The translations under genes were made by a program, and so were the position numbers. DNA of 64,000 bases from the NCBI GenBank assembly GCA_018268355.1, contig JAFDWR010000004.1, forward strand, positions 496,404 to 560,403, written 5' to 3'. Each line of letters begins with the position of its first letter. Position 1 is the stretch's first letter. Below the pieces are notes generated by a model. That model was not told the DNA's origin and searched no databases. It saw only the letters and a program-made list of their open reading frames with translations. The DNA comes from Armatimonadota bacterium. GTDB taxonomy: Bacteria > Armatimonadota > Fimbriimonadia > Fimbriimonadales > Fimbriimonadaceae. Shown in pieces: positions 1-64,000 of the stretch.

Positions 1-1
1 C

Positions 2-319
2 GACAAGGCTTCGGTCAAGCACGAGGGTAAGGAATTCAAGTCGATGATCGTTTGGATCACCGACCCCGCCAACATGGACGCCGCCAAGGCTGCTGCGACC
101 AAGTTCGCCAAGCAGATCGGTAGCAACCGCGTCGACGTCTCGGTCATCGGTCGCAACGACTCGGCTGTCTCGCAGTACAAGATCAACCTCGATTCGGGCA
201 TCAAGAACACCGTTTTCGCCTACCGCAACTGGACGGTCCGCGAGAAGATGGTGAACTTCAAGGCCGACAAGGCTGGCATCGAAGCCCTCAACGGCGCGAT
301 CGACGCCCTCGCCAAGTAA
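2..319 (+). CDS. Unknown protein, 3' end only
   Basis: The reading frame is open from base 2, so the gene starts outside the window; 105 C-terminal residues are visible. They alternate short hydrophobic strands (VWIT, VDVSVIG, NTVFAYRNW) with Lys/Ala-rich helices and end in IDALAK. The strand and helix order, together with the segment SQYKIN followed by NTVFAYRNW, recalls the C-terminal half of a thioredoxin-like fold, but no CxxC is in view. A strong terminator follows 18 bases after the stop. I do not recognise the family; the thioredoxin-fold idea is weak inference. Confidence 0.55.
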   Translation, partial: DKASVKHEGKEFKSMIVWITDPANMDAAKAAATKFAKQIGSNRVDVSVIGRNDSAVSQYKINLDSGIKNTVFAYRNWTVREKMVNFKADKAGIEALNGAIDALAK

Positions 320-337
320 GCCTCGGCGAAAAGCAAC

Positions 338-374
338 GTGGGGAGGGGTGCAAGGCACCCCTCCCCACTTTTTT
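338..374 (+). terminator. Rho-independent terminator
   Basis: A perfect 14-bp GC-rich stem (338-351 with 355-368) has a 3-nt loop and is followed by six T. It ends the partial gene before it. Confidence 0.93.
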
Positions 375-389
375 ACGCCGAGTCTATGG

Positions 390-1691
390 TCAGGCCTTTC
401 GGCGACGACGCAGCAAACCAATCCCGCCAAGCCCCAGCGCGATCATCGTCGTGGGTTCGGGAACCGCCTGGAACGAGTTATTGAAAACCCAATCACCAGT
501 GGCATAGCCCAGTTGTTGACCCTGAACATCGTCGAACGAGAAGTGAATGCCGCCATAAATGCGGCTCATCCCAGCCTCAAGCACGGCTCCCGTTAAGTTG
601 TTAAACGAGCGGGTGTATCCGGCTTCCGTCAACGAGAAAGCAAGATCATCGGTGCCAAAAACACCGCGAAGGGTGGCGGCGGCGGCAGAGCTAAAGGAGC
701 TGTGTCCGGAAACGCACGAGGGGTGGTTCGGCGTCTCGAGCAGCGGCTGCCAAGCGGGGTCGACCTGGGTGAGCGTATTCCCGTCTTGATCGGCATTTTG
801 GATCGCGGTGATTGGTCGCCAGAAGTTCTGGTCATACTTGCAATTCCAAGCGGCGATCCCTGCGTCGGCCATCGCGACATTCATCGCGCCAAACATGCGG
901 GCTCGATCGAGCATATTGAGCGAGCGATTGGTTGCGATCTGGTCCGCAATCTCGTTCCAAAGTCCGGGAGGGGTAACGGAGCCGCTTCCCGCCGCCCAGA
1001 AGTAAGCCATTTCGGTCTGATCTTGGGTTCGGAGCGTGCTGTTCTTCTCTCCGTAAGCCTTGACCTCATTGAAGGCGTGGGCATATTCGGCCGAGTTGAG
1101 GGCGGGGACACCGGCGGGGCGGAACTGCGTTGCCGAGTTGGTGACCCAGGTTTGCTGCTTGCCCCAGTTCGGGAGTGCGCCCGACTTGTAGCCACTGGGG
1201 GTCGGTCGCCATTGGCCGACCGCGGTGCTGCCGGTCCAGTTTCCGCCGGTGTCCGCGCCATCGCCCAGCCGCTTGGCCATGATCGCCTCGGCGGCGTTGT
1301 TACCGGCTCGGATGCCGGCGTCGCGACTGGCTTGGTCACCAATCGTGCTCAGGGTCGAGTTCAACTGATTGCGAAATTCGGGCTCGCGGCTCGCATAAAG
1401 GGTGGAGAGAATGCGGTAGCTGCTCTGAGCGGCGGCGGCGCGCTGGGAGGCGAAGGATTCGCTCACGCCGTTGAAGGCAAAGCCGCGGTAGCCGCCTTGG
1501 ATGGAGTTCAGCGCGTCAAATTGGGCGACGCTCAGCATGGCCAAGGCGCGGGTGGCGACGGGAGGAGCGGTCGACGTAGCCTGAATGGTGTTCAGCGCCG
1601 TGCGGTTCCACGACGAGATTTCGTCTTGGGCCATGGCGGTCGTGACCGCACCAAGGGCGGCAACGAGGAGACCGAGTCGCGAGAACTTCAT
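390..1691 (-). CDS. Vanadium haloperoxidase/PAP2-like protein with PEP-CTERM tail
   Basis: This 433-residue secreted protein has a signal peptide (about 1-21, ending AMAQ). The vanadate/phosphate-binding pattern of the vanadium-dependent haloperoxidase and PAP2 phosphatase superfamily is present: KYDQNFWRP (~285), PNHPSCVSGHSS (~321) and SRIYGGIHFSFDD (~376, with the catalytic His). The last 24 residues form a PEP-CTERM sorting signal: VPEP, a hydrophobic helix, then RRRRKA. The protein is therefore expected to be exported, processed by an exosortase-like enzyme and displayed or released at the cell surface. Whether it oxidises halides or removes phosphate cannot be decided from sequence. The ATG start leads directly into the signal peptide. 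It stands alone, convergent with the gene before it. Confidence 0.85.
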   Translation of the reverse strand: MKFSRLGLLVAALGAVTTAMAQDEISSWNRTALNTIQATSTAPPVATRALAMLSVAQFDALNSIQGGYRGFAFNGVSESFASQRAAAAQSSYRILSTLYASREPEFRNQLNSTLSTIGDQASRDAGIRAGNNAAEAIMAKRLGDGADTGGNWTGSTAVGQWRPTPSGYKSGALPNWGKQQTWVTNSATQFRPAGVPALNSAEYAHAFNEVKAYGEKNSTLRTQDQTEMAYFWAAGSGSVTPPGLWNEIADQIATNRSLNMLDRARMFGAMNVAMADAGIAAWNCKYDQNFWRPITAIQNADQDGNTLTQVDPAWQPLLETPNHPSCVSGHSSFSSAAAATLRGVFGTDDLAFSLTEAGYTRSFNNLTGAVLEAGMSRIYGGIHFSFDDVQGQQLGYATGDWVFNNSFQAVPEPTTMIALGLGGIGLLRRRRKA

Positions 1692-1749
1692 GCCGTTGGC
1701 GGTGGCAAGCCCCGGACCGTTCCAAAAGACTTGTGAAAATCCGGTCGGA

Positions 1750-2790
1750 CTACCGGGTCAGCCGCTCAAGGGTCGCCCGCATGATATCGGGCGTTTGTGC
1801 GCTCACCGAAAAGACAATCGCCTCTCGGTACACGCGCTGGGCGGGGTGATCCAGGCTGTTGGCGGCACCGCCCCACGCGACGACGGCGGCATGGGCGCAT
1901 CGCCCGGCGAGCTCAATTGCCCAGGCACGGGTGGCGAGACGGTCCGCCTTGGGGAGGTCGCTCTCGAAGAGCGCATCTGAGCAACGGTCGATCTCGGCTT
2001 CCAGTTTTGCCGCTGCCTCGTCGAGGGCGGGGTTTGGCCGCTTGGTATTAGCAGCACGTACTAAGTCGACTCCCGCGCGTGCATTCCCAATTGCAAAGTG
2101 ACCCTGCAGCGACACGTTGATCATGTCGTTTCGGAGGATGAAGTCGCCTTCGCGGATGGCGGCAACGTCCACCGGCGGCACCGGATAGTCGACGAAGTCG
2201 ACGGTCACGGTCTGGGCGGCCTCAAACGCCGCAAGTTGCATCGGGGGCGAGACGGTGATGCCGTTCCCAGTGGCGAGCGGAACCAGGCAGAAGGTGCAGC
2301 GACCATCGGGAAGGGAGGCTCCGAGCAGGAACTCGTCATAGAAGGTCCAGCCGGTCACCCACGGAACGTGGCCGTTGAGGATGAGGCCACCGTCGGGCCG
2401 GAGTTCGGCGCGCATGAGGGGCGGTCCGGGGCGGCGAAGCTGGCTGAACCCGATGCCCACCTTGTAGAGGCCCGAGTCCATGCCGGGGAGCACGCGGTCC
2501 ATGAGCGACGCATTGTCGCCCTTGGCGATCATTGAGACTGCGCTTTGGTGCTGGGTTTGAAGAAAGGCGAGCGCGCCCGAGGCCCGCGCCACCATCTGCT
2601 GGAACTGGCGAAAGTCGCCCTCATCCATTGCCGGGCCGCCCCATCGATCAGGACGCTTCAGGGCCATCCAGCCCTCGTTCCAAAAGTGGTCCATGACCTC
2701 GCGCAAGGCGTCGGGGTCTCGGTCGAGCTGGTTGGCGCGAGGCGCAACCTCTTGGGTCAAGTAGCTTTGGATCGAGTCGAGCAGGTTCAT
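1750..2790 (-). CDS. Acyl-CoA dehydrogenase-like flavoprotein
   Basis: This 346-residue protein has the acyl-CoA dehydrogenase layout: a helical N-terminal domain, a middle beta domain (NGHVPWVTGW near residue 140, the FAD-binding segment) and a C-terminal helical bundle ending in PAQRVYREAIVF. In medium-chain acyl-CoA dehydrogenases the catalytic Glu sits in the YEGT segment just after this point; here the corresponding stretch reads VSAQTPDI and has no Glu. It may thus be a DszC-like or otherwise non-dehydrogenase member, or use a Glu elsewhere. The ATG overlaps the glyS stop by 4 bases, so it is translationally coupled to glyS despite no obvious functional link. It is somewhat shorter than usual (about 380). 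Confidence 0.8.
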   Translation of the reverse strand: MNLLDSIQSYLTQEVAPRANQLDRDPDALREVMDHFWNEGWMALKRPDRWGGPAMDEGDFRQFQQMVARASGALAFLQTQHQSAVSMIAKGDNASLMDRVLPGMDSGLYKVGIGFSQLRRPGPPLMRAELRPDGGLILNGHVPWVTGWTFYDEFLLGASLPDGRCTFCLVPLATGNGITVSPPMQLAAFEAAQTVTVDFVDYPVPPVDVAAIREGDFILRNDMINVSLQGHFAIGNARAGVDLVRAANTKRPNPALDEAAAKLEAEIDRCSDALFESDLPKADRLATRAWAIELAGRCAHAAVVAWGGAANSLDHPAQRVYREAIVFSVSAQTPDIMRATLERLTR

Positions 2791-4880
2791 GTTCCGGCAA
2801 CGACGAGCTTGCTAAAGTCGCCGACGCAGAGGATCTGGTCGCTCGTCGCCTGCATGAGGCTGAGGCGGGCAAACCGGATGTCCTCTTCTTCGGCCATGAC
2901 CATGGTGGAATCGAAGAACTTGCGGATCGGATCGGCGAGGTTCTCGACCGCGCGGGTGATCTGGAGTCCATTGCCCTCGGCCACGCTGCGCTGGAGCGAT
3001 TCCTCTTGGCTCTTCAGCAAGGTGTAGAGGGTGACCGCTTCGACCGAATCGAGCGCGGCGACGTCGATCTGGGCGAGGGCGCCCTCGGTTGCAAACGGGA
3101 TTTCCTTTTTCTTCGCGCTTGCGACGATGTTGAGCGGGCGGGTCATCGTCTGGACGAACTCGGGGTCGGCCTGGAGCTTCTCGAGCATCAAGATGCGGCG
3201 GCGGACCCGCTGCGGGTTGAGGACCTCGGTCGGCACTTCTTCAAGCATGGCCGCCTCAAGGACGTCGTGGCGGGTGTCGGTCCAAAGGGCGGTGTATCGG
3301 CCCGAGAAGACTTCGGCGAGGAGTCGGACGGCCTCGTCGCGGTTCAGCTCGAATCCTTGCTTGGCATAGAGTTCGAGCGCGACGTCAAAGAGCGGGAGGA
3401 TCTCAACTGCGGCCTTGTCACCGAGTCCCGACAGCGAGATGATGAACGTTGCGGCGCGGCGCAGGGCAAAGGGGTCGCTCGAACCCGAAGGACCCATCCC
3501 GAGACCGAGGTAGCCCGCGAGCTTATCCAGTTGGTCGGCAAGGATGAGCCGGGTGGCGGTGCGCTCAGCAACGGTGTCGAACCCCTTGATCTGGCTCGGG
3601 TCGTATTGAACGCGCAGCGCCCAAGCGACCTCGCTCAGCATGCCTTCGCGAAGGGCGTATTCGCTGCCGATCACACCCTGGAGCGACGATAGTTCGCCCA
3701 CGAGGCCAGCGGTGAGGTCGGCCTTGGCATAGAGTCCCGCGCGGCGAGCGAGGATGGCTTCCGAGTCGTCGGCACCGGTGGCCCGGGCGATCGCTTCGGA
3801 GAGCTCGGCGAGTCGGTCGGCGCGCTGGCGGACGTTACCGAGCTTCTCGCTGAAGACGACGGTGACGGTGCGCTCAAGGAAGTGGTCGAGCGAGGACTTC
3901 AGGTCCTCGTCAAAGAAGAACTTGGCGTCGTTGAAGCGCGCGCTGAGGACCCATTCGCAGCCCTTGCTCACCTCGGCGTCTTGGCCCGAATTGCGGATGA
4001 AGACGAACTCGTTGAGCAGCTTTCCGCTGGCGTCGCGAACCGGGAACATGCGTTCGTGCTTGGCCATCGCGGTGGTGAGCACGGGTTCGGGCAGCTTGAG
4101 GTACTCGGCGGGGAAGGTGCCCTTGATCGCGGTCGGCCACTCGGTAAGGAAGACGTTCTCGTCCACGAGGGCGTCGTGGACCTCAGGGGTGCCGCTCGCC
4201 ACGGTTTTCGCCTGGCTGAGGATGAGTTCGCGGCGGCGTTCGGGGTCGGGCTCGACGAATCGGGCGCGGAGCTCGGTGACAAGCTGATCGAGGCTAGTCG
4301 CGGTGAACGCCTCGGGCGCATAGAAGCGGTGGCCGCGGCTTTGGAGCGAGGCATCGACGCCGGCGAAGTTGAAGGGGACGGCTTGGCCGTCGAAGGCGCA
4401 GAGCAGCCAGCGAATCGGGCGGGCAAAACGGATGCGGCCGCCACCCCATCGCATCGACTTTTCGAACGCGAGGCTACCGATGACCCTCGGCATCAGCTCT
4501 TGGATCACTTCCAGGCTCGGCTTTCCGAGCACCTTCTTGTCCGCCCAAACGTATTGGTCGTCCTTGCGCAGGTCGGATAGCTCGACCCCTGCCGATCGGC
4601 AAAAGCCTTCGAGGGCCTTTGTGGGTTGACCGGCGTCGTCGTAAGCGGCCTTGAGCGCGGGGCCGCGGGTTTCCTTGACCACGTCGGGCTGTTGGGAGAG
4701 CAGGCCATCAAATCCCACGATGAGCCTTCGAGGCGTCGCGAAAGGCTTGGCAGTGGCCGCACCCAGGATCCCTGCCGCTCGAAGTTCGTCCGCAAGGCCG
4801 CGCGCGAAATCGTCGACCGCCTTTTGGACAAAAGTGGCGGGGAGCTCCTCGCAGCCAAGTTCAACGACCAGGTGGGACAT
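2787..4880 (-). CDS. glyS: Glycyl-tRNA synthetase beta subunit
   Basis: This 697-residue protein is the normal length for GlyS. The N-terminus VVELGCEELPATFV is typical of the family, as are ETRGPALK near residue 90 and KHERMFPV in the middle. The C-terminal part has the DALR-type helical anticodon-binding region. It works in the cytoplasm with the alpha subunit (GlyQ) to charge tRNA-Gly; glyQ is not in this window and is not directly upstream, where a divergent gene sits. The start codon has no clear Shine-Dalgarno site. A TATCCT hexamer lies 9 nt upstream, so the leader may be very short. The acyl-CoA dehydrogenase-like gene follows with a 4-base overlap. Confidence 0.95.
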   Translation of the reverse strand: MSHLVVELGCEELPATFVQKAVDDFARGLADELRAAGILGAATAKPFATPRRLIVGFDGLLSQQPDVVKETRGPALKAAYDDAGQPTKALEGFCRSAGVELSDLRKDDQYVWADKKVLGKPSLEVIQELMPRVIGSLAFEKSMRWGGGRIRFARPIRWLLCAFDGQAVPFNFAGVDASLQSRGHRFYAPEAFTATSLDQLVTELRARFVEPDPERRRELILSQAKTVASGTPEVHDALVDENVFLTEWPTAIKGTFPAEYLKLPEPVLTTAMAKHERMFPVRDASGKLLNEFVFIRNSGQDAEVSKGCEWVLSARFNDAKFFFDEDLKSSLDHFLERTVTVVFSEKLGNVRQRADRLAELSEAIARATGADDSEAILARRAGLYAKADLTAGLVGELSSLQGVIGSEYALREGMLSEVAWALRVQYDPSQIKGFDTVAERTATRLILADQLDKLAGYLGLGMGPSGSSDPFALRRAATFIISLSGLGDKAAVEILPLFDVALELYAKQGFELNRDEAVRLLAEVFSGRYTALWTDTRHDVLEAAMLEEVPTEVLNPQRVRRRILMLEKLQADPEFVQTMTRPLNIVASAKKKEIPFATEGALAQIDVAALDSVEAVTLYTLLKSQEESLQRSVAEGNGLQITRAVENLADPIRKFFDSTMVMAEEEDIRFARLSLMQATSDQILCVGDFSKLVVAGT

Positions 4881-4987
4881 ACCGGATTCAGGATACCCGC
4901 AGGCTCAAATGTCACAAATCGTGCTCGTGAGCGCAATAGAGGGTTGATCGCGGCCCTTGGTCGTGAAAAGGAAAAGGGATCAGGCAA

Positions 4988-5833
4988 ATGATGCGGAATT
5001 CACTACTCGTCCTTGCTGGACTGGCTCTTGCCAGCGTCGGCTCGGCACAAACCATTATCAACGCAAACAACCCGTCGGGCGATGCATTCACCAATGCAGG
5101 TCCTTCGGTCGCTACTCAGGCTTTGACCGCGACCGGCGCGTACGGCGAGACATTCGTCTATCGCAACGTTCGCAATGGCGGCATGGTCGGCATCGACTCG
5201 ACCTACGCACGCAGCGGCACCGGTTCGCTTCACCTGGTGGGTACGGGCGGCAACGCTCAATCGGAACTCGCGTTCGGTGGCGGATTCGATGCCAACGGCA
5301 ACATTCTCGGCCCTTCGATGGGTTCGATCGATAACCTCAGCGCGTTAAACGCCGACTTCTACACCGCTTCGTCGAATCTGTCGAACGCGATGGCAATCCT
5401 TCGACTGGAGCTGTTCAGCGCGAACGATGGCGGCAGTGCCTCCTATGGCCAGCTCGTCTTCGATAACCTGTGGGGCACCGGTCCGGAGTCGATGGCATGG
5501 ACGTTCGGCCAGTGGGGCAACGTCGATCTCTTTGCGAATGCGAACAGCATCTACCTTCGCGGTACGAGCGGCCTTGCTTCGCGCTATGGCTCGGCTCAGC
5601 GAACGCTCGCCAACTGGCTCACCACCCTCAACGGTAAGGGCTACGACATCTTCAGCGTGAACGCTGGCTGGGGTCAATCGGTGAACCAATTCGATGGCGC
5701 GGTGGACAACATCACCTTTGGCGTCGGCGCGAATATCCGAACCTACAACTTCGAGCCGGTTCCCGAGCCTGCAACGATGGCCGCTCTCGGCCTCGGTGCG
5801 GTCGCTCTCATTCGACGACGCAAGAAGGCCTAA
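4988..5833 (+). CDS. PEP-CTERM secreted protein, unknown function
   Basis: This 281-residue protein starts with a signal peptide (LLVLAGLALASVGSAQ) and ends in a PEP-CTERM signal (VPEPATMAALG, hydrophobic stretch, IRRRKKA). The central part is rich in Gly, Asn, Ser and aromatic residues with a predicted beta-sandwich character, as in many PEP-CTERM cargo proteins; no enzyme motif is visible. An AAAAGGG sequence lies 9 bases before the first of two consecutive ATG codons, which favours the upstream one. It is divergent from glyS. Confidence 0.85.
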   Translation: MMRNSLLVLAGLALASVGSAQTIINANNPSGDAFTNAGPSVATQALTATGAYGETFVYRNVRNGGMVGIDSTYARSGTGSLHLVGTGGNAQSELAFGGGFDANGNILGPSMGSIDNLSALNADFYTASSNLSNAMAILRLELFSANDGGSASYGQLVFDNLWGTGPESMAWTFGQWGNVDLFANANSIYLRGTSGLASRYGSAQRTLANWLTTLNGKGYDIFSVNAGWGQSVNQFDGAVDNITFGVGANIRTYNFEPVPEPATMAALGLGAVALIRRRKKA

Positions 5834-5857
5834 GCCTCTCCGAGGTAGGACCACGTT

Positions 5858-5894
5858 GAAGGGCCGATCTCCTGTTAAGGGAGATCGGCCCTTC
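5858..5894 (+). terminator. Likely terminator hairpin
   Basis: A perfect 15-bp stem (5858-5872 with 5880-5894) with a 7-nt loop lies just after the PEP-CTERM gene. The following sequence has only a weak T run, so termination may be incomplete. Confidence 0.7.
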
Positions 5895-5950
5895 GTCCTA
5901 CAATTTTGGCAGCTCGGAACCTTGGCTTGGTCGTGGGTCGTAAACCGGGT

Positions 5951-7036
5951 ATGGCTACCCTTGCCCTCCTTGCCGCCGTTGGAATCAGCCGGATCGTGCA
6001 GCGATCACCGGTGCTGACGCTTGGTGATTCCGCTCCGAAGCTTGAGGCCGAAAGCTGGCTCAACGGAGCCACGCCAAAGAAGTTTGGAGACGGCCGCCTG
6101 CACGTGATCGAGTTCTGGGCAACGTGGTGCGGACCCTGCATCGACGAGATGCCCCACTTGGCCCAGCTGAGCCAGGTCTACAAGGGGAAGATCGAGTTTC
6201 TCGGCGTGAATGTGTGGGATCGACAGCCCGACGAGAACATCCCCAACAGCCCGATTCATGCCGCTCGGATCAAGGAGTTCTTGGCCGGTACCGGCAAGGT
6301 CATGACCTACCCGGTGGCGGTGGACCATGCCGACGGACGAGTGGCGAAGGCGTGGCTGAGTGCGGCCGAGCGGTCGGGCATTCCCTGCAGCTTTGTCGTC
6401 AACGGCGATGGCAAGATCGCCTGGATCGGCCATCCGTCGGCGATTGAGCCGGTCCTTACCGCGCTGACGAACGGGACCTATAACATGACGGCGGAGAAGA
6501 CCCGCTACGAAGAGGGTCGGCGCAAGGCCAAACTCGCCAAGCAGGAGCAAGCAGCGACTCGCGCGCGGCTGAATGCCCTCGCCGAGAAGCGTGACTTCGC
6601 CGGGTTCCAAAAGGAAGTCGCGAAGCTCAAGTACGACCCCTCGGCAAAGCTCGAGATCGGGATTTCCGACGTCCTTACGAAGCATCCCGAGTTCGCGGTC
6701 GAATGCCTTGAGGAGTCGATCCAGGCGCGCACGCTCAAGCCGTTTGCCCTCGCCCAGCTCGCCTCGTTTGCCGCGAAGGAGGCCAAGGCGCCCGAGTGGA
6801 AGCAGCGCGCGATCAATGTTGCCCGTCGCGCGGTGATTCTCGCCTCGGTGGATGAGCGCGCGTTTGTCCACGGGATGCTCGCGCGGACGTTGGTCTTTGC
6901 GGGTCGGAAGAGCGAGGGGCTGACCGAGGTCGCCGAAGCGAGGAAGTGGGTGGAGTATGTGAAGTCTGAGTTCCGCTCCGGCTGCCGCGACTTCCTGAAC
7001 TCGGTAGAGAAGCTCGCAAAACCTGCCTCAAAGTAA
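5951..7036 (+). CDS. TlpA/ResA-like thioredoxin-fold protein with helical extension
   Basis: This 361-residue protein starts with one hydrophobic segment (TLALLAAVGI), probably a membrane anchor or uncleaved signal. It is followed by a TlpA-type thioredoxin domain: EFWATWCGPCIDEMPHL with the redox CxxC at about residue 60, and the cis-Pro region SGIPCSFVV. Such domains reduce or rearrange disulfides outside the cytoplasm. After about residue 195 comes a Lys/Ala/Glu-rich helical region resembling a TPR-like solenoid of unknown function. The ATG at 5951 is chosen because it begins directly before the hydrophobic segment; a TTG at 5906 in the same frame is possible. A bidirectional terminator follows. 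Confidence 0.85.
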   Translation: MATLALLAAVGISRIVQRSPVLTLGDSAPKLEAESWLNGATPKKFGDGRLHVIEFWATWCGPCIDEMPHLAQLSQVYKGKIEFLGVNVWDRQPDENIPNSPIHAARIKEFLAGTGKVMTYPVAVDHADGRVAKAWLSAAERSGIPCSFVVNGDGKIAWIGHPSAIEPVLTALTNGTYNMTAEKTRYEEGRRKAKLAKQEQAATRARLNALAEKRDFAGFQKEVAKLKYDPSAKLEIGISDVLTKHPEFAVECLEESIQARTLKPFALAQLASFAAKEAKAPEWKQRAINVARRAVILASVDERAFVHGMLARTLVFAGRKSEGLTEVAEARKWVEYVKSEFRSGCRDFLNSVEKLAKPASK

Positions 7037-7043
7037 AAAAGGA

Positions 7044-7079
7044 AGCGGGGCTCGGACGTTTCGTCCGGGCCCCGCTTTT
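7044..7079. terminator. Bidirectional terminator between convergent genes
   Basis: A 14-bp stem (7044-7057 with 7063-7076, one G-U pair) is flanked by an A run at 7035-7040 and a T run at 7076-7079. It can therefore stop transcription from both sides. Confidence 0.9.
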
Positions 7080-7102
7080 ACTTGAGAGTGTCCTGAAGAG
7101 AA

Positions 7103-7858
7103 TTAGGCCTTCTTGTTGCGTCGGCGAAGCATCGCGACCGCGCCGAGGCCAAGGGCAGTGAGGGTCGCGGGTTCCGGAACCGGATTGATCGCGAAGTCAT
7201 CGTAGTAGGCGTTGCCGAGGTCGGTGCTGACCGAACCCTGGCTGAAGAACCGAACTTCCGAGATGTTTTGGCCTGAGGTGAGCGTGCCCCAATTACCCAG
7301 GTTGAACGTCTGGCCGTTGATCGTTGCCGACTTCGTTCGGGTCGCCATGTCCAGCGTGATCGACATGTTGATCCACTGGTCGAGGAACGAGCCGCTGAGC
7401 GTGCCGAGCGTGCTTCGGATAACGGTGTCGCCGAAGGTGCCGCGAACGGTGCCGTTCTGCTGGAGGGTGATCTGTGCCTTCGACGAAAGGTCGAGGGTGC
7501 CGATGACCGAAAGGCCAAATTCGCGGTTGCTGTTCGGCGAGCCGCTCTTCACCTGGATCTTCGTGCTGACCGTCCAAGCGCCGGTGCCGTAGACCGCGCC
7601 GCTGATCGCGCCGATGCTGTTGTTCACGTTCGTCGCGCTCGTGCCGCTCGTCGGAGCAAGCTGGACCATCTGGCCGCCAAAGCCGTTCGGGGTGGTTGCG
7701 GTCGAGTTCACGATCGTCCAGCCGCCGCCGAAGGCCCAGTTCTGCTGGGTGCCTGCACCAAGGGTGAACTGAGGTGCTTCAAAACCCGTGTTCACGAACT
7801 GGGCGAAGGACGAAATCGAAAGGGTGGCAAGGGCTGCCGTCAAAAGGATCTTCTTCAA
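7103..7858 (-). CDS. PEP-CTERM secreted protein, probable TTG start
   Basis: About 251 residues: signal peptide (KKILLTAALATLSISSFAQ), a jelly-roll-like beta-rich middle and a PEP-CTERM tail (VPEPATLTALG, helix, RRRNKKA). The middle part (FVNTGFEAPQF, a long beta region, YYDDFAINPV) resembles LamG/concanavalin-like domains often seen in PEP-CTERM proteins. An in-frame ATG exists at 7876, but it overlaps a strong Shine-Dalgarno sequence, AGGAGAG, placed 7 bases before a TTG at 7858. Starting at the TTG gives a normal signal peptide, so that start is preferred. Confidence 0.82.
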   Translation of the reverse strand: MKKILLTAALATLSISSFAQFVNTGFEAPQFTLGAGTQQNWAFGGGWTIVNSTATTPNGFGGQMVQLAPTSGTSATNVNNSIGAISGAVYGTGAWTVSTKIQVKSGSPNSNREFGLSVIGTLDLSSKAQITLQQNGTVRGTFGDTVIRSTLGTLSGSFLDQWINMSITLDMATRTKSATINGQTFNLGNWGTLTSGQNISEVRFFSQGSVSTDLGNAYYDDFAINPVPEPATLTALGLGAVAMLRRRNKKA

Positions 7859-7975
7859 AACTATCTCTCCTCTCAAAACTTAATGCAAGTTGTGAGATTT
7901 AGATGATATCTGAATTCATCATTACATCATGCAGCGAGGGTGCATAATGCGCCGATCCGGTGATTTTGCCAGCCC

Positions 7976-9493
7976 CTAGAAGTTGGGTGTTCGCTCGCGA
8001 TACTGCACGGCTTCGGCGAGGTGCGCTTTCCGCACTTCCTCCGATCCTGCTAGATCGGCAATCGTTCGCGCGACCTTCAGAATTCGGTCGTAAACGCGCG
8101 CGGAGAGGTTAAACCGATTCACGACAACCTTGAGGAAGGCCTGGCACTCATCGTCGAGGACGATCATGGTTTGCAGGTCCTTCGGGGCCATCTTGGCGTT
8201 CACTTCGGCCTTGCCAAAGCGGGCGGTTTGGCGGTCCCGCGCCTTCATGACGCGTTCAAGGATCGCCGCACTCGGTTCGCCGGTAGGGGCATTGAGGAGC
8301 TCGTCGGGCTTGAGTCTTGGCACCTCAAAGTGGAGGTCGATGCGGTCGAGGAGCGGGCCGCTGATCCGTGCGCCGTAGCTGGCACAGCGGGTGGGCGTGC
8401 TGACGCAGTTCTGCTCGGGCAACCCTTTGAACCCGCACGGGCAGGGGTTCATCGCGCCGACCAGCATGGTTCCCGCGGGGAAGGTGATCGAGTTTTGGAC
8501 CCGGGCGACGGTGACGATGGCGTCTTCGAGCGGCTGGCGCAGCGCCTCGAGGACTGACCGATCGTATTCAGGCATTTCGTCCATGAAGAGGACGCCGAGG
8601 TGGCCGAGCGACACCTCACCGGGCTTGGGATTGCTTCCACCGCCGACGATGGCGGCGTGGCTCGCACTGTGGTGAGGGGCGCGGAAAGGCCGCTCCCACA
8701 TGAGGCCGCTTTGGCCGTTGCGGCGACCGCCAGCGCTGTGGATTCGCGTGACCTCGATCGCCTCCGGGAGCGAAAGCGGCGGCAGGATGGTGGGGAGTCG
8801 CCGGGCGAGCATCGTTTTGCCCGAACCGGGCGGTCCGACCATGAGGACGTTGTGGCCACCGGCGGCGGCGATTTCCAGCGCGCGAATTGCGTGGCTCTGG
8901 CCCTTTACTTCCTTGTAGTCGACTTCGTAGGTGGCGAGCCGTGCCGATGGGGACTCTTCGAAGCGGAACGGGGCGTGGAAGGCACTTCCGTTCAGCAACT
9001 CGACGACTTCCAGCAGGTTGCTCAGGCCATAGACCTCCAAACTGGGATCGACGGCGGCCTCGGCAGCGTTCTCGGCGGGGACGATCAGCCGTTGCAACCC
9101 CGACGAGCGGGCGAGAAGGGCGAGGCTAACCGCGCCATTGATGGGGCGGAGGGTTCCGTCGAGGCTGAGCTCGCCCGCGATAAGGGTGGTGCCGAGCATC
9201 TCGGGGCTGACGGTGCCGTTGGCGGCGAGGATCGCGATCGCAATCGGGAGGTCAAGCCACGGGCCTTCTTTCCGGACGTCGCCGGGGGCAAGGTTGCAGA
9301 CGATCTTGCTCTTCGGGAAGTCGAGTCCGCAGTTCCGAATCGCGGCTCGGACGCGCTCACGGGCCTCGCCGACCGCCTGGTCGGGCAGGCCCACCATGAT
9401 GAACTGGAATTCGCCGCTCGGGAGGTCGACCTCAATGACGACGGATTGGGCGTCAATGCCCACCAACGTCCCGGATTCCGTCCTCGCGATCAC
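7976..9493 (-). CDS. comM: YifB/ComM-family AAA+ ATPase (Mg-chelatase-like)
   Basis: This 505-residue protein is the usual length for YifB/ComM. An N-terminal Lon-protease-like fold (GLPDQAVGEARERVRAA) is followed by the AAA+ module: Walker A GPPGSGKTMLARRLP at about 218, Walker B LFMDEMPEY, sensor segment GAMNPCPCG with a Cys-rich loop, and a C-terminal RVYDRILKVARTIADL helix. ComM is known as a branch-migration helicase that helps integrate DNA during natural transformation, so this suggests a recombination role. The GTG start has a CATACT hexamer exactly 6 bases upstream and no Shine-Dalgarno site, pointing to a leaderless mRNA. Confidence 0.93.
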   Translation of the reverse strand: MIARTESGTLVGIDAQSVVIEVDLPSGEFQFIMVGLPDQAVGEARERVRAAIRNCGLDFPKSKIVCNLAPGDVRKEGPWLDLPIAIAILAANGTVSPEMLGTTLIAGELSLDGTLRPINGAVSLALLARSSGLQRLIVPAENAAEAAVDPSLEVYGLSNLLEVVELLNGSAFHAPFRFEESPSARLATYEVDYKEVKGQSHAIRALEIAAAGGHNVLMVGPPGSGKTMLARRLPTILPPLSLPEAIEVTRIHSAGGRRNGQSGLMWERPFRAPHHSASHAAIVGGGSNPKPGEVSLGHLGVLFMDEMPEYDRSVLEALRQPLEDAIVTVARVQNSITFPAGTMLVGAMNPCPCGFKGLPEQNCVSTPTRCASYGARISGPLLDRIDLHFEVPRLKPDELLNAPTGEPSAAILERVMKARDRQTARFGKAEVNAKMAPKDLQTMIVLDDECQAFLKVVVNRFNLSARVYDRILKVARTIADLAGSEEVRKAHLAEAVQYRERTPNF

Positions 9494-9499
9494 ACCTTA

Positions 9500-9505
9500 A
9501 GTATG
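9500..9505 (-). promoter_or_regulatory. -10-like box 6 nt before comM start
   Basis: CATACT on the minus strand is separated by 6 bases from the GTG at 9493. Transcription would start at or next to the start codon. The hexamer is a 5/6 match to TATACT; no clear -35 was identified. Confidence 0.45.
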
Positions 9506-9513
9506 CCGCGCGT

Positions 9514-9777
9514 TTACTTTCGGCGCACGACGTTTGCGATCCAGATCAGGCCACATGCGCCTGCGGTGGCGGCAATGATCGTTCCGATGAAGTTCCCCGA
9601 GGCGTTCCAGCCAAGAACTTGGCGGAAGACAAATCCGGTCACCATCGCGCCGACAATGCCGAGCAGCATCGTCATCACGAAGCCCTTCGGCTCGTTCCGG
9701 TCTCCCGGCATGATCATCTTGGCGAGGAATCCCGCGATGAGTCCAGCAACTGCAAACCAAACGAAGTGCATATCCAT
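9514..9777 (-). CDS. GlsB/YeaQ/YmgE-family small membrane protein
   Basis: An 87-residue protein with three hydrophobic segments (FVWFAVAGLIAGFLA, FVMTMLLGIVGAMVTGFVF, FIGTIIAATAGACGLIWIA) separated by short loops with MPGD and GWNASG. This is the full pattern of the transglycosylase-associated family (PF04226; GlsB/YeaQ/YmgE), small inner-membrane proteins often induced by stress. Its biochemical role is not known. It sits alone between comM and the YchF-like gene. Confidence 0.9.
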   Translation of the reverse strand: MDMHFVWFAVAGLIAGFLAKMIMPGDRNEPKGFVMTMLLGIVGAMVTGFVFRQVLGWNASGNFIGTIIAATAGACGLIWIANVVRRK

Positions 9778-9813
9778 GTGGACGCAATCCGCCGGTCGAA
9801 CGGTTGCGCGGGC

Positions 9814-10869
9814 CTAGGACTTGTTACGAATGTGCAAGAGATCGCCGTCTTGGATGACGTATTCCTTGCCTTCCAGGCTCATCTTGCCCGCCGAATAGGC
9901 GGCATCGAGCGAACCGGCGGCAACGTAGTCGGCGTAGTGCACGATCTCGGCGCGGATAAAGCCCTTGGCGATGTCGTTGTGGATCGTCGCGGCGGCCTTG
10001 AGCGCGGAGGAGCCGCGTCGAAGCGGCCAAGCGCGGGTGTCGTTCTCGCCCGCGGTGAAGAAGGTGATGAGCCCGAGTGCGTCGTAGACCGCGCGGACAA
10101 TGAGGTGGCTCGCGGGCACGGTCAAGCCGAGACTGGCGAGAAATTCGCCTTGGTCGGCGGGGTCGAGCTGGGCAATCTCCTCTTCAATCGTCGCGCAAGC
10201 GACGAACGACTCGGTGCCGATCTCGGCGAGGCCGGCCATCGCCTTCTTGACCGCTTCGGTCGGGCTGCCAGCGTCAGATTCGTTGACGTTGAAGCAGACG
10301 ACCATCGGCTTCGCGCTGAGGAATTGGTAGCTCTTGATCGTGTTCTGGTCGTCTTCGGTGAGGTCGAGCGAGCGGATCGGGCGACCTTCTTCGAGGGCGG
10401 CCTTGAACTTCTCGAGCGAGACCTTGTCGAGGTAGTCGGTCGAACCGGGGGTCTTCACCGTGGTTGACTTTTGCAGTCGTTCCAGGCGGTTCTCGATGAT
10501 CTGGAGGTCAGAGAGGACGATCTCGACTTCGAGATTCGAGCAATCGCGTTGGGGATCGACCTCGGCGTGGTAGGGCGAGATCGGGTTCTCGAAGGCTCGG
10601 ACGACGTGGAGAAGTAGGTCGGCCTTCTTCGCCTGGTCGATCAGCTTCTGGGAGAACGCCTTGCCACCGGTGGCAACGGAATCGAGGTCGTCGTGGAGGA
10701 TGAGGGTTGCCGGGGTCTGCTTCTTGGGCTGTACCTGCTGCACGATGGTGTCAAACCGTTCGTCGGGCACGGGCACAGCGGTGAAATCGCCCTTGACGCT
10801 ACCGCCTGCCGCCGCTCGATAGAGCGTGCTTCGCCCGCATTGGGCATAACCGATCATTGCAACCTTCAT
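9814..10869 (-). CDS. YchF-related protein with degenerate GTPase motifs
   Basis: This 351-residue protein can be aligned with YchF/Obg-family ATPases (about 363) along its whole length: LHVVRAFEN, RSLDLTEDD, a C-terminal TGS domain with LGLITFFTAGENDTRAWPL, KGFIRAEIV and IQDGDLLHIR. The nucleotide-binding loops are altered. The P-loop reads GYAQCGRST (residues 7-15), with Arg13 where Lys is expected, and the G3 DxxG site is replaced by LHDDLDSV. The NxxE site survives as NVNESD. YchF binds ATP and associates with ribosomes; this paralogue may bind nucleotide poorly and act as a regulator. An AAGGA site lies upstream of the ATG. Confidence 0.88.
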   Translation of the reverse strand: MKVAMIGYAQCGRSTLYRAAAGGSVKGDFTAVPVPDERFDTIVQQVQPKKQTPATLILHDDLDSVATGGKAFSQKLIDQAKKADLLLHVVRAFENPISPYHAEVDPQRDCSNLEVEIVLSDLQIIENRLERLQKSTTVKTPGSTDYLDKVSLEKFKAALEEGRPIRSLDLTEDDQNTIKSYQFLSAKPMVVCFNVNESDAGSPTEAVKKAMAGLAEIGTESFVACATIEEEIAQLDPADQGEFLASLGLTVPASHLIVRAVYDALGLITFFTAGENDTRAWPLRRGSSALKAAATIHNDIAKGFIRAEIVHYADYVAAGSLDAAYSAGKMSLEGKEYVIQDGDLLHIRNKS

Positions 10870-10890
10870 GGGTAGAGAAATCCTTTCGCG

Positions 10891-11031
10891 TTAGCCTTTG
10901 CTGGGAACGAATTCGACCTCGACTTTCGGTTCACCGAGCTGTCGGGGGAGGACCCAGAAGGCATAGGCGGACGCCAGGAGCACCAGCAACCAGAACCAAG
11001 GGAAACGGGGTCGCTGTGTTGGTTCCGCCAC
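10891..11031 (-). CDS. Small single-pass membrane protein
   Basis: A 46-residue reading frame from a GTG at 11031, which begins 14 bases after the previous stop. It has one clear transmembrane segment (FPWFWLLVLLASAYAFWVL) between a charged N-terminus and the tail GEPKVEVEFVPSKG. The frame extends further upstream, but that would overlap the preceding gene. The position in a minus-strand run with the genes on both sides supports it; the start has no good Shine-Dalgarno site. Function unknown. Confidence 0.45.
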   Translation of the reverse strand: MAEPTQRPRFPWFWLLVLLASAYAFWVLPRQLGEPKVEVEFVPSKG

Positions 11032-11045
11032 GGCGATAAGGATAC

Positions 11046-11723
11046 CTAGTTCAGGCCGATCGGTCGAAAATCGCCTGCGTACCAAGTGAGGCCGTAAAGC
11101 AGCGTCTCGTCCTTGCTCACCGATTCCGTGCGGACGAAGCAGCCGGTTTGGCTGGTTTGCCATCCGCCTTCGGCAGGCAGGAGGCCCGGATTACCCAGCG
11201 TCGTGCCTGCCGGGTACTTGAAGGCCATCTGGAACTTGTTGATCACGGTTCCGGGGTGGTCGATGGCGAAGGCGACGATGCCCTGCTTTTGCTCATAGCC
11301 GCAGCGCCCGAACTTGAGTGTGGTCGTGATGACAAGCCGCTGCTCTGCGCCCTTGCGCAGGGGAGCGGTTCCGGTGAGGAGGTTGGTGTAGAGCACTTGC
11401 TTGCCCGAACCTTCGCGGTTGCGTCCGCCAGCGGTGAGGTTCACCGGTTGACCGTTGAAGGTCGCCTTGACGACAAAGCTCGGCTGACCCGACTTATCGT
11501 CGCCCATCCGAAGGCGCGGAACCGAGAACGTCATCGTCTTCGCGCCGGGATTGGGGCGAACCAGGTGAAGCTCCTCCATCGCGACCTCGCCCGTCTTGGC
11601 CTGGAGGACCACGCTCGTCGCATTCAGCTGAATCTCGTTTGCCGAAAACCGGGTGTGGCCGAGCAGGTCAAGCGAGCTGTTCTCGGGGAACTGTTGGAGA
11701 AGGGCAAGGGCGGCGATGAGCAT
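11046..11723 (-). CDS. Hypothetical secreted protein
   Basis: 225 residues beginning MLIAALALLQQ, a short hydrophobic start that may be a signal peptide. The rest is beta-rich (TSVVLQAKTG, MTFSVPRLRM, RLVITTTLKFG) with two Cys (in FGRCGYEQ and TGCFV) and no recognised motif. The ATG at 11723 is preferred over upstream ATGs because these would run into the divergent gene at 11793. A TATACT lies 9 bases upstream. Function unknown. Confidence 0.6.
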   Translation of the reverse strand: MLIAALALLQQFPENSSLDLLGHTRFSANEIQLNATSVVLQAKTGEVAMEELHLVRPNPGAKTMTFSVPRLRMGDDKSGQPSFVVKATFNGQPVNLTAGGRNREGSGKQVLYTNLLTGTAPLRKGAEQRLVITTTLKFGRCGYEQKQGIVAFAIDHPGTVINKFQMAFKYPAGTTLGNPGLLPAEGGWQTSQTGCFVRTESVSKDETLLYGLTWYAGDFRPIGLN

Positions 11724-11780
11724 GATGCTCTCAGTATAGGGCCTCTGGGGCGGTCCTTCGCCACCGGTGGCGCAACGGAG

Positions 11781-11786
11781 TAGACT
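11781..11786 (+). promoter_or_regulatory. -10 box 6 nt before SRPBCC gene start
   Basis: TAGACT is followed by exactly 6 bases and then the ATG at 11793. No Shine-Dalgarno sequence fits between them, so the transcript is probably leaderless. Confidence 0.55.
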
Positions 11787-11792
11787 CCAGCC

Positions 11793-12233
11793 ATGCCACA
11801 CGTCAGCGTCAGCGTCTGGATCCAAGCCCCGCTAGAAAAGGTGTACGCCATCGCGAAGGACAACGCCTCCTTCCCCGAATTCATGGACGATGTGGTCAGC
11901 CTCACGATTGTCGAACAAGAAGGCAACCGCGTGGTGAGCGACTGGGTCGGCCTGATCCCGACCTTCCGACTCAAGGTCCGCTGGCGACAAGAGGACGTCT
12001 GGAACGACGAGAACCACACCTGCGCCTTTCGCCAGGTGAAGGGTGATTACGACCAGCTCGAAGGAATGTGGGAGTTCATCGAGGAAAACGGCGGGACCAC
12101 GCTCAAGACCGAGCTGGACTACGAATACAACGTGCCGACGCTCGGTGCCCTCGTGAAGAAGGTGATCCACAACATCGTGATCAAGAACCTTGAGGGCATG
12201 AACGCGGCGTTCAAGAAGCGCGCCGAAGGCTGA
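11793..12233 (+). CDS. SRPBCC-family (START-like) protein
   Basis: This 146-residue protein matches the polyketide cyclase/START-like fold: an opening strand VSVSVWIQAPLEKVYAIAKD with the first helix after it, a repeated strand pattern (VVSLTIVEQEGNRVVSDWVG, TCAFRQVKGDYDQLEGMWEF) and a long C-terminal helix (VIKNLEGMNAAFKKRA). Such proteins bind hydrophobic ligands in a cavity; aromatase and coenzyme-Q-binding types are examples. The ligand cannot be read from sequence. Single gene followed by a strong terminator. Confidence 0.85.
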   Translation: MPHVSVSVWIQAPLEKVYAIAKDNASFPEFMDDVVSLTIVEQEGNRVVSDWVGLIPTFRLKVRWRQEDVWNDENHTCAFRQVKGDYDQLEGMWEFIEENGGTTLKTELDYEYNVPTLGALVKKVIHNIVIKNLEGMNAAFKKRAEG

Positions 12234-12246
12234 TTCAAGCAAACCA

Positions 12247-12279
12247 AAAGCCCCAGTGCAAACCTTGCACTGGGGCTTT
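12247..12279. terminator. Bidirectional terminator
   Basis: A perfect 15-bp stem (12247-12261 with 12265-12279) starts with AAA and ends with TTT and has a 3-nt loop. It lies between the convergent SRPBCC and PEP-CTERM genes. Confidence 0.9.
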
Positions 12280-12302
12280 GTTGAGTCGCGCGTTCGGAGA
12301 AG

Positions 12303-12932
12303 TTACTTAGAAGCGCGTCGGCGTCGGATGAGGGCCATCGCGCCAAGGCCAAAAGCGGCAAGGCTCGCGGGCTCCGGAACTGCCGACGAGGTGAACGATG
12401 CCGTCATGTTGAGCGAGTTACCGCTGACAACCTGGTTCGCGAACGAGAAGGCGAACGAGGCGTTGGTGAGGCCAGCAGGAACGATCGGACCGCTGAAGAC
12501 CACGCCGTTGCCGAGCAGCGAAGCTGCACCGAACGAAACCGGGTTGTATCGAGCGTTCTGGAACGAAACCGTGAAGAGCAGATTCGAGGGCGAAACTGCG
12601 CCGTTGTAGAGTCGGATCTGGCCGGTGCCGGTGTTGCCGTTGTTGACCGAGATCGCTCCGCCGCTGCCGTTGTCGACGACGAGTCGAGCGTTGGCATAGG
12701 TGCCGCCGTTCAGACCAGGCGTCTGCAGGGTGAGACCGTTTGCGCTCCACGAGCCGATCAGCGAGCCGGTGTCGCCGAGGGGGCCAGCCGAAGACTGCGG
12801 CGCGGTGAACGTGAACATGTTCGTCGCGGTCGTCGCCGGATCAGCAAAAGTCGCCATGGTCCGAGATTGGGCCATCGCCGAGAGGGAGAGGCCAAGCAGG
12901 CCAGCTCCGATAAAAATTCGAGTTCCTTTCAT
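12303..12932 (-). CDS. PEP-CTERM secreted protein
   Basis: 209 residues with a signal peptide (IFIGAGLLGLSLSAMAQ), a Gly/Asn/Thr-rich beta body and a PEP-CTERM tail (VPEPASLAAFG, helix, RRRRASK). No catalytic motif is visible. A GGAGGAGAA Shine-Dalgarno sequence directly upstream supports the ATG at 12932. It is one of four proteins in this window with this sorting signal, so a dedicated exosortase should exist elsewhere in the genome. Confidence 0.85.
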   Translation of the reverse strand: MKGTRIFIGAGLLGLSLSAMAQSRTMATFADPATTATNMFTFTAPQSSAGPLGDTGSLIGSWSANGLTLQTPGLNGGTYANARLVVDNGSGGAISVNNGNTGTGQIRLYNGAVSPSNLLFTVSFQNARYNPVSFGAASLLGNGVVFSGPIVPAGLTNASFAFSFANQVVSGNSLNMTASFTSSAVPEPASLAAFGLGAMALIRRRRASK

Positions 12933-13119
12933 TTCTCCTCCAAGTCAAGAAGTTCGCCAGTCAAGGGATCTTTTGCCGCCCCGAGATCGATACACGAACT
13001 CAACGCTGCTAGTGTACAAAAGCTAGAGTGCTCTCCGAGCGTTCTTGAGGCGGAACTTAACCAAAACTGGCAATTTGATCAGGAATCGCCTGGGCTCCCA
13101 CCGAAACGCCGAATTGCCT

Positions 13120-13125
13120 TAGACT
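13120..13125 (+). promoter_or_regulatory. -10 box 6 nt before NodB-like gene start
   Basis: TAGACT followed by 6 bases and the GTG at 13132, the same arrangement as at 11781. No Shine-Dalgarno site. Confidence 0.5.
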
Positions 13126-13131
13126 GAGACC

Positions 13132-13839
13132 GTGCAGGGCAAGACGAGCCAGTTCAATTGGTCCGCCCGGGCGAAGGCAGCGATCTCGGTTGCTTATCTT
13201 GGTTCGCCCACCTTTGCCCTGCCAAAACTGGCCTTTCTGGCCCGCCATGGGCTCGCCGCGACCGCTTTTCTCAGCCCGACCGAGCTCCTCGATGAGCCGG
13301 AGAAGTGGCGAACGGTAACGTTGCTCGGCCACGAGGTCGGGGGCGGTTCGCTTCTTGGCCTGACTCACGATGGCCGGCTCACGAACTGGACGCGCCAGAT
13401 GATCCTCGACGACCTTGTGCTTAGTGAGGACCTCTACGATTCGCTTTCGCCCTCACGGTTTAGCCGGCCGATCGCCGCGCCGGGGCCAATTCTGGAGTGT
13501 GCGGATGGGAGCTACGAAGACCTGCTGACGAACCGGGCGGCGTTTGTCCTCACGAGTCATCGCGGCGTGAACCACCCCGTTTTCTGCCACCCGGGACGGC
13601 TTTCGCACCTCGCGGTTGGGGAAGCGCCCCTCTCGCAGACCTGGTCCGAGGTCGACGAGGGGATTCAAAAGGGCGCTTGGGTGATCGTTTCGTTTGACCT
13701 TGGGCAACCCGCCCAGGCCGAGCTCCATGACGAGGTCATCGAAGAGCTTGCCCGTCGGTCCCAGGGTCTCCTCACCGGCTGCGTTGGCGAAGTCGGCGCG
13801 GAGATCCTAGACTTTCGGTTTAAGTTGTCGCTTCGTTAG
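13132..13839 (+). CDS. Polysaccharide-deacetylase-like protein lacking catalytic motif
   Basis: 235 residues with the outline of a NodB/polysaccharide deacetylase barrel: a first strand followed by LAFLARHGLAATAFLSPTELL, then TLLGHEVGGGS, corresponding to the usual GHEIGSH segment. The metal-binding and catalytic TFDDG is replaced by ISVAYLGSP, and the HxxxH site is missing after GGGS. It is therefore probably not an active deacetylase; it may be a pseudoenzyme or bind sugar. GTG start with a -10-like box just before it. Its stop codon overlaps that of the convergent nucleotidase gene. Confidence 0.6.
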   Translation: MQGKTSQFNWSARAKAAISVAYLGSPTFALPKLAFLARHGLAATAFLSPTELLDEPEKWRTVTLLGHEVGGGSLLGLTHDGRLTNWTRQMILDDLVLSEDLYDSLSPSRFSRPIAAPGPILECADGSYEDLLTNRAAFVLTSHRGVNHPVFCHPGRLSHLAVGEAPLSQTWSEVDEGIQKGAWVIVSFDLGQPAQAELHDEVIEELARRSQGLLTGCVGEVGAEILDFRFKLSLR

Positions 13840-15476
13840 TTAACGGTGACGCGACCAAGGGCGGGAGCGGAAACCGTGCCCCGGGCACGAACGAGGCGAA
13901 GCAGGCACTCCGAGTCAAGCACGCCCGACTCGATGCGGCGGCCCTTTGCCCGGGCGAGGACGGTGTAGCCGTCGCCGCCGCGAGCAATGAACGAGTTCAC
14001 CGCGACGTTGTAGACCTTCTTGGCGTCAAACGGCTGGCCGTTCAGGCTCGCGGAGACGAGTCGGCTCCCCTTCGGCTTCTTCATGTCGTAGGTGAGCTTC
14101 ACGCCTTCGCTGACGTGGGGGAACATGCCGTCGCCTGCCTCCCAGCCCGAAGCACCGTGCTCGAACGCGGCAAGGACTTCCGCACCGGTGAGCTCCACAA
14201 AGGTGATGCCATTGCCAAAGGGAAGGACGTTGTAGATCGCCTCGACCGTGATCTGGCCCGGCTCAATCGAGTTGCGAACACCGCCACCGTTCACGATCGC
14301 GAACTGGACGTTTGCGAGCTTGCCCGCCTCGACCATCGAGTCGGCGATGAGGTCGCCCATCGTGCTTTCTGACTTTCGGACAACCGCGCGGTCGCCGTTC
14401 AGGCGATCCTTGGCGGTGCCGATGACCTGCTTTCTAGCACCGTCAATCGGGCGGGAGAAGGCGTCCTTGAGGGCGGCGATTTCGGGGTCTTCGGCAACGG
14501 TGCCATCGACGGGGATCGCGGCGGCGTCGCGCCATCCGGCAAGCCAACCTCGATAGTTAAACCTCGCCTTGATGTGGCCGAGAACCTTGCCCCACTCAAA
14601 GCTGGAGACGATGATCGAGCAATCTTCGGGAACCTGGCCCGGGCCTTCGCCGCCGGGTTCGGGCTTGTCTTTGTCTTCTGACTCCGCTCGATAGAAGTAG
14701 GTCGGGTAGCTGGCCTCGCGCTTGCCGTAGGGCGCGTTGCGGTCTTCCGTGAAGAGGGTGTGGCTGTGGCCACCGACGACGACGTCGATCTCGCGAACCT
14801 TGCGGACCACTTCCTTGTCGAGCGTGTAGCCGAGGTGCGAAAGGAGGACGATCTTGTTGACGCCTTGCTTCTCGAGGTCTTCGACCGCTTCTTCAATCGC
14901 GTGGATCGGCTCTTCCACCTTGACGTTGGGGCCGGGCGACGAGATCATCGGCAGGTCGGGGGTGGTTGCGCCGATGAGGCCGACCTTTTCGCCCTTGATC
15001 GTGACGATCGTGTAGGGCTTGATGAGGCCCTTGAGCGCGGGCTCGTTGTCGAGGTCGAGGTTGCAGCTGAGGAGGGGGAACGGCGCACGGCGCGCGAAAT
15101 TGGCGAGCACTTCGGGTCCGAGGTCGAACTCGTGGTTGCCAACCGCCATCGCTCGGTATCCCATCCTGGTGAGGAAGGTCAGGTCAGCCATGCCCTGATA
15201 GACATTGAAGTAGAGCGTGCCCTGGAAGACGTCGCCCGCATCGACGAGGAGAAGGTCGGGGTCCTCGGCGCGGTACTTCTTGATCAGGGTGGCAAGGCGA
15301 GCATAGCCGCCATAGGTGTCGTCACCGATCTTGGTCGGTTCCCAGTGACCGTGGAGGTCGTTCGTGTGAACAATGGTCATCTCGAAGGTGACCTTGTTTT
15401 TGTCGACCGGGGGTTGGGCGGGCGCTTGCAGGAAGTTCGTGAATGCGAGAGCGGCCCCAAGAAGCGGGAGATGCAT
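13836..15476 (-). CDS. Secreted 5'-nucleotidase/2',3'-cyclic phosphodiesterase family
   Basis: 546 residues: signal peptide (LPLLGAALAFTNFLQAPAQ) and a calcineurin-like metallophosphatase domain with IVHTNDLHGHW (~42), DAGDVFQG, AVGNHEFDLG and VGGHSHT. The C-terminal 5'-nucleotidase domain has NGGGVRNSIEPG, LPFGNGITFVELTG and ARGGDGYTVLA. The enzyme is expected to release phosphate from extracellular nucleotides. The start at 15476 is chosen because the in-frame upstream extension would translate straight through the terminator of the cheX operon. Confidence 0.93.
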   Translation of the reverse strand: MHLPLLGAALAFTNFLQAPAQPPVDKNKVTFEMTIVHTNDLHGHWEPTKIGDDTYGGYARLATLIKKYRAEDPDLLLVDAGDVFQGTLYFNVYQGMADLTFLTRMGYRAMAVGNHEFDLGPEVLANFARRAPFPLLSCNLDLDNEPALKGLIKPYTIVTIKGEKVGLIGATTPDLPMISSPGPNVKVEEPIHAIEEAVEDLEKQGVNKIVLLSHLGYTLDKEVVRKVREIDVVVGGHSHTLFTEDRNAPYGKREASYPTYFYRAESEDKDKPEPGGEGPGQVPEDCSIIVSSFEWGKVLGHIKARFNYRGWLAGWRDAAAIPVDGTVAEDPEIAALKDAFSRPIDGARKQVIGTAKDRLNGDRAVVRKSESTMGDLIADSMVEAGKLANVQFAIVNGGGVRNSIEPGQITVEAIYNVLPFGNGITFVELTGAEVLAAFEHGASGWEAGDGMFPHVSEGVKLTYDMKKPKGSRLVSASLNGQPFDAKKVYNVAVNSFIARGGDGYTVLARAKGRRIESGVLDSECLLRLVRARGTVSAPALGRVTVN

Positions 15477-15492
15477 ACACGTATTTTGAATG

Positions 15493-15525
15493 AAAAAGGG
15501 CGACAAATCGTTCGATTTGTCGCCC
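15493..15525 (-). terminator. Terminator of the chemotaxis operon
   Basis: A perfect palindromic stem (15498-15510 with 15513-15525) is followed on the minus strand by five T (15493-15497). It lies 26 bases beyond the cheX stop. Confidence 0.9.
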
Positions 15526-15550
15526 ATTGTTCAGGAGTTGTTTTTCGCTT

Positions 15551-16033
15551 TTAGGCTGCCGCGAGGCTGACGCGCTGTCGCAGGCTCACGCTCAGTTCGA
15601 AGACGCCAAGGTCCGGCAGTTCGAGCGGAATCTGGATCGCAGGAATGTCGGTCGTGCTGATCGACACGTTAAGCCCGCGAATGATCGTCGGCGGCGTGAT
15701 GTCGCACTCGTAGCCGAGCGAAGCAAGCCGCGCCGAGCTGTGACCAGAAACCATGTTCCCGAGCTCAGCAATCGCGGAGGCGGCGAGCGCATCAAAGGTG
15801 ATGACGGGCTGGCCGAGCATCTTCGAGGCGATCTTGTCGGCGGTGATCATCGACATGCCGTAGACCACGATGCCTTCAAGCTGGCCGGTGAGGCCGCAGA
15901 CCACGTTGATCTGCTGCATCGTGTTCATCGAGGGCGAGACCTTGAGCTGTCCTCGCTCGGGAGTCATCCCGATGAGGGCCTCAAAAACACCCACCGCTGC
16001 CTCGGCAAACGGGGCAATGTATTCAACCTTCAT
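15551..16033 (-). CDS. cheX: Chemotaxis phosphatase CheX
   Basis: A 160-residue CheX-type protein. It contains the single active-site helix of this family, AIAELGNMVSGHSSARL (~89), with the Glu and Asn that remove phosphate from CheY-P, between GMSMITADKIASKMLG and the strand LNVSISTTDIP. CheX is a soluble CheY-P phosphatase. It is the last gene of the operon and follows cheY after 3 bases. Confidence 0.9.
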   Translation of the reverse strand: MKVEYIAPFAEAAVGVFEALIGMTPERGQLKVSPSMNTMQQINVVCGLTGQLEGIVVYGMSMITADKIASKMLGQPVITFDALAASAIAELGNMVSGHSSARLASLGYECDITPPTIIRGLNVSISTTDIPAIQIPLELPDLGVFELSVSLRQRVSLAAA

Positions 16034-16036
16034 GCG

Positions 16037-16402
16037 TTATGCAGCGAGCAATTTGCCCACAGCCTCCACCACACGGTCAGGCTGGAACGGTTTAACGATG
16101 AAGTCCTTGGCCCCCGCTTGAATCGCTTCAACCACCATGTTCTTCTGGCCCATCGCCGTGCACATGACGACGGTGGCCTCGGGATCAATCGACTTGATCT
16201 CCTTCAGCGCGGCGATTCCGTCCATCTCGGGCATCGTGATGTCCATGGTCACGAGGTCCGGCTTCAGCTGCTTGTACATTGCGACCGACTCGGCACCGTT
16301 TTGGGCTTCGCCGACCACTTCGTAGCCGTTCTGCGTGAGGATGTTCTTTAGCGTGACGCGCATGAAGAGCGCGTCATCGGTGATCAAGATGCGTTTCGCC
16401 AT
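16037..16402 (-). CDS. cheY: CheY-type response regulator
   Basis: A 121-residue stand-alone receiver domain: acidic pair Asp9/Asp10, phosphoacceptor Asp54 in VTMDITMPEMDG, the conserved Thr in VVMCTAMGQ and Lys in IVKPFQ. Phosphorylated by CheA, it would bind the motor or another output; dephosphorylation is expected from CheX and CheC in the same operon. The start overlaps the cheR end by 19 bases. No cheA is in the window. Confidence 0.95.
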   Translation of the reverse strand: MAKRILITDDALFMRVTLKNILTQNGYEVVGEAQNGAESVAMYKQLKPDLVTMDITMPEMDGIAALKEIKSIDPEATVVMCTAMGQKNMVVEAIQAGAKDFIVKPFQPDRVVEAVGKLLAA

Positions 16403-17202
16403 TGTTGCTGTTTTTCTCCCGAACTCGGTTTTTGGTAGAAGAAAGGCCAGGGTTGTTCATAGCCCATGTTTCGATAATCGAAGATCCTTTCCGTGCTACC
16501 GACAAAGAGCATTCCGCCCGGCCGCAAGGCCGCGAAGAATTTCTTATAAAGGTCATCTTTGGCAGGATCGGTGAAATAAATCACCACGTTTCTGCACATG
16601 ATGAGATCAAAATTGCCATCGAAGCGGTCGGCGAGCAGGTCTCCGCGCCGGAATCGAAGGTATTTCGAAAGCTGAGCGTTGGCCTTCCAGACCCCATCGA
16701 CTTCACGGAAATACTTGGCGCGAAGCTCGGCAGAGACGCCTCGCATCTCGTTGGCGCCAAACTCGCCGCGCTGGGCCTGCTCGAGGGCCGAGATGTCGAT
16801 GTCGGTGCCCAAGATGGAGTGGTTGCCCGGGAAGTGCTGGTCGAGCAGGATCGCAAGGGTATGAGCCTCGGCGCCAAGCGAGCATCCCGCGCTCCAGATC
16901 TTGAGCGAGCGGTTCACCTTCAGGAGCTCGGGCAGGACTCGCAACCGCATGTCATCCCACTTTTCGGGGTTACGGAAGAGCTCGGTGACGTTGATCGCCA
17001 TCTTGTCGAGGAACCAGCGCAGCTCCGCCTCGCTTGAACCCAAGAGGGTCCAAAACCTGTCGAGGGTGGGAATGCCCTTCGACTCCATCATGCTGACGAT
17101 GCGGCGGCGCATCTGGTCAGGCTTGTAGAGGTGCAAGTCGATGGCGGTCTTTTGCTTCAGCGAAGCATAGAAACGGTTCCAGGATGTCTCGTCAGGCTGC
17201 AT
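16384..17202 (-). CDS. cheR: Chemoreceptor methyltransferase CheR
   Basis: 272 residues: N-terminal helical CheR domain (KQKTAIDLHLYKPDQMRRR), then the SAM-dependent methyltransferase domain with KIWSAGCSLGAEAHTLA (~89; usual form SAGCSTGEEPYS), TDIDISALEQAQRG and DLIMCRNVVIYF. It methylates glutamates on chemoreceptors using S-adenosylmethionine. The ATG at 17202 overlaps the end of cheB by 11 bases; the longer upstream frame is read inside cheB and is not favoured. Confidence 0.93.
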   Translation of the reverse strand: MQPDETSWNRFYASLKQKTAIDLHLYKPDQMRRRIVSMMESKGIPTLDRFWTLLGSSEAELRWFLDKMAINVTELFRNPEKWDDMRLRVLPELLKVNRSLKIWSAGCSLGAEAHTLAILLDQHFPGNHSILGTDIDISALEQAQRGEFGANEMRGVSAELRAKYFREVDGVWKANAQLSKYLRFRRGDLLADRFDGNFDLIMCRNVVIYFTDPAKDDLYKKFFAALRPGGMLFVGSTERIFDYRNMGYEQPWPFFYQKPSSGEKQQQWRNAS

Positions 17203-18256
17203 GGGTCTTCCTTCCCGCAAGGGCGGCGGTGATTGCCATCGCCATGTCTTGAATCGGCACTTGCATGTCGCTTGCTCCCGCTTGGACGGCAGCGCGCGGC
17301 ATTCCATAGATCGTGCAGGTCGATTCGTGTTCGGTGAAAACGGTGCCACCGGCAGCCTTGATCTTGACTGCGCCTTCCGCGCCGTCTCGGCCCATTCCGG
17401 TGAGGATCACGCCGATGACCTTTCGGCCAAAGTGCTCGGCGGCGGATTCAAAGAGGTAGTCGGCGGCGGGGCGCACGCCGTGGACGGAGGGCTCCTCGTC
17501 GAGCTTGATCTGTCCGTTGCGGATCATGCGAAGGTGGAAGCCACCCGGCGCGACGAGCGCTTGTCCCGGCTGGAGCGAATCGCCCATCACAGCCTCGCGA
17601 CAAGGGACGGTTCCGATGCGATCCAACCGCGCGGCAAGGCTCTCGGTGAACCCGGCGGGCATGTGCTGGACAATGACGATGGGAGCGGGGAAGGCCTGGG
17701 GCAGGTTCGCCCACAGGGTGCCAAGCGCCTTCGGTCCACCGGTCGAGCTCGCAATCACGACGATGCGGTCGGATTTGACGAGCGTTGACGGGAGCGCGGT
17801 CGGCTTTGCCGGAGCTGGCGTGGCGGACCCAAGAAGCGGCTTGCGAACGCTCGCGATCTTGGCTTCCTTGGCCATCCGAACCTTGGCGAGCAGGTCGTCT
17901 TGAATCTGCCGAATCGCGGTGAAGCTGCCGTTCATCGGCTTGCCGATGACGTCATACGCGCCGATGTCGAGGCATTCCAGGGCGGTTGACGCGCCGCGAT
18001 GGGTGAGCGTCGAAACCATCAAGACGGGCATCGGGGTCTTCGCCATGATGCCGCGCAGAGCGTCGAGGCCCGACATCCTGGGCATCTCGACGTCAAGGGT
18101 CATGACATCGGGTCGAACGTCGGCCGCGATGGTGATCGCATCTTCGCCGTTCCGTCCGAGGGCAACAACCTCAATGTCCGGGGCGCTCTCCAGGATGTCC
18201 TTGAGGAGCTGACGGATCAGCGGGCTGTCGTCGATGATTGCTACGCGAATTTTCAT
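17192..18256 (-). CDS. cheB: Receptor methylesterase/deamidase CheB
   Basis: 354 residues: receiver domain (Asp9/Asp10, phosphoacceptor Asp55 in MTLDVEMPRMSG), a linker with Ala/Pro, and the esterase domain with catalytic Ser in ASSTGGPKAL, His in VQHMPAGFTESLA and Asp in LTGMGRDGAEG. It removes methyl groups from receptors and is activated by phosphorylation, opposing CheR, which is encoded next. It starts in a 4-base overlap with the HDOD gene. Confidence 0.95.
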   Translation of the reverse strand: MKIRVAIIDDSPLIRQLLKDILESAPDIEVVALGRNGEDAITIAADVRPDVMTLDVEMPRMSGLDALRGIMAKTPMPVLMVSTLTHRGASTALECLDIGAYDVIGKPMNGSFTAIRQIQDDLLAKVRMAKEAKIASVRKPLLGSATPAPAKPTALPSTLVKSDRIVVIASSTGGPKALGTLWANLPQAFPAPIVIVQHMPAGFTESLAARLDRIGTVPCREAVMGDSLQPGQALVAPGGFHLRMIRNGQIKLDEEPSVHGVRPAADYLFESAAEHFGRKVIGVILTGMGRDGAEGAVKIKAAGGTVFTEHESTCTIYGMPRAAVQAGASDMQVPIQDMAMAITAALAGRKTHAA

Positions 18257-19137
18257 GCCGCTTGTGCCTGGTCGGTGAACAGGGTTTGGCGGGCTTGGAA
18301 CTGGTCAATCCAGTCGGAGAGGATGCCATCGAAGTCGTCGTCGGTGAGCCCCAGTCGAGACCAGGCGTCGCCGTCAAACTCGATGCGCAGGCCCTCCGAT
18401 CCCAGGCCAATGCCCATGCACCGAGTCAAATAATCGGCACAATGCAGGCAGTCCAGCAGGGGATTTTGCGAGGTGGCCTCGCTTGGCGTGTGGCTGTATC
18501 GAATGGCTTCGCACAGCTCGTTGGGCAGTCCCCACATCTTCGTGAGTTGGTAGCCGACCTCGGCGTGGTGGAACCCAAAAAGCTCGAATTCGTGGTCAAT
18601 TGCGAGTGACTTATCGCCTCGAAGTGCCCCGACGAGATCAGCCGAGCCGTCGAACCAGATCGACATTGCGATCTTGCCGATGTCGGCAAGGAGGCCGCAG
18701 GTGAAAGCGGCATCGGGAGACGCCTTGCGCGATCGATCCGCGATCGTCTGCGCGAAGGTTGCCGTGGCATAGCTGAACTCCCAAAGGCCCGGCGAGGCGA
18801 GGTCAAACACCTTAAGGTCGCGGCAAAGCCAAGGGTAGGTCGAAGCGACCACCGCGAGACGGCGAACCGTCCGCATCCCGAGGATGACGACCGCCTCATT
18901 GACGTCAAAGACCTGCTTGCGGAGGGAATAGAACGAGCTGTTCGCGAGTCGAAGCACGCGCGCGGTCAGAGCGGGATCCTGTTGCAATAGGCGTCCGACC
19001 GATTGGGCGGTGCTTTCTTCGGCTTCGGTCTCCGAAATGACGGCGAGGACAGTGGACGAGACGACCGGAAGGTCCGTCGTCGTTTCAAGCAGCTGAGCCA
19101 GGTTCGGGCGGCCGGAAAACGACGTGATCGCGCTCAT
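18253..19137 (-). CDS. HDOD-domain signalling protein
   Basis: 294 residues with the HDOD pattern: DLPVVSSTVLAVISETEAEES near the start, LLQQDPALTARVLRLANSSFYS (~47), AVVILGMRTVRRLAV, and the HD-like FTCGLLADIGKIAMSIW where the catalytic His-Asp pair is lost, as in HDOD proteins generally. HDOD proteins are non-enzymatic regulators linked to signalling and motility. Four-base overlaps with cheD upstream and cheB downstream place it firmly inside the chemotaxis operon. Its partner is unknown. Confidence 0.9.
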   Translation of the reverse strand: MSAITSFSGRPNLAQLLETTTDLPVVSSTVLAVISETEAEESTAQSVGRLLQQDPALTARVLRLANSSFYSLRKQVFDVNEAVVILGMRTVRRLAVVASTYPWLCRDLKVFDLASPGLWEFSYATATFAQTIADRSRKASPDAAFTCGLLADIGKIAMSIWFDGSADLVGALRGDKSLAIDHEFELFGFHHAEVGYQLTKMWGLPNELCEAIRYSHTPSEATSQNPLLDCLHCADYLTRCMGIGLGSEGLRIEFDGDAWSRLGLTDDDFDGILSDWIDQFQARQTLFTDQAQAA

Positions 19138-19640
19138 GCGGCCCTCAGGTTGGTCAGGTTCTTCTCTCCCACGGAGAGGGTCTTGACGATGATGTCGCCG
19201 GTGTCGAGCTTGAAGGTGACGGTGCGACCCTGGTTGCCGCCGAGGTCTTCGGCCTTGCATCGCAGCCCTTGCTTCTTGATCGCGGCACGAACCGCGGCTC
19301 CGTTTCGCTCACCGACGTCGAGCTTGGGCGCGGCGCCGGTCGACGACTTGAAGACTTGGGCACCACCCGAGACGGCGAGGACGAGCCTACTCTTTCGAGC
19401 ACCGGCAGCCTCCATCTGGGCGATCAGGGCAGGCAAAGCGGTGTCGGCGAACTTGCCCGGCTTATCACCAGGCTCGCCGTTGAAAGCCTCTGGAAGCATC
19501 ACGTGGACCATGCCGCCGACCTTGGCCACGGGGTCCAAGGCGCAGATGCCTACGCAACTTCCGAGTCCGAGGCAAACCAGCGAGCCGGTTTCTTGGATGA
19601 CCTTGATCTCAGCCATTCCGACCAGCGTTGAGCCCGTCAT
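19134..19640 (-). CDS. cheD: Chemoreceptor glutamine deamidase CheD
   Basis: A 168-residue CheD. The catalytic Cys29 lies in LGLGSCVGICALDP and His46 in GGMVHVMLP; HVMLP and the later GGAQVFKSS and LGGNQGRTV are family hallmarks. In the Thermotoga enzyme a Thr six residues before the Cys completes the triad; here that position is Cys23. CheD deamidates receptor Gln residues and in CheC-containing species binds and activates CheC, the neighbouring gene. Its start overlaps the cheC stop by one base (TAATG). Confidence 0.93.
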   Translation of the reverse strand: MTGSTLVGMAEIKVIQETGSLVCLGLGSCVGICALDPVAKVGGMVHVMLPEAFNGEPGDKPGKFADTALPALIAQMEAAGARKSRLVLAVSGGAQVFKSSTGAAPKLDVGERNGAAVRAAIKKQGLRCKAEDLGGNQGRTVTFKLDTGDIIVKTLSVGEKNLTNLRAA

Positions 19641-20260
19641 TATGCCGCCTCCTGGATGCCGAGGCTGGCGAAAAGCGTTTGCAGGCTGCCGTCGGTCGGG
19701 AAGTAGATGAAGAAGCCTTCGATGTCGCCGGTCTCGTTCTGGATGCTTGTACGGACGCTCAAGGCGCTGAGGCCTGCAAGCTGCGCTTCGGCAAAGATTT
19801 GGTAGAGCACGGCGACGCCCATGTCGATGCTCAGGAAAGGCGGGCTTGCGTGGACCTTCAGTCCGGTCATGTCCGAAATCGCGTTGAGGAAGCCGGAGTC
19901 GACGATGTTGCCTAGTTCAAGCATCGCGGAGCTCGCGAGCTCGTCCACCGACGAGGGATCCTCGGGTGCGGTGCCGATCACAAGGTTCCAAAGGGCGACG
20001 GCGGAGGTCCAGGGCATCAACCAGCCCATCTGGCCGGTGAGGTCGCCTTCGACCGGCATCAGGATGCAGACCGCAACTTCCTCAGGGAATCCGACCAGCG
20101 CGGGGACATCGGTCAGCTCGACCTCGTCTGCGCTCGGTACGGTGACGTGGAACGTTTGCCCCGTCATCCCCGAAAGGGCGGTCGCCGCGTGACCGACGCC
20201 GATGTTTGATATCTCACGGATGACGGACATCGCCATCTCGCCAAAACTGCTTGCACCCAT
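19640..20260 (-). CDS. cheC: CheY-P phosphatase CheC
   Basis: 206 residues with two ExxN-type active-site helices: REISNIGVGHAATALSGMTG (~17) and ELGNIVDSGFLNAISDMTG (~117). CheC is a CheY-P phosphatase whose activity rises when bound by CheD, encoded next. This is the first gene of the operon. The ATG at 20260 has an AGGGAAG site 6 bases upstream; a TTG at 20266 is in frame but less likely. Confidence 0.93.
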   Translation of the reverse strand: MGASSFGEMAMSVIREISNIGVGHAATALSGMTGQTFHVTVPSADEVELTDVPALVGFPEEVAVCILMPVEGDLTGQMGWLMPWTSAVALWNLVIGTAPEDPSSVDELASSAMLELGNIVDSGFLNAISDMTGLKVHASPPFLSIDMGVAVLYQIFAEAQLAGLSALSVRTSIQNETGDIEGFFIYFPTDGSLQTLFASLGIQEAA

Positions 20261-20587
20261 GACCAACTTCCCTAACCCACTCTCTGGGGCACTTCAGAAG
20301 AAATGCACCTGTTCCCTAGCGGGGGAAATTCCACGAGGGGGAAGCGGCAAGACCAAGCAATCTTGCGATATCCCGCCACATAGGCCGTGAAGGCGGCATT
20401 TTATAAACTTTGAGTCGATTGTGAGGGTGTCCGCGTAATCACAGTTAGACCTGCAAAAAAGAGCAGGCATTGGCGGAACTACGGCAACGTCAACACAACC
20501 TCTCCTCCTCAGTAAGGGGCGTCCAAAATCGGGCGCCCTTTTTCTCAATCGCCTTTTTCTTGGGGGATTGGTACACTCGAAGGGCTC
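20261..20587. other. Intergenic region between cheC and accB-like gene
   Basis: A 327-base region without a convincing gene. It holds the cheC ribosome-binding site, a lower-GC part near 20398-20460, a small hairpin (20450-20454 with 20463-20467) and a plus-strand terminator at 20514-20543. The terminator lies 44 bases before the next gene and is not downstream of any plus-strand gene, so a short RNA or attenuated leader may lie here. I could not match it to a known riboswitch consensus. Confidence 0.5.
20514..20543 (+). terminator. Orphan terminator upstream of accB-like gene
   Basis: An 11-pair stem (20514-20524 with 20531-20541, including two G-U pairs), a 6-nt loop and a T run through 20543. 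Confidence 0.7.
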
Positions 20588-20995
20588 ATGGCCTCATTTG
20601 ATGCGGAAACGGTTCGGCATGCTCTCGAAACGGCTCGACGCCATTCGATTCACGAGGTTGTTCTCCAATCGGGAGATGCGTCGTTCCACGCCGTCCTCAA
20701 GCCGGTGAAGGCGAAGGCGCGTGCCAGTGCGGCCTCCGGTGGATCGGCGGCGACGTCCGAAGCACCCGCCGCGCCGACGAACCTGCCGCTGAAGTCCAAC
20801 GTCGTGGGCTACCTGCGACAGGTCCTCATCCAGCCCGGAGACGTGGTGGAGAAGGGTCAGAAGGTGGCCGTCGTTGAGGCACTGGGACTCGCCAACGAGG
20901 TGGGAGCCTCGGCGGCGGGCACGGTCGAAGAGGTCCTCGTCACGGTGGGCGATCCCGTTGAATTCAATCAGGTCCTCGCGAGGGTCAAGCCATGA
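20588..20995 (+). CDS. BCCP-like biotinyl-domain protein lacking the biotin Lys
   Basis: 135 residues arranged like the biotin carboxyl carrier protein AccB: an N-terminal helical segment, an Ala/Pro-rich linker (41-66) and a C-terminal biotinyl fold (VVGYLRQVLIQPGDVVEKGQ; SAAGTVEEVLVTVGDPVEF). In active carriers the hairpin reads EAMKM with a biotinylated Lys; here it reads EALGL, with Gly100 (codon GGA at 20885) in that position. It cannot be biotinylated at the normal site. It begins an overlapping run with accC, so a role in acetyl-CoA carboxylase assembly or control is likely. Plant BADC proteins are a known example of Lys-less BCCP relatives that restrain the enzyme. Confidence 0.88.
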   Translation: MASFDAETVRHALETARRHSIHEVVLQSGDASFHAVLKPVKAKARASAASGGSAATSEAPAAPTNLPLKSNVVGYLRQVLIQPGDVVEKGQKVAVVEALGLANEVGASAAGTVEEVLVTVGDPVEFNQVLARVKP

Positions 20996-21369
20996 TCGGC
21001 CGAACTCGCCAGGGCGACACGCTGATCGGCCTCCTCGTCACGATTGCGATCATCGCGATCCTGGCAGCGGTGTACTTCACGGGCAAGGGCACGGGCGAGA
21101 CCAAGGGCCGAAAGGACGGCATCGGTCGCACGATCATTGGCCGAAGCATCGCGGGGGCGAAGGACGATGTCTGTCGTAGCAACCTGGGCCAGGTTCGAGC
21201 CGCGATCCAAATCGCCCGCGCGAACGCGGACGATGCCCCTCCCGCCGACCTCAAGGAAACCCGTCTCGGCGATTCGTTTTATCGGTGTCCGCTCGGAAAA
21301 GAGCCTTACGTCTACAACCCAGAAACGGGCGAGGTGAAGTGCGTTCACCTCGGACATGAGAAGTACTGA
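20992..21369 (+). CDS. Type IV pilin-like protein
   Basis: 125 residues with an N-terminal prepilin signal: a short basic leader ending in Gly8, then DTLIGLLVTIAIIAILAAVY, the hydrophobic helix of type IV pilins and type II pseudopilins. Two features are unusual: the first mature residue would be Asp, and the conserved Glu at position 5 is Gly. The C-terminal part has three Cys (DVCRSNLGQ, YRCPLGK, VKCVH) and the segment CRSNLGQVRAAIQIA seen in many Gram-negative minor pseudopilins. It overlaps both neighbours (4 and 1 bases), which places a pilin-like gene inside an acetyl-CoA carboxylase operon. Confidence 0.82.
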   Translation: MIGRTRQGDTLIGLLVTIAIIAILAAVYFTGKGTGETKGRKDGIGRTIIGRSIAGAKDDVCRSNLGQVRAAIQIARANADDAPPADLKETRLGDSFYRCPLGKEPYVYNPETGEVKCVHLGHEKY

Positions 21370-22733
21370 TGCTGAAGAAAGTTCTCATTGCCAATCGAGG
21401 TGAAATAGCCTGTCGTGTCATCCGCGCCTGCCGCGAAATGGGGGTTGCCAGCGTGGCGATCTTCAGCGAGGCCGACCGCGAGAGCCTTCATGTGAAGCTC
21501 GCCGACGAGGCGATCTGCGTTGGGGCGGGCTCGAACCAGGACTCCTATCTCAACCTCGCCAACGTCCTCATGGCCTGTCAGATCAGCGGCGCAGAGGCGG
21601 TCCACCCGGGCTATGGCTACTTCAGCGAGCGCGCCAACTTTGCCGCCGCTCTCGATTCGCTTGGCATCAAGTTTATCGGCCCTCCCGTCGCCGCGATTGA
21701 GGCGATGGGCGACAAGGCAAGCGCGAAGCACGCGGCGGTGGCCTCGAACTGTCCGGTGGTGCCGGGTTCGGTGGGCTCGGTCGCGAACGAAGTCGAGGCA
21801 CTGAAGATCGCCGAGGAGATCGGCTTCCCCGTGCTGCTCAAGGCAGTGGCGGGTGGTGGCGGGCGCGGCATTCGCCGCGTGGATGACGCCGAGGACCTTG
21901 CCTCGCTCTTCAGCACCGCGAGTGCGGAGGCCCAGGCGAGCTTTGGTAGCGGCGAGATGCTGGTCGAGAAGTGCGTGGTCGAGCCGCGCCACGTCGAGAT
22001 TCAGGTCATCGGCGACCACCACGGCAACATGGTCTACCTCGGCGAGCGCGAGTGCTCGATCCAGAATCTCCGCCACCAAAAGCTGGTCGAAGAGGCGCCC
22101 TTTGCCGGCTTGCCCGACAGCGTTCGCCGATCGATGGGTGAGGCCGCGGTGCGGGTTGCCCAGAGCGTGGGCTATGCGAATGCGGGGACCGTCGAGTTCC
22201 TTGTGGACAAGGATTTCAACTACTACTTCCTGGAAATGAACACCCGACTCCAGGTCGAACACCCGGTCACCGAGCAGATCACCGGCGTGGACCTCGTCCA
22301 CCTCATGCTCAAGATCGCAAACGGCGAGAAGCTGCCGATTACCCAAGAGGACGTCCTGCTGAGCGGGCATTCGATCGAGGCGCGCATCACCGCGCAGGAT
22401 CCGAGCAAGGACTTCGCGCCGAGCACGGGCAAGATCACCAAGTGGTGCATGCCGATGGGGAACGGCGTCCGGATGGAGACCCACTGCTACGCCGGATTCA
22501 CGGTCAGCCCGTTTTATGACCCGATGATTGCCAAGCTCATCGTGACGGGCAAGACGCGCGATGAAGCCTGCGCCAAGCTTGCGGGAGCGCTTCGCGAGTT
22601 CGACGTGGAAGGGATTCAGACGAACATCCCGTTCCTGCGCGAGCTGGTCGACGACCCGCGCTACCGAGCGGGCGACTTCAGCACCGCCTTTGTCCCTCGA
22701 TTCCTTCAAGAAAAAGAGGACGCCACGCTTTGA
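21369..22733 (+). CDS. accC: Biotin carboxylase subunit of acetyl-CoA carboxylase
   Basis: 454 residues, normal length for AccC. ATP-grasp architecture: KVLIANRGEIACRVIRA at the start, AVHPGYGYFSERANFA, the glycine-rich loop KAVAGGGGRGIR (~158), EKCVVEPRHVEIQVIGD, ECSIQNLRHQK (variant of the usual ECSIQRRHQK) and FLEMNTRLQVEHPVTE. It carboxylates biotin on a carrier protein using ATP and bicarbonate as the first step of malonyl-CoA synthesis. Since the neighbouring carrier-like protein lacks the biotin Lys, a functional carrier must be encoded elsewhere. Confidence 0.96.
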   Translation: MLKKVLIANRGEIACRVIRACREMGVASVAIFSEADRESLHVKLADEAICVGAGSNQDSYLNLANVLMACQISGAEAVHPGYGYFSERANFAAALDSLGIKFIGPPVAAIEAMGDKASAKHAAVASNCPVVPGSVGSVANEVEALKIAEEIGFPVLLKAVAGGGGRGIRRVDDAEDLASLFSTASAEAQASFGSGEMLVEKCVVEPRHVEIQVIGDHHGNMVYLGERECSIQNLRHQKLVEEAPFAGLPDSVRRSMGEAAVRVAQSVGYANAGTVEFLVDKDFNYYFLEMNTRLQVEHPVTEQITGVDLVHLMLKIANGEKLPITQEDVLLSGHSIEARITAQDPSKDFAPSTGKITKWCMPMGNGVRMETHCYAGFTVSPFYDPMIAKLIVTGKTRDEACAKLAGALREFDVEGIQTNIPFLRELVDDPRYRAGDFSTAFVPRFLQEKEDATL

Positions 22734-23299
22734 GGTCGAGGCGCAAGTCGCGAGAGGCAGCCCTTTGCGTCTTGTATTCGCTCGACCTTCAGCGGGAGGG
22801 CGTGGACATCGACGAGGCGTCGGAGCTCGCCTTATCGGAGCTGACCCTTTCGCCCGACCAAGTGGCCTACACCCATCGGCTCATCAAGGGCGTGATGGGC
22901 GACCTCAGCGAAATCGACGAGACGATCAAGCGATTTTTGAACGACTACGACATCGACCGTGTGGCGGCGGTGGACCGAACCCTGCTTCGCATGGCGGTCT
23001 ATGAGCTGTATCACGAGCCGGGCCTTGCCCCCGCGATTTCGATCAACGAAGCGGTCGAGCTGGCCAAGAAGTATTCGACGGCGGCGAGCGGGAAGTTCGT
23101 CAACGGCGTGCTCGGCGCCCTGGTGAAGGAATCGCCCAAGGCGATCTGGGACCCTTCGACCGCGCCTGCCGAAACCGAAGTGGTTGAAGAACCCGAAGCG
23201 GCTCCCGAACCGGAGAACGAAGAGACGGTGGTGGAAGGCAGCGACGAAGGCCAACAGGCGATCCAGTTCGGCTGGAAGATTCGGACTGACGCTCCTTAG
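22730..23299 (+). CDS. nusB: Transcription antitermination factor NusB with acidic tail
   Basis: 189 residues. The first ~140 match NusB: RRKSREAALCVLYSLDL at the start, DRVAAVDRTLLRMAVYEL and the signature ISINEAVELAKKYSTAASGKFVNGVLG (shown in parts). NusB binds boxA RNA with S10 for rRNA antitermination. After residue ~143 there is an added Glu/Pro-rich, probably disordered tail. It starts with TTG overlapping the accC stop; an AAGAGGA sequence lies upstream. Confidence 0.93.
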   Translation: MRSRRKSREAALCVLYSLDLQREGVDIDEASELALSELTLSPDQVAYTHRLIKGVMGDLSEIDETIKRFLNDYDIDRVAAVDRTLLRMAVYELYHEPGLAPAISINEAVELAKKYSTAASGKFVNGVLGALVKESPKAIWDPSTAPAETEVVEEPEAAPEPENEETVVEGSDEGQQAIQFGWKIRTDAP

Positions 23300-23310
23300 G
23301 CCAGCGGGAG

Positions 23311-23316
23311 TATCCT
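23311..23316 (+). promoter_or_regulatory. -10 box 7 nt before unknown gene
   Basis: TATCCT, then 7 bases, then the ATG at 23324, with no Shine-Dalgarno site. This suggests a leaderless transcript for the gene pair that follows. Confidence 0.5.
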
Positions 23317-23323
23317 TTTAGGC

Positions 23324-24238
23324 ATGGGTGAGCCTGCCAAGCGTTGGTTGAGCAAGGTCGTTGACTATGCGGGAGTTTTTCCTCCTGCCAAGCTCGCGGT
23401 GACCGATGCGGTCGAGAACTACCTCGCCGCGCACCACGGTCCGAATCGGTGGATCGTTGACCGGTTTGTCATCAACGTGGGTCGGCTTGAGGACCTGATT
23501 GTCGAACTGGACCAGCACACGCCCGAAGAGATCAATGGGCGTGACCCGATTGGCCTCACCGTCGTCGGGACGGCGCAGCCGGACCACAAGCATTGGAAGT
23601 CGGGCTTTGACCACGACGTCAGCGTCATGGAACGGTTCCAGCGGCTCGCCGAGAACCGCGCCGAGGTGCTTGGCTTTGAGATCCGCGTTCCGGATCATGA
23701 GCACCTTGAGCATTACACCCACGACCTGAAGGGCTTTTCCAACCTCGACATCTTTGTCGAACTGCCGTGGGGGCCGATGGTGCCCGAGTCGATTGGCCTG
23801 ATCGCGGCGATGGATTCGCTGAACGTGAAGGCGCGCACCGGCGGCGTGGAAGCGAGCGCTTTTCCGAGCGCGATCGACGTGGCGGGGTTCATCCAGGCCA
23901 CCGTGCAATCGAACGTGCCGTTCAAGTGTACGGCGGGGCTGCACGAGCCGGTCGCCCATCCCGACCCCGTGCTCCAGGCGACCCACCACGGGTTTGTGAA
24001 CATCTTTGCCGCGACCGCCTTTGCGATGGAGCAGGAGTTGAGCCGCAAGGAGCTCGCTCAGGTCCTCGAGGTGCAGGATCCGGCCGCATTCGTCGTTACC
24101 GATGAGGGACTTCGCGTTGGCGAGTTCGCCGCGAGTTCGGACGCGCTGCAAGAGGCGCGCGAGCTGTTCCTTGGTTTTGGTTGTTGTTCGATCCAAGAGC
24201 CCGTCGAGGGCTTGCGGCGTATGGGGTGGTTATCATGA
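23324..24238 (+). CDS. Unknown protein coupled to fumarylacetoacetase
   Basis: 304 residues without a signal peptide. Notable segments are KVVDYAGVFPPAKL at the start, a regular alternation of strands and helices (INVGRL, LTVVGTA, GFEIRVPD, IFVELPWG) and FKCTAGLHEPV (~208), in all reminiscent of an aldolase-type TIM barrel with a possible catalytic Lys. I do not recognise the family. The stop overlaps the fumarylacetoacetase start by 4 bases, so it is probably involved in the same aromatic (tyrosine) degradation route or a related one. Confidence 0.75.
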   Translation: MGEPAKRWLSKVVDYAGVFPPAKLAVTDAVENYLAAHHGPNRWIVDRFVINVGRLEDLIVELDQHTPEEINGRDPIGLTVVGTAQPDHKHWKSGFDHDVSVMERFQRLAENRAEVLGFEIRVPDHEHLEHYTHDLKGFSNLDIFVELPWGPMVPESIGLIAAMDSLNVKARTGGVEASAFPSAIDVAGFIQATVQSNVPFKCTAGLHEPVAHPDPVLQATHHGFVNIFAATAFAMEQELSRKELAQVLEVQDPAAFVVTDEGLRVGEFAASSDALQEARELFLGFGCCSIQEPVEGLRRMGWLS

Positions 24239-25509
24239 GTCGATTTATCGTTTCGCCAAAGGCTTCGTCGTGGGTTGAGGTCCCGCAGGGAAGTCACTTC
24301 CCGATTCAAAACCTGCCGCTTTGCATCTTTGCCCACGCGAACGCGGACGAGCCGGTGCTCGGCACGCGGATCGGCGACAAGCTGATCGACCTTGGCGCGC
24401 TCATGGACCTCGAACTCCTGAGCGGTCCGGAAGACGAGGACGAGGCGGCGGAGTTTTACGAGTTCGGCTACCTGGATCCGCGCGTGTTTCGCCAGGTTCG
24501 CAAGGGGCTTTATGACATCCTGCGGGTGGACAACCCGAAGCTGCGCGACGACAAGTCGGCGAAGAAGGAGGTCTTTGTTGACCTTGCCGATGCCGACGTC
24601 CTTCTCCCCGCCGAGGTCCGCGCGTTTGTCGACTTTTACAGTGGGATCCACCACGCGAGCAACGTCGGACGGATGTTCCGCCCCGACCAACCGCCGCTCC
24701 TCCCGAACTATCGCCACCTGCCGATTGGTTACAACGGTCGCGCCTCGAGCCTGGTCGTCGATGGGGCTTCGATCCGCCGCCCCAACGTTCAGACCAAGGG
24801 TCCGAACGACGAGTTGCCGAGCTTTGGCCCCACCCGCGAGCTGGACTTTGAGCTAGAGCTTGGGTTCTTCGTCGGGATGGGAACGAATATGGGCGAGGCG
24901 ATCCCGATTGGTGACTGTGAAGAGCTGATTTCGGGCGTGGTGCTGGTCAACGATTGGTCGGCGCGCGACACCCAGCGATGGGAGTATCAGCCGCTCGGCC
25001 CCTTCCTCGCGAAGAGCTTCGCGACCTCGGTTTCGCCTTATCTGGTGAGCCTCGACGCTCTGGAGCCGTTCCGCGTGAACGGCATGCCCCAGGAGCCGGC
25101 CGTTTTGCCCCACCTTCGCGCGCCGAAGGCCTCGCACTACGACATCGAGCTTGAAGTTTCGATCCAGTCGCCGTCGATGAAGCAGCCGCAGGTGATCTGT
25201 CGCAGCAATGCGAAGAACCTGTATTGGTCGTTTGTCCAGCAGCTTGCGCACCAGTCGTCGAACGGCACCCCGCTGGAGACGGGCGACCTCTATGCGACGG
25301 GGACGATCTCGGGCGAGGCGGAAGGGACCTTCGGCAGCATGCTGGAGCTCACCTGGCGCGGCTCGAAGCCGATTGTGCTTTCTGAGACGGGCGAGGAGCG
25401 CACCTTCCTTGAGGACGGCGATGTGGTCACGATGACCGGCTGGGCTCAGGGCGAGGGGTATCGCGTGGGCCTGGGAACGGTCTCGGGCCGGGTTGAGCCT
25501 GCGTCGTAG
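24235..25509 (+). CDS. Fumarylacetoacetase-family hydrolase
   Basis: 424 residues, the length of full fumarylacetoacetases. SH3-like N-terminal domain (SHFPIQNLPLCIF), FVDFYSGIHHASNVGRMFRP with the catalytic His region (~138), YNGRASSLVVDGASIRRP, metal-binding acidic residues in DFELELGFFVG, LVNDWSARDTQRWEYQPLG (shown in part) and GDLYATGTISGEAEGTFG. It hydrolyses 4-fumarylacetoacetate to fumarate and acetoacetate, the last step of tyrosine degradation. Start at 24235 gives ATGA coupling with the gene before it; the frame extends upstream but only inside that gene. Confidence 0.93.
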   Translation: MSRFIVSPKASSWVEVPQGSHFPIQNLPLCIFAHANADEPVLGTRIGDKLIDLGALMDLELLSGPEDEDEAAEFYEFGYLDPRVFRQVRKGLYDILRVDNPKLRDDKSAKKEVFVDLADADVLLPAEVRAFVDFYSGIHHASNVGRMFRPDQPPLLPNYRHLPIGYNGRASSLVVDGASIRRPNVQTKGPNDELPSFGPTRELDFELELGFFVGMGTNMGEAIPIGDCEELISGVVLVNDWSARDTQRWEYQPLGPFLAKSFATSVSPYLVSLDALEPFRVNGMPQEPAVLPHLRAPKASHYDIELEVSIQSPSMKQPQVICRSNAKNLYWSFVQQLAHQSSNGTPLETGDLYATGTISGEAEGTFGSMLELTWRGSKPIVLSETGEERTFLEDGDVVTMTGWAQGEGYRVGLGTVSGRVEPAS

Positions 25510-25691
25510 ACGCTTTTTGGGGTGATTCCGAGGCTTGATTGCAGGGTTGCCCAATTGGGTGACGTGGTCCCTGTTGCTTGAGCATGGGTGCTGACCGTCG
25601 CTTAGTCACTCCAATTCACTTTTGAGAGTGGTGCTCGCCACTGCTGAGCGCCGAGAGTCCCATTGTCTACACGATGGGTAAGAAGACGACG

Positions 25692-25706
25692 TGCAAAATA
25701 TTTGCA
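25692..25706 (+). promoter_or_regulatory. Short palindrome upstream of RHS promoter
   Basis: A perfect 6-bp inverted repeat with a 3-base spacer (TGCAAA, ATA, TTTGCA) ends 15 bases before the -35 box. It is a candidate operator; no binding protein is known. Confidence 0.35.
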
Positions 25707-25721
25707 ATAAAGAAAAAGTAC

Positions 25722-25751
25722 TTGGCAAAAATGTAAGACCTGTTTTATAAA
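25722..25751 (+). promoter_or_regulatory. Promoter of RHS gene, leaderless
   Basis: TTGGCA, 18 bases, TATAAA, then 6 bases to the ATG at 25758. No Shine-Dalgarno sequence is present. The surrounding 70 bases are AT-rich, unlike the genes on each side. Confidence 0.7.
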
Positions 25752-25757
25752 GCTCCC

Positions 25758-28700
25758 ATGAGGTCATGGGTACGAACCACTCTCACCATCGTCGTTTGTT
25801 TTGCCTTGGTCCTGTCGCAGACCGCAGTTGCGATGGGCTCAGTTTCGTCGGCAATTGCCGCCTGGGCTGAGATTCAGCGACGAAAGCCCGCCAAGACTGA
25901 GACAGATCGGCCCACCCCCATTTTTAAGGGTGCGAACCCGCGCCGAGACGGGCGGCGCGCCTCCTGGTGGACGCCCAAGCTCCTGCGCGACCTGCGCGCC
26001 AACGAGCATCGAAACTGGCTGCGAGACGCGGAAGGGGCGGATCTCTATGCCTTCAGCAGCCTCGACAACCTCGTCGCGATGAGCTTCCAGACCGGTGGCG
26101 GTTCGGGCTCGGAGGGCGGCGGCCAGGGATCTGGCGAAGGTGGCTCGGGTTCCGGGGGATCGGGAACCACGGGCACGGGCGGCAGCGGCAGCGGCACGGG
26201 CGTCGGTGGTGGCGGTGGCGGTGGCGGCGGCGTGGGTTCGGCGGGCACCGGCATGACCGGCCTCACGAACACTAACACGGGCAACAAGCTCTCCGAACTC
26301 CCGATCGTGGGGTGGGGTGCGCGCGGCGACCTCAGCGTCGGCTTTGGCCTTGTCCACAACAGCAAGAACAACGTTGACGGCGAGTTTGGCTACGGCTGGG
26401 TCCACAGCTACGAGGTTCGGCTCGACTACACGCCGGGTTCTTCGGCGATCCTCCACATGCCGGACGGCCTCACGGTGCCCTTCACGGAGACCTCGGGCAC
26501 CTTCACGCCTGCACCTGGATTCGAAGCCGACCTGGTGAAGAACGGCGACGGCACCTTCTGCCTTACCTTCCGCGACAAGACGCGCTATTGGTTCTCGGCT
26601 CAGGGCTACCTGATGCTGGTCTTCGACCGATTCTGGAACGCGATCAGCCTCAACCGAAGCGTCTCGCAGCGGGTCACCTCGATTCAGTCGAACGACGGTC
26701 GCTACCTGGTCCTCAGCTACGACGCCGACGGCCACGTGTTCTCGGTCCTGGATTCCTCGGGCCGCGAATGGCGGTTCAACTACAACTCGGCGGGCGACCT
26801 CGCGAGTGTCGATTATCCGACGATCAACGGGACGAACCCGCGGCGCGAGTTCTCCTACAGCGCCGCGCACGACATCCTCACCGAGAAGGACTTTTCGGGC
26901 CGCATTTGGTCGTGGACCTATGACAGCCAGGAGCGGATGACCTCGGCGACCGACCCGGCGGGCCTCACCCGGACCTATGCCTATGGTTCGACCGCGACCA
27001 CGATCACCTTGCCCGGCGGGCAAACCGTGGTCGACAACTATTCCGACGGCCTCCTGGTCAGCCGGGTGGACCCGGCCGGGTTCTCGGACGCCTACACCTA
27101 TGACACCGGTCGGCGCGTGCTCACCCACACCGACAAGCGGGGAAAGGTTTGGACCTATACCTATGACACGCGCGGCAACCTGCTGACCGCGAAGGATCCG
27201 CTCAACCGGACGGTCACCACCACCTATAACACGGACGATCGCCCGGTCACCATCACTGACCCGAACGGCGCGGTGACCACGTTTAGCTATGGCTTCCACG
27301 GAGTGCTGACCTCGGCGACTGACCCGCTTGGGCGTGTCGTCACGACCTCGACTTACGACGCCCTTGGCCAGGTGACGAGTGTGACCGATGCCCTCGGCCG
27401 GACCTCGAGCTTCACTTATAACGGCTTTGGGAATGTGGTTTCGAGCACGAATCCGGCGGGCCAGACCACGACCGCGACCTATGACACCATGGGTCGGCCG
27501 CTGACGACCTCGGACGCGCTGGGCCGGACGACCACGGTGAGCTATGACGCTTGGGGTCGACCCGTTTCGACCGCGATGCCGGGCGGGATCACCAGTTCGC
27601 TCAGCCTTGACCTCGACGGTCGGACGCTTTCTGGCACGGACCCGCTGGGCCGGGTGGGCACCGTTTCGTATGACGCGGGTGGCCGTGTGGTCAGCTCTAC
27701 CAACGCGAAGGGCGAATCCTCGAGCCTGACCTATGACTCGAGTGGTCGGGTGGTCGCGTCGACGAATGCAAGGGGATTCTCGACGACCTACACCTACACG
27801 TCGCGCGGCCAGCTCGCGACGATGACCCTGCCCGATGGTGCGGTGGAGTCGTATGCCTACAACGCGGCGGGCCAGGCGACTGCCTTCACCAACCCGGTTG
27901 GTCAGACGATCCTCTACGCCTATGACGATGCCGGCCAGATGACCGCCATCGACTATCCCACCGGCACTGACACCACGTTTACCTATGACGCGGGCGGTCG
28001 GCGGACGTCGATGACCGATTCCACCGGAACGACGACCTGGACCTATAACGCGGCCTCCGAACTGGTGGGATTGAGCCAGCCGGGCTCGACCCTCAGCTAT
28101 GCCTATAACGCAGCGGGTCAGCGCACCGCGATGACGCGGGTGGGTACGGGGACGACCACGACGAGCTATGACGCCTTTGGGCGCGTGGCTTCGGTCACCA
28201 ACCCGTTTGGCGAGACAACCTCGCTGACCTATGACGGGCTCTCGCGCCCGGTGGTCAAGACGATGGCCAATGGCTTCACCGAGTCCATGGTCTATGACGC
28301 GGCCGGGCGCCCTTCGACCGTTCAATTGAAGGATGGGTCGGGGGCGGCAGTTCGCACCGAGACCTACACCTATGACCTCGCGGGGAACGTGCTTTCGGCG
28401 ACCCGAAACGGCACCGCGACGACCTACACCTACGACGCGATTGACCAGCTCCTGACCGAGTCGAAGCCGGGATATTCCGCCACGTACACCTATGACGCGA
28501 ACGGCAACCGCCTCTCGCGCACGGTGAATGGGTCGACCGACACCTACAGCTATGATGGCGGCGACAAGTTGCTTTCGGTCGTCTCGCCTTCGGGCACGCG
28601 GACCTATTCGTATGATGCGGCGGGTCGGACGACCGCGATTGCGGGCCCATCGGGCATTCGGACCTTCACCTACGACTTTGAGTCGCGGATCACGGGGATC

Positions 28701-29666
28701 ACGGGTCCGGGCTTCAGCGGCTCGTATGGCTACAACGGGTTCGACACCCGGGTCTCCAAGGTTGAGAATGGGGTCTCGCGGGCGTTTGTCCGCGATGGCT
28801 CGGGCGTTACTGCGCCTGTTCTGAGCGATGGCGCGGCGGACTATACGCCCGGGATTTCGGAGCGGCGAGGCGGGGTTTCGACCTTCTTCGCGTCGGTCCT
28901 GAAGAACTCGGACGTGCAGGTCGGCGCTTCGGCGGTGAGCGCGGAGCGGCAGTACGATGCGTTCGGCAATGTGCTCGGGTCTTCGGGGACTTGGAAGTCG
29001 CCGTTCGGCTACGCGGGTTCGTTTGGCTACCAAGAGGATGAGTCGGGCTACAAGCTGCTTGGCCACCGCACCTACGACCCGGACACGGGTCGCTTCCTGA
29101 CCCGCGACCCGGCGAAGGACGGCCGGAACTGGTACGCGTACTGTGGGAACAACCCGGTGACGAGCGCGGACCCGGCGGGGTTGGAGCCTCAACAGAGGGT
29201 CACCTACCTCTACAAGTTGGTGCGCCCTGACGGCTCCATCCTTAAGTTTGGCATTACCTACAACTTAGACACGAGATATTCGAGATTGATGCGCAAGTGG
29301 TGGGATTTTGAAATTGAGCCCATAATCTGGGATCATGACCGAGCTTTCATTCGATCCATGGAAAGAATGCTGGAAATGGAGATGCCAGGTGAGTGGAACT
29401 ATGTCAAATGGGCTGGCACTGCTGCAAATGCTCTAGGTAAAGCTTGTCTTGTTGTAGCAATTGTAGCCTTTGGGTACGATCTAATCAAAAATGGCCCCGA
29501 ATCAGCATTCAAGAATCTAGTTGGTTGGGGTTTAGTAGAAGGAGCACTCGCACGAGTCGAACAGTATCTTAACTCGACCTTAACACCATTCGTCAAGGAG
29601 AGCACCAGGGGAATTGAGAATTTTCGACTAGGAAGATGTGGGCTTACAAGGGAAGATATTGAATAG
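25758..29666 (+). CDS. Secreted RHS/YD-repeat polymorphic toxin with GIY-YIG-like tip
   Basis: 1302 residues. Signal peptide (TTLTIVVCFALVLSQTAVA), a Gly/Ser linker (about 112-168), then a long array of YD repeats (GR..TY.YD), which in this family build a hollow shell around a C-terminal toxin. The shell ends with the RHS core signature RTYDPDTGRFLTRDPAKDG and YCGNNPVTSADPAGL, closing at Leu1142. Residues 1143-1302 differ in composition (AT-rich DNA) and contain TYLYKL (1149-1154), LKFGIT (1162-1167), Arg1173 and Glu1202 in a spacing like GIY-YIG nucleases, then a hydrophobic helix (1228-1240). The tip is probably a DNA-cutting toxin used against competitors. The next gene overlaps its stop. 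No Tc/VgrG partner is nearby. Confidence 0.87.
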   Translation: MRSWVRTTLTIVVCFALVLSQTAVAMGSVSSAIAAWAEIQRRKPAKTETDRPTPIFKGANPRRDGRRASWWTPKLLRDLRANEHRNWLRDAEGADLYAFSSLDNLVAMSFQTGGGSGSEGGGQGSGEGGSGSGGSGTTGTGGSGSGTGVGGGGGGGGGVGSAGTGMTGLTNTNTGNKLSELPIVGWGARGDLSVGFGLVHNSKNNVDGEFGYGWVHSYEVRLDYTPGSSAILHMPDGLTVPFTETSGTFTPAPGFEADLVKNGDGTFCLTFRDKTRYWFSAQGYLMLVFDRFWNAISLNRSVSQRVTSIQSNDGRYLVLSYDADGHVFSVLDSSGREWRFNYNSAGDLASVDYPTINGTNPRREFSYSAAHDILTEKDFSGRIWSWTYDSQERMTSATDPAGLTRTYAYGSTATTITLPGGQTVVDNYSDGLLVSRVDPAGFSDAYTYDTGRRVLTHTDKRGKVWTYTYDTRGNLLTAKDPLNRTVTTTYNTDDRPVTITDPNGAVTTFSYGFHGVLTSATDPLGRVVTTSTYDALGQVTSVTDALGRTSSFTYNGFGNVVSSTNPAGQTTTATYDTMGRPLTTSDALGRTTTVSYDAWGRPVSTAMPGGITSSLSLDLDGRTLSGTDPLGRVGTVSYDAGGRVVSSTNAKGESSSLTYDSSGRVVASTNARGFSTTYTYTSRGQLATMTLPDGAVESYAYNAAGQATAFTNPVGQTILYAYDDAGQMTAIDYPTGTDTTFTYDAGGRRTSMTDSTGTTTWTYNAASELVGLSQPGSTLSYAYNAAGQRTAMTRVGTGTTTTSYDAFGRVASVTNPFGETTSLTYDGLSRPVVKTMANGFTESMVYDAAGRPSTVQLKDGSGAAVRTETYTYDLAGNVLSATRNGTATTYTYDAIDQLLTESKPGYSATYTYDANGNRLSRTVNGSTDTYSYDGGDKLLSVVSPSGTRTYSYDAAGRTTAIAGPSGIRTFTYDFESRITGITGPGFSGSYGYNGFDTRVSKVENGVSRAFVRDGSGVTAPVLSDGAADYTPGISERRGGVSTFFASVLKNSDVQVGASAVSAERQYDAFGNVLGSSGTWKSPFGYAGSFGYQEDESGYKLLGHRTYDPDTGRFLTRDPAKDGRNWYAYCGNNPVTSADPAGLEPQQRVTYLYKLVRPDGSILKFGITYNLDTRYSRLMRKWWDFEIEPIIWDHDRAFIRSMERMLEMEMPGEWNYVKWAGTAANALGKACLVVAIVAFGYDLIKNGPESAFKNLVGWGLVEGALARVEQYLNSTLTPFVKESTRGIENFRLGRCGLTREDIE

Positions 29667-29914
29667 GCTGCATTTCGGAAAATCTGGAGTCTTGAGCGCT
29701 CGACTAAGCGCTCTTGGCTACCTGTCCCACTTGAAGGAGATCGTCAGATATTTGGATTCATCCGAGATTGAGCCCTATGACTTAAGTGTGAGCTCGATAG
29801 TAATTGATACAGTTGCTCCTATGCATCACAAATCGAATGAATACACAAAAGCCGGGCTTTATCAGGTTAGAGTTTATCAAGATGTTGACATAGTGTGGCT
29901 AGCATTTCGAATAT
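29230..29914 (+). other. AT-rich exchanged segment (toxin tip plus 5' half of partner)
   Basis: Base composition drops sharply from the GC-rich RHS body shortly after 29220 and returns at about 29915, inside the next gene, exactly where identity with the downstream paralogue begins. The segment therefore looks like one imported cassette spanning the toxin tip and the 5' half of the adjacent gene. Confidence 0.65.
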
Positions 29915-30219
29915 TGCCCTTTCAGTACGAAAACGGCGAGGCGACCTTCCTCTACCACCTCGTCACCATGCTCCAAGAGGGCACCCGGAAGGCGGCCCCA
30001 AGGCTGAAGAAAAAGCTTCCGGACTTTGATTCCGAGCGGTTCATCCAGGATGTTGATGAGGCGATCAAGGCCCACCTCGCGACGGTGAAGCTCAATGAAT
30101 CCGTGCCGATTCCGAGGGATTTCAAGCTCGTCTACGACCAGCTCATCAAGGAGGGCAAGGACCCCGCCGACCACGGACTCGGATTCCTGAAACAGCCCCC
30201 CTTCGAGTCGATGGACTAA
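29659..30219 (+). CDS. Putative immunity protein for the RHS tip
   Basis: 186 residues from a TTG that overlaps the RHS stop by 8 bases. The TTG is chosen because it aligns residue for residue with the start of the downstream paralogue (NRLHFG versus RKLDFG) and has GGGAAG just upstream. The first ~85 residues are AT-rich and divergent (ARLSALGYLSHLKEIVRYLD); from LPFQYENGEATFLYH on, the protein is almost identical to the 30935 gene. No signal peptide. Position and overlap are typical of polymorphic-toxin immunity genes; the family is not one I recognise. Confidence 0.72.
   Translation: MNRLHFGKSGVLSARLSALGYLSHLKEIVRYLDSSEIEPYDLSVSSIVIDTVAPMHHKSNEYTKAGLYQVRVYQDVDIVWLAFRILPFQYENGEATFLYHLVTMLQEGTRKAAPRLKKKLPDFDSERFIQDVDEAIKAHLATVKLNESVPIPRDFKLVYDQLIKEGKDPADHGLGFLKQPPFESMD
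29915..30017 (+). repeat. 103-bp perfect repeat, copy 1
   Basis: Identical base for base to 31191-31293 (offset 1276). Similarity continues with scattered changes to the ends of both genes but falls away sharply upstream. Confidence 0.95.
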
Positions 30220-30258
30220 GGCCTCAAAGGCGCAGACTCTCTGCCGCGATAGAATTGG

Positions 30259-30843
30259 ATGCAATCAATGGAGGCGCCAGGATTTCCTTTTCGATTCTGG
30301 ACGATCACGGCCTACAACGGTCCGGAGCACATGATCTATGGCAAAACGTGGATCGTCTATTGCCTTAGTGATCCGATTCAGTTGCTTTCTGACGAGGGCG
30401 AGGACCTTGACTGTGTCTCAATATCGCCCGATGTGGAAGGTTCGGTGGGCAAGGTCCCGATGCCGAAGGGCAATCGAAAGCCCTCTTTGATCCGCAAAAC
30501 CGGCGCCAAGTACTACTCCACTGATTTCGTCATCACCCTGGATGATCTCCGGTTATCCGATGAGGAGCTCGTCGAGAAAATCATCTCTCACCTGGAGGCC
30601 ATCAAGCAGGAACGGGCCCGCGTAGACGAGAAGCGAAACTACGCGATCCCAGTCGGGGCCTTCCTGGAACGCATGGATAGAGCGATGGCGAAGTACCGTG
30701 AGCTTGCTCTTGGGCCACTATCGGACACCTTTCTCAAGTCGGATATGTACCGCTGGAGTCAGCACCACGCGAATGCCCGGATTGATCAGTCCCTCTATGA
30801 TCTGAGTCCGACGCCGTTCTCAGGCACGGACGAGGGCGAATGA
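30259..30843 (+). CDS. Unknown protein between the two paralogues
   Basis: 194 residues, no signal peptide, unrelated to the paralogues on each side. The N-terminal half is beta-like (FPFRFWTITAYNGPEHMIYGKTWIVYCLSD), followed by SPDVEGSVGKVPMPKG and a long charged helix (SDEELVEKIISHLEAIKQERARVDEKR in part). It may be an orphan immunity or accessory protein kept from an earlier toxin. An ATG three codons further (30268) is an alternative start. I do not recognise the family. Confidence 0.65.
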   Translation: MQSMEAPGFPFRFWTITAYNGPEHMIYGKTWIVYCLSDPIQLLSDEGEDLDCVSISPDVEGSVGKVPMPKGNRKPSLIRKTGAKYYSTDFVITLDDLRLSDEELVEKIISHLEAIKQERARVDEKRNYAIPVGAFLERMDRAMAKYRELALGPLSDTFLKSDMYRWSQHHANARIDQSLYDLSPTPFSGTDEGE

Positions 30844-30898
30844 CGAGAACTCAACCTATCGCCATCTGCTACTTGATCCAGGGCACTATTCATGCGGA

Positions 30899-30928
30899 CT
30901 GACGCTCGACCATCCCGCAGACGACAAT
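30899..30928 (+). promoter_or_regulatory. Promoter-like boxes before 30935 gene
   Basis: CTGACG, 18 bases, GACAAT, then exactly 6 bases to the ATG at 30935. No Shine-Dalgarno site. The displaced paralogue would thus have its own leaderless transcript. Confidence 0.45.
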
Positions 30929-30934
30929 AAAGCC

Positions 30935-31495
30935 ATGCGAAAGCTCGATTTCGGTGTATCTGGTGTCGTGAGCATCCGGCTCGGCGCGCTGGGCTACCTC
31001 TCCCATCTCGATCGCATCATGAAGCGCCTGGATGAGGCCGAGATTGATTCTTATTCACCCAGCATCCGGCTCATCTCCATTGACACGGTGTCCCCGATGG
31101 ACCACGAAGACTCGTCGAACATGAAGGCGGGGCTGTACTATGTCAGGGTCTACCAGGACTTCGACCTCGCGGGATTGTCGTTCAAGGTCCTGCCCTTTCA
31201 GTACGAAAACGGCGAGGCGACCTTCCTCTACCACCTCGTCACCATGCTCCAAGAGGGCACCCGGAAGGCGGCCCCAAGGCTGAAGAAAAAGCTGCCGGAC
31301 TTTGATTCCGAGCGGTTCATTCAGGACGTCGATGAGGCGATCAAGGCATACCTTGCAACGGTCACGCTGAGCGAAAACGTGCCAATCCCAAGGGAATATA
31401 GGCTCGTCTACGACCAGCTCATCAAGGAGGGCAAGGACCCCGCCGACCACGGGCTTGGGTTCCTGAACCAGCCGCCCTTCGAACCGATGGCTTAA
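30935..31495 (+). CDS. Paralogue of the putative immunity protein
   Basis: 186 residues, same length as the 29659 product. The N-terminal half is recognisably related (VSIRLGALGYLSHLDRIMKRLD; STDTVSPMDH-like segment ISIDTVSPMDHED) but clearly diverged and encoded by GC-rich DNA like the host; the C-terminal half is nearly identical, including a 103-bp perfect block. It looks like the older copy, left behind when a new toxin tip and partner front half were acquired. Its stop codon overlaps the stop of the convergent SGNH gene. Confidence 0.72.
   Translation: MRKLDFGVSGVVSIRLGALGYLSHLDRIMKRLDEAEIDSYSPSIRLISIDTVSPMDHEDSSNMKAGLYYVRVYQDFDLAGLSFKVLPFQYENGEATFLYHLVTMLQEGTRKAAPRLKKKLPDFDSERFIQDVDEAIKAYLATVTLSENVPIPREYRLVYDQLIKEGKDPADHGLGFLNQPPFEPMA
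31191..31293 (+). repeat. 103-bp perfect repeat, copy 2
   Basis: Identical to 29915-30017. The lack of any difference, even at third codon positions, suggests recent duplication or gene conversion. Confidence 0.95.
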
Positions 31496-32736
31496 GACCC
31501 CAGCGGAACCAAGCTAAACCGGTGGGCCTGCGGGCGGGCGACCTCGCGCATCCGGCGCATGACCTCGATCTCAAGGGCCTCGTTCGCCCGAAGCGCGTTC
31601 TCGCGGGCCTTCGCGTTCACCTCACGCAGGCCAATCTCAATCGTCCGCCACATCGAATAGCGGAGCGCGGCGCGCTGCTGGACGAGCAAGGCGACGTTCC
31701 AGGCCTGGCGGCTCATCGGAGTGTCATAGGGGGCGAGGTCGATGCCGTCGGCAAGCTGCTCGCGGGTGAATTCACCGATAACGACGTCGTCGATCGTCAG
31801 CCGATAGGTCGGGCTGGGCAAACCGGCCACGCGGAGGCTCTGGCGGTTGAGGTCGGTCATCACGCCGCCAGCGCGGACAACGAGGGCGACGCGCGGGTTC
31901 TTGTATTCCAGCGGGAAGGGAAGCGAGGCGTCGGTTTGAGTCCAGGCGATCGTCGAACCAAAATCGACATCACGGACCCACGTGTAGACGCGGTTCAGCA
32001 CCTTTTTTGAACCTGCATCGAGCTCGAGGGCGCTGACGGTGGGGGGTGCCTTCCAAGCCTTGAGGATCGAATAGGCCATCGCGAGGTGGCCGGCGGGCTC
32101 GGGGTGAATCCGGTCGGGGATGAGTCGCCGGGCAACGTCGGGGCTATATTCCTTTGCCTTGCGAAGGATGTCGACGAGCGGCGTGTTGAGGTCAACAAGG
32201 CCCGCGCCGGTTTCCTTGGCCACCGATTCGACCACGTCGCCATACCGAACTAGGGTCGAATTGTAGCCACCGGGAAAAGCGGGATCCTGGTTGATGTCGT
32301 CGTAAGGCGAAGGCTTAAAGAGCACAAATCGGACGCCGGGCACCGCTCCGCCGACCTTGGTCATGAGGCCAACGAGGCCGGTTCGAAACGAATCGAGCAG
32401 CTTTTCTTCAGCGGGGCGGACGTTGCCGTCGTTCATGCCGAGCATGACGGTGACGACGGTCGGCTTGCGCGAAATCACGTCGCGCTCGAGGCGAACGTCG
32501 AGGGTGCCGCCCGATCCGCCGGTGATCCGGTCTCCCGACCAGCCCGAATTCACCCAGGCCACGCGCATCTCGGGGAACCGAGTGAGCACAAAGGTTTCGA
32601 GGTAGCGGGCGTAGGTGCCGTTGTCGGTGATGCTGTCGCCATAGGTGACCACGCGGTCCCCATCCTTCAGGAAGAAGCCTTCAGAAGAGCGCATCGGCTG
32701 AGCAAGCGCAAGGAAGGCAAGGGCGGCAACAGGCAT
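31492..32736 (-). CDS. Secreted SGNH/GDSL hydrolase
   Basis: 414 residues: signal peptide (PVAALAFLALAQPMRSSEG), then SGNH blocks: block I VVTYGDSITDNGTYA with the nucleophile Ser, Gly in WVNSGWSGDRI, Asn in VMLGMNDGNV, and DRIHPEPAGH with the catalytic Asp/His. A second domain from about residue 250 is beta-rich, ending with a helix. It is likely an esterase acting on polysaccharide or other esters outside the cytoplasm. Start at 32736 is supported by the promoter immediately before it; longer frames would overlap lpxK. Confidence 0.88.
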   Translation of the reverse strand: MPVAALAFLALAQPMRSSEGFFLKDGDRVVTYGDSITDNGTYARYLETFVLTRFPEMRVAWVNSGWSGDRITGGSGGTLDVRLERDVISRKPTVVTVMLGMNDGNVRPAEEKLLDSFRTGLVGLMTKVGGAVPGVRFVLFKPSPYDDINQDPAFPGGYNSTLVRYGDVVESVAKETGAGLVDLNTPLVDILRKAKEYSPDVARRLIPDRIHPEPAGHLAMAYSILKAWKAPPTVSALELDAGSKKVLNRVYTWVRDVDFGSTIAWTQTDASLPFPLEYKNPRVALVVRAGGVMTDLNRQSLRVAGLPSPTYRLTIDDVVIGEFTREQLADGIDLAPYDTPMSRQAWNVALLVQQRAALRYSMWRTIEIGLREVNAKARENALRANEALEIEVMRRMREVARPQAHRFSLVPLGS

Positions 32737-32742
32737 GACCCG

Positions 32743-32772
32743 ACGATACCAGCCCCAGAATTCGACGTACAA
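32743..32772 (-). promoter_or_regulatory. Promoter of SGNH hydrolase gene
   Basis: On the minus strand TTGTAC, 18 bases, TATCGT, then 6 bases to the ATG at 32736. The -35 box overlaps the first base of the divergent lpxK start codon. Confidence 0.7.
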
Positions 32773-33761
32773 TGTCTGGACCCTTGAAGCACTGGGCCGA
32801 CCGCTGGGAATCGACAAAATGGAATGACCGCCTCTTTCGGGGTGCGCTTGTGCCGCTGTCATGGCTCTATGCCGGGGGGTGGCAGAGCTACCTAGCGATC
32901 TATCGCTTCGGATTGAAAAAGGCCCATCGCCATCCTTTTCCGGTGATCTGCGTGGGGAATCTCCTTGTCGGCGGAACCGGGAAATCGCCCTTCGTGCTGT
33001 ATCTGGCCGAGTTGCTCCAGTCGATGGACCATGCGGTGGTCCTCTCGTGCAGCGGCTATGGTAGCCCGGCGAGCGAAAGCGCGACCCTTGCCCCCGATGG
33101 ACCGCTCAACGCGCGCGACTGGGGTGACGAACCAGCGATGATCCGGTGGCTCGCGCCGAGCCTGCCGCTCATCGTCGGGCGTCATCGAGTGACGGCGGCG
33201 AAGCGGGCGGAGGCCCACTTCCCGGGTGCGATCTTGCTGATGGACGACGGGATGCAGCACTTGCCCCTCGCCAAGGATCTCATCATTGCCCTCGATACCA
33301 AACTGCCTCGCAATCGGTTCTGCCTCCCGGCGGGGCCTTATCGCGAGCCGCGGCGAAATCGAAAACGGGCGGACCTCGTCGTTCCGGGTGAGTTCAAGGT
33401 CGTTGCCGATGAACCGGTCGTGGTTAGCCCCGAGGGGGAGGTGATCCTTCCCGGTGAAGCCCAAGTGCTTTGCGCGCTCGGCCAGCCGAAGCGGTTCCTC
33501 AAGTCGCTGACAAAGAGTGGTTGGACCGTGTTGGAATCCAAGCTCCTGCCCGACCACGATCCGATGACGAGCGATGACCTTTGGGATGGCCTCAGGGCCG
33601 ACCTTCCCATCGTCGTGACGCCGAAGGATTGGGTCAAACTAAGAGAGCGGAGTGACCTCGCCGGTCGACGAATCGGCATTGTGCGTCACCGGGTCCATGT
33701 CGAGCCCGAAGATCGCTTCCGCGACTGGCTCCGAGAGAAGCTGAATGGCCTCCAGAAATAA
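32772..33761 (+). CDS. lpxK: Tetraacyldisaccharide 4'-kinase (lipid A synthesis)
   Basis: 329 residues, normal for LpxK. N-terminal membrane-associated part (LVPLSWLYAGGWQSYLAIY), P-loop VGNLLVGGTGKSP with Lys71, then ILLMDDGMQHLPL (the usual DDGFQH), LPAGPYREPRRNRKRADLV and a C-terminal ALGQPKRFLKSL. It phosphorylates the 4' position of lipid A disaccharide at the inner membrane. It opens an operon of five overlapping genes for LPS, showing that this organism makes lipid A. Confidence 0.94.
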   Translation: MSGPLKHWADRWESTKWNDRLFRGALVPLSWLYAGGWQSYLAIYRFGLKKAHRHPFPVICVGNLLVGGTGKSPFVLYLAELLQSMDHAVVLSCSGYGSPASESATLAPDGPLNARDWGDEPAMIRWLAPSLPLIVGRHRVTAAKRAEAHFPGAILLMDDGMQHLPLAKDLIIALDTKLPRNRFCLPAGPYREPRRNRKRADLVVPGEFKVVADEPVVVSPEGEVILPGEAQVLCALGQPKRFLKSLTKSGWTVLESKLLPDHDPMTSDDLWDGLRADLPIVVTPKDWVKLRERSDLAGRRIGIVRHRVHVEPEDRFRDWLREKLNGLQK

Positions 33762-34638
33762 GAAACTTGAACTCAAGGCGGGTGCGTTTGCCTTCCGCCT
33801 CCTCGAGCGCGGCTTCCTTCGCCGATCCCCCGAGAACGCCGCCCGCTATGGGGCCAAGGCGGCGATGCTCGCCTATCGAATTGACAAGAAGCACCGCGTT
33901 CGCGCGGCGGAGAACCTGAAGCTAGCCTTCCCCGAGTGGTCCGACGAGAAGATCCAGGAGACGGTGAAGGAGGTCTATCGCCACTTTGGACGCGTGGCCG
34001 CCGACTTCATGCGGGCGGAAATTCGCGACCCCCAAGAGGTTTTGGACAGCGTGATGGTGGAAGGGCGCGAGCACTACGATGCGGCGGCTGCCCTCGGAAA
34101 AGGGGTGCTCGGCATCACCGGCCACTTTGGAAACTGGGAGCGGATGGGCCACTTTTGCACCCTCATGGGGATTCCGCTCACCGTGGTTGCCCGCGACGCC
34201 GACGATTCGGGGATCAACCTCAGCATGTCGAAGAAGCGAGCGGCCCAAGGCTTTGAGGTTCTTTCCCGGGGCAATACCGTCCGCCAGATTCTCTCGCGCC
34301 TTCGCGAGGGGCGACTCGTTGGCATCCTGCCCGACCAGAACAGCAACGACGCAATGGTGCCCTTTTTCGGCATTCCGGCGGGAACGACGCTCGGGCCAGC
34401 CGTGCTCCACAAGCGCACTGGCGCGCCGCTTTTGCCGATTTACTTTGCCCATTTGCCGGATGGGAAGTATCTGCTTCGAATCTATCCCGCGCGGTTCTAT
34501 GAGGACCCCGAGACCCCGCCCGAGGAGATCATGGCGGACCTCAATCAGGTGCTCGAGTCGATGATTCGCGAGTTTCCTTCCCAGTGGCTCTGGCTCCACG
34601 ACCGCTGGAAACGCGCCCGCCGCCTCGGATTGATATGA
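33745..34638 (+). CDS. LpxL/HtrB-family lipid A acyltransferase
   Basis: 297 residues. The acyltransferase motif H-x4-E is present in ITGHFGNWERMG (~125), followed by the long segment VGILPDQNSNDAMVPFFG, the second conserved block of this family, and a C-terminal QWLWLHDRWKRA, typical of LpxL/LpxM. It adds a secondary acyl chain to lipid A on the inner membrane. It overlaps lpxK by 17 bases and the next gene by 4. Confidence 0.92.
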   Translation: MASRNKKLELKAGAFAFRLLERGFLRRSPENAARYGAKAAMLAYRIDKKHRVRAAENLKLAFPEWSDEKIQETVKEVYRHFGRVAADFMRAEIRDPQEVLDSVMVEGREHYDAAAALGKGVLGITGHFGNWERMGHFCTLMGIPLTVVARDADDSGINLSMSKKRAAQGFEVLSRGNTVRQILSRLREGRLVGILPDQNSNDAMVPFFGIPAGTTLGPAVLHKRTGAPLLPIYFAHLPDGKYLLRIYPARFYEDPETPPEEIMADLNQVLESMIREFPSQWLWLHDRWKRARRLGLI

Positions 34639-35555
34639 AGCGTGCGCTCATCGTCCGGTTGAGCGCCCTGGGTGATGTGATTGGTGGCCTCCCCGCCGCG
34701 ACGGCCCTTGCGCGTGCGTTCCCGGGAATTGAGATTGAATGGGTGGTCGATCCTCGTTTTGCGGGCGTGGTCGAGTGCTGCTCGGCGGTTTCAAAGGTGA
34801 CGGTCTGGAAGCCGTCGCTCAGTCCGCAGAAGTGGCCGCGCTACGGCGAGGGGTTTGACGCCGTGATCGACCTCCAAGGTCTTCTGAAGAGCTCGCTCGC
34901 GGGTCTCCTGGCGAAGGCGCCGCAGCGGATCGGCTATCACCGCCAGCGCGAGGGCTCGCGATTCTTTTCCCGGGCGATCTTGCCCGACCCGAGTTCGCTT
35001 CACATCGTGGATCAGTACCTCGACGTTGTTCGCGCGTTGGGCACGGACGACGTGGTGGATTTTGGACTCGTGCCGAACCCGGACGACGCCTCGGCGGTGG
35101 CGGAGATGATGGGCGAGGGGCGACCCGCCATCGCGATCAACCCGAATGCCGGTCGGCCGATCAAGGAGTGGCCGGTCGAGCGTTGGGCAGCGTTGATTGA
35201 GTTGGCCTCGAAGGACTTCCGGTTTGTCCTCCTGGGCACCAAAGGCGAGGCGGAAAAGTCCGCCGCCATTCAGGCGGCGTGTCCGGACGCTGAGTTCGTC
35301 GACCTCACCGGGAAAACGTCGGTCCGGCAGCTGGTTGCGGTACTCGATCGTTGTGTCGCCCACGTGGCGGGCGACACGGGGACCAGCCACCTTGCAGGGG
35401 CGATGAAGAAGCCCGCGATTGCGCTCTACGCGGTCACCGACCCGCTGCGGTTTAGCCCCTACGGTCAGGCCGAGCGCTGCTTCCGCGACCCACGCGGCGT
35501 CGGCCAGATTGAGCCCGAGGCGGTATATAGGAAGCTCGTGGAGGTTTTGGGTTGA
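34635..35555 (+). CDS. Glycosyltransferase family 9 (heptosyltransferase-like)
   Basis: 306 residues, GT-B fold. RALIVRLSALGDVIGGLPAATALARAFP at the start (in parts) and WVVDPRFAGVV are typical of WaaC/WaaF; INPNAGRPIKEWPVERWAALI and AHVAGDTGTSHLAGAMKKPAIALY form the C-terminal nucleotide-sugar site. It probably transfers ADP-heptose to the LPS inner core; the next gene makes the ADP-heptose donor, which supports this. ATGA overlap with the acyltransferase gene. Confidence 0.92.
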   Translation: MKRALIVRLSALGDVIGGLPAATALARAFPGIEIEWVVDPRFAGVVECCSAVSKVTVWKPSLSPQKWPRYGEGFDAVIDLQGLLKSSLAGLLAKAPQRIGYHRQREGSRFFSRAILPDPSSLHIVDQYLDVVRALGTDDVVDFGLVPNPDDASAVAEMMGEGRPAIAINPNAGRPIKEWPVERWAALIELASKDFRFVLLGTKGEAEKSAAIQAACPDAEFVDLTGKTSVRQLVAVLDRCVAHVAGDTGTSHLAGAMKKPAIALYAVTDPLRFSPYGQAERCFRDPRGVGQIEPEAVYRKLVEVLG

Positions 35556-36007
35556 GCCTGAGCAGCGTTGCGGAAGTCAAAAATCGGTTTGCCGGGAAGA
35601 AGATCGTGTTCACCAACGGGGTCTTCGACATCTTGCATGCGGGGCACGTGGGCTACCTCCAGCGGGCGCGTGAGCTGGGAGATGTGCTCGTCGTCGGCCT
35701 GAACAGCGATGCGTCGGTACGGATGCTGGGCAAGGGCCCGAATCGGCCGGTCCACACCCTCGAAGATCGCGCCGTCGTGCTGGCTGCGCTTCGGTGCGTG
35801 GACGCGGTGATTTCGTTTGAGGAGCAAACGCCCGAGCGGCTGATCGGCGAACTCCGACCGGACATTCACGTGAAGGGAGGCGACTATCGCCCCGAAGACC
35901 TTCCCGAGAAGAAGGTCATCGACGCCTACGGCGGCGAGATCGTCATCATGCCGCTCCTCGAAGGACGTTCCACGACATCGGCCCTGAAGAAACTCGGAGC
36001 GGAATGA
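35552..36007 (+). CDS. rfaE2: D-glycero-beta-D-manno-heptose 1-phosphate adenylyltransferase
   Basis: 151 residues, a stand-alone version of the C-terminal half of HldE. Nucleotidyltransferase motif FTNGVFDILHAGHVGYLQ with the HxGH site, LVVGLNSDASVRMLGKG, RAVVLAALRCVDAVISFEE, PDIHVKGGDY and the end motif EGRSTTSAL. It makes ADP-heptose from heptose 1-phosphate and ATP. The kinase half is not here. Starts with TTG in a 4-base overlap with the glycosyltransferase gene. Confidence 0.95.
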   Translation: MSLSSVAEVKNRFAGKKIVFTNGVFDILHAGHVGYLQRARELGDVLVVGLNSDASVRMLGKGPNRPVHTLEDRAVVLAALRCVDAVISFEEQTPERLIGELRPDIHVKGGDYRPEDLPEKKVIDAYGGEIVIMPLLEGRSTTSALKKLGAE

Positions 36008-36735
36008 GCCTCTTTGACTTCCAGCGCGGGGAAAAGTGGCACCTCGCGATGACCCATCCCGACGACGAGATTTCGATTGCCGCGTTTGCAAGGCGGCTTT
36101 GTCAGGGTGGGGCCGAGGTGTCGATGAGCTGGACCCATTCCAACCCGGTCCGCGAGGAGGAGGCCTATGCGGCGGCGGCGAAGATCGGCGTGCCCCGCGA
36201 GCGATGTTTTGTCTTTGGCGCGCCGGATGGCGACGTGGTGGACCACCTTTTGCCGCTCAGCGACCGCTTTGCTGAGATGTTTGCCACGGTTCGTCCGGAC
36301 CGCGTGGTTTGTGGTGCGTTCGAACAGGGTCACCTCGACCACGACGCGACCAACTTCCTGGTGAACCGCTGCTTTGAGGGGAAGGTGCTCGAGGTGCCGT
36401 TCTATCATGCCTACTTGCGGTCCTACATGCGGATCAACCGTTTTGCCGACCCCGCGGGGCAGGAAGTTATCGAGTTAAGCCCAGACGAAGTGGAGTGGAA
36501 AAAGGCGTTTGCGAAGGGCTATCCGAGTCAGCGGATCTGGTGGAACCTGTGGTGGTACGAGGCGTGGGAGGTCTTGCGGTTTCGGCGGCCCGAGCTGGCG
36601 AAGACGGAGCGGATGCGGGTGCAGGTCCATCGCGATTTTCGGTCGCCGAACTTGCCGCCAGAGCTGGCGGAGCGGGTGAAGCGGACGCCGAAGTGGCGTC
36701 GGTGGGTTGCGGCGTTGGACGCGCTCGATCGGTGA
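36004..36735 (+). CDS. PIG-L/LmbE-family deacetylase
   Basis: 243 residues. Zinc-binding motif MTHPDDEIS near residue 17 and the second metal site GHLDHDATN (~110) identify the PIG-L (GlcNAc deacetylase) superfamily; FVFGAPDGDVVDHL lies between them. Co-transcription with heptosyltransferase and heptose-nucleotide genes suggests that it de-N-acetylates a sugar in LPS core or a related glycolipid; the actual substrate is unknown. Last gene of the LPS operon, in a 4-base overlap. Confidence 0.88.
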   Translation: MSLFDFQRGEKWHLAMTHPDDEISIAAFARRLCQGGAEVSMSWTHSNPVREEEAYAAAAKIGVPRERCFVFGAPDGDVVDHLLPLSDRFAEMFATVRPDRVVCGAFEQGHLDHDATNFLVNRCFEGKVLEVPFYHAYLRSYMRINRFADPAGQEVIELSPDEVEWKKAFAKGYPSQRIWWNLWWYEAWEVLRFRRPELAKTERMRVQVHRDFRSPNLPPELAERVKRTPKWRRWVAALDALDR

Positions 36736-36798
36736 GCTGAATGGGGGCGGAGCCCCGGCTTGCCGGGGCGAGGGATTGGCCTCGGGCCCATTCAGCTC
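36734..36798. terminator. Nested hairpin between convergent genes
   Basis: Outer 12-bp arms (36734-36745 with 36787-36798) enclose an inner 7-bp GC hairpin (36753-36759 with 36762-36768). There is no T run. It reaches from the PIG-L stop into the ppx stop codon and may block transcription from both sides. Confidence 0.6.
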
Positions 36799-37690
36799 AG
36801 CCGAGCCAGGCCCAGCGCCAGCCTCGGACGCTGACCTTCACCTCGTAGGCACGCAGGGCGAAGAGGAACCTCTCCAAGATGAGCGCCCCTAGGTGGATCG
36901 TCCGCTCGCGGCCCGGTTCCATGCCCGGAACGGCCGCTCGCTCCTCGTTGGTGAGCTTGCCGAGCCAGCCGGCGGCCTTGCTGACTTCTTCGTAGTCCAG
37001 CGTTTGGCCGTGAACCCGCTCAGGGTCCCACATCGCCATCTTCTCGCGAATGGAGATCAGGTTGGTCCCGGTCGCGCCCAGCACGACGGGGGTGCCATGC
37101 TCGTTCGGCCGAAAGGCCATGCCGATGATCTCGTCGATCTGGCGAGTGAGGTCAAGAATCTCCCTAAAGCCGAGGACTTCGGGGGCCTGCAGACCTAGTG
37201 TTCCTACCGGAAAACTGCGCCGAAAATGGATGTCCCAGCGGTCGCCGACGCGGTCGGCGACGACGAGCTCGGTGCTCTGTCCGCCCGGATCGATGATCGA
37301 AAGTCGGTCCGCGCCCGAAAAGCGGGGGTCTTCGGCCACCGATCGGAAGCCCAGTTCAGCCTCTTGGTCACCCGAAATGACCTCGACCGGCGTCCCTTGC
37401 GCGGCGGCGCGTGTTAAGAAATCATTCGCATTCGATGCCATTCGGACGGCCATTGTCGCGCCAGATCGGACGCTCTGGGCACCGTGCTTATGAGCTAAAT
37501 CCACCAACTCCCAGAGGGCGTGGAGCGACCGGGTCATGGGGTCTTCGCCGAGGATTCCGGTTGACTTTACGCCTTCACCGAGGCCTGTGATGCGTGAAGC
37601 CTCGAAGACGCTCTCCCAGGCGCACCCTACGCGTTCTGCGACCAGGAGGAGGAGGGAGTTAGACCCGACGTCAATCACCGCTTTGCGCAC
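36797..37690 (-). CDS. Ppx/GppA-family phosphatase
   Basis: 297 residues, matching the two-domain actin-like core of exopolyphosphatase/pppGpp phosphatases without the C-terminal HD extension. RKAVIDVGSNSLLLLV is the phosphate-1 loop; SGATMAVRMASNANDFL, SGDQEAELGFRSV, IIDPGGQSTELVV and VVLGATGTNLI are the later loops. The expected activity is hydrolysis of polyphosphate or pppGpp. The GTG at 37690 gives the normal family start and has TACGCT exactly 6 bases upstream; an ATG 11 codons earlier is possible but too close to its GGAGG. Confidence 0.88.
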   Translation of the reverse strand: MRKAVIDVGSNSLLLLVAERVGCAWESVFEASRITGLGEGVKSTGILGEDPMTRSLHALWELVDLAHKHGAQSVRSGATMAVRMASNANDFLTRAAAQGTPVEVISGDQEAELGFRSVAEDPRFSGADRLSIIDPGGQSTELVVADRVGDRWDIHFRRSFPVGTLGLQAPEVLGFREILDLTRQIDEIIGMAFRPNEHGTPVVLGATGTNLISIREKMAMWDPERVHGQTLDYEEVSKAAGWLGKLTNEERAAVPGMEPGRERTIHLGALILERFLFALRAYEVKVSVRGWRWAWLG

Positions 37691-37696
37691 AGGTTG

Positions 37697-37702
37697 AGCG
37701 TA
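37697..37702 (-). promoter_or_regulatory. -10-like box 6 nt before ppx-like start
   Basis: TACGCT on the minus strand with 6 bases to the GTG at 37690. It supports this start and a leaderless transcript. Confidence 0.4.
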
Positions 37703-37758
37703 CCTGCGAACTTTGGGTATCATTCCTCCATCTCCCCCGGAGACTTCACCCCATTCTC

Positions 37759-39312
37759 ATGACAACCGAATCGCAAACCACTCCTGCCCCTGAGCAAGAG
37801 TTACCGACTAATCCGACGGCCGAAGTGGCCGCCGCTCCGACTGATGTCGTCGCCGAGACGCCTGAAGCTGCCCCCGTGGCCGCTGCTGCTCCTGCACCTG
37901 CTCCTGCCCCAGAACAACCCAAGGGCGAGACCAAGGTTGCCGACGACGCTGACCTCTTCGATGCCTACATGAAGGGGGAACTCGACCTCACTGAGGGAGA
38001 AGAGACGGGGTTCAAGAAGCTCTCTAAGGGCGACCGCATTGAAGCGACGATTATCCAAGTGGATAAGGATCGCGTGTTCGTTGATCTCGGCACCAAGGCC
38101 GAGGGCGTCGTGCCGATGCACGAGCTGACCGACGAACCACTTCAGCACGCCAACGAGAAATTTGCCATCGGCGACAAGATCACTGTCGTCGTCATCAAGC
38201 CTGAGGGCGGCGCCGACAGCCCCGCCGTCGTCTCGCGAAAGCGAGCTGCCTTCGAAGAGTCGTGGGACCGCATCGAGCAGCTTCACAAGTCGCAAGAGTC
38301 CATCGCCGCACCGGTCGTTGACCGCGTGAAGGGCGGTCTCGTGGTCGATATCGGCGTTCGAGGCTTCGTCCCCGCAACCCACGTCGGCAACGGCAAGCTC
38401 CGCAACATTGAGAAGTACGTTGGCCAAGAGCTCACCCTCAAGGTCATCGAAATCGATCGCGAGCGAAAGAAGGTCGTCCTCAGCAACCGACAAGCGGAAG
38501 AAGAGCGACGAGCTGCGGCCAAAGAAGAGATCTTCCAGAACGTCAAGCCGGGCGCAGTCATGGAGGGTACGGTTCGCCGACTCACCGACTACGGTGCCTT
38601 TGTTGACCTCGGCGGCGTCGACGGTCTCCTCCACATCTCCGAAATGAGCTGGATGCGAATTTCGCACCCCAAGGAGATGTTCAAGGAAGGCCAGAAGATT
38701 CAAGTCATGATCCTTCGACTGGATCCTGACACCGGAAAGCTCAGCCTCGGCCACCGACAGGTTCTTCCTGATCCGTGGAACGAAGTCAAGAACAACTATA
38801 AGGTGGGTCAGCGACTCACCGTCACCGTGGGCCGAATTGTCCAGGGTGGTGCGTTCATCCGACTTCCCGAGGGTGCCGAAGCCTTCATCCCGGTCTCCGA
38901 GATGTCGTTCCGACGCATCAAGCGACCGAACGACGTGGTCGAAGAGAACCAGGAAGTGGAAGTGGAGGTCATCGACCTTCGCCCCGACCAGCGACGCATG
39001 GTTCTTTCGATGCGAGCGGTGGGCGGCGGTGCAGCAGGTCGCGATCCTCAGCCCTACGAGCCAGGCGAGTACAGCTCGGAAGAGTTCCGATCGCCGCGAA
39101 CCGTGGGCGGACGCCCGGCGGGCAAGAAGGGTGGCAAGAAGGGCCGCGGACGAGACTTCGACGACGATTTCGACGATTCGGGCCGACGCGGTTTCGCCAC
39201 CGGTGGTGCAACCATCGGCGAGCGACTCGGAATGCTCAAGGGCCTTCTTTCGGCTCGAGAGACCGAAGAGACCGAGGAAACTCCGGAAGCGGCCGAGCCG
39301 ACCGACGAGTAA
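37759..39312 (+). CDS. rpsA: 30S ribosomal protein S1
   Basis: 517 residues. A disordered Ala/Pro/Glu-rich N-terminus (1-65) is followed by four S1 RNA-binding domains beginning near [64 protein letters not shown] and [21 protein letters not shown] (each in part), then a Gly/Arg/Asp-rich tail. S1 binds mRNA and helps initiation, especially on structured leaders. The number of domains (four) is as in many non-proteobacterial S1 proteins. Followed by a strong terminator. Confidence 0.95.
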
Positions 39313-39336
39313 GTCTCCCGCTCCGCAAAGAGCAAG

Positions 39337-39381
39337 AATCGAACCCTTTGGCGCGATGCCGAAGGGTTCGATTTTCTTTTT
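39337..39381 (+). terminator. Terminator of rpsA
   Basis: A perfect 12-bp stem (39337-39348 with 39362-39373), a 13-nt loop and a T-rich run to 39381. Confidence 0.92.
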
Positions 39382-39405
39382 ATCGTCTATAACCTCAAGC
39401 GTCGG

Positions 39406-39936
39406 ATGCGGATTGCAATCACGGGTGGCATTGGGGAAGGAAAGAGCACGGTTCTGCGGATGATCGCCGAGCTGGGCGGCACCGTCGATTCGGCGGACCT
39501 CATCGCCCGCGACCTTTTTGCCACCGAGGAGATCCAGGACAGCCTCCGGGAGGCCTTTGGCGATCAGGCGAGCGATCCTGCCTGGCTAAGGGCGAAAATC
39601 GCCGCGAGTCCGACCGCGCGCCGGCTCGTCAACCGAATCTTGCATCGGCCCATCGTTGAGGCGATGGCGATTTCGACCGCCCAGTATATAGAGGTGCCTC
39701 TTTTGGTCGAGGCAGGCCTGGTGGGCGCGTTTGACCGGGTCTGGGTGGTCACCTGTGGCCCCGCGGAGCAGCGCCGCCGCCTGCTCGCCCGATACAACGA
39801 CCCTGGTCAAGTTGACGGTTTGTTGGCGACCCAGTTACCCACGCGCACAAAGATCACTTTTGCGGATGAAATCATCCGAACCAACTGCGACCTGGACTCC
39901 GTCTTTGCACACGTATCTCAACTCGTTCGAGTCTGA
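39406..39936 (+). CDS. coaE: Dephospho-CoA kinase
   Basis: 176 residues, slightly short for CoaE (about 200). P-loop AITGGIGEGKSTVLRMI, GGTVDSADLIARDLF with the substrate Asp, VEVPLLVEAG-like segment IEVPLLVEAGLVGAFDRVWVV (in part) and RRRLLARYN. It phosphorylates dephospho-CoA, the last step of CoA synthesis. The lid helix is followed by a short C-terminus, with the end QLPTRTKITFADEIIRTN, where the usual form is a Q-P/S-x-x-K-x-x-x-AD pattern. Confidence 0.92.
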   Translation: MRIAITGGIGEGKSTVLRMIAELGGTVDSADLIARDLFATEEIQDSLREAFGDQASDPAWLRAKIAASPTARRLVNRILHRPIVEAMAISTAQYIEVPLLVEAGLVGAFDRVWVVTCGPAEQRRRLLARYNDPGQVDGLLATQLPTRTKITFADEIIRTNCDLDSVFAHVSQLVRV

Positions 39937-39950
39937 GTGGCGCATGGTGG

Positions 39951-39979
39951 TTGCCGATTTGGGAGCACCGTGCTATACT
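39951..39979 (+). promoter_or_regulatory. Strong promoter upstream of the 40122 gene
   Basis: TTGCCG, 17 bases, TATACT preceded by TG (extended -10). It is about 135 bases before the next start codon, giving a long leader that contains a perfect hairpin. Confidence 0.75.
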
Positions 39980-40029
39980 CCGACGCAGCCGACAGGGTGA
40001 GTTTTGCCAGATTATCGGGCTTGACTACA

Positions 40030-40048
40030 CCAAACCGATCCGGTTTGG
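40030..40048 (+). other. Hairpin in the leader of the 40122 gene
   Basis: A perfect 8-bp inverted repeat (40030-40037 with 40041-40048) with a 3-nt loop in the presumed 5' untranslated region. No T run follows, so it may stabilise the mRNA or act as an operator rather than terminate. Confidence 0.5.
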
Positions 40049-40121
40049 GGGTATGGTCCGCTAATCGGGCCACTTTGGAGGCCGAGCAAAAGATGAGAGG
40101 ACTCAAGGAGGACGCGTCAAA

Positions 40122-42080
40122 GTGAGGCGGTTCATCAAATCATTAACGGGGAAGGTTGTTGCGCACATCGTTTCGATGGCGCTTGTGCTGCCGACCATCA
40201 CCCTCTGTCTCGTTACTAGTCGAGCAAATGCCCAGCTGGTTCAAAACCCGCTGTGGGCAGTGCTCCCGTTTAGCTATCGGAAGGATAGCGGCAAGCCATT
40301 CAGCAATACGGCTGCCGATGCTATCTTCACCGAACTCTCGAAGCGAGCTGGCCAGTTCAAGCCACAGATCGACATCGTGGCCAACGAGCAGGTGGTCCGC
40401 ACGATCGAGACTCTGGGTCTGACCACGCCGGTCACCGATCCGAACAGCGTTCGACGAGTGGGCGACGAACTCCGCGCGAGCAAGCTCGTGCTTGGTGAGA
40501 TCGTCGATTACATCGTTTCCGACGCCAATGGAAGCAAGCAAGCCAAGGTCCTGATGGTCGTTCGCGTTCGCGACGTTGCCTCGGGTCTTGACGTCAACGG
40601 CGTTGCCGTCGAAGCATCATCGAGCCTTCGACCGAGCAGCACGGCCAACGACGCGCTCGTGAATGAAGCCCTTTCGACGGCTTCGAGCGATGCTATCTTC
40701 AAGCTGCAGTCGCAGTCGCTCCCGACCGCGACCGTCATGAACACCCAGCCGGACGGCACCGCGCTGATCAACCAAGGAACCCGATCGGGCTTCAAGAAGG
40801 GTCAGCAAATCGTCGTTCAGCGTGGCCGCCAGCAGGTGGCGACCGCCGAAGTCATTGATGTGGACGCTGACAGCGCGACCATTCGCGTCAAGCGTGGCAT
40901 CAAGGGCATTCAGCCGTCGGACCGCGCCACGGTCATCTTCGAAACGCCGGACGTCTTCGGTCTCCGACCGGATGGCAAGATCAGCGCGCCCAAGCCCCGC
41001 AACCGCGGTAACAATAGCGGCCTGATCTCGGTGGTTCTCGTTCTTGGTCTCATCGCGCTCGTCGCGACGGGCAGCGGATCGGGCGGACAAGAGCTCATTG
41101 CTCGAATCAATGTTCAGCCTGGACTTGAGGGTTCTGACCCTGTTATTCGACTCAACTGGACGGGCAACGGCTTTGGCGTGGGCAACGTCAACCGCGTTCA
41201 GTACCAGATCTATCGAAACGACGATGGTTATGCTTCGCCGGTTGGCGTGAGCACCTCGCCCGAATTCGTGGATCGACTCACTGCACAGGGCGGCGCTCAG
41301 TGGCAGTCCTTCGCTCCGGGTTCGACGATTGGTTCGACCTGTAACCCGCTTCCGGGTGCGACGACCTATCCTGGTCGACCGCTCGTGAACGGACGACAGT
41401 ATAGCTACCGCATCGAGCTCGTCTACCGCATTCTGCAGTCGGAACTTCCCGGCGGCGGCGGCGGTAACAACGGCGGAAACGCTGGTGGCAATGTCGGTGG
41501 AAACGTCGGTGGTAACGCTGGTGGAAACGTCGGCGGAAACGTCGGCGGCAACGTCGGCGGTAACGTCGGCGGCAACGTCGGTGGAAACGTCGGCGGCAAC
41601 GTCGGTGGTAATAACGGCGGCGGCGGCGATGGCTTTTGCTACTTCGTTAGCGACCGAACGCAGACTCAAGGTCTTGTGACGTTCTTGACGCCTCCTCTCC
41701 AGCAGAGCCCGGCGCGAGATGCAGTCTTGATCGGCCCGACCACGTTCACCTTCCTCAGCTCGCTCGGCGTTGACCCGATCACGCTTGAGTACTGCCTCGA
41801 GATCTCGTCGGATCCTGGCTTTGCCAAGGGTAAGACGGTGGCCTTCACCAACAATCGACTGTTCAGCGGAAGCAGCGGCGTTCTGTCCATCGGACCGATC
41901 GACGTCAGCACGATCCTCACCACGGTGACGACCCCGCTCTACTGGCGCGTTGGTGTTCGCAACCCGCTCGATAATCCTCTGCCGGTGGCAGACCCGAGTG
42001 GTCAGCGGTACATCTTCCCGCAGGGTGGCTTCCAGTTCACCCGGCCTGGAATCACGCCGCCGCCGCCTCCTGCTGAGTAA
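40122..42080 (+). CDS. Secreted protein with LpoB/CsgG-like domain and GGNV repeats
   Basis: 652 residues. N-terminal signal (VVAHIVSMALVLPTITLCLVTSRANA). Residues ~38-165 (LWAVLPFSYRKDSGKPFSN, VANEQVVRTIETLGL, VGDELRASKLVLGEIVDYIV) follow the strand/helix pattern of CsgG/LpoB-type lipoprotein domains; then a small beta domain (GTRSGFKKGQQIVVQRG), a hydrophobic helix (LISVVLVLGLIALVATGSG, ~303), a fibronectin-III-like part and a run of 13 GGNx tetrapeptides. The role is probably at the cell envelope. GTG start with a GGAGG site upstream. Function not known; the CsgG/LpoB assignment is tentative. Confidence 0.7.
   Translation: MRRFIKSLTGKVVAHIVSMALVLPTITLCLVTSRANAQLVQNPLWAVLPFSYRKDSGKPFSNTAADAIFTELSKRAGQFKPQIDIVANEQVVRTIETLGLTTPVTDPNSVRRVGDELRASKLVLGEIVDYIVSDANGSKQAKVLMVVRVRDVASGLDVNGVAVEASSSLRPSSTANDALVNEALSTASSDAIFKLQSQSLPTATVMNTQPDGTALINQGTRSGFKKGQQIVVQRGRQQVATAEVIDVDADSATIRVKRGIKGIQPSDRATVIFETPDVFGLRPDGKISAPKPRNRGNNSGLISVVLVLGLIALVATGSGSGGQELIARINVQPGLEGSDPVIRLNWTGNGFGVGNVNRVQYQIYRNDDGYASPVGVSTSPEFVDRLTAQGGAQWQSFAPGSTIGSTCNPLPGATTYPGRPLVNGRQYSYRIELVYRILQSELPGGGGGNNGGNAGGNVGGNVGGNAGGNVGGNVGGNVGGNVGGNVGGNVGGNVGGNNGGGGDGFCYFVSDRTQTQGLVTFLTPPLQQSPARDAVLIGPTTFTFLSSLGVDPITLEYCLEISSDPGFAKGKTVAFTNNRLFSGSSGVLSIGPIDVSTILTTVTTPLYWRVGVRNPLDNPLPVADPSGQRYIFPQGGFQFTRPGITPPPPPAE
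41460..41615 (+). repeat. Tandem 12-bp repeats coding GGNx units
   Basis: Thirteen in-frame 12-bp units encode GGNN, GGNA or GGNV. The unit length keeps the frame, so copy-number changes would only alter linker length. Confidence 0.9.
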
Positions 42081-42111
42081 CTTGACTAAATCCTGACGCG
42101 CACTCACACAA

Positions 42112-42151
42112 CCCCTTTAGGTGAAAATGAAACATTTTTCGCCTAAAGGGG
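42112..42151 (+). terminator. Long hairpin between two secreted-protein genes
   Basis: An 18-pair imperfect hairpin (one G-U pair, one bulge) starts with CCCCTTTA and ends with its complement. No T run follows. It may weaken read-through or protect the upstream mRNA. Confidence 0.6.
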
Positions 42152-42169
42152 ATCAGATTTGGAGTATCG

Positions 42170-44623
42170 ATGAAGAAGCAATTATTTCTCGCTCTTGGAT
42201 TGGTTGGGCTAACCGGGGGGTTGGCGAGCCTGGCTGATGCACAAGCCTCTTGGGCAGTTTGTAACGCTCCAACGAGTCCCTATTCCACGCCCTTTGTCGT
42301 CGCGGGCCCGATCGCAAACCCCCTCATCGGTTTTGCCGTCGGTATCACCGGCTCGGTGACCTATGGCGGTGGACCTGGCCCGTGCTTTGCCACGGCAGTC
42401 TCCCGCGAAGTCCCCGGTCGATTTGGCCTTGTGACCGGACCCTCGGGCTCTCGCCAACTCGCTGACGACAACAACATGCCGTTGACCTTCGGTATGCCGG
42501 AAGCTCCGGCAGGTTGCTGGTCGCAGCTCGCCGTCGTCATCGACGGTACGGTGACGCCGATCACCTCGGCCGGTGGATTCTTTGCCGGTAACGGTGGACG
42601 CTACACCTACTACGAAATTACGCAAGACAGTATCCGGGTCAAGATTCAGCTTGACACCCGCGGTGACGCCGTTCGGGCTCAGTACGACCTGAGCAACAGC
42701 GACACCGACCCGCACACCGTCTCCATGTGGTACACGGCGGTGCCGTCGTTCATCACTGGTGGTGGCGAGCGAGTCAACGGTGGCGAAGGTTCGGGCGGAC
42801 GATGCTTCATCTCCATCCCCGGACGACCTGAGCCGCAGACCGAGCAGCGCATTGTGCGAACGCTCGATCCGGGCCGATTCCCGACCCACGTCGACTTCAC
42901 CCTCGACCAGGCGCGACCGGCTGGCCTTCGCGTTGAGCTCGGCAAGACGCCGAACAATCTCGACTCGAGCGGCGTGAACTCGGACGCAACCGACATCGAA
43001 GAGATCGTCATTGGTGGCTTCTCGACCGTCAACGGTTGGAATGCTGCGGGCGACTCGCCCTTCGCAGACGGAATCATCGCCGACCGACCGTTTGGCCTCG
43101 CCAGCTTCATCACGAAGATGCCGACCCGAACGCTCGCCGCGAATGGCAGCACTCGATTCGTTCAATATCTTCGACTTCCGTGGGCCCGAACCAGCCTTCC
43201 GGGCGGCTACGCGGCAACGGTCGACGCACCCCTCGTTCTTAACTCGAACGGTGGCGCGCTGAACCCGAACCCGTTCCGAGTCCGAGTCTGGGTTGACAAC
43301 GTTGCCCTCGGTAACCCGAGCGTCCCGCAAACCGGTGTTCCGATGAACAACACGGCGGTGACGATCACCTTCCCGAAGATCAACAACAACACCACGCCGA
43401 GCGGCCTCGCCCTCAGCGCCGACGTCCCCCAGAAGACGATCAACAGCATCGCTTGGAAGAGCACGGGCTTTACCGAGTTCAATGTCTCGTCCGACGGATC
43501 GCAAGGTGGCGACCTGCCTTACCGCATCGTCGTCGACTCGCCGACGTTCGGCAAGAAGACGATCGACGGAACGATCAAGGTCTCGGTGACCCCGCGACTG
43601 ACTCTCCAGAAGTCGCCCAAGGCTAACCTCGTCGCCGTGCCGTGGGTCTTCGCCGACTCCGCTTGGTTCAAGGTTCTCAACATCCCGACTTCGGTCTTCC
43701 AGGCTTTCGACTGGGATAACACGCAAGCTGGGTATGTGAACTCGACCTCGCCTGAGCGCGGTAAGGGCCACTGGATCGTCTACACGGGTGCAAGCAACCC
43801 GCTGGTCCAGACGCTCGCTAGCTCGCCGACTCAGCCAATCGACCTCTTCACCGGTGCACCGCAGATTCAGCTCCGTCCGGGCTGGAACCTGATCGGCAAC
43901 CCCTACAACTACAGCTTCCCGCTCCGCCAAGTGCAGGGCGTCAGCCAGGGTGGTTCGGGCACGTCGCAAGACTGGCTCGGCCTCGTGGCAGAAGGTGCAG
44001 TGGCGAACTTCCTCGCCTATTGGGATTCGGTGAACTCGCGCTACGTCTACGTCTCGGCCGAAGCTTCGGTCCTGCCGAACCTCGGCTACTGGATCTTCGT
44101 GACCTCGGCGCAGAACGTGACCCTGCAGTTCCCGCCGGTCAACTCGCTCGGAGTGGCCAGCGTTCAGCCGGGCAACGACGTCAACTGGAAGCTCCAGGTC
44201 GTTGGTCGAACGCAGACGGAAATCGATGATCAAAACTTCATCGCCAACGTCAGCACGCCGAACGCCACCACGCGAAACCAGATCATGGAGCCGCCGGCAG
44301 CCCCGGTGACCAGCCTCCAGGTCTACTTCACGGGCCAAACGCTCCGAGGAATCCTCCCGCTCGCCCAGACGATCGGCATCGGCAACGGAACTCAAGAGTT
44401 CCCGCTGGTTGCTCGAACGCTCAAGGCGGGTACGGTGACCCTCACCTGGCCGGGTATGGACAGCGTCCCCTCGAACTACCGAGTGATGCTCGTCGATAAC
44501 GCGACCGGGCGACAGTACAACATGCGGCAGCAACAGAACTTCATCTTCGCTGCCGGTGCGAACTCCACGCGAAACTTCACGGTTCGACTGATCTCGAACG
44601 TCGAAGCAGCCCGCGGAAACTAA
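42170..44623 (+). CDS. Large secreted protein, unknown function
   Basis: 817 residues with a signal peptide (LFLALGLVGLTGGLASLADAQ). Rich in Pro, Thr and aromatic residues with beta-type segments. Two Cys-containing segments near the start (WAVCNAPTS; GPCFATAVS) and a repeated RPGWNLIGNPYNYSFPL / LPNLGYWIFV arrangement typical of surface proteins with beta-sandwich modules are visible. The C-terminus (NSTRNFTVRLIS) lacks a PEP-CTERM tail. TTTGGAG lies 5 bases before the ATG. It shares the transcription direction and probably the envelope location with the preceding gene. Not recognised. Confidence 0.72.
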   Translation: MKKQLFLALGLVGLTGGLASLADAQASWAVCNAPTSPYSTPFVVAGPIANPLIGFAVGITGSVTYGGGPGPCFATAVSREVPGRFGLVTGPSGSRQLADDNNMPLTFGMPEAPAGCWSQLAVVIDGTVTPITSAGGFFAGNGGRYTYYEITQDSIRVKIQLDTRGDAVRAQYDLSNSDTDPHTVSMWYTAVPSFITGGGERVNGGEGSGGRCFISIPGRPEPQTEQRIVRTLDPGRFPTHVDFTLDQARPAGLRVELGKTPNNLDSSGVNSDATDIEEIVIGGFSTVNGWNAAGDSPFADGIIADRPFGLASFITKMPTRTLAANGSTRFVQYLRLPWARTSLPGGYAATVDAPLVLNSNGGALNPNPFRVRVWVDNVALGNPSVPQTGVPMNNTAVTITFPKINNNTTPSGLALSADVPQKTINSIAWKSTGFTEFNVSSDGSQGGDLPYRIVVDSPTFGKKTIDGTIKVSVTPRLTLQKSPKANLVAVPWVFADSAWFKVLNIPTSVFQAFDWDNTQAGYVNSTSPERGKGHWIVYTGASNPLVQTLASSPTQPIDLFTGAPQIQLRPGWNLIGNPYNYSFPLRQVQGVSQGGSGTSQDWLGLVAEGAVANFLAYWDSVNSRYVYVSAEASVLPNLGYWIFVTSAQNVTLQFPPVNSLGVASVQPGNDVNWKLQVVGRTQTEIDDQNFIANVSTPNATTRNQIMEPPAAPVTSLQVYFTGQTLRGILPLAQTIGIGNGTQEFPLVARTLKAGTVTLTWPGMDSVPSNYRVMLVDNATGRQYNMRQQQNFIFAAGANSTRNFTVRLISNVEAARGN

Positions 44624-44638
44624 GCACACCGAAAACCT

Positions 44639-44683
44639 AGTGCGGGACGGCCAGAATATTGGCCATCCCGCACTTTTCGTTTT
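44639..44683 (+). terminator. Terminator
   Basis: A 14-position stem with one mismatch (44639-44652 with 44661-44674) is followed by TTTTCGTTTT. Confidence 0.88.
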
Positions 44684-44708
44684 GCGTTTCCGTCTATCCT
44701 AGGTGGTG

Positions 44709-46700
44709 ATGCGGATTTGGAAGCCCATCTACGTCTTGTTGGCGATCTTGATCGCTGCCTTTGGCGTTGCTTCCGGAGTCCAAATTCGGCTTGAGCCCGA
44801 GAGCAATGTGGGTGTCGCCGATCAGCGAAGCACCCTCACCATCACTGCCACGCTCTTCACCGGCCGCGGCGAGCTCGTTCCCGATGGCACGCCCGTCGTC
44901 TTCGAGGCGACCAATGCGACCTTCCGCGAGAACGCGGTCACCACGGTCCAAGGCCGTGCACGAGCGGTGCTTATCTCTCCCGCGATTCCGGGCACCTGCA
45001 CGATTACCGCGTCCGCGCCCAGCTTTGGCGCGATCAGCAAGACCGAGATCGAATTTTTCAGCGATCGTTCACTGCTGAAGTCGGCAAAGGACTTTATCGA
45101 AGTCGTTGCGCCGAACCCGCTCGCCTACAGTCCGAGCAAGAAGCTCCTGAACGCCTCCGGAAAGGACCTCGGAGTCCGCGTCCGCTATCGAGACATCCTC
45201 ATTAGCGCGGACGACGTCCAGATCGACGTTCCGAACTACATCGTCCGCGCCCGAAAGGCAGTGGTGAAGATTGGACGCAACGAGATTCCCGTCGAACAGC
45301 TTTGGTTCCGATTGAACGCCCGAAAGGGCTTCGCGGTCGGCACTCGCAATGCCGATTCACTCGTGGACGTCCGTTCCGCAGGGCCGGTTCTGGTCCCCGT
45401 GGTCGAAGCTCGTCCGTCGCTCGGCCTCGCCGAAATCTCGAGTAGCGGCCTGAAGGCAACCGAAGAGGGATTCTCCGAAGGGCAGTTCAAGTTCGTTGAC
45501 GACGACGAGTCGATCACCACGATCCTCGCCAAACGGTGCGTGGCCTTCCCGCGGCGCGAGCTGCAGTTCCAAGATGCGACGATCACGGCGGGCGGAGCCA
45601 AGGTCGCGAAGATTCCGCTTTACCGAATCGGCATCGAGGGCACCGACGCCAACGCATTCCAGATCTTCACGGTGCGCGATAACAAGATCGGCATCGACTA
45701 TCCCTACTTCCTCAATCTCCAGCCCGGATTGACCACTAACCTTCGCCTGCGCACCGGCGAAAGCTACAGCCGTGGTCTTGGCGCTTCCAGCCGCATCTCG
45801 CTCGACTATGAGATGCAGTGGAACCGCGGCGACGAGATGAACGGCGGCCTCATCCTCTCCGGCATGACCCGAAAGGACTGGAGCCTCGGCGCGCGGCAGT
45901 TCATTCGCTTCGGCGACGATTCTACGCTGAGCCTGAATGCCGACATGGCGGCCCAGCAGTCGCTCTTCGGCTCGCTGAACTACTCCAAGCCGTTTAAGGG
46001 CTTCGCGCTCAATCTGATTTCGACGAACAACCGGTCGCTTCGTGGGCCGCAGTTCAGCTTCCTTTCGAACGCCCTCAACCTGGAGAGCGACCCAATCCGC
46101 AGCAAGAAGAGCCCGATCACGCTGTTCTATGGCCTGAGCGCAACCTACGATGCCAATCGGTTCAACGGGACGACGACCGAGAACCGCACCTTTGGCATGC
46201 GGCTCCGATCGATGCTCACGCCCCAGGCGGTTGACCGAAACACCACTCTCAATGCAAGCGCGTCGGTAACGAGGACGCTCGGCCGTACGTCGCAGCCGTT
46301 CGTGGTCTCGGGCAGCATGTCGCTCGCGCGGCAGATCAACTCCCAGGCGAGCATGCTCCTGATGTACGACTACCTCGACGACGGCTTCAACAGCCGCCAA
46401 GTCGGTAAGCATCGCCTGACCATCACGGGAAACATCAACGCGGGTCGGTTCAACATGAGCCTTTATGGCAACCGCGCGATCGACGTCCCGCGGCTGAACA
46501 TCTTCCTCGACGTTGCCTATGGCATCGGCGGCAAGTGGGGCCTTGCTTACTCGCACACGTACACGCAGTTCAACACCGAAATCACCAACGAGTTCTTCCC
46601 GATGCTGACCTACAACCTGGGCCAGCAGACGATCGGTCTCGCATGGTCAAATCGCACAAAGCGGTTTGGATTGCAACTCCTCGGAACCACTTTCCGCTAA
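44709..46700 (+). CDS. LptD/OstA-like outer-membrane protein with Ig-like domain
   Basis: 663 residues. Hydrophobic N-terminus (IYVLLAILIAAFGVASG), then a bacterial Ig-like (Big_1-type) domain: TLTITATLFTGRGELVPDGTPVVFEA and AIPGTCTITASAP (in parts). Residues ~150-220 (VRYRDILISADDVQIDVPNYIVRARKAVV in part) resemble the OstA beta-jellyroll that carries LPS, and from about 330 a series of amphipathic strands ends in FGLQLLGTTFR with a terminal aromatic-Arg pair typical of outer-membrane barrels. A role in LPS transport or assembly is likely. ATG at 44709 has TATCCT 8 bases upstream; two in-frame GTG codons precede it. Confidence 0.65.
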   Translation: MRIWKPIYVLLAILIAAFGVASGVQIRLEPESNVGVADQRSTLTITATLFTGRGELVPDGTPVVFEATNATFRENAVTTVQGRARAVLISPAIPGTCTITASAPSFGAISKTEIEFFSDRSLLKSAKDFIEVVAPNPLAYSPSKKLLNASGKDLGVRVRYRDILISADDVQIDVPNYIVRARKAVVKIGRNEIPVEQLWFRLNARKGFAVGTRNADSLVDVRSAGPVLVPVVEARPSLGLAEISSSGLKATEEGFSEGQFKFVDDDESITTILAKRCVAFPRRELQFQDATITAGGAKVAKIPLYRIGIEGTDANAFQIFTVRDNKIGIDYPYFLNLQPGLTTNLRLRTGESYSRGLGASSRISLDYEMQWNRGDEMNGGLILSGMTRKDWSLGARQFIRFGDDSTLSLNADMAAQQSLFGSLNYSKPFKGFALNLISTNNRSLRGPQFSFLSNALNLESDPIRSKKSPITLFYGLSATYDANRFNGTTTENRTFGMRLRSMLTPQAVDRNTTLNASASVTRTLGRTSQPFVVSGSMSLARQINSQASMLLMYDYLDDGFNSRQVGKHRLTITGNINAGRFNMSLYGNRAIDVPRLNIFLDVAYGIGGKWGLAYSHTYTQFNTEITNEFFPMLTYNLGQQTIGLAWSNRTKRFGLQLLGTTFR

Positions 46701-46704
46701 GCTA

Positions 46705-48507
46705 ATGCGCAGTATGGTGCGCGCGTTTGGCGCCCTCTTCGTTCTCTGTTGGGCGGTCGTCAGTTTTTCCCAGTCTTTTGGCCGGTTTGGCTACACCCAG
46801 TCGCCAGAAATCGGCGGCTTCCGGGTCGACAAAGAATCGATCACGATTGTCGCTCCGGGCATGGAGCCGATGCGGTTCCCCGGCGCGGCAAAGACCTGGC
46901 GACCCCAAGAGACGTCGGCGGAGCGACAGTTGGTCCAAATGGGTGGTGGCTTACGCCGCCCGGTGAAGGCGCGGCTCGACCTCGCTGCCCCCGGACCTGA
47001 GTTCTACTTTGAATCAGGCATGGAGCTCGACCTCAATGGCATCGGCGCGCCCTATATCAGCTGGAGCGACGGCACCTCCGGGGCCAACGTTCCGACGCCC
47101 GAGTGCAACTGGGTGCTGCTCACCTTCCGCGACCAAACGCCGCCGATCCTGGTGCTGATGCAATCGGGAACGGGTACGTTCACGGTGAAGGGCAAGCCCG
47201 GCGCGTGGCGACTCGCGACGGACGGCGTCTATAAGGGCTGGATTCGATTCGTCTTGCCGTTCGGCACCGACCCGCTTCCTGCCGCCAATGCGGCCACCCT
47301 CGGAAAGGTGCTGCGCGACCTCGAGCCGCTGCTGAAGACCTACCAAGCGCCGACCCCGAAGCTGCTCAAGCGCGTGGTCGAGTCGGACCGGGTTTCGGTG
47401 GCGGTGGAGTGGATTTACGATGGCCCGGGTGCCGTGGTGCCGAGCGCGGTGCTCGGCGCGAAGAAGGGCGGCTATGGCATCGGGATCTCGCCCAAGCTGA
47501 CCGAGCTGCCGGGATGGTTTTCCGAAGGGCCGCGTGCGGTCCTGCCGGGCAATGTGTTGCGCGTTCGGTTCCCCATGCGAAGGATTCCGAGTGGGCGCGG
47601 CCTTGGCATCGGCGATGCCCGGTTTGAAGCGGCTGCGAACACCTCGGCGTTTGATATCCCCGGCGTGGTCGAGCTCGCGCTCCAGAATCTGTCGATGTCG
47701 CGCGACATTTCGGTGAGCGTCTCGGCGGAAGACGTCCTCGCGAAGTACCTCCAGGATGCAGACTATGCCACCGAGCCTTACACCGGCGGCGCGCTGCCCT
47801 TCACTAAGCAGGGGCATGGCATGGACCTCGCCGCCGCCCATGCGCTGCTCATGCAGTCGATTTCGGTCAGCGTTCGGTCCGATTCTGAAGCGAATGGGCT
47901 GCTCACCTCGCTGCTTTGGCGGCGCGACGCCCAGACCTGGATGCTCATGGCCGACGACCACAATGTCGCCCGCCGGGCAACCACCCTCGCGAGCATGGCG
48001 GGCCTCCTTTGTCCCGAAGACGACCGCCGAGCCGAAGCAGGCATGCTCCAGGCCGGTCTCGCCGCCGACCAATGGCTCCTCGATCAGCGCAAGAAGCGCG
48101 GCGAAGTGATCGGACCGATGATCGATTCCCTCGGTGCGGCGCGGAACACGCTCTTTGGCATCCAAAAGACCGCGCTCGACCCCGCGGCCCTGCTCCTTTC
48201 CAGCCCCATCCGAGTTTATGGCACCGAGGCGTTCTTCACCGAGCGCCAAGGGGACCAGATCACCCTGCGATGGGAGGCGGGCACCACCAAGGCGGGTCAA
48301 TTCAGCCTCGCTTGCAGCTTCCCGACAAAGATCGTGAACGTAAACCTTAAGTCGCTGGAGACGCGCACGCTCGGCGGGATGACCACGCTGCGGTACGAGC
48401 CCAGCAAGGCGGGCATCTGCGAGATCAAGATCACCGTGCCCAAGTGGGTCGGCGATCTGCCCACCGCAGTGCAGCCCCCCGGATTTGTTGAGGTTAAGGT
48501 TCAGTGA
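46705..48507 (+). CDS. Secreted protein, unknown function
   Basis: 600 residues starting 4 bases after the LptD-like gene. Signal peptide (AFGALFVLCWAVVSFSQS). The N-terminal half is beta-rich (ESITIVAPGMEPMRFPG, WVLLTFRDQTPPILVLMQ); the second half has helical segments (TLASMAGLLCPEDDRRAEAG, QAGLAADQWLLDQRKKRGE) that look like an alpha-solenoid or (alpha/alpha) barrel as in some polysaccharide-active enzymes, then a final beta part. No catalytic pair could be identified. Its coupling to the barrel gene suggests an envelope or polysaccharide role. Confidence 0.68.
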   Translation: MRSMVRAFGALFVLCWAVVSFSQSFGRFGYTQSPEIGGFRVDKESITIVAPGMEPMRFPGAAKTWRPQETSAERQLVQMGGGLRRPVKARLDLAAPGPEFYFESGMELDLNGIGAPYISWSDGTSGANVPTPECNWVLLTFRDQTPPILVLMQSGTGTFTVKGKPGAWRLATDGVYKGWIRFVLPFGTDPLPAANAATLGKVLRDLEPLLKTYQAPTPKLLKRVVESDRVSVAVEWIYDGPGAVVPSAVLGAKKGGYGIGISPKLTELPGWFSEGPRAVLPGNVLRVRFPMRRIPSGRGLGIGDARFEAAANTSAFDIPGVVELALQNLSMSRDISVSVSAEDVLAKYLQDADYATEPYTGGALPFTKQGHGMDLAAAHALLMQSISVSVRSDSEANGLLTSLLWRRDAQTWMLMADDHNVARRATTLASMAGLLCPEDDRRAEAGMLQAGLAADQWLLDQRKKRGEVIGPMIDSLGAARNTLFGIQKTALDPAALLLSSPIRVYGTEAFFTERQGDQITLRWEAGTTKAGQFSLACSFPTKIVNVNLKSLETRTLGGMTTLRYEPSKAGICEIKITVPKWVGDLPTAVQPPGFVEVKVQ

Positions 48508-49718
48508 GGTCGTTAGGCCCTGCCTTCCTTCGCTTGTTGATCGCAAGCGGGGCGGCATCGGTGGGCCTCAGCATGACCGCCGCCGCGCTGGCCTATGAGA
48601 TTTATGACGTCACCCGCCGGGACATCTCGGTGGGGCACCTTGGCCTCGCGGAAGCCGTTCCCGCGATCCTGCTGAGCCTCTTCGGTGGCTACCTTGCCGA
48701 CCGGTACGACCGAAAGAAGATCATCCTCACGTGCGTGGGGTTTGGGTCGTTCGTGGTCCTCGCGATGTGGCTTTCGGCAGGGTCTTTGCCCGGAATTCGG
48801 TTCATCCAGATCCTCGCCGCCGCCTTCGCGATCGGGATTGCGGGAGGATTGTCGCGCCCCGCGCTGTCGGCGATTGAAGCTCAGGTGGTCCCCGCGGAAC
48901 AGGCCCTGCGCGGTGCCTCGATCCTCAGCGTGGTGGGGACGACGTGTGCGATCGGTGGACCCGCCCTTTTTGGACAGGTCGCCAAGCATTGGAGCGTCGG
49001 CCACGGCTATCTCGTCGCAGGGATTCTGTGGTCGCTGTCCTGGTTCTTCATCCTCAGCCTGCACCCGACGCCCGCCGAGAGTCACCCGCCCGGAAAGCTG
49101 TTCGAAGGCATCGGCGAGGCGATCCGCTTTGTGTGGAAGTCGCAGGTCCTGCTGGGCTCGATGGCGCTCGACCTCTTTGCGGTCTTCTTTGGGGGCGCAG
49201 TGGCGTTGATCCCGGTCTTCTGCCGCAAGGTTCTCTTCGTCGGACCCGAGACCTATGGCTTGCTCGTGGCAGCGACGCCAATTGGCGCGGGGGTGGCGAT
49301 GCTGGTCTGCGCAATCCGTCCGCCTACCAAGAATCCGGGTTGGCTGTTCCTCGGCTGCGTCACCGGGTTTGGCCTGTCGATCATCGGGTTTGCCTATTCG
49401 CGGTGGTGGGTGCTCTCGGGGCTTTGTCTTCTGCTTAGCGGCGTGTTCGATGGGATCAGCATGGTCATCCGGCGGACGATTCTGAGGGTGTATTCTCCGG
49501 TGAAGATGCGCGGTCGAGTCGCAGCGGTGAGCTGGATCTTCATTGGGGCCTCGAACGAGCTGGGTGCGCTCGAAAGTGGTTACGCCTCGGAGTGGTTTGG
49601 TCCGGTCAACGCGGTCCTCATCGGCGGCATCATCACGCTGACCATCGTCGCCTTTGCCATGATCTTTGCTCCCAAGCTCCGCACGATTGACCTCGGGCCG
49701 CGCGAGGTCGAAGCATGA
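48504..49718 (+). CDS. MFS exporter (EntS/MFS_3-like)
   Basis: 404 residues with 11-12 hydrophobic segments. The loop motif between helices 2 and 3, GGYLADRYDRKKIIL, is the MFS signature; RPALSAIEAQVVPAEQALRGAS (in part) and RTILRVYSPVKMRGRVAAV match the drug/siderophore exporter group of MFS_3. The substrate is unknown. GTG start in a 4-base overlap with the gene before it, and a 4-base overlap with the next. Confidence 0.88.
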   Translation: MRSLGPAFLRLLIASGAASVGLSMTAAALAYEIYDVTRRDISVGHLGLAEAVPAILLSLFGGYLADRYDRKKIILTCVGFGSFVVLAMWLSAGSLPGIRFIQILAAAFAIGIAGGLSRPALSAIEAQVVPAEQALRGASILSVVGTTCAIGGPALFGQVAKHWSVGHGYLVAGILWSLSWFFILSLHPTPAESHPPGKLFEGIGEAIRFVWKSQVLLGSMALDLFAVFFGGAVALIPVFCRKVLFVGPETYGLLVAATPIGAGVAMLVCAIRPPTKNPGWLFLGCVTGFGLSIIGFAYSRWWVLSGLCLLLSGVFDGISMVIRRTILRVYSPVKMRGRVAAVSWIFIGASNELGALESGYASEWFGPVNAVLIGGIITLTIVAFAMIFAPKLRTIDLGPREVEA

Positions 49719-50587
49719 GGGTTCTGAACGTCACCAACTGGTCGTTCGGGCGCAACCGACGGCTCCACGACGAGATGCGCGAGGTGATTCTTGCCCACGA
49801 CCTGACCCTGCACTACCTTGACGGTGACGCCGACCACAACCGCACGGTGAGCGCATTCTCCGGTGAGTGGGAGCCGCTTTCCGCCGCGCTGATGGAGCTT
49901 GTGCACGTCGTGCTGCCCCATGTCGACCTCACCCGGCACACCGGCGTCCATCCGCGCATCGGCGCGCTGGATGTCTGTCCTTTTGTTCCCCTCGAAGACG
50001 ACGCCTGGGATGAGCTGCGGCCCCTCGTCGAGGCGTTTGGCGAGAACCTCTCCGCCCAAACGGGCGTGCCGGTCTACCTCTATGAAAAGTCCGAGCGAGG
50101 ACGCCACGAGGCCGACCTGCCCTCGCTCCGCAAGGGCGGCTTTGGCAGCCTGATCGGCAAGGAGCTTTCGCCCGACTTTGGACCGCGCGCCGCCCATCCG
50201 CAATGGGGCGTCGCGGTCGTGGGGATGCGGGCATTCTTGCTCGCGATGAACGTGAACCTCAAAGAGGCCGACCCGACCCTTGCGAAGAACCTTGCCCGCC
50301 AGGCCCGCCGACTTCGGTCCGAAGGCGATCCCCGCTTCCTCGGCGTGCGCGCCCTCGGATTTCCTCTCGCCAGTGTGGGCCTTTCGCAGGTGAGCTTCAA
50401 CCTCACGCTGCCCGACCTCACCGCGATTGACGACCTCGTCGACTGGGTGCGCGAACAAGCCGCGCTCGCGGGTGTGGCGGTGGCGGGCACCGAGCTGATC
50501 GGCGTGATCCGGGGACGCGATGTCCTCACCAGCAGCCAGGTGCCGATTGCACCCGGTCAAGTCGTCGAGACCCCGGCGGGGATATAA
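49715..50587 (+). CDS. Glutamate formimidoyltransferase-like protein
   Basis: 290 residues, corresponding to the formiminotransferase half of FtcD. VLNVTNWSFGRNRRLHDEM near the start, DGDADHNRTVSAFSG, HTGVHPRIGALDVCPFVPL (~80, including the catalytic His region) and VYLYEKSERGRHEADLP are diagnostic. It transfers a formimino group from formiminoglutamate to tetrahydrofolate in histidine degradation. The deaminase half and hut genes are not nearby. Confidence 0.92.
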   Translation: MRVLNVTNWSFGRNRRLHDEMREVILAHDLTLHYLDGDADHNRTVSAFSGEWEPLSAALMELVHVVLPHVDLTRHTGVHPRIGALDVCPFVPLEDDAWDELRPLVEAFGENLSAQTGVPVYLYEKSERGRHEADLPSLRKGGFGSLIGKELSPDFGPRAAHPQWGVAVVGMRAFLLAMNVNLKEADPTLAKNLARQARRLRSEGDPRFLGVRALGFPLASVGLSQVSFNLTLPDLTAIDDLVDWVREQAALAGVAVAGTELIGVIRGRDVLTSSQVPIAPGQVVETPAGI

Positions 50588-50595
50588 CTCCTAGA

Positions 50596-51753
50596 GTGAA
50601 ACGCGCGATTGTGATTGTCCTCGACGGATGTGGTGCGGGAGCGGCGCCAGATGCGGCGAAGTTCGGCGACTTTGACTATCCATCCACCCTCGCCCATGTT
50701 TGGGAGCGAGCCGGAGGCATCCACGCGCCCAACCTCATTGCGGCAGGTCTCTTCGCGGCGGCAGGGGTGAAAGAGGCGCCCGCGTCAGCCGAGCTGAGCG
50801 GCAAGGGCGTTCGCTACGGACGGCTTCAGGAGAAGTCGATGGGCAAGGACTCGGTCACCGGCCACTGGGAGATGATGGGGATCCACACTGCGGTGCCATT
50901 CCCAACCTATCCGAATGGTTTTCCCGCCGACCTCGTCGCTGCGTTCGAAGAGCGGATTGGCCGTAAGGTCCTCGGCAACAAGCCGGCCTCGGGAACGGGC
51001 ATCATCGACGAGCTGGGACCCGAGAGTCAGGCGACCGGCAACCCGATCCTCTACACGAGCGCGGACAGCGTCTTTCAGGTCGCCGCACACGAGGGCGTGA
51101 TTCCGATTGAGCAGCTTTATGAGTTCTGCCGCAGCGCTCGCGAGCTTTGCGTCGCACCCAACAACGTGCAGCGCGTCATCGCGAGACCCTTCGAAGGGGA
51201 GCCGGGGGCCTATCGCCGCACGGAGCGCCGGAAGGACTTCCCGCTCGTCGCGCCAGACAACCTCGTCGACAAGGTGGGCAACGTCTTTGGCGTCGGCGTG
51301 ATCCCCGAGCTGTTTGGTGGTCGCGGCTTTCGCGCGGTGCGGCGAACCCAGAATAACGCCGAGCACGCGGTCATGCTGCGCGAGGCGATGGCCTCAGACG
51401 CCCGCATGATCTTCGCCAACTTCGAAGACTTCGACATGCTCTACGGGCACCGGAATGATCCTGCTGGGTTTGCCAAGGCGCTCGCTGACTTTGACTCCGT
51501 GTTCGCCGAGATCGTGGGCTCGATGACCTCGGAAGACCTCTTGATCCTCACCGCCGACCACGGAAACGACCCCACGAGCACCTCCACCGATCACAGCCGC
51601 GAGTACGTGCCGGTTTGTGTTCTCGGATCAGGATGCGCGCCGAAGGCCCTCGGCGACGTCGTGGGAATGGATTCGGTGGGGGCAACGGCGGCCGCCCATC
51701 TCGGCATTGAATGGCCCCACGGAGCGAATTTGCTCAAGGCGGGAGGGGTATGA
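50596..51753 (+). CDS. deoB: Phosphopentomutase
   Basis: 385 residues, normal for DeoB. Alkaline-phosphatase fold: IVIVLDGCGAGAAPDAAKFGD with the metal Asp, GKDSVTGHWEMMG with the phospho-Thr site (~96), FANFEDFDMLYGHRND, TADHGNDPTSTSTDHSRE for metal binding. It interconverts ribose 1- and 5-phosphate in nucleoside salvage. GTG start; a TATAAC lies 7 bases upstream across the ftcD stop, so it could have its own leaderless transcript. Confidence 0.95.
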   Translation: MKRAIVIVLDGCGAGAAPDAAKFGDFDYPSTLAHVWERAGGIHAPNLIAAGLFAAAGVKEAPASAELSGKGVRYGRLQEKSMGKDSVTGHWEMMGIHTAVPFPTYPNGFPADLVAAFEERIGRKVLGNKPASGTGIIDELGPESQATGNPILYTSADSVFQVAAHEGVIPIEQLYEFCRSARELCVAPNNVQRVIARPFEGEPGAYRRTERRKDFPLVAPDNLVDKVGNVFGVGVIPELFGGRGFRAVRRTQNNAEHAVMLREAMASDARMIFANFEDFDMLYGHRNDPAGFAKALADFDSVFAEIVGSMTSEDLLILTADHGNDPTSTSTDHSREYVPVCVLGSGCAPKALGDVVGMDSVGATAAAHLGIEWPHGANLLKAGGV

Positions 51754-51880
51754 AGCGCCCGGCCGCCAAGGGGAGAGCGAACGCGGACACGGGCAGCTTC
51801 GCACGAAATTATGGGCCGAAATTGTTGAATGCGCAACGGTTAGGATTGCGCATATTATCGCAAGTCCAATAAGCCCTGAA

Positions 51881-52975
51881 ATGAAGTTCAACCTTGGATT
51901 CCTCGGAGGCGGTCAGCTCGCCCGGATGTCGATTCAGGCGGCCCAGCGCATGGGGCTCACCGCGCTGAGCGTCGATTCGTCGCCGAAAACGCCTGCTTCT
52001 AGAGTCGCGGAAGCCCGCGTGGGCAACCTGCTTGAACCGGAATCCTACATCGGGTTCTTCAATGAGGTGGAGTACGTCTTGCTGGAGAACGAGTTCATCG
52101 ACGCCGACCGGCTGCGGGCGACGATGGCGAAGGTTGGCTTCCCCGAGGAGCGGGTGACGCCGTCGCTCGAATCGCTCGGCATGATCCAAGACAAGCTCGT
52201 CCAGCGTCAGCGGTTACAGATGGCGGGGGTGAGTTCGCCCGATGCGGTGGAAGCGGAGCGTGGGCCCGTGGAGTTGGGCTTTCCGCTCGTGCTCAAGTCG
52301 CGCCGAGGCGGCTACGACGGCAAAGGGACGCTGATGGCGCGCACGCCCGAAGAATACGAGGCGGCGAGGCCGATTTGGGAGAAGGGGGGCTGGCTCGCGG
52401 AGTCGTTTGTCCCGTTCCGGCGCGAGCTGGCTGTGATGGTGATGATCGACGGCCAGGATCGGGCGTGGACCTATCCGACGATGATCTCAGAGCAAGTCGA
52501 TCAAGTCTGTGACCTCGTCTACCCCGCCGATGTGGACGCGAGCGAAATCGCGGTGGCGGCGGTGCGCGCGATGCGCGGGTGCGGGCTTTATGGGGTGGAG
52601 CTGTTCGAGCTCGAAGATGGCGGGTTGATGGTCAACGAGATCGCCCCGCGACCGCATAACTCCGGCCACTACACCCTCGATTGGGGTGGCCCCAGTCAGT
52701 TCGAGCAGCATGTCCGGTTGAGCCTTGGTCTCTTGCCGGCTTGGCCCCAAGGGATCGAGGTCGCGATGGCGAACCTGCTCGGTCAGTCGGACGGACCGTT
52801 CCAGCTTCTTCCCGCAATTGAGGCGGCGATGGAGGGGGATCAGGGGGTTTATGTGCACTGGTACGGCAAGGAGCAACAGCGCAAGGGCCGGAAGATGGGG
52901 CATATCAATGCGGTCGGCCCGAATGGAAAAAAGCGGGCGCAAGAAGCTCGCGCCCGCTTTTATGCCGCGCTTTAG
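51881..52975 (+). CDS. purK: N5-carboxyaminoimidazole ribonucleotide synthase
   Basis: 364 residues, normal for PurK. LGFLGGGQLARMSIQAAQRMG at the start (in part), the ATP-grasp segments FPLVLKSRRGGYDGKGT and GLYGVELFELEDGGLMVNEIAPRPHNSGHYT (in part) are diagnostic. It carboxylates AIR with ATP and bicarbonate in purine synthesis. The ATG at 51881 has no clear Shine-Dalgarno; the upstream in-frame extension lies in non-conserved sequence. Its last codons are also the terminator, and its stop overlaps that of the phage gene. Confidence 0.94.
   Translation: MKFNLGFLGGGQLARMSIQAAQRMGLTALSVDSSPKTPASRVAEARVGNLLEPESYIGFFNEVEYVLLENEFIDADRLRATMAKVGFPEERVTPSLESLGMIQDKLVQRQRLQMAGVSSPDAVEAERGPVELGFPLVLKSRRGGYDGKGTLMARTPEEYEAARPIWEKGGWLAESFVPFRRELAVMVMIDGQDRAWTYPTMISEQVDQVCDLVYPADVDASEIAVAAVRAMRGCGLYGVELFELEDGGLMVNEIAPRPHNSGHYTLDWGGPSQFEQHVRLSLGLLPAWPQGIEVAMANLLGQSDGPFQLLPAIEAAMEGDQGVYVHWYGKEQQRKGRKMGHINAVGPNGKKRAQEARARFYAAL
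52929..52961. terminator. Terminator embedded in the end of purK
   Basis: A perfect 12-bp stem (52929-52940 with 52950-52961), starting AAAA and ending TTTT, with a 9-nt loop. It lies inside the coding sequence, 14 bases before the stop codon end, and can serve both purK and the convergent phage module. Confidence 0.82.
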
Positions 52976-54204
52976 ACCGTGCGCGGGACGGTAGCAAGGG
53001 CGGTCTTCATCGCCGTCTTGAGCGCATCAAAGCCTGCCCCAGGTTCGGGGTGGACGCCATCGCTGGAGTATCCCGACCGAATCACGCCGCTGTTGCGAGC
53101 GGTCTCCCAGGCATCGGCGAAGTCGATCACGCCGGTCAGCGGTCCCACGTTCGTCTTGTTACGGATGAGCGTGTTGATCGTCACGAGGTCGGCCTTCTTT
53201 GCCGCATTCCAGGCGGTCCAAACCGAAAGCGTGGTCTGGCAAGGGATCAGTCCGAGGCCGCGAGCCCAGCGCGAGTACTGCGCCATGCGCCATCGAAGGG
53301 TGTCGACGGGCTGACCGTTGTTGATGTCGTTCGTGCCCACGCACTGCAGGTAGTGGGTGGCATAGCGCGCCAGCCGCGCCCGCAGGCGCATGTTGGGGAC
53401 GCTTCCCGGGCTGCCGTAGTCAATGTTCTCGGGGGCATCGCTGTAAAGGCCATAGCCCACGATCGAGTTGATCATCCAGGGTTGTCCGAGCTCTTCGGCG
53501 GCCTGGGCGAGCACGCCGTGGTTCGGGAGTCCGTTCGGGTTCGAAGCGGAGTAGCCCTTGAGGATCGAGTCGCCGTTGAAGAGCCAAACGACCGGGTTCT
53601 CGTTCGTCGGGATTCCGGTGAAGGCGACGGGGCCGAACCCCCAGAAGTCGCCGCTTCCGGGGTCGCCGCTGAGGGTCTGGTCGGCGTTGGCGGTCGAGCC
53701 TTCGCCGAGGGCGGCCCAACCGACGCGACCAAGCGGCCAGAACTGACCCGCGCTCGCCACCGAAACGTGGACGCGCAGCCAGTAGGTCTGACCCTTCACG
53801 AGGTGGATCGGAAACTCAAACGGCACGTCGAGTGCGCCCGCGGCGAGGCTCGCGGACGGCTTACCATCGCAAAGTCCAGCCACGCGGGTGCCTTCGCCGT
53901 CCTTTTCCAGCGAACAGCGGACCGTGATCGCGTGGTCACCGTCGACCTCCATGCTCCCGCCTGCGTTGTCGCTGCGCAGGTTGGCAAAGTGAGCCATCGG
54001 GTTGACCGCATCGACGAGGGCGACGACCTTCCAGCGGTAGGTCGCGCTGGTTTGGGTGCCGTTGGAACGATAAACGCCGTTCGTCAGGGTCACCGCGCCG
54101 CCGTGGCGACCGCAGACTTGAACGCGGCGTCCGATGCTCTGGTAGTTCCAGCCACTCGGGAAAACCGACAGCGTTGGGGGCTGATTCGTGATGATCTCGC
54201 CCAT
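52972..54204 (-). CDS. Phage tail protein with SGNH hydrolase domain
   Basis: 410 residues. The N-terminal ~190 form a beta-rich carbohydrate-binding-like part (TVRCSLEKDGEGTRVAGL, GQTYWLRVHVSVAS). An SGNH domain follows: LFNGDSILKGYSAS (nucleophile Ser), YLQCVGTNDINNG and SSDGVHPEPGAG (catalytic Asp/His). Position at the end of the virion module suggests a tail fibre or spike that removes acyl groups from host polysaccharide. Its stop overlaps the purK stop. Confidence 0.8.
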   Translation of the reverse strand: MGEIITNQPPTLSVFPSGWNYQSIGRRVQVCGRHGGAVTLTNGVYRSNGTQTSATYRWKVVALVDAVNPMAHFANLRSDNAGGSMEVDGDHAITVRCSLEKDGEGTRVAGLCDGKPSASLAAGALDVPFEFPIHLVKGQTYWLRVHVSVASAGQFWPLGRVGWAALGEGSTANADQTLSGDPGSGDFWGFGPVAFTGIPTNENPVVWLFNGDSILKGYSASNPNGLPNHGVLAQAAEELGQPWMINSIVGYGLYSDAPENIDYGSPGSVPNMRLRARLARYATHYLQCVGTNDINNGQPVDTLRWRMAQYSRWARGLGLIPCQTTLSVWTAWNAAKKADLVTINTLIRNKTNVGPLTGVIDFADAWETARNSGVIRSGYSSDGVHPEPGAGFDALKTAMKTALATVPRTV

Positions 54205-54524
54205 CAGCTACGGAACTCCTGGCTGGAGATAGCCACCGCGGCACCCGTCGCCGACTGCGCATAGACGTCCACCGACTCGCTCAGATAGAGCGCGAGGGTG
54301 GAGTTCGGCGCGATCGCGTGGATGTGCGCGGTCCCGGTGAGGGTGGGCGCCGAGGTTCCGCGAGGGACCATCCCGACCCAAACGAGGGCGGCGGGATCGT
54401 GGTTGCGGATGAGAAGTCCCGCCCGCTTTTCGCCCGAGCCAAGCTTCGCCGGCGTAGTTCCGGAGAGGCTTTGGGCGACGAGGGGCTGGACGAATCTCAT
54501 CCCATTGGTGTCAAAAACAGACAT
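54204..54524 (-). CDS. Small phage virion protein
   Basis: 106 residues, one-base start/stop overlap with the tail gene. Beta-rich (GLLIRNHDPAALVWVGM, TLTGTAHIHAIAPNSTLALYL, SVDVYAQSATGAAVAIS), a pattern common in small beta-sandwich phage decoration or fibre-base proteins. Not recognised beyond that. Confidence 0.7.
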   Translation of the reverse strand: MSVFDTNGMRFVQPLVAQSLSGTTPAKLGSGEKRAGLLIRNHDPAALVWVGMVPRGTSAPTLTGTAHIHAIAPNSTLALYLSESVDVYAQSATGAAVAISSQEFRS

Positions 54525-54539
54525 CTTGCTCCTTGGGCC

Positions 54540-55556
54540 TCATCGGCCCATCTCAAAGTGAACGTGGTCGTCGTGGGGGTGTTGCCCCTTGTAGGGTCGC
54601 CAGCCGGTCCCCGGCTCCCAGATGCGGCGGTTGTAGATCACGCGCGTGATTCCGGCGGTCTTGGTGAGCCGCTCCGCGGTGACCTTGAGGACCTCGGGCT
54701 TGTTGAAGTAGTCGATCGCTTGTCCAAACTTGTGGCGAGAGACCTTGGTTGTCCCTGCGATGTTTCGGTCCGCGAACTGCTCGAACCGGCCCCCTTGGGT
54801 ACTCACGAGCTTCTTGGCGAGGGCCTGATGCGCCTTGGGCGACGCCGCGCCCTTGGGTCCTTTTTCGGGCGGGCGGGGTGCGCTTTGCGTTGTCTTGGCG
54901 GTTGGCTTCGGCTCGCTGAGGTCAAACCCCTTGAAGACGGGGTCGTCCTTGGCGAGTTCTTGGACGCTTGGGAACTCTGTCGGCGGGTTCGGCACCGGGA
55001 ACGGCATCTTCTTGGGCGTTTCTGCCTCGATGGTCCCCGGTGACTCGGTGGGCGGTACCAGGCTGGCGAGGTCGCCCAGCTGGTCGTAGGCGGTCTTCGC
55101 TGCTTCCTGGCTGGCGAGCTTTGCGTTTTGCCACTCCACCCGCTGTCGCCGGTAGTCGGCTTCCGCTGCCCGGGCCTGGGCCGCGCGCTGCTGGGCACCC
55201 ATCGCGAGGAGGGTTCGGGCCATGCGCGTTCCAGGTCGGCCCCTGGGGTCGAAGAGGTCGGCGAGGAAGACGGTGGTGCCCAGCCACTGACTCTCGGGAC
55301 CGCCCAGCCGAAATTCCGGCATCAGGGGCGGGAGCGGCATCGGCGCAAACTGAGCCTGCTCAGCGGCGTGACCGGCGTCCCTCGCTCGCTGGCGAGCGTG
55401 ACCGACGATCGCATCGACAATCCCCGGCCACGCCGACGACAGCCAATCTGGGCTTCCCACCACCATGCTAGAAGCGGGCTCGGGCTCGCCCGGCGCTAGG
55501 AAGGCATTGAGCACGCCCTGGAGCGCGCTGTCTTGAACGCCAAACGGGTCTACCAA
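54540..55556 (-). CDS. Virion protein with M15-like peptidase domain
   Basis: 338 residues. Ala/Gln-rich helical first half (ARQRARDAGHAAEQAQFA, QQRAAQARAAEADYRRQRV), Pro-rich linker, then a C-terminal domain with SRHKFGQAIDYFNKPEV and PYKGQHPHDDHVHFEMG. The H-x(6)-D and HxH spacing is that of zinc M15/VanY-type DD- or LD-peptidases. It is likely a virion-associated enzyme cutting peptidoglycan during DNA entry. Confidence 0.78.
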   Translation of the reverse strand: MVDPFGVQDSALQGVLNAFLAPGEPEPASSMVVGSPDWLSSAWPGIVDAIVGHARQRARDAGHAAEQAQFAPMPLPPLMPEFRLGGPESQWLGTTVFLADLFDPRGRPGTRMARTLLAMGAQQRAAQARAAEADYRRQRVEWQNAKLASQEAAKTAYDQLGDLASLVPPTESPGTIEAETPKKMPFPVPNPPTEFPSVQELAKDDPVFKGFDLSEPKPTAKTTQSAPRPPEKGPKGAASPKAHQALAKKLVSTQGGRFEQFADRNIAGTTKVSRHKFGQAIDYFNKPEVLKVTAERLTKTAGITRVIYNRRIWEPGTGWRPYKGQHPHDDHVHFEMGR

Positions 55557-56287
55557 GAGAGGCCACCTCCGACCGCGCCACCGAGGCCGTCGAGCACGCC
55601 GCCAAGGACGTCGTTCGGGAGGCTAGACGGCGATCCCGAGCCGAAAATCCGGCCCAGGAGGCCGCTTCCGCCCAGGAATGGGACCGCACCCGCGAGGCCG
55701 CCAATGAGGCCGCCGAGGGAGAGTCCACCCTTGCGCGGCTGCGGCTGCCGGGCCTGGGCATTGGTGAGTTGCATCATCATCGCGAGATAGGGGTTGTTCA
55801 GCCCCGAACTGACCGCATCGCCGAGGCCGCGGGCAAGCGCGGCCTGACCCTGCGGGGTGGCATCTTGGGCGGCGAGGGCATTCGCCTGGTCGTTGAGCTT
55901 CTGCTCGGCGGCAAGTTGGGACGCGCTTGAGGCGGTCGCTCCGTAACCGAGCCGTCCAAGTTGGCGACCGAGAGCCGCCGATTGGGCAGCCGCACTCGCG
56001 CCGAGAGACCGGCGCAGCGACTCCACCGCCGACGCACGTCCTGCACCCGTCGCGCGGATCATGGCATCGCGCTGGGCACCCGCGAGCCAAGGCGCAGCAA
56101 GCCGAGCCTGCCACATTAGGTCGGCTGCGGGTTCCACTTGGGCGGCCATCGCCCGGCGAATGAAGTCCAGGCCGAGCCCGCCGCCCTCGCTCAGGCCAAA
56201 CGCGCTGAGCAGGGCCTGGTTGCGACGGCTGGAGTTGGGATCGAGGAGCGGATTGTCCCCAAAGGAATCCCAAAGGTTTTGGTTCAA
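55550..56287 (-). CDS. Putative internal virion protein
   Basis: 245 residues, Ala/Gly/Leu-rich and helical (SRRNQALLSAFGLSEG, QAALARGLGDAVSSGLNN) with a Gly-rich hydrophobic C-terminus (LGGLIGGLAGAVPFLGGSG). Such composition and position, next to a peptidase-bearing protein, are typical of podovirus ejection proteins that form a channel in the host membrane. Assigned by context. Overlaps the next gene by 7 bases. Confidence 0.6.
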   Translation of the reverse strand: MNQNLWDSFGDNPLLDPNSSRRNQALLSAFGLSEGGGLGLDFIRRAMAAQVEPAADLMWQARLAAPWLAGAQRDAMIRATGAGRASAVESLRRSLGASAAAQSAALGRQLGRLGYGATASSASQLAAEQKLNDQANALAAQDATPQGQAALARGLGDAVSSGLNNPYLAMMMQLTNAQARQPQPRKGGLSLGGLIGGLAGAVPFLGGSGLLGRIFGSGSPSSLPNDVLGGVLDGLGGAVGGGLSW

Positions 56288-56298
56288 TTATTCACCTC

Positions 56299-56673
56299 CT
56301 AGGTGAGGGAAAAGGAGTCTGGAAGACCCGAAACGAGCATCGACCCCGAACTGCGGGCAAGCCGAATGTGGACCTTGCCGGGCGGGAGTCGAACGGTCAT
56401 CGGCGCAGCCGAATTCAGCCATTGCGCATTGCCGCCGAGGTCCATCCAAATCGGGCTCGCGGCGGTGGCGTTGGTGCGAATCTCCGCGTCGGTCCAATCG
56501 CCGACTTCGAGGTCAAACGCGACCGCGATCGGCTGGCCGAGGTCCGCGACGTCGATGAGCGAGGGCTGAACCGAGATCCGGCCCCGAAGCTCGCCGCGCG
56601 TGAACTCGGCGGCGAGGTCAGTCGAGCTGACAATCAGGGCAGGATCGAGGTCAACGAGGTCGACATTCACCAT
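56299..56673 (-). CDS. Small phage virion protein
   Basis: 124 residues, beta-type (GRISVQPSLIDVADLGQPIAVAF in part, MTVRLPPGKVHIRLAR). Overlaps the end of the large tail gene by 7 bases. No motif recognised; probably structural. Confidence 0.65.
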   Translation of the reverse strand: MVNVDLVDLDPALIVSSTDLAAEFTRGELRGRISVQPSLIDVADLGQPIAVAFDLEVGDWTDAEIRTNATAASPIWMDLGGNAQWLNSAAPMTVRLPPGKVHIRLARSSGSMLVSGLPDSFSLT

Positions 56674-59216
56674 GCGACCACCTCTTCGCCGGAGGCAATC
56701 GGCACGAGCTCGGCGCGAATCCCTTGGACCTTCGCCCCGGCGGCGAGGGTCGCCGTGAGGGTGAGGTTGGTCTGGTTTCCACCTTGGTCGGCCGTCGCGG
56801 GGGTGGGGCTGACTGGGCTCGGCGGCTCGAGGTCAGTGTCGTCGCCGGTCAGGGTGAGCGTGGACCGAAAGACCGCGCCGCCAGGCTGGTACTCGCGGAG
56901 CAGTTCAAGGCTGCCGGTGAGGCCGCTTCCCCAAACCCGAACCGGACCGAGGAAGGTCTGTCGGTCGGGCACGCTCAGGGTCGCGGTGCGCAGCCGAACC
57001 GCCACACCGCCCGTCCCGCCCGCCCAAATGGACCAGCCGCCGGTGAGGCGACCAGCGAGGACCTGCGACCGCGCGGCGATCAGCCGACTGGGCAGCTGGG
57101 CGGCGGTATCGACCGACTCAAGTTCGCCGAGCCGGGCGTTCCACACGAGCATCCCCGCGCCGGTCGCGATCCAGAGCCGTTCGCCTTGGGCCGCGATCTG
57201 GCGAGCATCGCTCAGCAACGACGAGAATCGGCCCTGGCTGAGGTTGGCGATCTCGCCGCCCCCAAGCCGCCGAAGCTCACCATCGGCATCAACCCAGACC
57301 AGGGTGCCGTTGAACTCAGCGACAAGTCGACTTGACCGCGCGCCGACCTGGACATACGGCGAGGCGGTCGCAAGCTCAAGGGCCGACGCACCCGCGTTCA
57401 GCGGGGCAGGACCCCCGAGGACGAACGTCTGGCGCGAGGTCCAGACGAACACCTGGCTCGACCGACCGTTCGACGACGCGCTCGCCAGAGCAGCAATCGG
57501 CCGCTCACTTCCCAGGCTCGCGAATGACCCGAGACCGAGGTCGACTTGGCCGTCGCGATCGAGCGCGAGAGGCTGAAATCGATCGCCCCAGCCGTCCGCG
57601 CTGAACCACACCTCGGACCGCACCGCGCCATCGACCTTCGGCGCGACCAAAAAGAGGCGTCCGAAGGCCTGGAACGCCTGACGGCTAGGATGCGGGGCGC
57701 GCTGGAGCGCGGTTGGCAGTGCCCTAGTGGCGTCAATCGCATCGACGGTTGCTTCGATCGTGGTCGCCGAACCCAGGGGGAAAGTCGAAAACACCACGCG
57801 CGGCGAGGCAAAGCGACGCGCCTCGGCGGCGATGAAGTCGCCTTGCCAAAGGAACCCGTGGCCCCCGCCGCTGTTCGCGTAGATACGAATGGCGTCCGGG
57901 ATGCCCTGCCGCCCACCGCTCACCGCGCCACTCCCCGGCCATGGGTTCGCGACGTCAATCTGGACGTCGTAAAGCAGGCTCGCGAGGGTGGGCGGGAGCG
58001 ACGGAGCGGGCACCGAGCCGGTGACGAGGTTTGGGCCGCCGATTTCGTCGAGCCTCAGCGTGGTCGGGCTCGATTCAGGCGTGAATCCGGGCGATTCCGA
58101 CCCCGATCCCGCGAGGGCGTAGCTGATGCCGAATCGGGTGTCGCCCGGGATCGTGCCCGAGGTCGCCACCGCGAGGATCAGCGCGTTCTCCGTCGTCGTG
58201 GGTGATGGCCCGGACCAGGTCCACCGCAGCGAGCGAATCTCGCGGTCCGCAAGGTTGAGATGAGCGAGCGAAAACGCCCACACCTGGCGCGGAACTGTGC
58301 CGGGGTCGAAGTCTTGCACCGCAACGGGCACCCGTCGAAGCGGATCACTCGAATTCGGGTCGTACACCGTGAACCACGTCGAGCCCGCGCCGCGAATCTC
58401 CAGCTTGCATTGGGCGAGCCGCTGGGCGAGGTCCGCCGATTTGCCTTCGAGGACAAGCAGGAGCTGCTCCTGGCCGTCGAGCGAGGCGGGGAAGCGAACT
58501 TCCGCGCTTTGTCCCGCCGCGGTCACCCCCGATCGAACCGTCCACCGGACCACCGTGTTGGCACCCGTGTAGGGCGCGGTGGTCGTGTCGGCGAGCTCGA
58601 AGTTGGTGCCGTGGCTGAGGGTGTAGGTGCGTCCGGGAGTGGCCGAGGCAACCTGAAGGCACCTCGGCCACCCAAACCGGACCCTCGGCGATGAAGCACC
58701 GAAGGGCAGCTCTGGATCGCGGATCCACCATGCCTTCGTCGCGAGCTTGACGTCAATCGCGAGGGCTTGCTCGCCCTGGCTGACGTAGAGCAGCTCGCGC
58801 CCATCGCTGAGCTTCATCGGCGAGAAGGTCACCTCGTCGGGATTGGGACTCAGCGCACCCGAAAGCCGGGTTTCGCCATCGGGGCCGCTGGCCGCGGTCC
58901 ACTCGGACCACGCCAGCGAGGGGCCAAATCCACCGGAAACCGCCACGCCATAGACCCGCAGACGGCCACCGGTATCCCGAAACGCAGCCACGAAGTAGGG
59001 ATCGCCATAGAGCGTCCCCGACCACGCATCGACGAGCGAGACGCAACCGGTGGGAACGCCGAGAAACTCCGAACCGGTCGCCGCGCGGGCCTGGAGGCCC
59101 GCCGGAGTCCAGCGAACGTTCTCGGCGGCTTGCCAAAGACCCGGTTCGCGGGATTCGACCTGGTCAGGCCGAACTCCGCGGAAGGGCACCCGCGAGGAAA
59201 GGAGATCGAGGTTCAA
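56667..59216 (-). CDS. Large phage tail/nozzle-like protein
   Basis: 849 residues, the largest in the module. Many short beta blades with W/G/D spacing (LVDAWSGTLYGDPYFVAAFRD, LLYVSQGEQALAIDV, VFVWTSRQTFVLGG, LVWVDADGELRRLGGGEI) suggest a beta-propeller, as in the T7 gp12-type nozzle or phage stabilisation proteins. N-terminal FRGVRPDQVESREPGLWQAAENVRW (in part) resembles the opening of such proteins. It overlaps the adaptor gene by 4 bases. Confidence 0.72.
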   Translation of the reverse strand: MNLDLLSSRVPFRGVRPDQVESREPGLWQAAENVRWTPAGLQARAATGSEFLGVPTGCVSLVDAWSGTLYGDPYFVAAFRDTGGRLRVYGVAVSGGFGPSLAWSEWTAASGPDGETRLSGALSPNPDEVTFSPMKLSDGRELLYVSQGEQALAIDVKLATKAWWIRDPELPFGASSPRVRFGWPRCLQVASATPGRTYTLSHGTNFELADTTTAPYTGANTVVRWTVRSGVTAAGQSAEVRFPASLDGQEQLLLVLEGKSADLAQRLAQCKLEIRGAGSTWFTVYDPNSSDPLRRVPVAVQDFDPGTVPRQVWAFSLAHLNLADREIRSLRWTWSGPSPTTTENALILAVATSGTIPGDTRFGISYALAGSGSESPGFTPESSPTTLRLDEIGGPNLVTGSVPAPSLPPTLASLLYDVQIDVANPWPGSGAVSGGRQGIPDAIRIYANSGGGHGFLWQGDFIAAEARRFASPRVVFSTFPLGSATTIEATVDAIDATRALPTALQRAPHPSRQAFQAFGRLFLVAPKVDGAVRSEVWFSADGWGDRFQPLALDRDGQVDLGLGSFASLGSERPIAALASASSNGRSSQVFVWTSRQTFVLGGPAPLNAGASALELATASPYVQVGARSSRLVAEFNGTLVWVDADGELRRLGGGEIANLSQGRFSSLLSDARQIAAQGERLWIATGAGMLVWNARLGELESVDTAAQLPSRLIAARSQVLAGRLTGGWSIWAGGTGGVAVRLRTATLSVPDRQTFLGPVRVWGSGLTGSLELLREYQPGGAVFRSTLTLTGDDTDLEPPSPVSPTPATADQGGNQTNLTLTATLAAGAKVQGIRAELVPIASGEEVVAW

Positions 59217-60109
59217 AACGAGCCTCCTCTCGACCGGAAGTCGGGATCTTGGTGGACCAGCTCGATCCGGAGTTGGACGCCGGTCGCGCGGCGAAGGGTC
59301 AGCTCGTGCTGCGCCTGCAGGTCACGCTCAAACTGCGCCCGCCAGAACTCGGCTTGCTGCGCGTGGCGCTCCATCGCCCAGATCATCCGCATTCCGTTGG
59401 CATAGAGCCGCCGAACCTGGGGCAGGTTGGGCATCGGCGACGACTCGGAGAGCGTGACGTGGACGCTAGCATCCAGGCACAGCAACGGTCGACCGGGTGA
59501 GGCCAGGCCGGGCATCGGCCCCGCCGCCCCGGCTGAAGCCAGCGGGACGGTCAGGGCCTGGTCGGCAAAGAGTTGGATCGTGGTCGGGTTGATGGCCTTG
59601 GCAAAGCCCTTGAGGTCGCGGCCACCCGGCCCGCCGATTAGAAGGACCGGCAGGCCGTTGGTGAGCCCGTGCGCGGAGGCGAACCCAACCGAAGTCGGGC
59701 TTCCCGCCGTGACGGAGCTGACCACCGGACTCGTGCTCGAAGGCGCGGGCCAAAGGAACCCGGTTCCTCCGGTCATCGAGGCCGAGGTGCCAAACCGCGA
59801 GGGCAGGCCCTGAACATCGCCGCGCCAACCCGGAGCCGACCGGTTGAGCTCGGCCTCCGTGGTCTCCTCAAGCGGCACGCGGCGGCCATTCTCATCGACC
59901 AGCTCCGCGCGATACACACGCACGATCGACTCGGGCAGATCAAACCAGGCTTGACCGGCCACAAGCGGGATGCAAAAGGTGGATTTTCGAAGCGGGATGA
60001 GCGAGAGAACCTCTTCGTCCACCTCGTTCAGGAGTTCAAGGGCGCGGGCCTGGCTGCAATCGGGGAAGGTGCGCCGAAACGCGTTGAGGATAGATTGTGC
60101 GGTGGCCAT
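59213..60109 (-). CDS. Phage head-tail adaptor-like protein
   Basis: 298 residues. N-terminal helical segment (QSILNAFRRTFPDCSQARALELLNEVDEEV in part) followed by WFDLPESIVRVYRAELVDENG and a C-terminal helix (MIWAMERHAQQAEFWRAQFERDL in part), the outline of T7 gp11-like/DUF-type adaptors that join portal and tail. A ~100-residue insertion in the middle (TAGSPTSVGFASAHGLTNGL) looks like an extra beta domain. Assigned by pattern and order. Confidence 0.7.
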   Translation of the reverse strand: MATAQSILNAFRRTFPDCSQARALELLNEVDEEVLSLIPLRKSTFCIPLVAGQAWFDLPESIVRVYRAELVDENGRRVPLEETTEAELNRSAPGWRGDVQGLPSRFGTSASMTGGTGFLWPAPSSTSPVVSSVTAGSPTSVGFASAHGLTNGLPVLLIGGPGGRDLKGFAKAINPTTIQLFADQALTVPLASAGAAGPMPGLASPGRPLLCLDASVHVTLSESSPMPNLPQVRRLYANGMRMIWAMERHAQQAEFWRAQFERDLQAQHELTLRRATGVQLRIELVHQDPDFRSRGGSF

Positions 60110-60121
60110 GGTCCTCCTGGC

Positions 60122-61054
60122 TTAGCTCGGGGTCGAGTAAAACGTGCCTCGGTAGTCGTTCACGTCGAACAGGTACGACTCCTTCGCGGTGATCTTCCAG
60201 GCGTCCACGTCCTCGTCGTAAACGATCGGCATGACCTTGAAGGCGTAGCGCTGGAGCATGAAGCGCGGCTGCTCTTCCTCCGCAATCGAGCGCAGGCACC
60301 ACCACTCGGGGTTGGTGAACTGCGGGACAACGACGATCTTCGTGACGTCGTCGCGCAGGGCGTTCGGGTCGTTCGAGTTGCCGCCCGCCTGGTTCACTGC
60401 GCCCACGATGCGGCGGGCGAGGAAGTTGTTGCGCGGGGCGACTTCGAGCTGGAACGGGCCATACTTCGGCGCGGCATAGCCCTTGTGGGCCTTCTGCGAC
60501 ATCAGCTGATTGATCGCCTCTTCAAGCGCGATCGGGCCCAGCGTCTGTTGAACACCGGCAAAGGTGTTCGAGTCCGTGCCCGAGGCAAGCGGGTGGTCGG
60601 TTGCAGCGAGGGGCTTGCCCTGCGGGGTCGAGATGATCGACGTGTCGAGGGCGCCGTTCATGTAGACCGACGCGGCGATCTCGCGGGCCTGGTCAAACAC
60701 GCTCGCGAGGAGGGTGCCGTACGACTTGATGATGCCGTACTGGTCGTTGATGAACGCCTCGTCGCTGACCCGGAACTGAAGGGTGCGCTTTTGGGGCGTG
60801 TAGACCTTTCGGGCGACCTGCTCCATGTCCGAGGTCTGGATCGCGCCGAACTCAGGTGTAACCTGCGGGAGGTCGAGCCCCGAGGCCATTGCGATGACCT
60901 CGTTGAGCTGGTTCGAGCTGATCTTTCGACCCGAAAGGGTCATGTAGTTCTTCCGACGCGCCTTCTCCTCATACAGCTTCTTCGCCATGAGGAGGTTCTT
61001 GCGCATCAGGTCAGGGTTGCCCTGGAGGGAGAGGTTGGTGGTGCTAGTTGCCAT
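60122..61054 (-). CDS. Phage major capsid protein
   Basis: 310 residues. N-terminal helix (PDLMRKNLLMAKKLYEEKARRKNY in part), FRVSDEAFINDQYGIIKSYG, LAATDHPLASGTDSNTFAG, KYGPFQLEVAPRNNFLARRIVG (in part) and the C-terminal MPIVYDEDVDAWKITAKESYLF resemble HK97-fold capsids of the gpT/Mu-like and related groups. Order (portal, scaffold-like, decoration-like, capsid) supports it. Confidence 0.82.
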   Translation of the reverse strand: MATSTTNLSLQGNPDLMRKNLLMAKKLYEEKARRKNYMTLSGRKISSNQLNEVIAMASGLDLPQVTPEFGAIQTSDMEQVARKVYTPQKRTLQFRVSDEAFINDQYGIIKSYGTLLASVFDQAREIAASVYMNGALDTSIISTPQGKPLAATDHPLASGTDSNTFAGVQQTLGPIALEEAINQLMSQKAHKGYAAPKYGPFQLEVAPRNNFLARRIVGAVNQAGGNSNDPNALRDDVTKIVVVPQFTNPEWWCLRSIAEEEQPRFMLQRYAFKVMPIVYDEDVDAWKITAKESYLFDVNDYRGTFYSTPS

Positions 61055-61069
61055 AGAAATGCTCCTCCT

Positions 61070-61573
61070 TTAGAGCAGTCGGGCCCCCGGGAGGACCTTC
61101 ACGAGGACGGTCGAGAACGGCTCGGTCATCGAATAGCGGGTGCCGATCCCGATCACCTCGAGGTGGGGCCCCGTCGTCGCGGCGAGGTCGGCGGTGTAGG
61201 TGCCGGTGCTCGTTCGTCGAAGGGCGACCTGGGTGCCGACGATCGCGGGGATCGTGGTCGCAGGGTTGGCGACAGCGGCGTTCCCCTGGGTGGCAGGAAG
61301 CTCGATGATCGTGTTTTCGTCGATCTTCTCAATCGAGACCGGGGTGCCAGCGGGGGTGCCGGTGGCGACGGCCTGGTTGAGAAGGGCAAGCCGAACCGTC
61401 GCGCCGACCTGGGCGTTTGAGTTCGCCGCCGAGGTGACCTTGCCGGTCGCGTCGAGGGTGACAAAGTCGCCCTTTCGGCCATTGAAGTTGGCGACGATCC
61501 CGGCGGGGGGAGTGGTGATTTCGGTTGAGCCAAGCTGGCTCGTCACCACGATTCGTTGGAGTGTAGTGGGCAT
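61070..61573 (-). CDS. Capsid decoration-like protein
   Basis: 167 residues, Thr/Ala/Val-rich beta protein (NGRKGDFVTLDATGKVTSA, ATVRLALLNQ, GTQVALRRTSTGTYTADLA) with the layout of head-decoration or DUF2190-like proteins encoded next to capsid genes. Assigned by context and composition. Confidence 0.65.
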   Translation of the reverse strand: MPTTLQRIVVTSQLGSTEITTPPAGIVANFNGRKGDFVTLDATGKVTSAANSNAQVGATVRLALLNQAVATGTPAGTPVSIEKIDENTIIELPATQGNAAVANPATTIPAIVGTQVALRRTSTGTYTADLAATTGPHLEVIGIGTRYSMTEPFSTVLVKVLPGARLL

Positions 61574-61601
61574 AGGGTTTGGGTTGGTTTTGGGGTGGGG
61601 G

Positions 61602-62024
61602 TTAGCCGTTCATCTCGCGGGCCTTGTTCATCGCTTCCACGGCCTGTTGCTCCGTGGCCGTGAGCGATTCGGTGCCGACGGTCTCGGTCACGGGGCGTCC
61701 GTGCGGTCCCGCCCCCTCAGGCACCCGTCCTTGGGCAAGAGGCGTTTGGGTGAGGGCAAGGAACTGATCGCGGCGCGCCTGGCGGTCACGCTGAACGTCT
61801 TCGCGGGGCTTCCGCATGAAGAAGTAGCCGGGGACGCCGGTATCACGCTCGGGATCCGACTTCGGATCGACCATCTCCCAGCCATCGCGGCGGAGCTTCA
61901 TGCTCTTGTCGTCGCCAGCATCGGTGTCGAGATTGGTGACCTGCACGAGGATGTACTCGTAGTCGTCAGCCTTGAATTTTCGTTGGGATTGCGAGCGCGG
62001 TGGCTCTTCGTGGAGGGTTCGCAT
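61602..62024 (-). CDS. Unknown phage protein
   Basis: 140 residues, starting at an ATG shortly after the scaffold-like gene. KADDYEYILVQVTNLDTDAG and KSMKLRRDGWEMVDPKSDPE form a small conserved-looking domain; the C-terminal part is helical and Gln/Arg-rich (REDVQRDRQARRDQFLAL), suggesting a minor scaffold or structural role. The upstream in-frame extension is read inside the neighbouring gene and rejected. Confidence 0.65.
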   Translation of the reverse strand: MRTLHEEPPRSQSQRKFKADDYEYILVQVTNLDTDAGDDKSMKLRRDGWEMVDPKSDPERDTGVPGYFFMRKPREDVQRDRQARRDQFLALTQTPLAQGRVPEGAGPHGRPVTETVGTESLTATEQQAVEAMNKAREMNG

Positions 62025-62028
62025 AGGT

Positions 62029-62523
62029 TCAGAGTTCGAGGTACTCGCGGACGTGCTTGGCGGATGGGGGCGTGCCGGGATACCAGTCCTGCATCCAGGT
62101 TCGAAAGGCGCTTTCTTGGCCGCGCGGAATGCCGGTGGCCCGGGTGGGAGGGACGTAGTCTTCGCCGCGCAGCGGCGAAGAACCGGCCTGGAGCTGTTGC
62201 ATGCCGAGGGCGAGCGCCTTGGCAAAGGTCGATTGCTCTTCGGGGTCGGCGGTGAGCTTCTTCCCGAGTTCAAGCGCGAGGCCAAAGGTCGGCGCAATCT
62301 CGCTCGGCAGGCCCTCGTCGGCGAGCATCCGCTCGTAAACCGGGGTGAGGGCGACCGCCCGCAGCGCAGCCACTTCGTCTTCGCTCAGGTTCGGGGCCGG
62401 CTGGCTCGCGCGCTCATCAAGGTCGGCTTCGTCGTCGATCGGGTCAACGTCATAGCCGCTCAGCTCGTCGGGCTGGTCCGGACTTTCCGTGGGTTCAAGG
62501 TCTTGGAGGTCGGTTTCGTTCAT
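62029..62523 (-). CDS. Putative capsid scaffold protein
   Basis: 164 residues, very acidic N-terminus (ETDLQDLEPTESPDQPDE; DVDPIDDEADLDERA), then helices (LSEDEVAALRAVALTPVYERMLAD in part). The size, acidity and location between portal and capsid genes are typical of scaffold proteins. ATGA overlap with the small gene upstream. Confidence 0.6.
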   Translation of the reverse strand: MNETDLQDLEPTESPDQPDELSGYDVDPIDDEADLDERASQPAPNLSEDEVAALRAVALTPVYERMLADEGLPSEIAPTFGLALELGKKLTADPEEQSTFAKALALGMQQLQAGSSPLRGEDYVPPTRATGIPRGQESAFRTWMQDWYPGTPPSAKHVREYLEL

Positions 62524-62744
62524 GATTCTTGGGTTTGGAGTTCGGCCCAGCGTCGCTGAGCTTGTTCGGCGAAGTCGTCGCCGAGGATCCAGTCGAGAAC
62601 AAAGGCCCTACCCCGCAGGTGGCAGGTCTGCTCCCACCCCGAGTTCGTCGAGGCGAGGTCCAGGAGGGTCGCTTGGCGCTCCTCGCTCAGGATTTGTCGC
62701 AGCAAGTCCGCTTTGGACCGATCGAAGGTTCGCCAGAAGTTCAT
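62520..62744 (-). CDS. Small phage protein overlapping portal 3' end
   Basis: 74 residues rich in Leu/Gln/Arg helices (SKADLLRQILSEERQATLLDL). It starts inside the portal frame and overlaps it by 137 bases in another frame, and ends in an ATGA overlap with the scaffold-like gene. Both the position in the tight run and the ordinary amino acid composition support it as a real gene. Confidence 0.6.
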   Translation of the reverse strand: MNFWRTFDRSKADLLRQILSEERQATLLDLASTNSGWEQTCHLRGRAFVLDWILGDDFAEQAQRRWAELQTQES

Positions 62745-64000
62745 CGTTTGAGATCAGGATCTTTGCCGTGGAAACCGGCAGGTCGAGCGCGTTGAGGAGG
62801 GCTTGCATCGCGGCCCCGCCGTTGACCGCTTTGTCGGCGGGGACGGTTTGCAGTCCGAGGGCCTGTGCGCCTTGGAGGAAGAGGCCGATCTTCTGCTGGA
62901 TCGCCTGGGGCGAGTTCGCGAGGCTCTTGCCGTTGAGTTCAAATCGGCAGGTGCTCAGCAGCCGCTTGGGCGAGCGGACACCGAGGCCTTCGTGGCGCAG
63001 GATCAGCTCCGCCGCGTGGTTGGCCATGCGTTCAAGCTCGAGCGCAAAGGTCGCCGCGTACTCGCTCACCCCGGCCTGCTGACCCATGACGAGGGCGTTG
63101 GCCTCCGTCGCAGTGGCACCCGCCCTTAGCGGCGTGCCAAGTCCAAGTTGGCCGAACCGGCTCACGGAGTCGGCAATCCGCTCGATGTTCGCCGCGATCC
63201 AGCTCAGCGCTTCGCCCCGGAACCCGCTCGGGATCGGGGTGAACTGCGGATTGCCGCGGAAGAACAGGAAGTGGCCGATCCCGGTCGAGGTCGTGCTTTC
63301 TTGACCGACAAAGCCGGACACCGCTACGCTGGGGAAGGCCGCCGCCGCCGAACCCAGGACAAGAAGGGTGAACGCATCGTTGTAGAGCGTTTGCGCCTCC
63401 ATCAGCCGGTCGGCGATCGACCGCCGAGGCCAAAACTGGCCGACATCGCACCGGAAAGCGGGCGCGAAGTACCAGGGCGTCGCGAGTCCATACGGCTCGA
63501 TATCGAGGAGGACCGCATCCTTCCGGTTGAGGGTGACGCGGTACGAGCGGTCGCCCACCTTCGCCACAAGGTCGTAGCAGATGATCGGCTCGTCTTCCTC
63601 GTCGTTCACGACGGCGCGGCTATCGTCTCCGCTCACCGGGACGTCGGCAAAGTAGGTTCGCGCCTCCTGGCGAGCGACAAGCTCGCCCCGGCGCAGAATG
63701 AACCGGTGACCGACCACCGAAGCCGCCGAAAGCGACTCGCAATAGGTGGGATAAACCACGCAGTCCTCGGCGTCAAAGGCGTCGATCCGAAGCCCCTCAC
63801 CGGCGAGGTAGCGGACGCGCAGCATCCCGCGACCCTTGAGCGCGGCTTGGTAACCCGCATCGCGGACCCGGCGTTCAAAACCGGCCTTCTGCAGCCGGTC
63901 ATGGAGGGCGCGCTCAAGGATTTCTGAGTCCGGTCCCGGCTCCGAGTTACTTACCACGAAATAGGGCCGCGCGGCGGCGAGCCCGCCGCAAACCGCACCG
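62608..64000 (-). CDS. Phage portal protein, N-terminus cut by window edge
   Basis: The frame is open to base 64000, with AAARPYFVVSNSEP in its first visible residues, so the gene continues beyond. About 463 residues are seen. VRYLAGEGLRIDAFDAEDCVVYPT, WYFAPAFRCDVGQFWPRRSIADRLMEAQTLYND (in part) and GFRGEALSWIAANIERIADSVSRFG (in part) match podovirus/P22-like portal or connector proteins. The last ~45 residues are read in the region shared with the 62520 gene and may not be conserved. Confidence 0.85.
   Translation of the reverse strand, partial: GAVCGGLAAARPYFVVSNSEPGPDSEILERALHDRLQKAGFERRVRDAGYQAALKGRGMLRVRYLAGEGLRIDAFDAEDCVVYPTYCESLSAASVVGHRFILRRGELVARQEARTYFADVPVSGDDSRAVVNDEEDEPIICYDLVAKVGDRSYRVTLNRKDAVLLDIEPYGLATPWYFAPAFRCDVGQFWPRRSIADRLMEAQTLYNDAFTLLVLGSAAAAFPSVAVSGFVGQESTTSTGIGHFLFFRGNPQFTPIPSGFRGEALSWIAANIERIADSVSRFGQLGLGTPLRAGATATEANALVMGQQAGVSEYAATFALELERMANHAAELILRHEGLGVRSPKRLLSTCRFELNGKSLANSPQAIQQKIGLFLQGAQALGLQTVPADKAVNGGAAMQALLNALDLPVSTAKILISNDELLANLRSVQSGLAATNPERGAPSDPPGPRLDELGVGADLPPAG

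Follow-up and report, generated by a model that had tools for sequence, protein, structure and literature searches.

The accB2-accC locus

The DNA analyzed here (the window, 64,000 nucleotides of an Armatimonadota genome) carries on its forward strand a run of overlapping genes (Table 1), the first of which encodes a paralog of the biotin carboxyl carrier protein (BCCP, or AccB) of acetyl-CoA carboxylase (ACC); we refer to this paralog as AccB2. The stop codon of accB2 overlaps the start of a short prepilin-like gene (ATGA at 20992-20995), the stop of that gene overlaps the ATG of accC at 21369, and accC in turn overlaps the nusB-like gene 3' of it. A sequence-only reading of this DNA had described accB2 as coupled to accC; the genes do overlap, but the coupling is not direct, as the prepilin-like gene intervenes. 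A scan for promoters and terminators returned nothing above chance.

Directly upstream, and divergent from the acc operon, lies a minus-strand run of genes (15551-20266) resembling chemotaxis proteins (response regulators and, by eye, CheB-, CheR- and CheC/CheD-like proteins). Downstream, on the strand of the operon, a gene at 25758-29666 encodes a protein of 1302 aa in which many YD/RHS-type repeats can be seen by eye.

Table 1. Genes and domains at the accB2-accC locus (positions in the window).
Feature	Position	Strand	Basis and remarks
accB2, Lys-less AccB/BCCP paralog (AccB2, BADC-like)	20588..20995	+	ATG start, 135 aa
AccB-type N-terminal domain of AccB2, residues about 6-37 (helix, two strands)	20602..20698	+	weak match, model and conserved residues
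Biotinyl-type beta-sandwich domain of AccB2, residues about 64-135	20777..20992	+	fold model
Degenerate biotinyl hairpin VEALGLANEV of AccB2	20873..20902	+	sequence
Short prepilin-like gene, 125 aa, overlapping accB2 and accC	20992..21369	+	Pfam N_methyl 3.6e-4, just under cut-off
accC, biotin carboxylase of acetyl-CoA carboxylase	21369..22733	+	PRK08591 1.5e-193; usual ATP-grasp and substrate motifs
nusB-like gene after accC	22730..23299	+	position and gene order; named from length and sequence character

A carrier fold without the biotinyl lysine

In AccB2 a low-complexity linker joins an AccB-like N-terminal segment to a biotinyl-type domain. Residues 96-105 read VEALGLANEV where a typical BCCP has EAMKMMNEI, and codon 100 (GGA, at 20885-20887) specifies Gly where the biotinylated Lys would stand; the protein has lysines at positions 38, 41, 43, 69, 89, 92 and 134, and the hairpin turn has none. 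The domain is nonetheless matched by Pfam Biotin_lipoyl (PF00364) at 6.3e-13, and the top match of the AccB2 profile in the whole PDB is the BCCP of Escherichia coli (4HR7_B, E 6.8e-16), whereas the BCCP model TIGR00531 matches residues 68-134 with 43.5 bits, below its curated cut-off of 115.2. Homology-based annotation would score genes of this kind as functional AccB.

An AlphaFold model built with 23 sequences (mean pLDDT 81) gave the biotinyl domain a pLDDT of 92-95 and kept the hairpin as two strands; it superimposes on E. coli BCCP (4HR7_G) with a Z score of 12.7 and 1.1 A over 70 residues. The profile alignment of the two proteins has a 5-residue gap at the thumb. The earlier statement that the rest of the fold is intact can thus be kept for the biotinyl sandwich, which is predicted confidently, but not for the thumb loop, which is 5-8 residues shorter. 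The N-terminus is collinear with that of E. coli BCCP, though the match is weak (profile domain 1, 7.8 bits); the model has a helix at residues 6-18 and strands at 23-28 and 31-36, and R10, H11, A12, L13, A16, F33 and A35 are invariant or nearly so among relatives. By analogy with E. coli AccB, this N-terminal domain is expected to be the part that binds AccC. AccB2 and E. coli AccB (4HR7, 1BDO) have in common the AccB-type N-terminus, the linker, the biotinyl beta-sandwich and a gene linked to accC; AccB2 differs in having neither the hairpin Lys nor the thumb, in the Glu of the EAMK motif being mostly not conserved, and in falling under the TIGR00531 cut-off.

Conservation and selection

A match to AccB2 is present in 83 of the 85 genomes of the window's family, and profile searches found the protein in 108 of the 113 genomes of the order. 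In an alignment of relatives the Gly at the Lys position is invariant; among 97 distinct Lys-less homologs from five families of the order, 96 have Gly there and one has Thr, so that the replacement of Lys by Gly100 in an accB-like reading frame, as first proposed, is borne out also by its conservation in relatives, which had been named as a check. The Asn three residues past the Lys position is retained in 78 of the 97, whereas just 18 have the Glu of EAMK; low retention of the Glu is what would be expected if biotin ligase need no longer recognize the hairpin. Pairwise dN/dS values for accB2 in eight close pairs were 0.04-0.13, and the gene is under purifying selection.

The window's genome is a 2.7-Mb draft (7 contigs, 97.7% complete), and most of the genomes compared are metagenome-assembled drafts. 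Lys codons are AAA and AAG; given the GGA at codon 100, two base changes are needed to turn Lys into Gly. Both a sequencing error at 20885 and a pseudogene are ruled out by the conservation of the Gly together with the dN/dS values, and with the near-constant presence of the gene in the family the chance that we are looking at an error or a decaying duplicate is vanishingly small.

A biotinylatable AccB is encoded elsewhere

The sequence-only reading had asked for a second accB with an EAMK motif, and one is present in the same genome: an ordinary AccB at C1:129696 (VGLIEAMKVFNEI) with the hairpin EAMKVFNEI. This rules out AccB2 as the sole BCCP of the genome, which also encodes a second intact carrier, of the PCC type (C3:154844, VLEAMKTQ), a biotin ligase (C2:314559), two biotin carboxylases and carboxyltransferase genes. 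An ordinary AccB at a separate locus was found in 104 of the 113 genomes of the order, and of 40 genomes drawn from elsewhere in the phylum 39 have two full-length AccB-like proteins, the remaining one (G198) showing a single protein; all 60 ordinary AccBs read have the Lys.

In three genomes of the order that have AccB2 (G035, G043 and G058; 89-96% complete) an ordinary AccB was not found; in two of these, the further carriers that were read are of the PCC type. The missing AccB is likely a gap in these draft assemblies; we count it against the reading of AccB2 as a subunit acting with AccC, developed below. Two reduced genomes of one genus in the window's family (G059 and G060, 1.5 Mb; loci L341 and L342) have neither AccB2 nor ordinary AccB, nor an accC-type carboxylase. 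Their one biotin carboxylase is of the second type: it stands at about 50-55% to its second-type counterpart in the window's genome, as against about 47% to AccC, and has the same enoyl-CoA hydratase-like neighbor as that counterpart. These absences point to a joint loss of AccB2, AccB and AccC in a single lineage.

Conserved gene order and the prepilin-like gene

The order accB2, prepilin-like gene, accC, nusB is found in nearly all loci of three families of the order (f1, f2 and f5) and in most loci of the phylum, and AccC lies near AccB2 in most of the phylum loci examined. Family f3 (loci L120-L126) keeps an AccB2, with the hairpin EVLGIPNEV, away from accC and without the prepilin-like gene. 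There AccB2 lies near cinA-like and membrane-protein genes, and the f3 neighborhoods examined gave no functional hint. The product of the prepilin-like gene has an N-terminal methylation-type segment and a C-terminal motif resembling CPxGxxYxYxPxTGxVxCPHPGHEKY, and most of the phylum has the gene at this position, between accB2 and accC.

Such an arrangement invites the thought that AccB2 and the prepilin-like protein act together in some membrane or surface process, the closeness of accB2 to accC being a matter of history only, given that accB2 and the prepilin-like gene overlap start to stop and occur as a conserved pair in most of the phylum. We think this quite improbable: accC comes next in most loci that have the pair, AccB2 persists in f3 without the prepilin-like gene, and by sequence the closest relatives of AccB2 are BCCPs. 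We give a similarly slim chance to the idea that AccB2 is no enzyme subunit but regulates acc expression by means of its AccB-type N-terminal domain. Autoregulation by AccB has been described in E. coli, and accB2 is the first gene of its operon and conserves an AccB-like N-terminus; but the degenerate biotinyl domain, including Gly100 and the Asn that follows, is tightly conserved as well, and accB2 is still conserved in f3 though unlinked from accC.

Evolutionary history of AccB2

Phylogenetic analysis of 116 sequences, from which the hairpin columns were excluded (144 usable columns), placed all of the accC-linked sequences together with the f3 homologs in one clade, with a support of 99/96 in an analysis whose bootstrap was not fully settled; this clade is apart from the ordinary AccB of Armatimonadota and from the AccB of other phyla. 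In the tree alignment 33 of the 34 AccB2 rows from the order have Gly at the Lys position, while among AccB2s from the rest of the phylum Lys is present in 22 of 40 rows, the others having G, R, T, S or D. Mapped on the tree, this requires seven changes between Lys and not-Lys (5-7 across bootstrap trees), at least three of them forced by the starred branches. Counts alone fit gain or loss; since Lys is present in ordinary AccB and in other phyla, loss is the likely direction. The accC-linked loci of other Armatimonadota (L161-L200), which are otherwise well conserved, show a variety of hairpins: ESMK, QAMG, ESMR, QSMD, EALT, KSFS and DALG.

The thumb, measured as the spacing from a conserved Gly to the Lys position, gives a second character. 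All 41 ordinary AccBs have a spacing of 33, and all 35 AccB2s of the order one of 25-28; in AccB2s from the rest of the phylum it ranges over 27-33, 6 of 40 having 33. Among the 22 AccB2s that keep Lys, 15 have a spacing of 27 or 28; the thumb is thus lost in most of them, and its loss need not wait for the loss of Lys.

Outside the phylum, a profile search of a sample of 24 genomes (11 of them cyanobacterial), which a divergent BADC could escape, yielded 30 carrier domains, all of which have the Lys (AMK or VMK), and each of the cyanobacteria sampled has one full-length AccB. A scan of named genomes found LG hairpins in Armatimonadota and EAMK in others, by patterns that favor LG hairpins or GEVVE stretches and so do not amount to an unbiased census. 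Fimbriimonas ginsengisoli and further Fimbriimonadaceae are among the named relatives, and the window probably comes from that family or from near it.

AccB2 as a probable non-biotinylated partner of AccC

We consider it probable that AccB2 is a non-biotinylated BCCP paralog belonging, as a subunit with a structural or regulatory role, to the biotin-carboxylase half of ACC. Its synthesis, from overlapping genes, would keep step with that of AccC; it would probably bind AccC by the AccB-type N-terminal domain, and would take carrier places in the AccC-AccB assembly. With Gly for Lys and the thumb loop missing it could not carry carboxybiotin, and the working carrier would be the ordinary AccB encoded elsewhere, so that the assembly would mix live and dead carriers. 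Such a mixed assembly may hold AccC together, as a glue, may limit the biotin arms that reach AccC, as a brake, or may do both; binding to AccC and any effect on its activity are argued here from analogy. In E. coli four BCCPs clamp two BC dimers (PMC11077971), and AccB2 could fill some of the BCCP places in an assembly of that type.

We count in favor of this AccC-subunit role the conserved Gly, the low dN/dS, the kept fold and the AccB-like N-terminus, then the gene order with accC, the ordinary AccB elsewhere, the separate clade and the thumb spacing, and also the low retention of the Glu and the joint absences in the two reduced genomes. Counted against it, besides the three genomes mentioned above, are the f3 accB2 genes, which are not near accC, and the intervening prepilin-like gene, which it leaves unexplained; moreover, with Lys kept in 22 of the 40 AccB2s from other lineages, a dead carrier is no general need of the enzyme.

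A narrower version, in which AccB2 is mainly a competitive brake that displaces biotinylated AccB from its sites on AccC and lowers carboxylase activity, seems to us rather unlikely, if clearly less so than the regulator or the prepilin partnership. It accords with the loss of both Lys and thumb while the AccB-like N-terminus is conserved, and with AccB2 being encoded in step with AccC and the live AccB apart; near-universal presence in the order and strong constraint, however, fit a constitutive structural part too.

Comparison with plant BADC and other non-catalytic subunits

The closest parallel is with the BADC proteins of plants (BADC1-3 in Arabidopsis), which, like AccB2, are BCCP relatives without the biotinylation motif; they occur in a multi-subunit ACC that also contains a normal BCCP (PMC11926652). 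Lys-less carrier paralogs have hitherto been treated as a plant-specific feature of ACC, and BADC subunits have been called "unique to the plant htACCase" (PMC11926652). Their role is disputed: they were at first regarded as inhibitors and later as the "glue" of the BC-BCCP subcomplex (PMC11926652), and have also been described as competing with BCCP for BC (PMC7712654). AccB2 is a BCCP homolog without the biotin motif in a genome that also has a normal BCCP and AccC, and on the features compared, taken for BADC from its published description, it most likely works like BADC. AccB2 differs in being bacterial, in being encoded by the first gene of an accC operon, in its shortened thumb and in belonging to an Armatimonadota clade with repeated loss of Lys; and binding to BC and BCCP has been shown for BADC, where for AccB2 it is argued by analogy.

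The sequence-only reading had raised the idea of a bacterial counterpart of BADC in the acc operon. As an analogy this stands, through the loss of Lys, the normal AccB, the co-occurrence with AccC and purifying selection, but the picture needs amending: the loss of Lys is order-wide and repeated, and the thumb is missing. Because Lys was lost repeatedly inside the Armatimonadota clade, the sequences suggest an origin separate from that of plant BADC. Somewhat more tentatively, and with less than even confidence, we propose that AccB2 arose as an operon-coupled second ACC carrier, that biotinylation was lost from it repeatedly, and that it has become fixed as a non-catalytic subunit alongside AccC. 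Armatimonadota would then have a BADC system of their own, independent in origin; the activity of the enzyme would be set by the live AccB, encoded separately, and AccB2 and the prepilin-like protein together might determine its assembly state or membrane location. We found no published description of a bacterial BADC counterpart in a literature survey of partial coverage, and earlier reports may exist. With several losses of Lys that look independent, and with close relatives that still bear it, a bacterial example would be a natural experiment on the keeping of a dead carrier; it would also provide simple proteins for reconstitution and give a view of how fatty acid synthesis is tuned in a phylum.

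The epsilon (AccE-type) subunit, a small protein of another kind, is not known to be a paralog of the carrier protein, which sets it apart from AccB2. The likeness lies in being non-catalytic: epsilon subunits of some bacterial acyl-CoA carboxylases help to assemble the holoenzyme without taking part in catalysis (PMC11926652).
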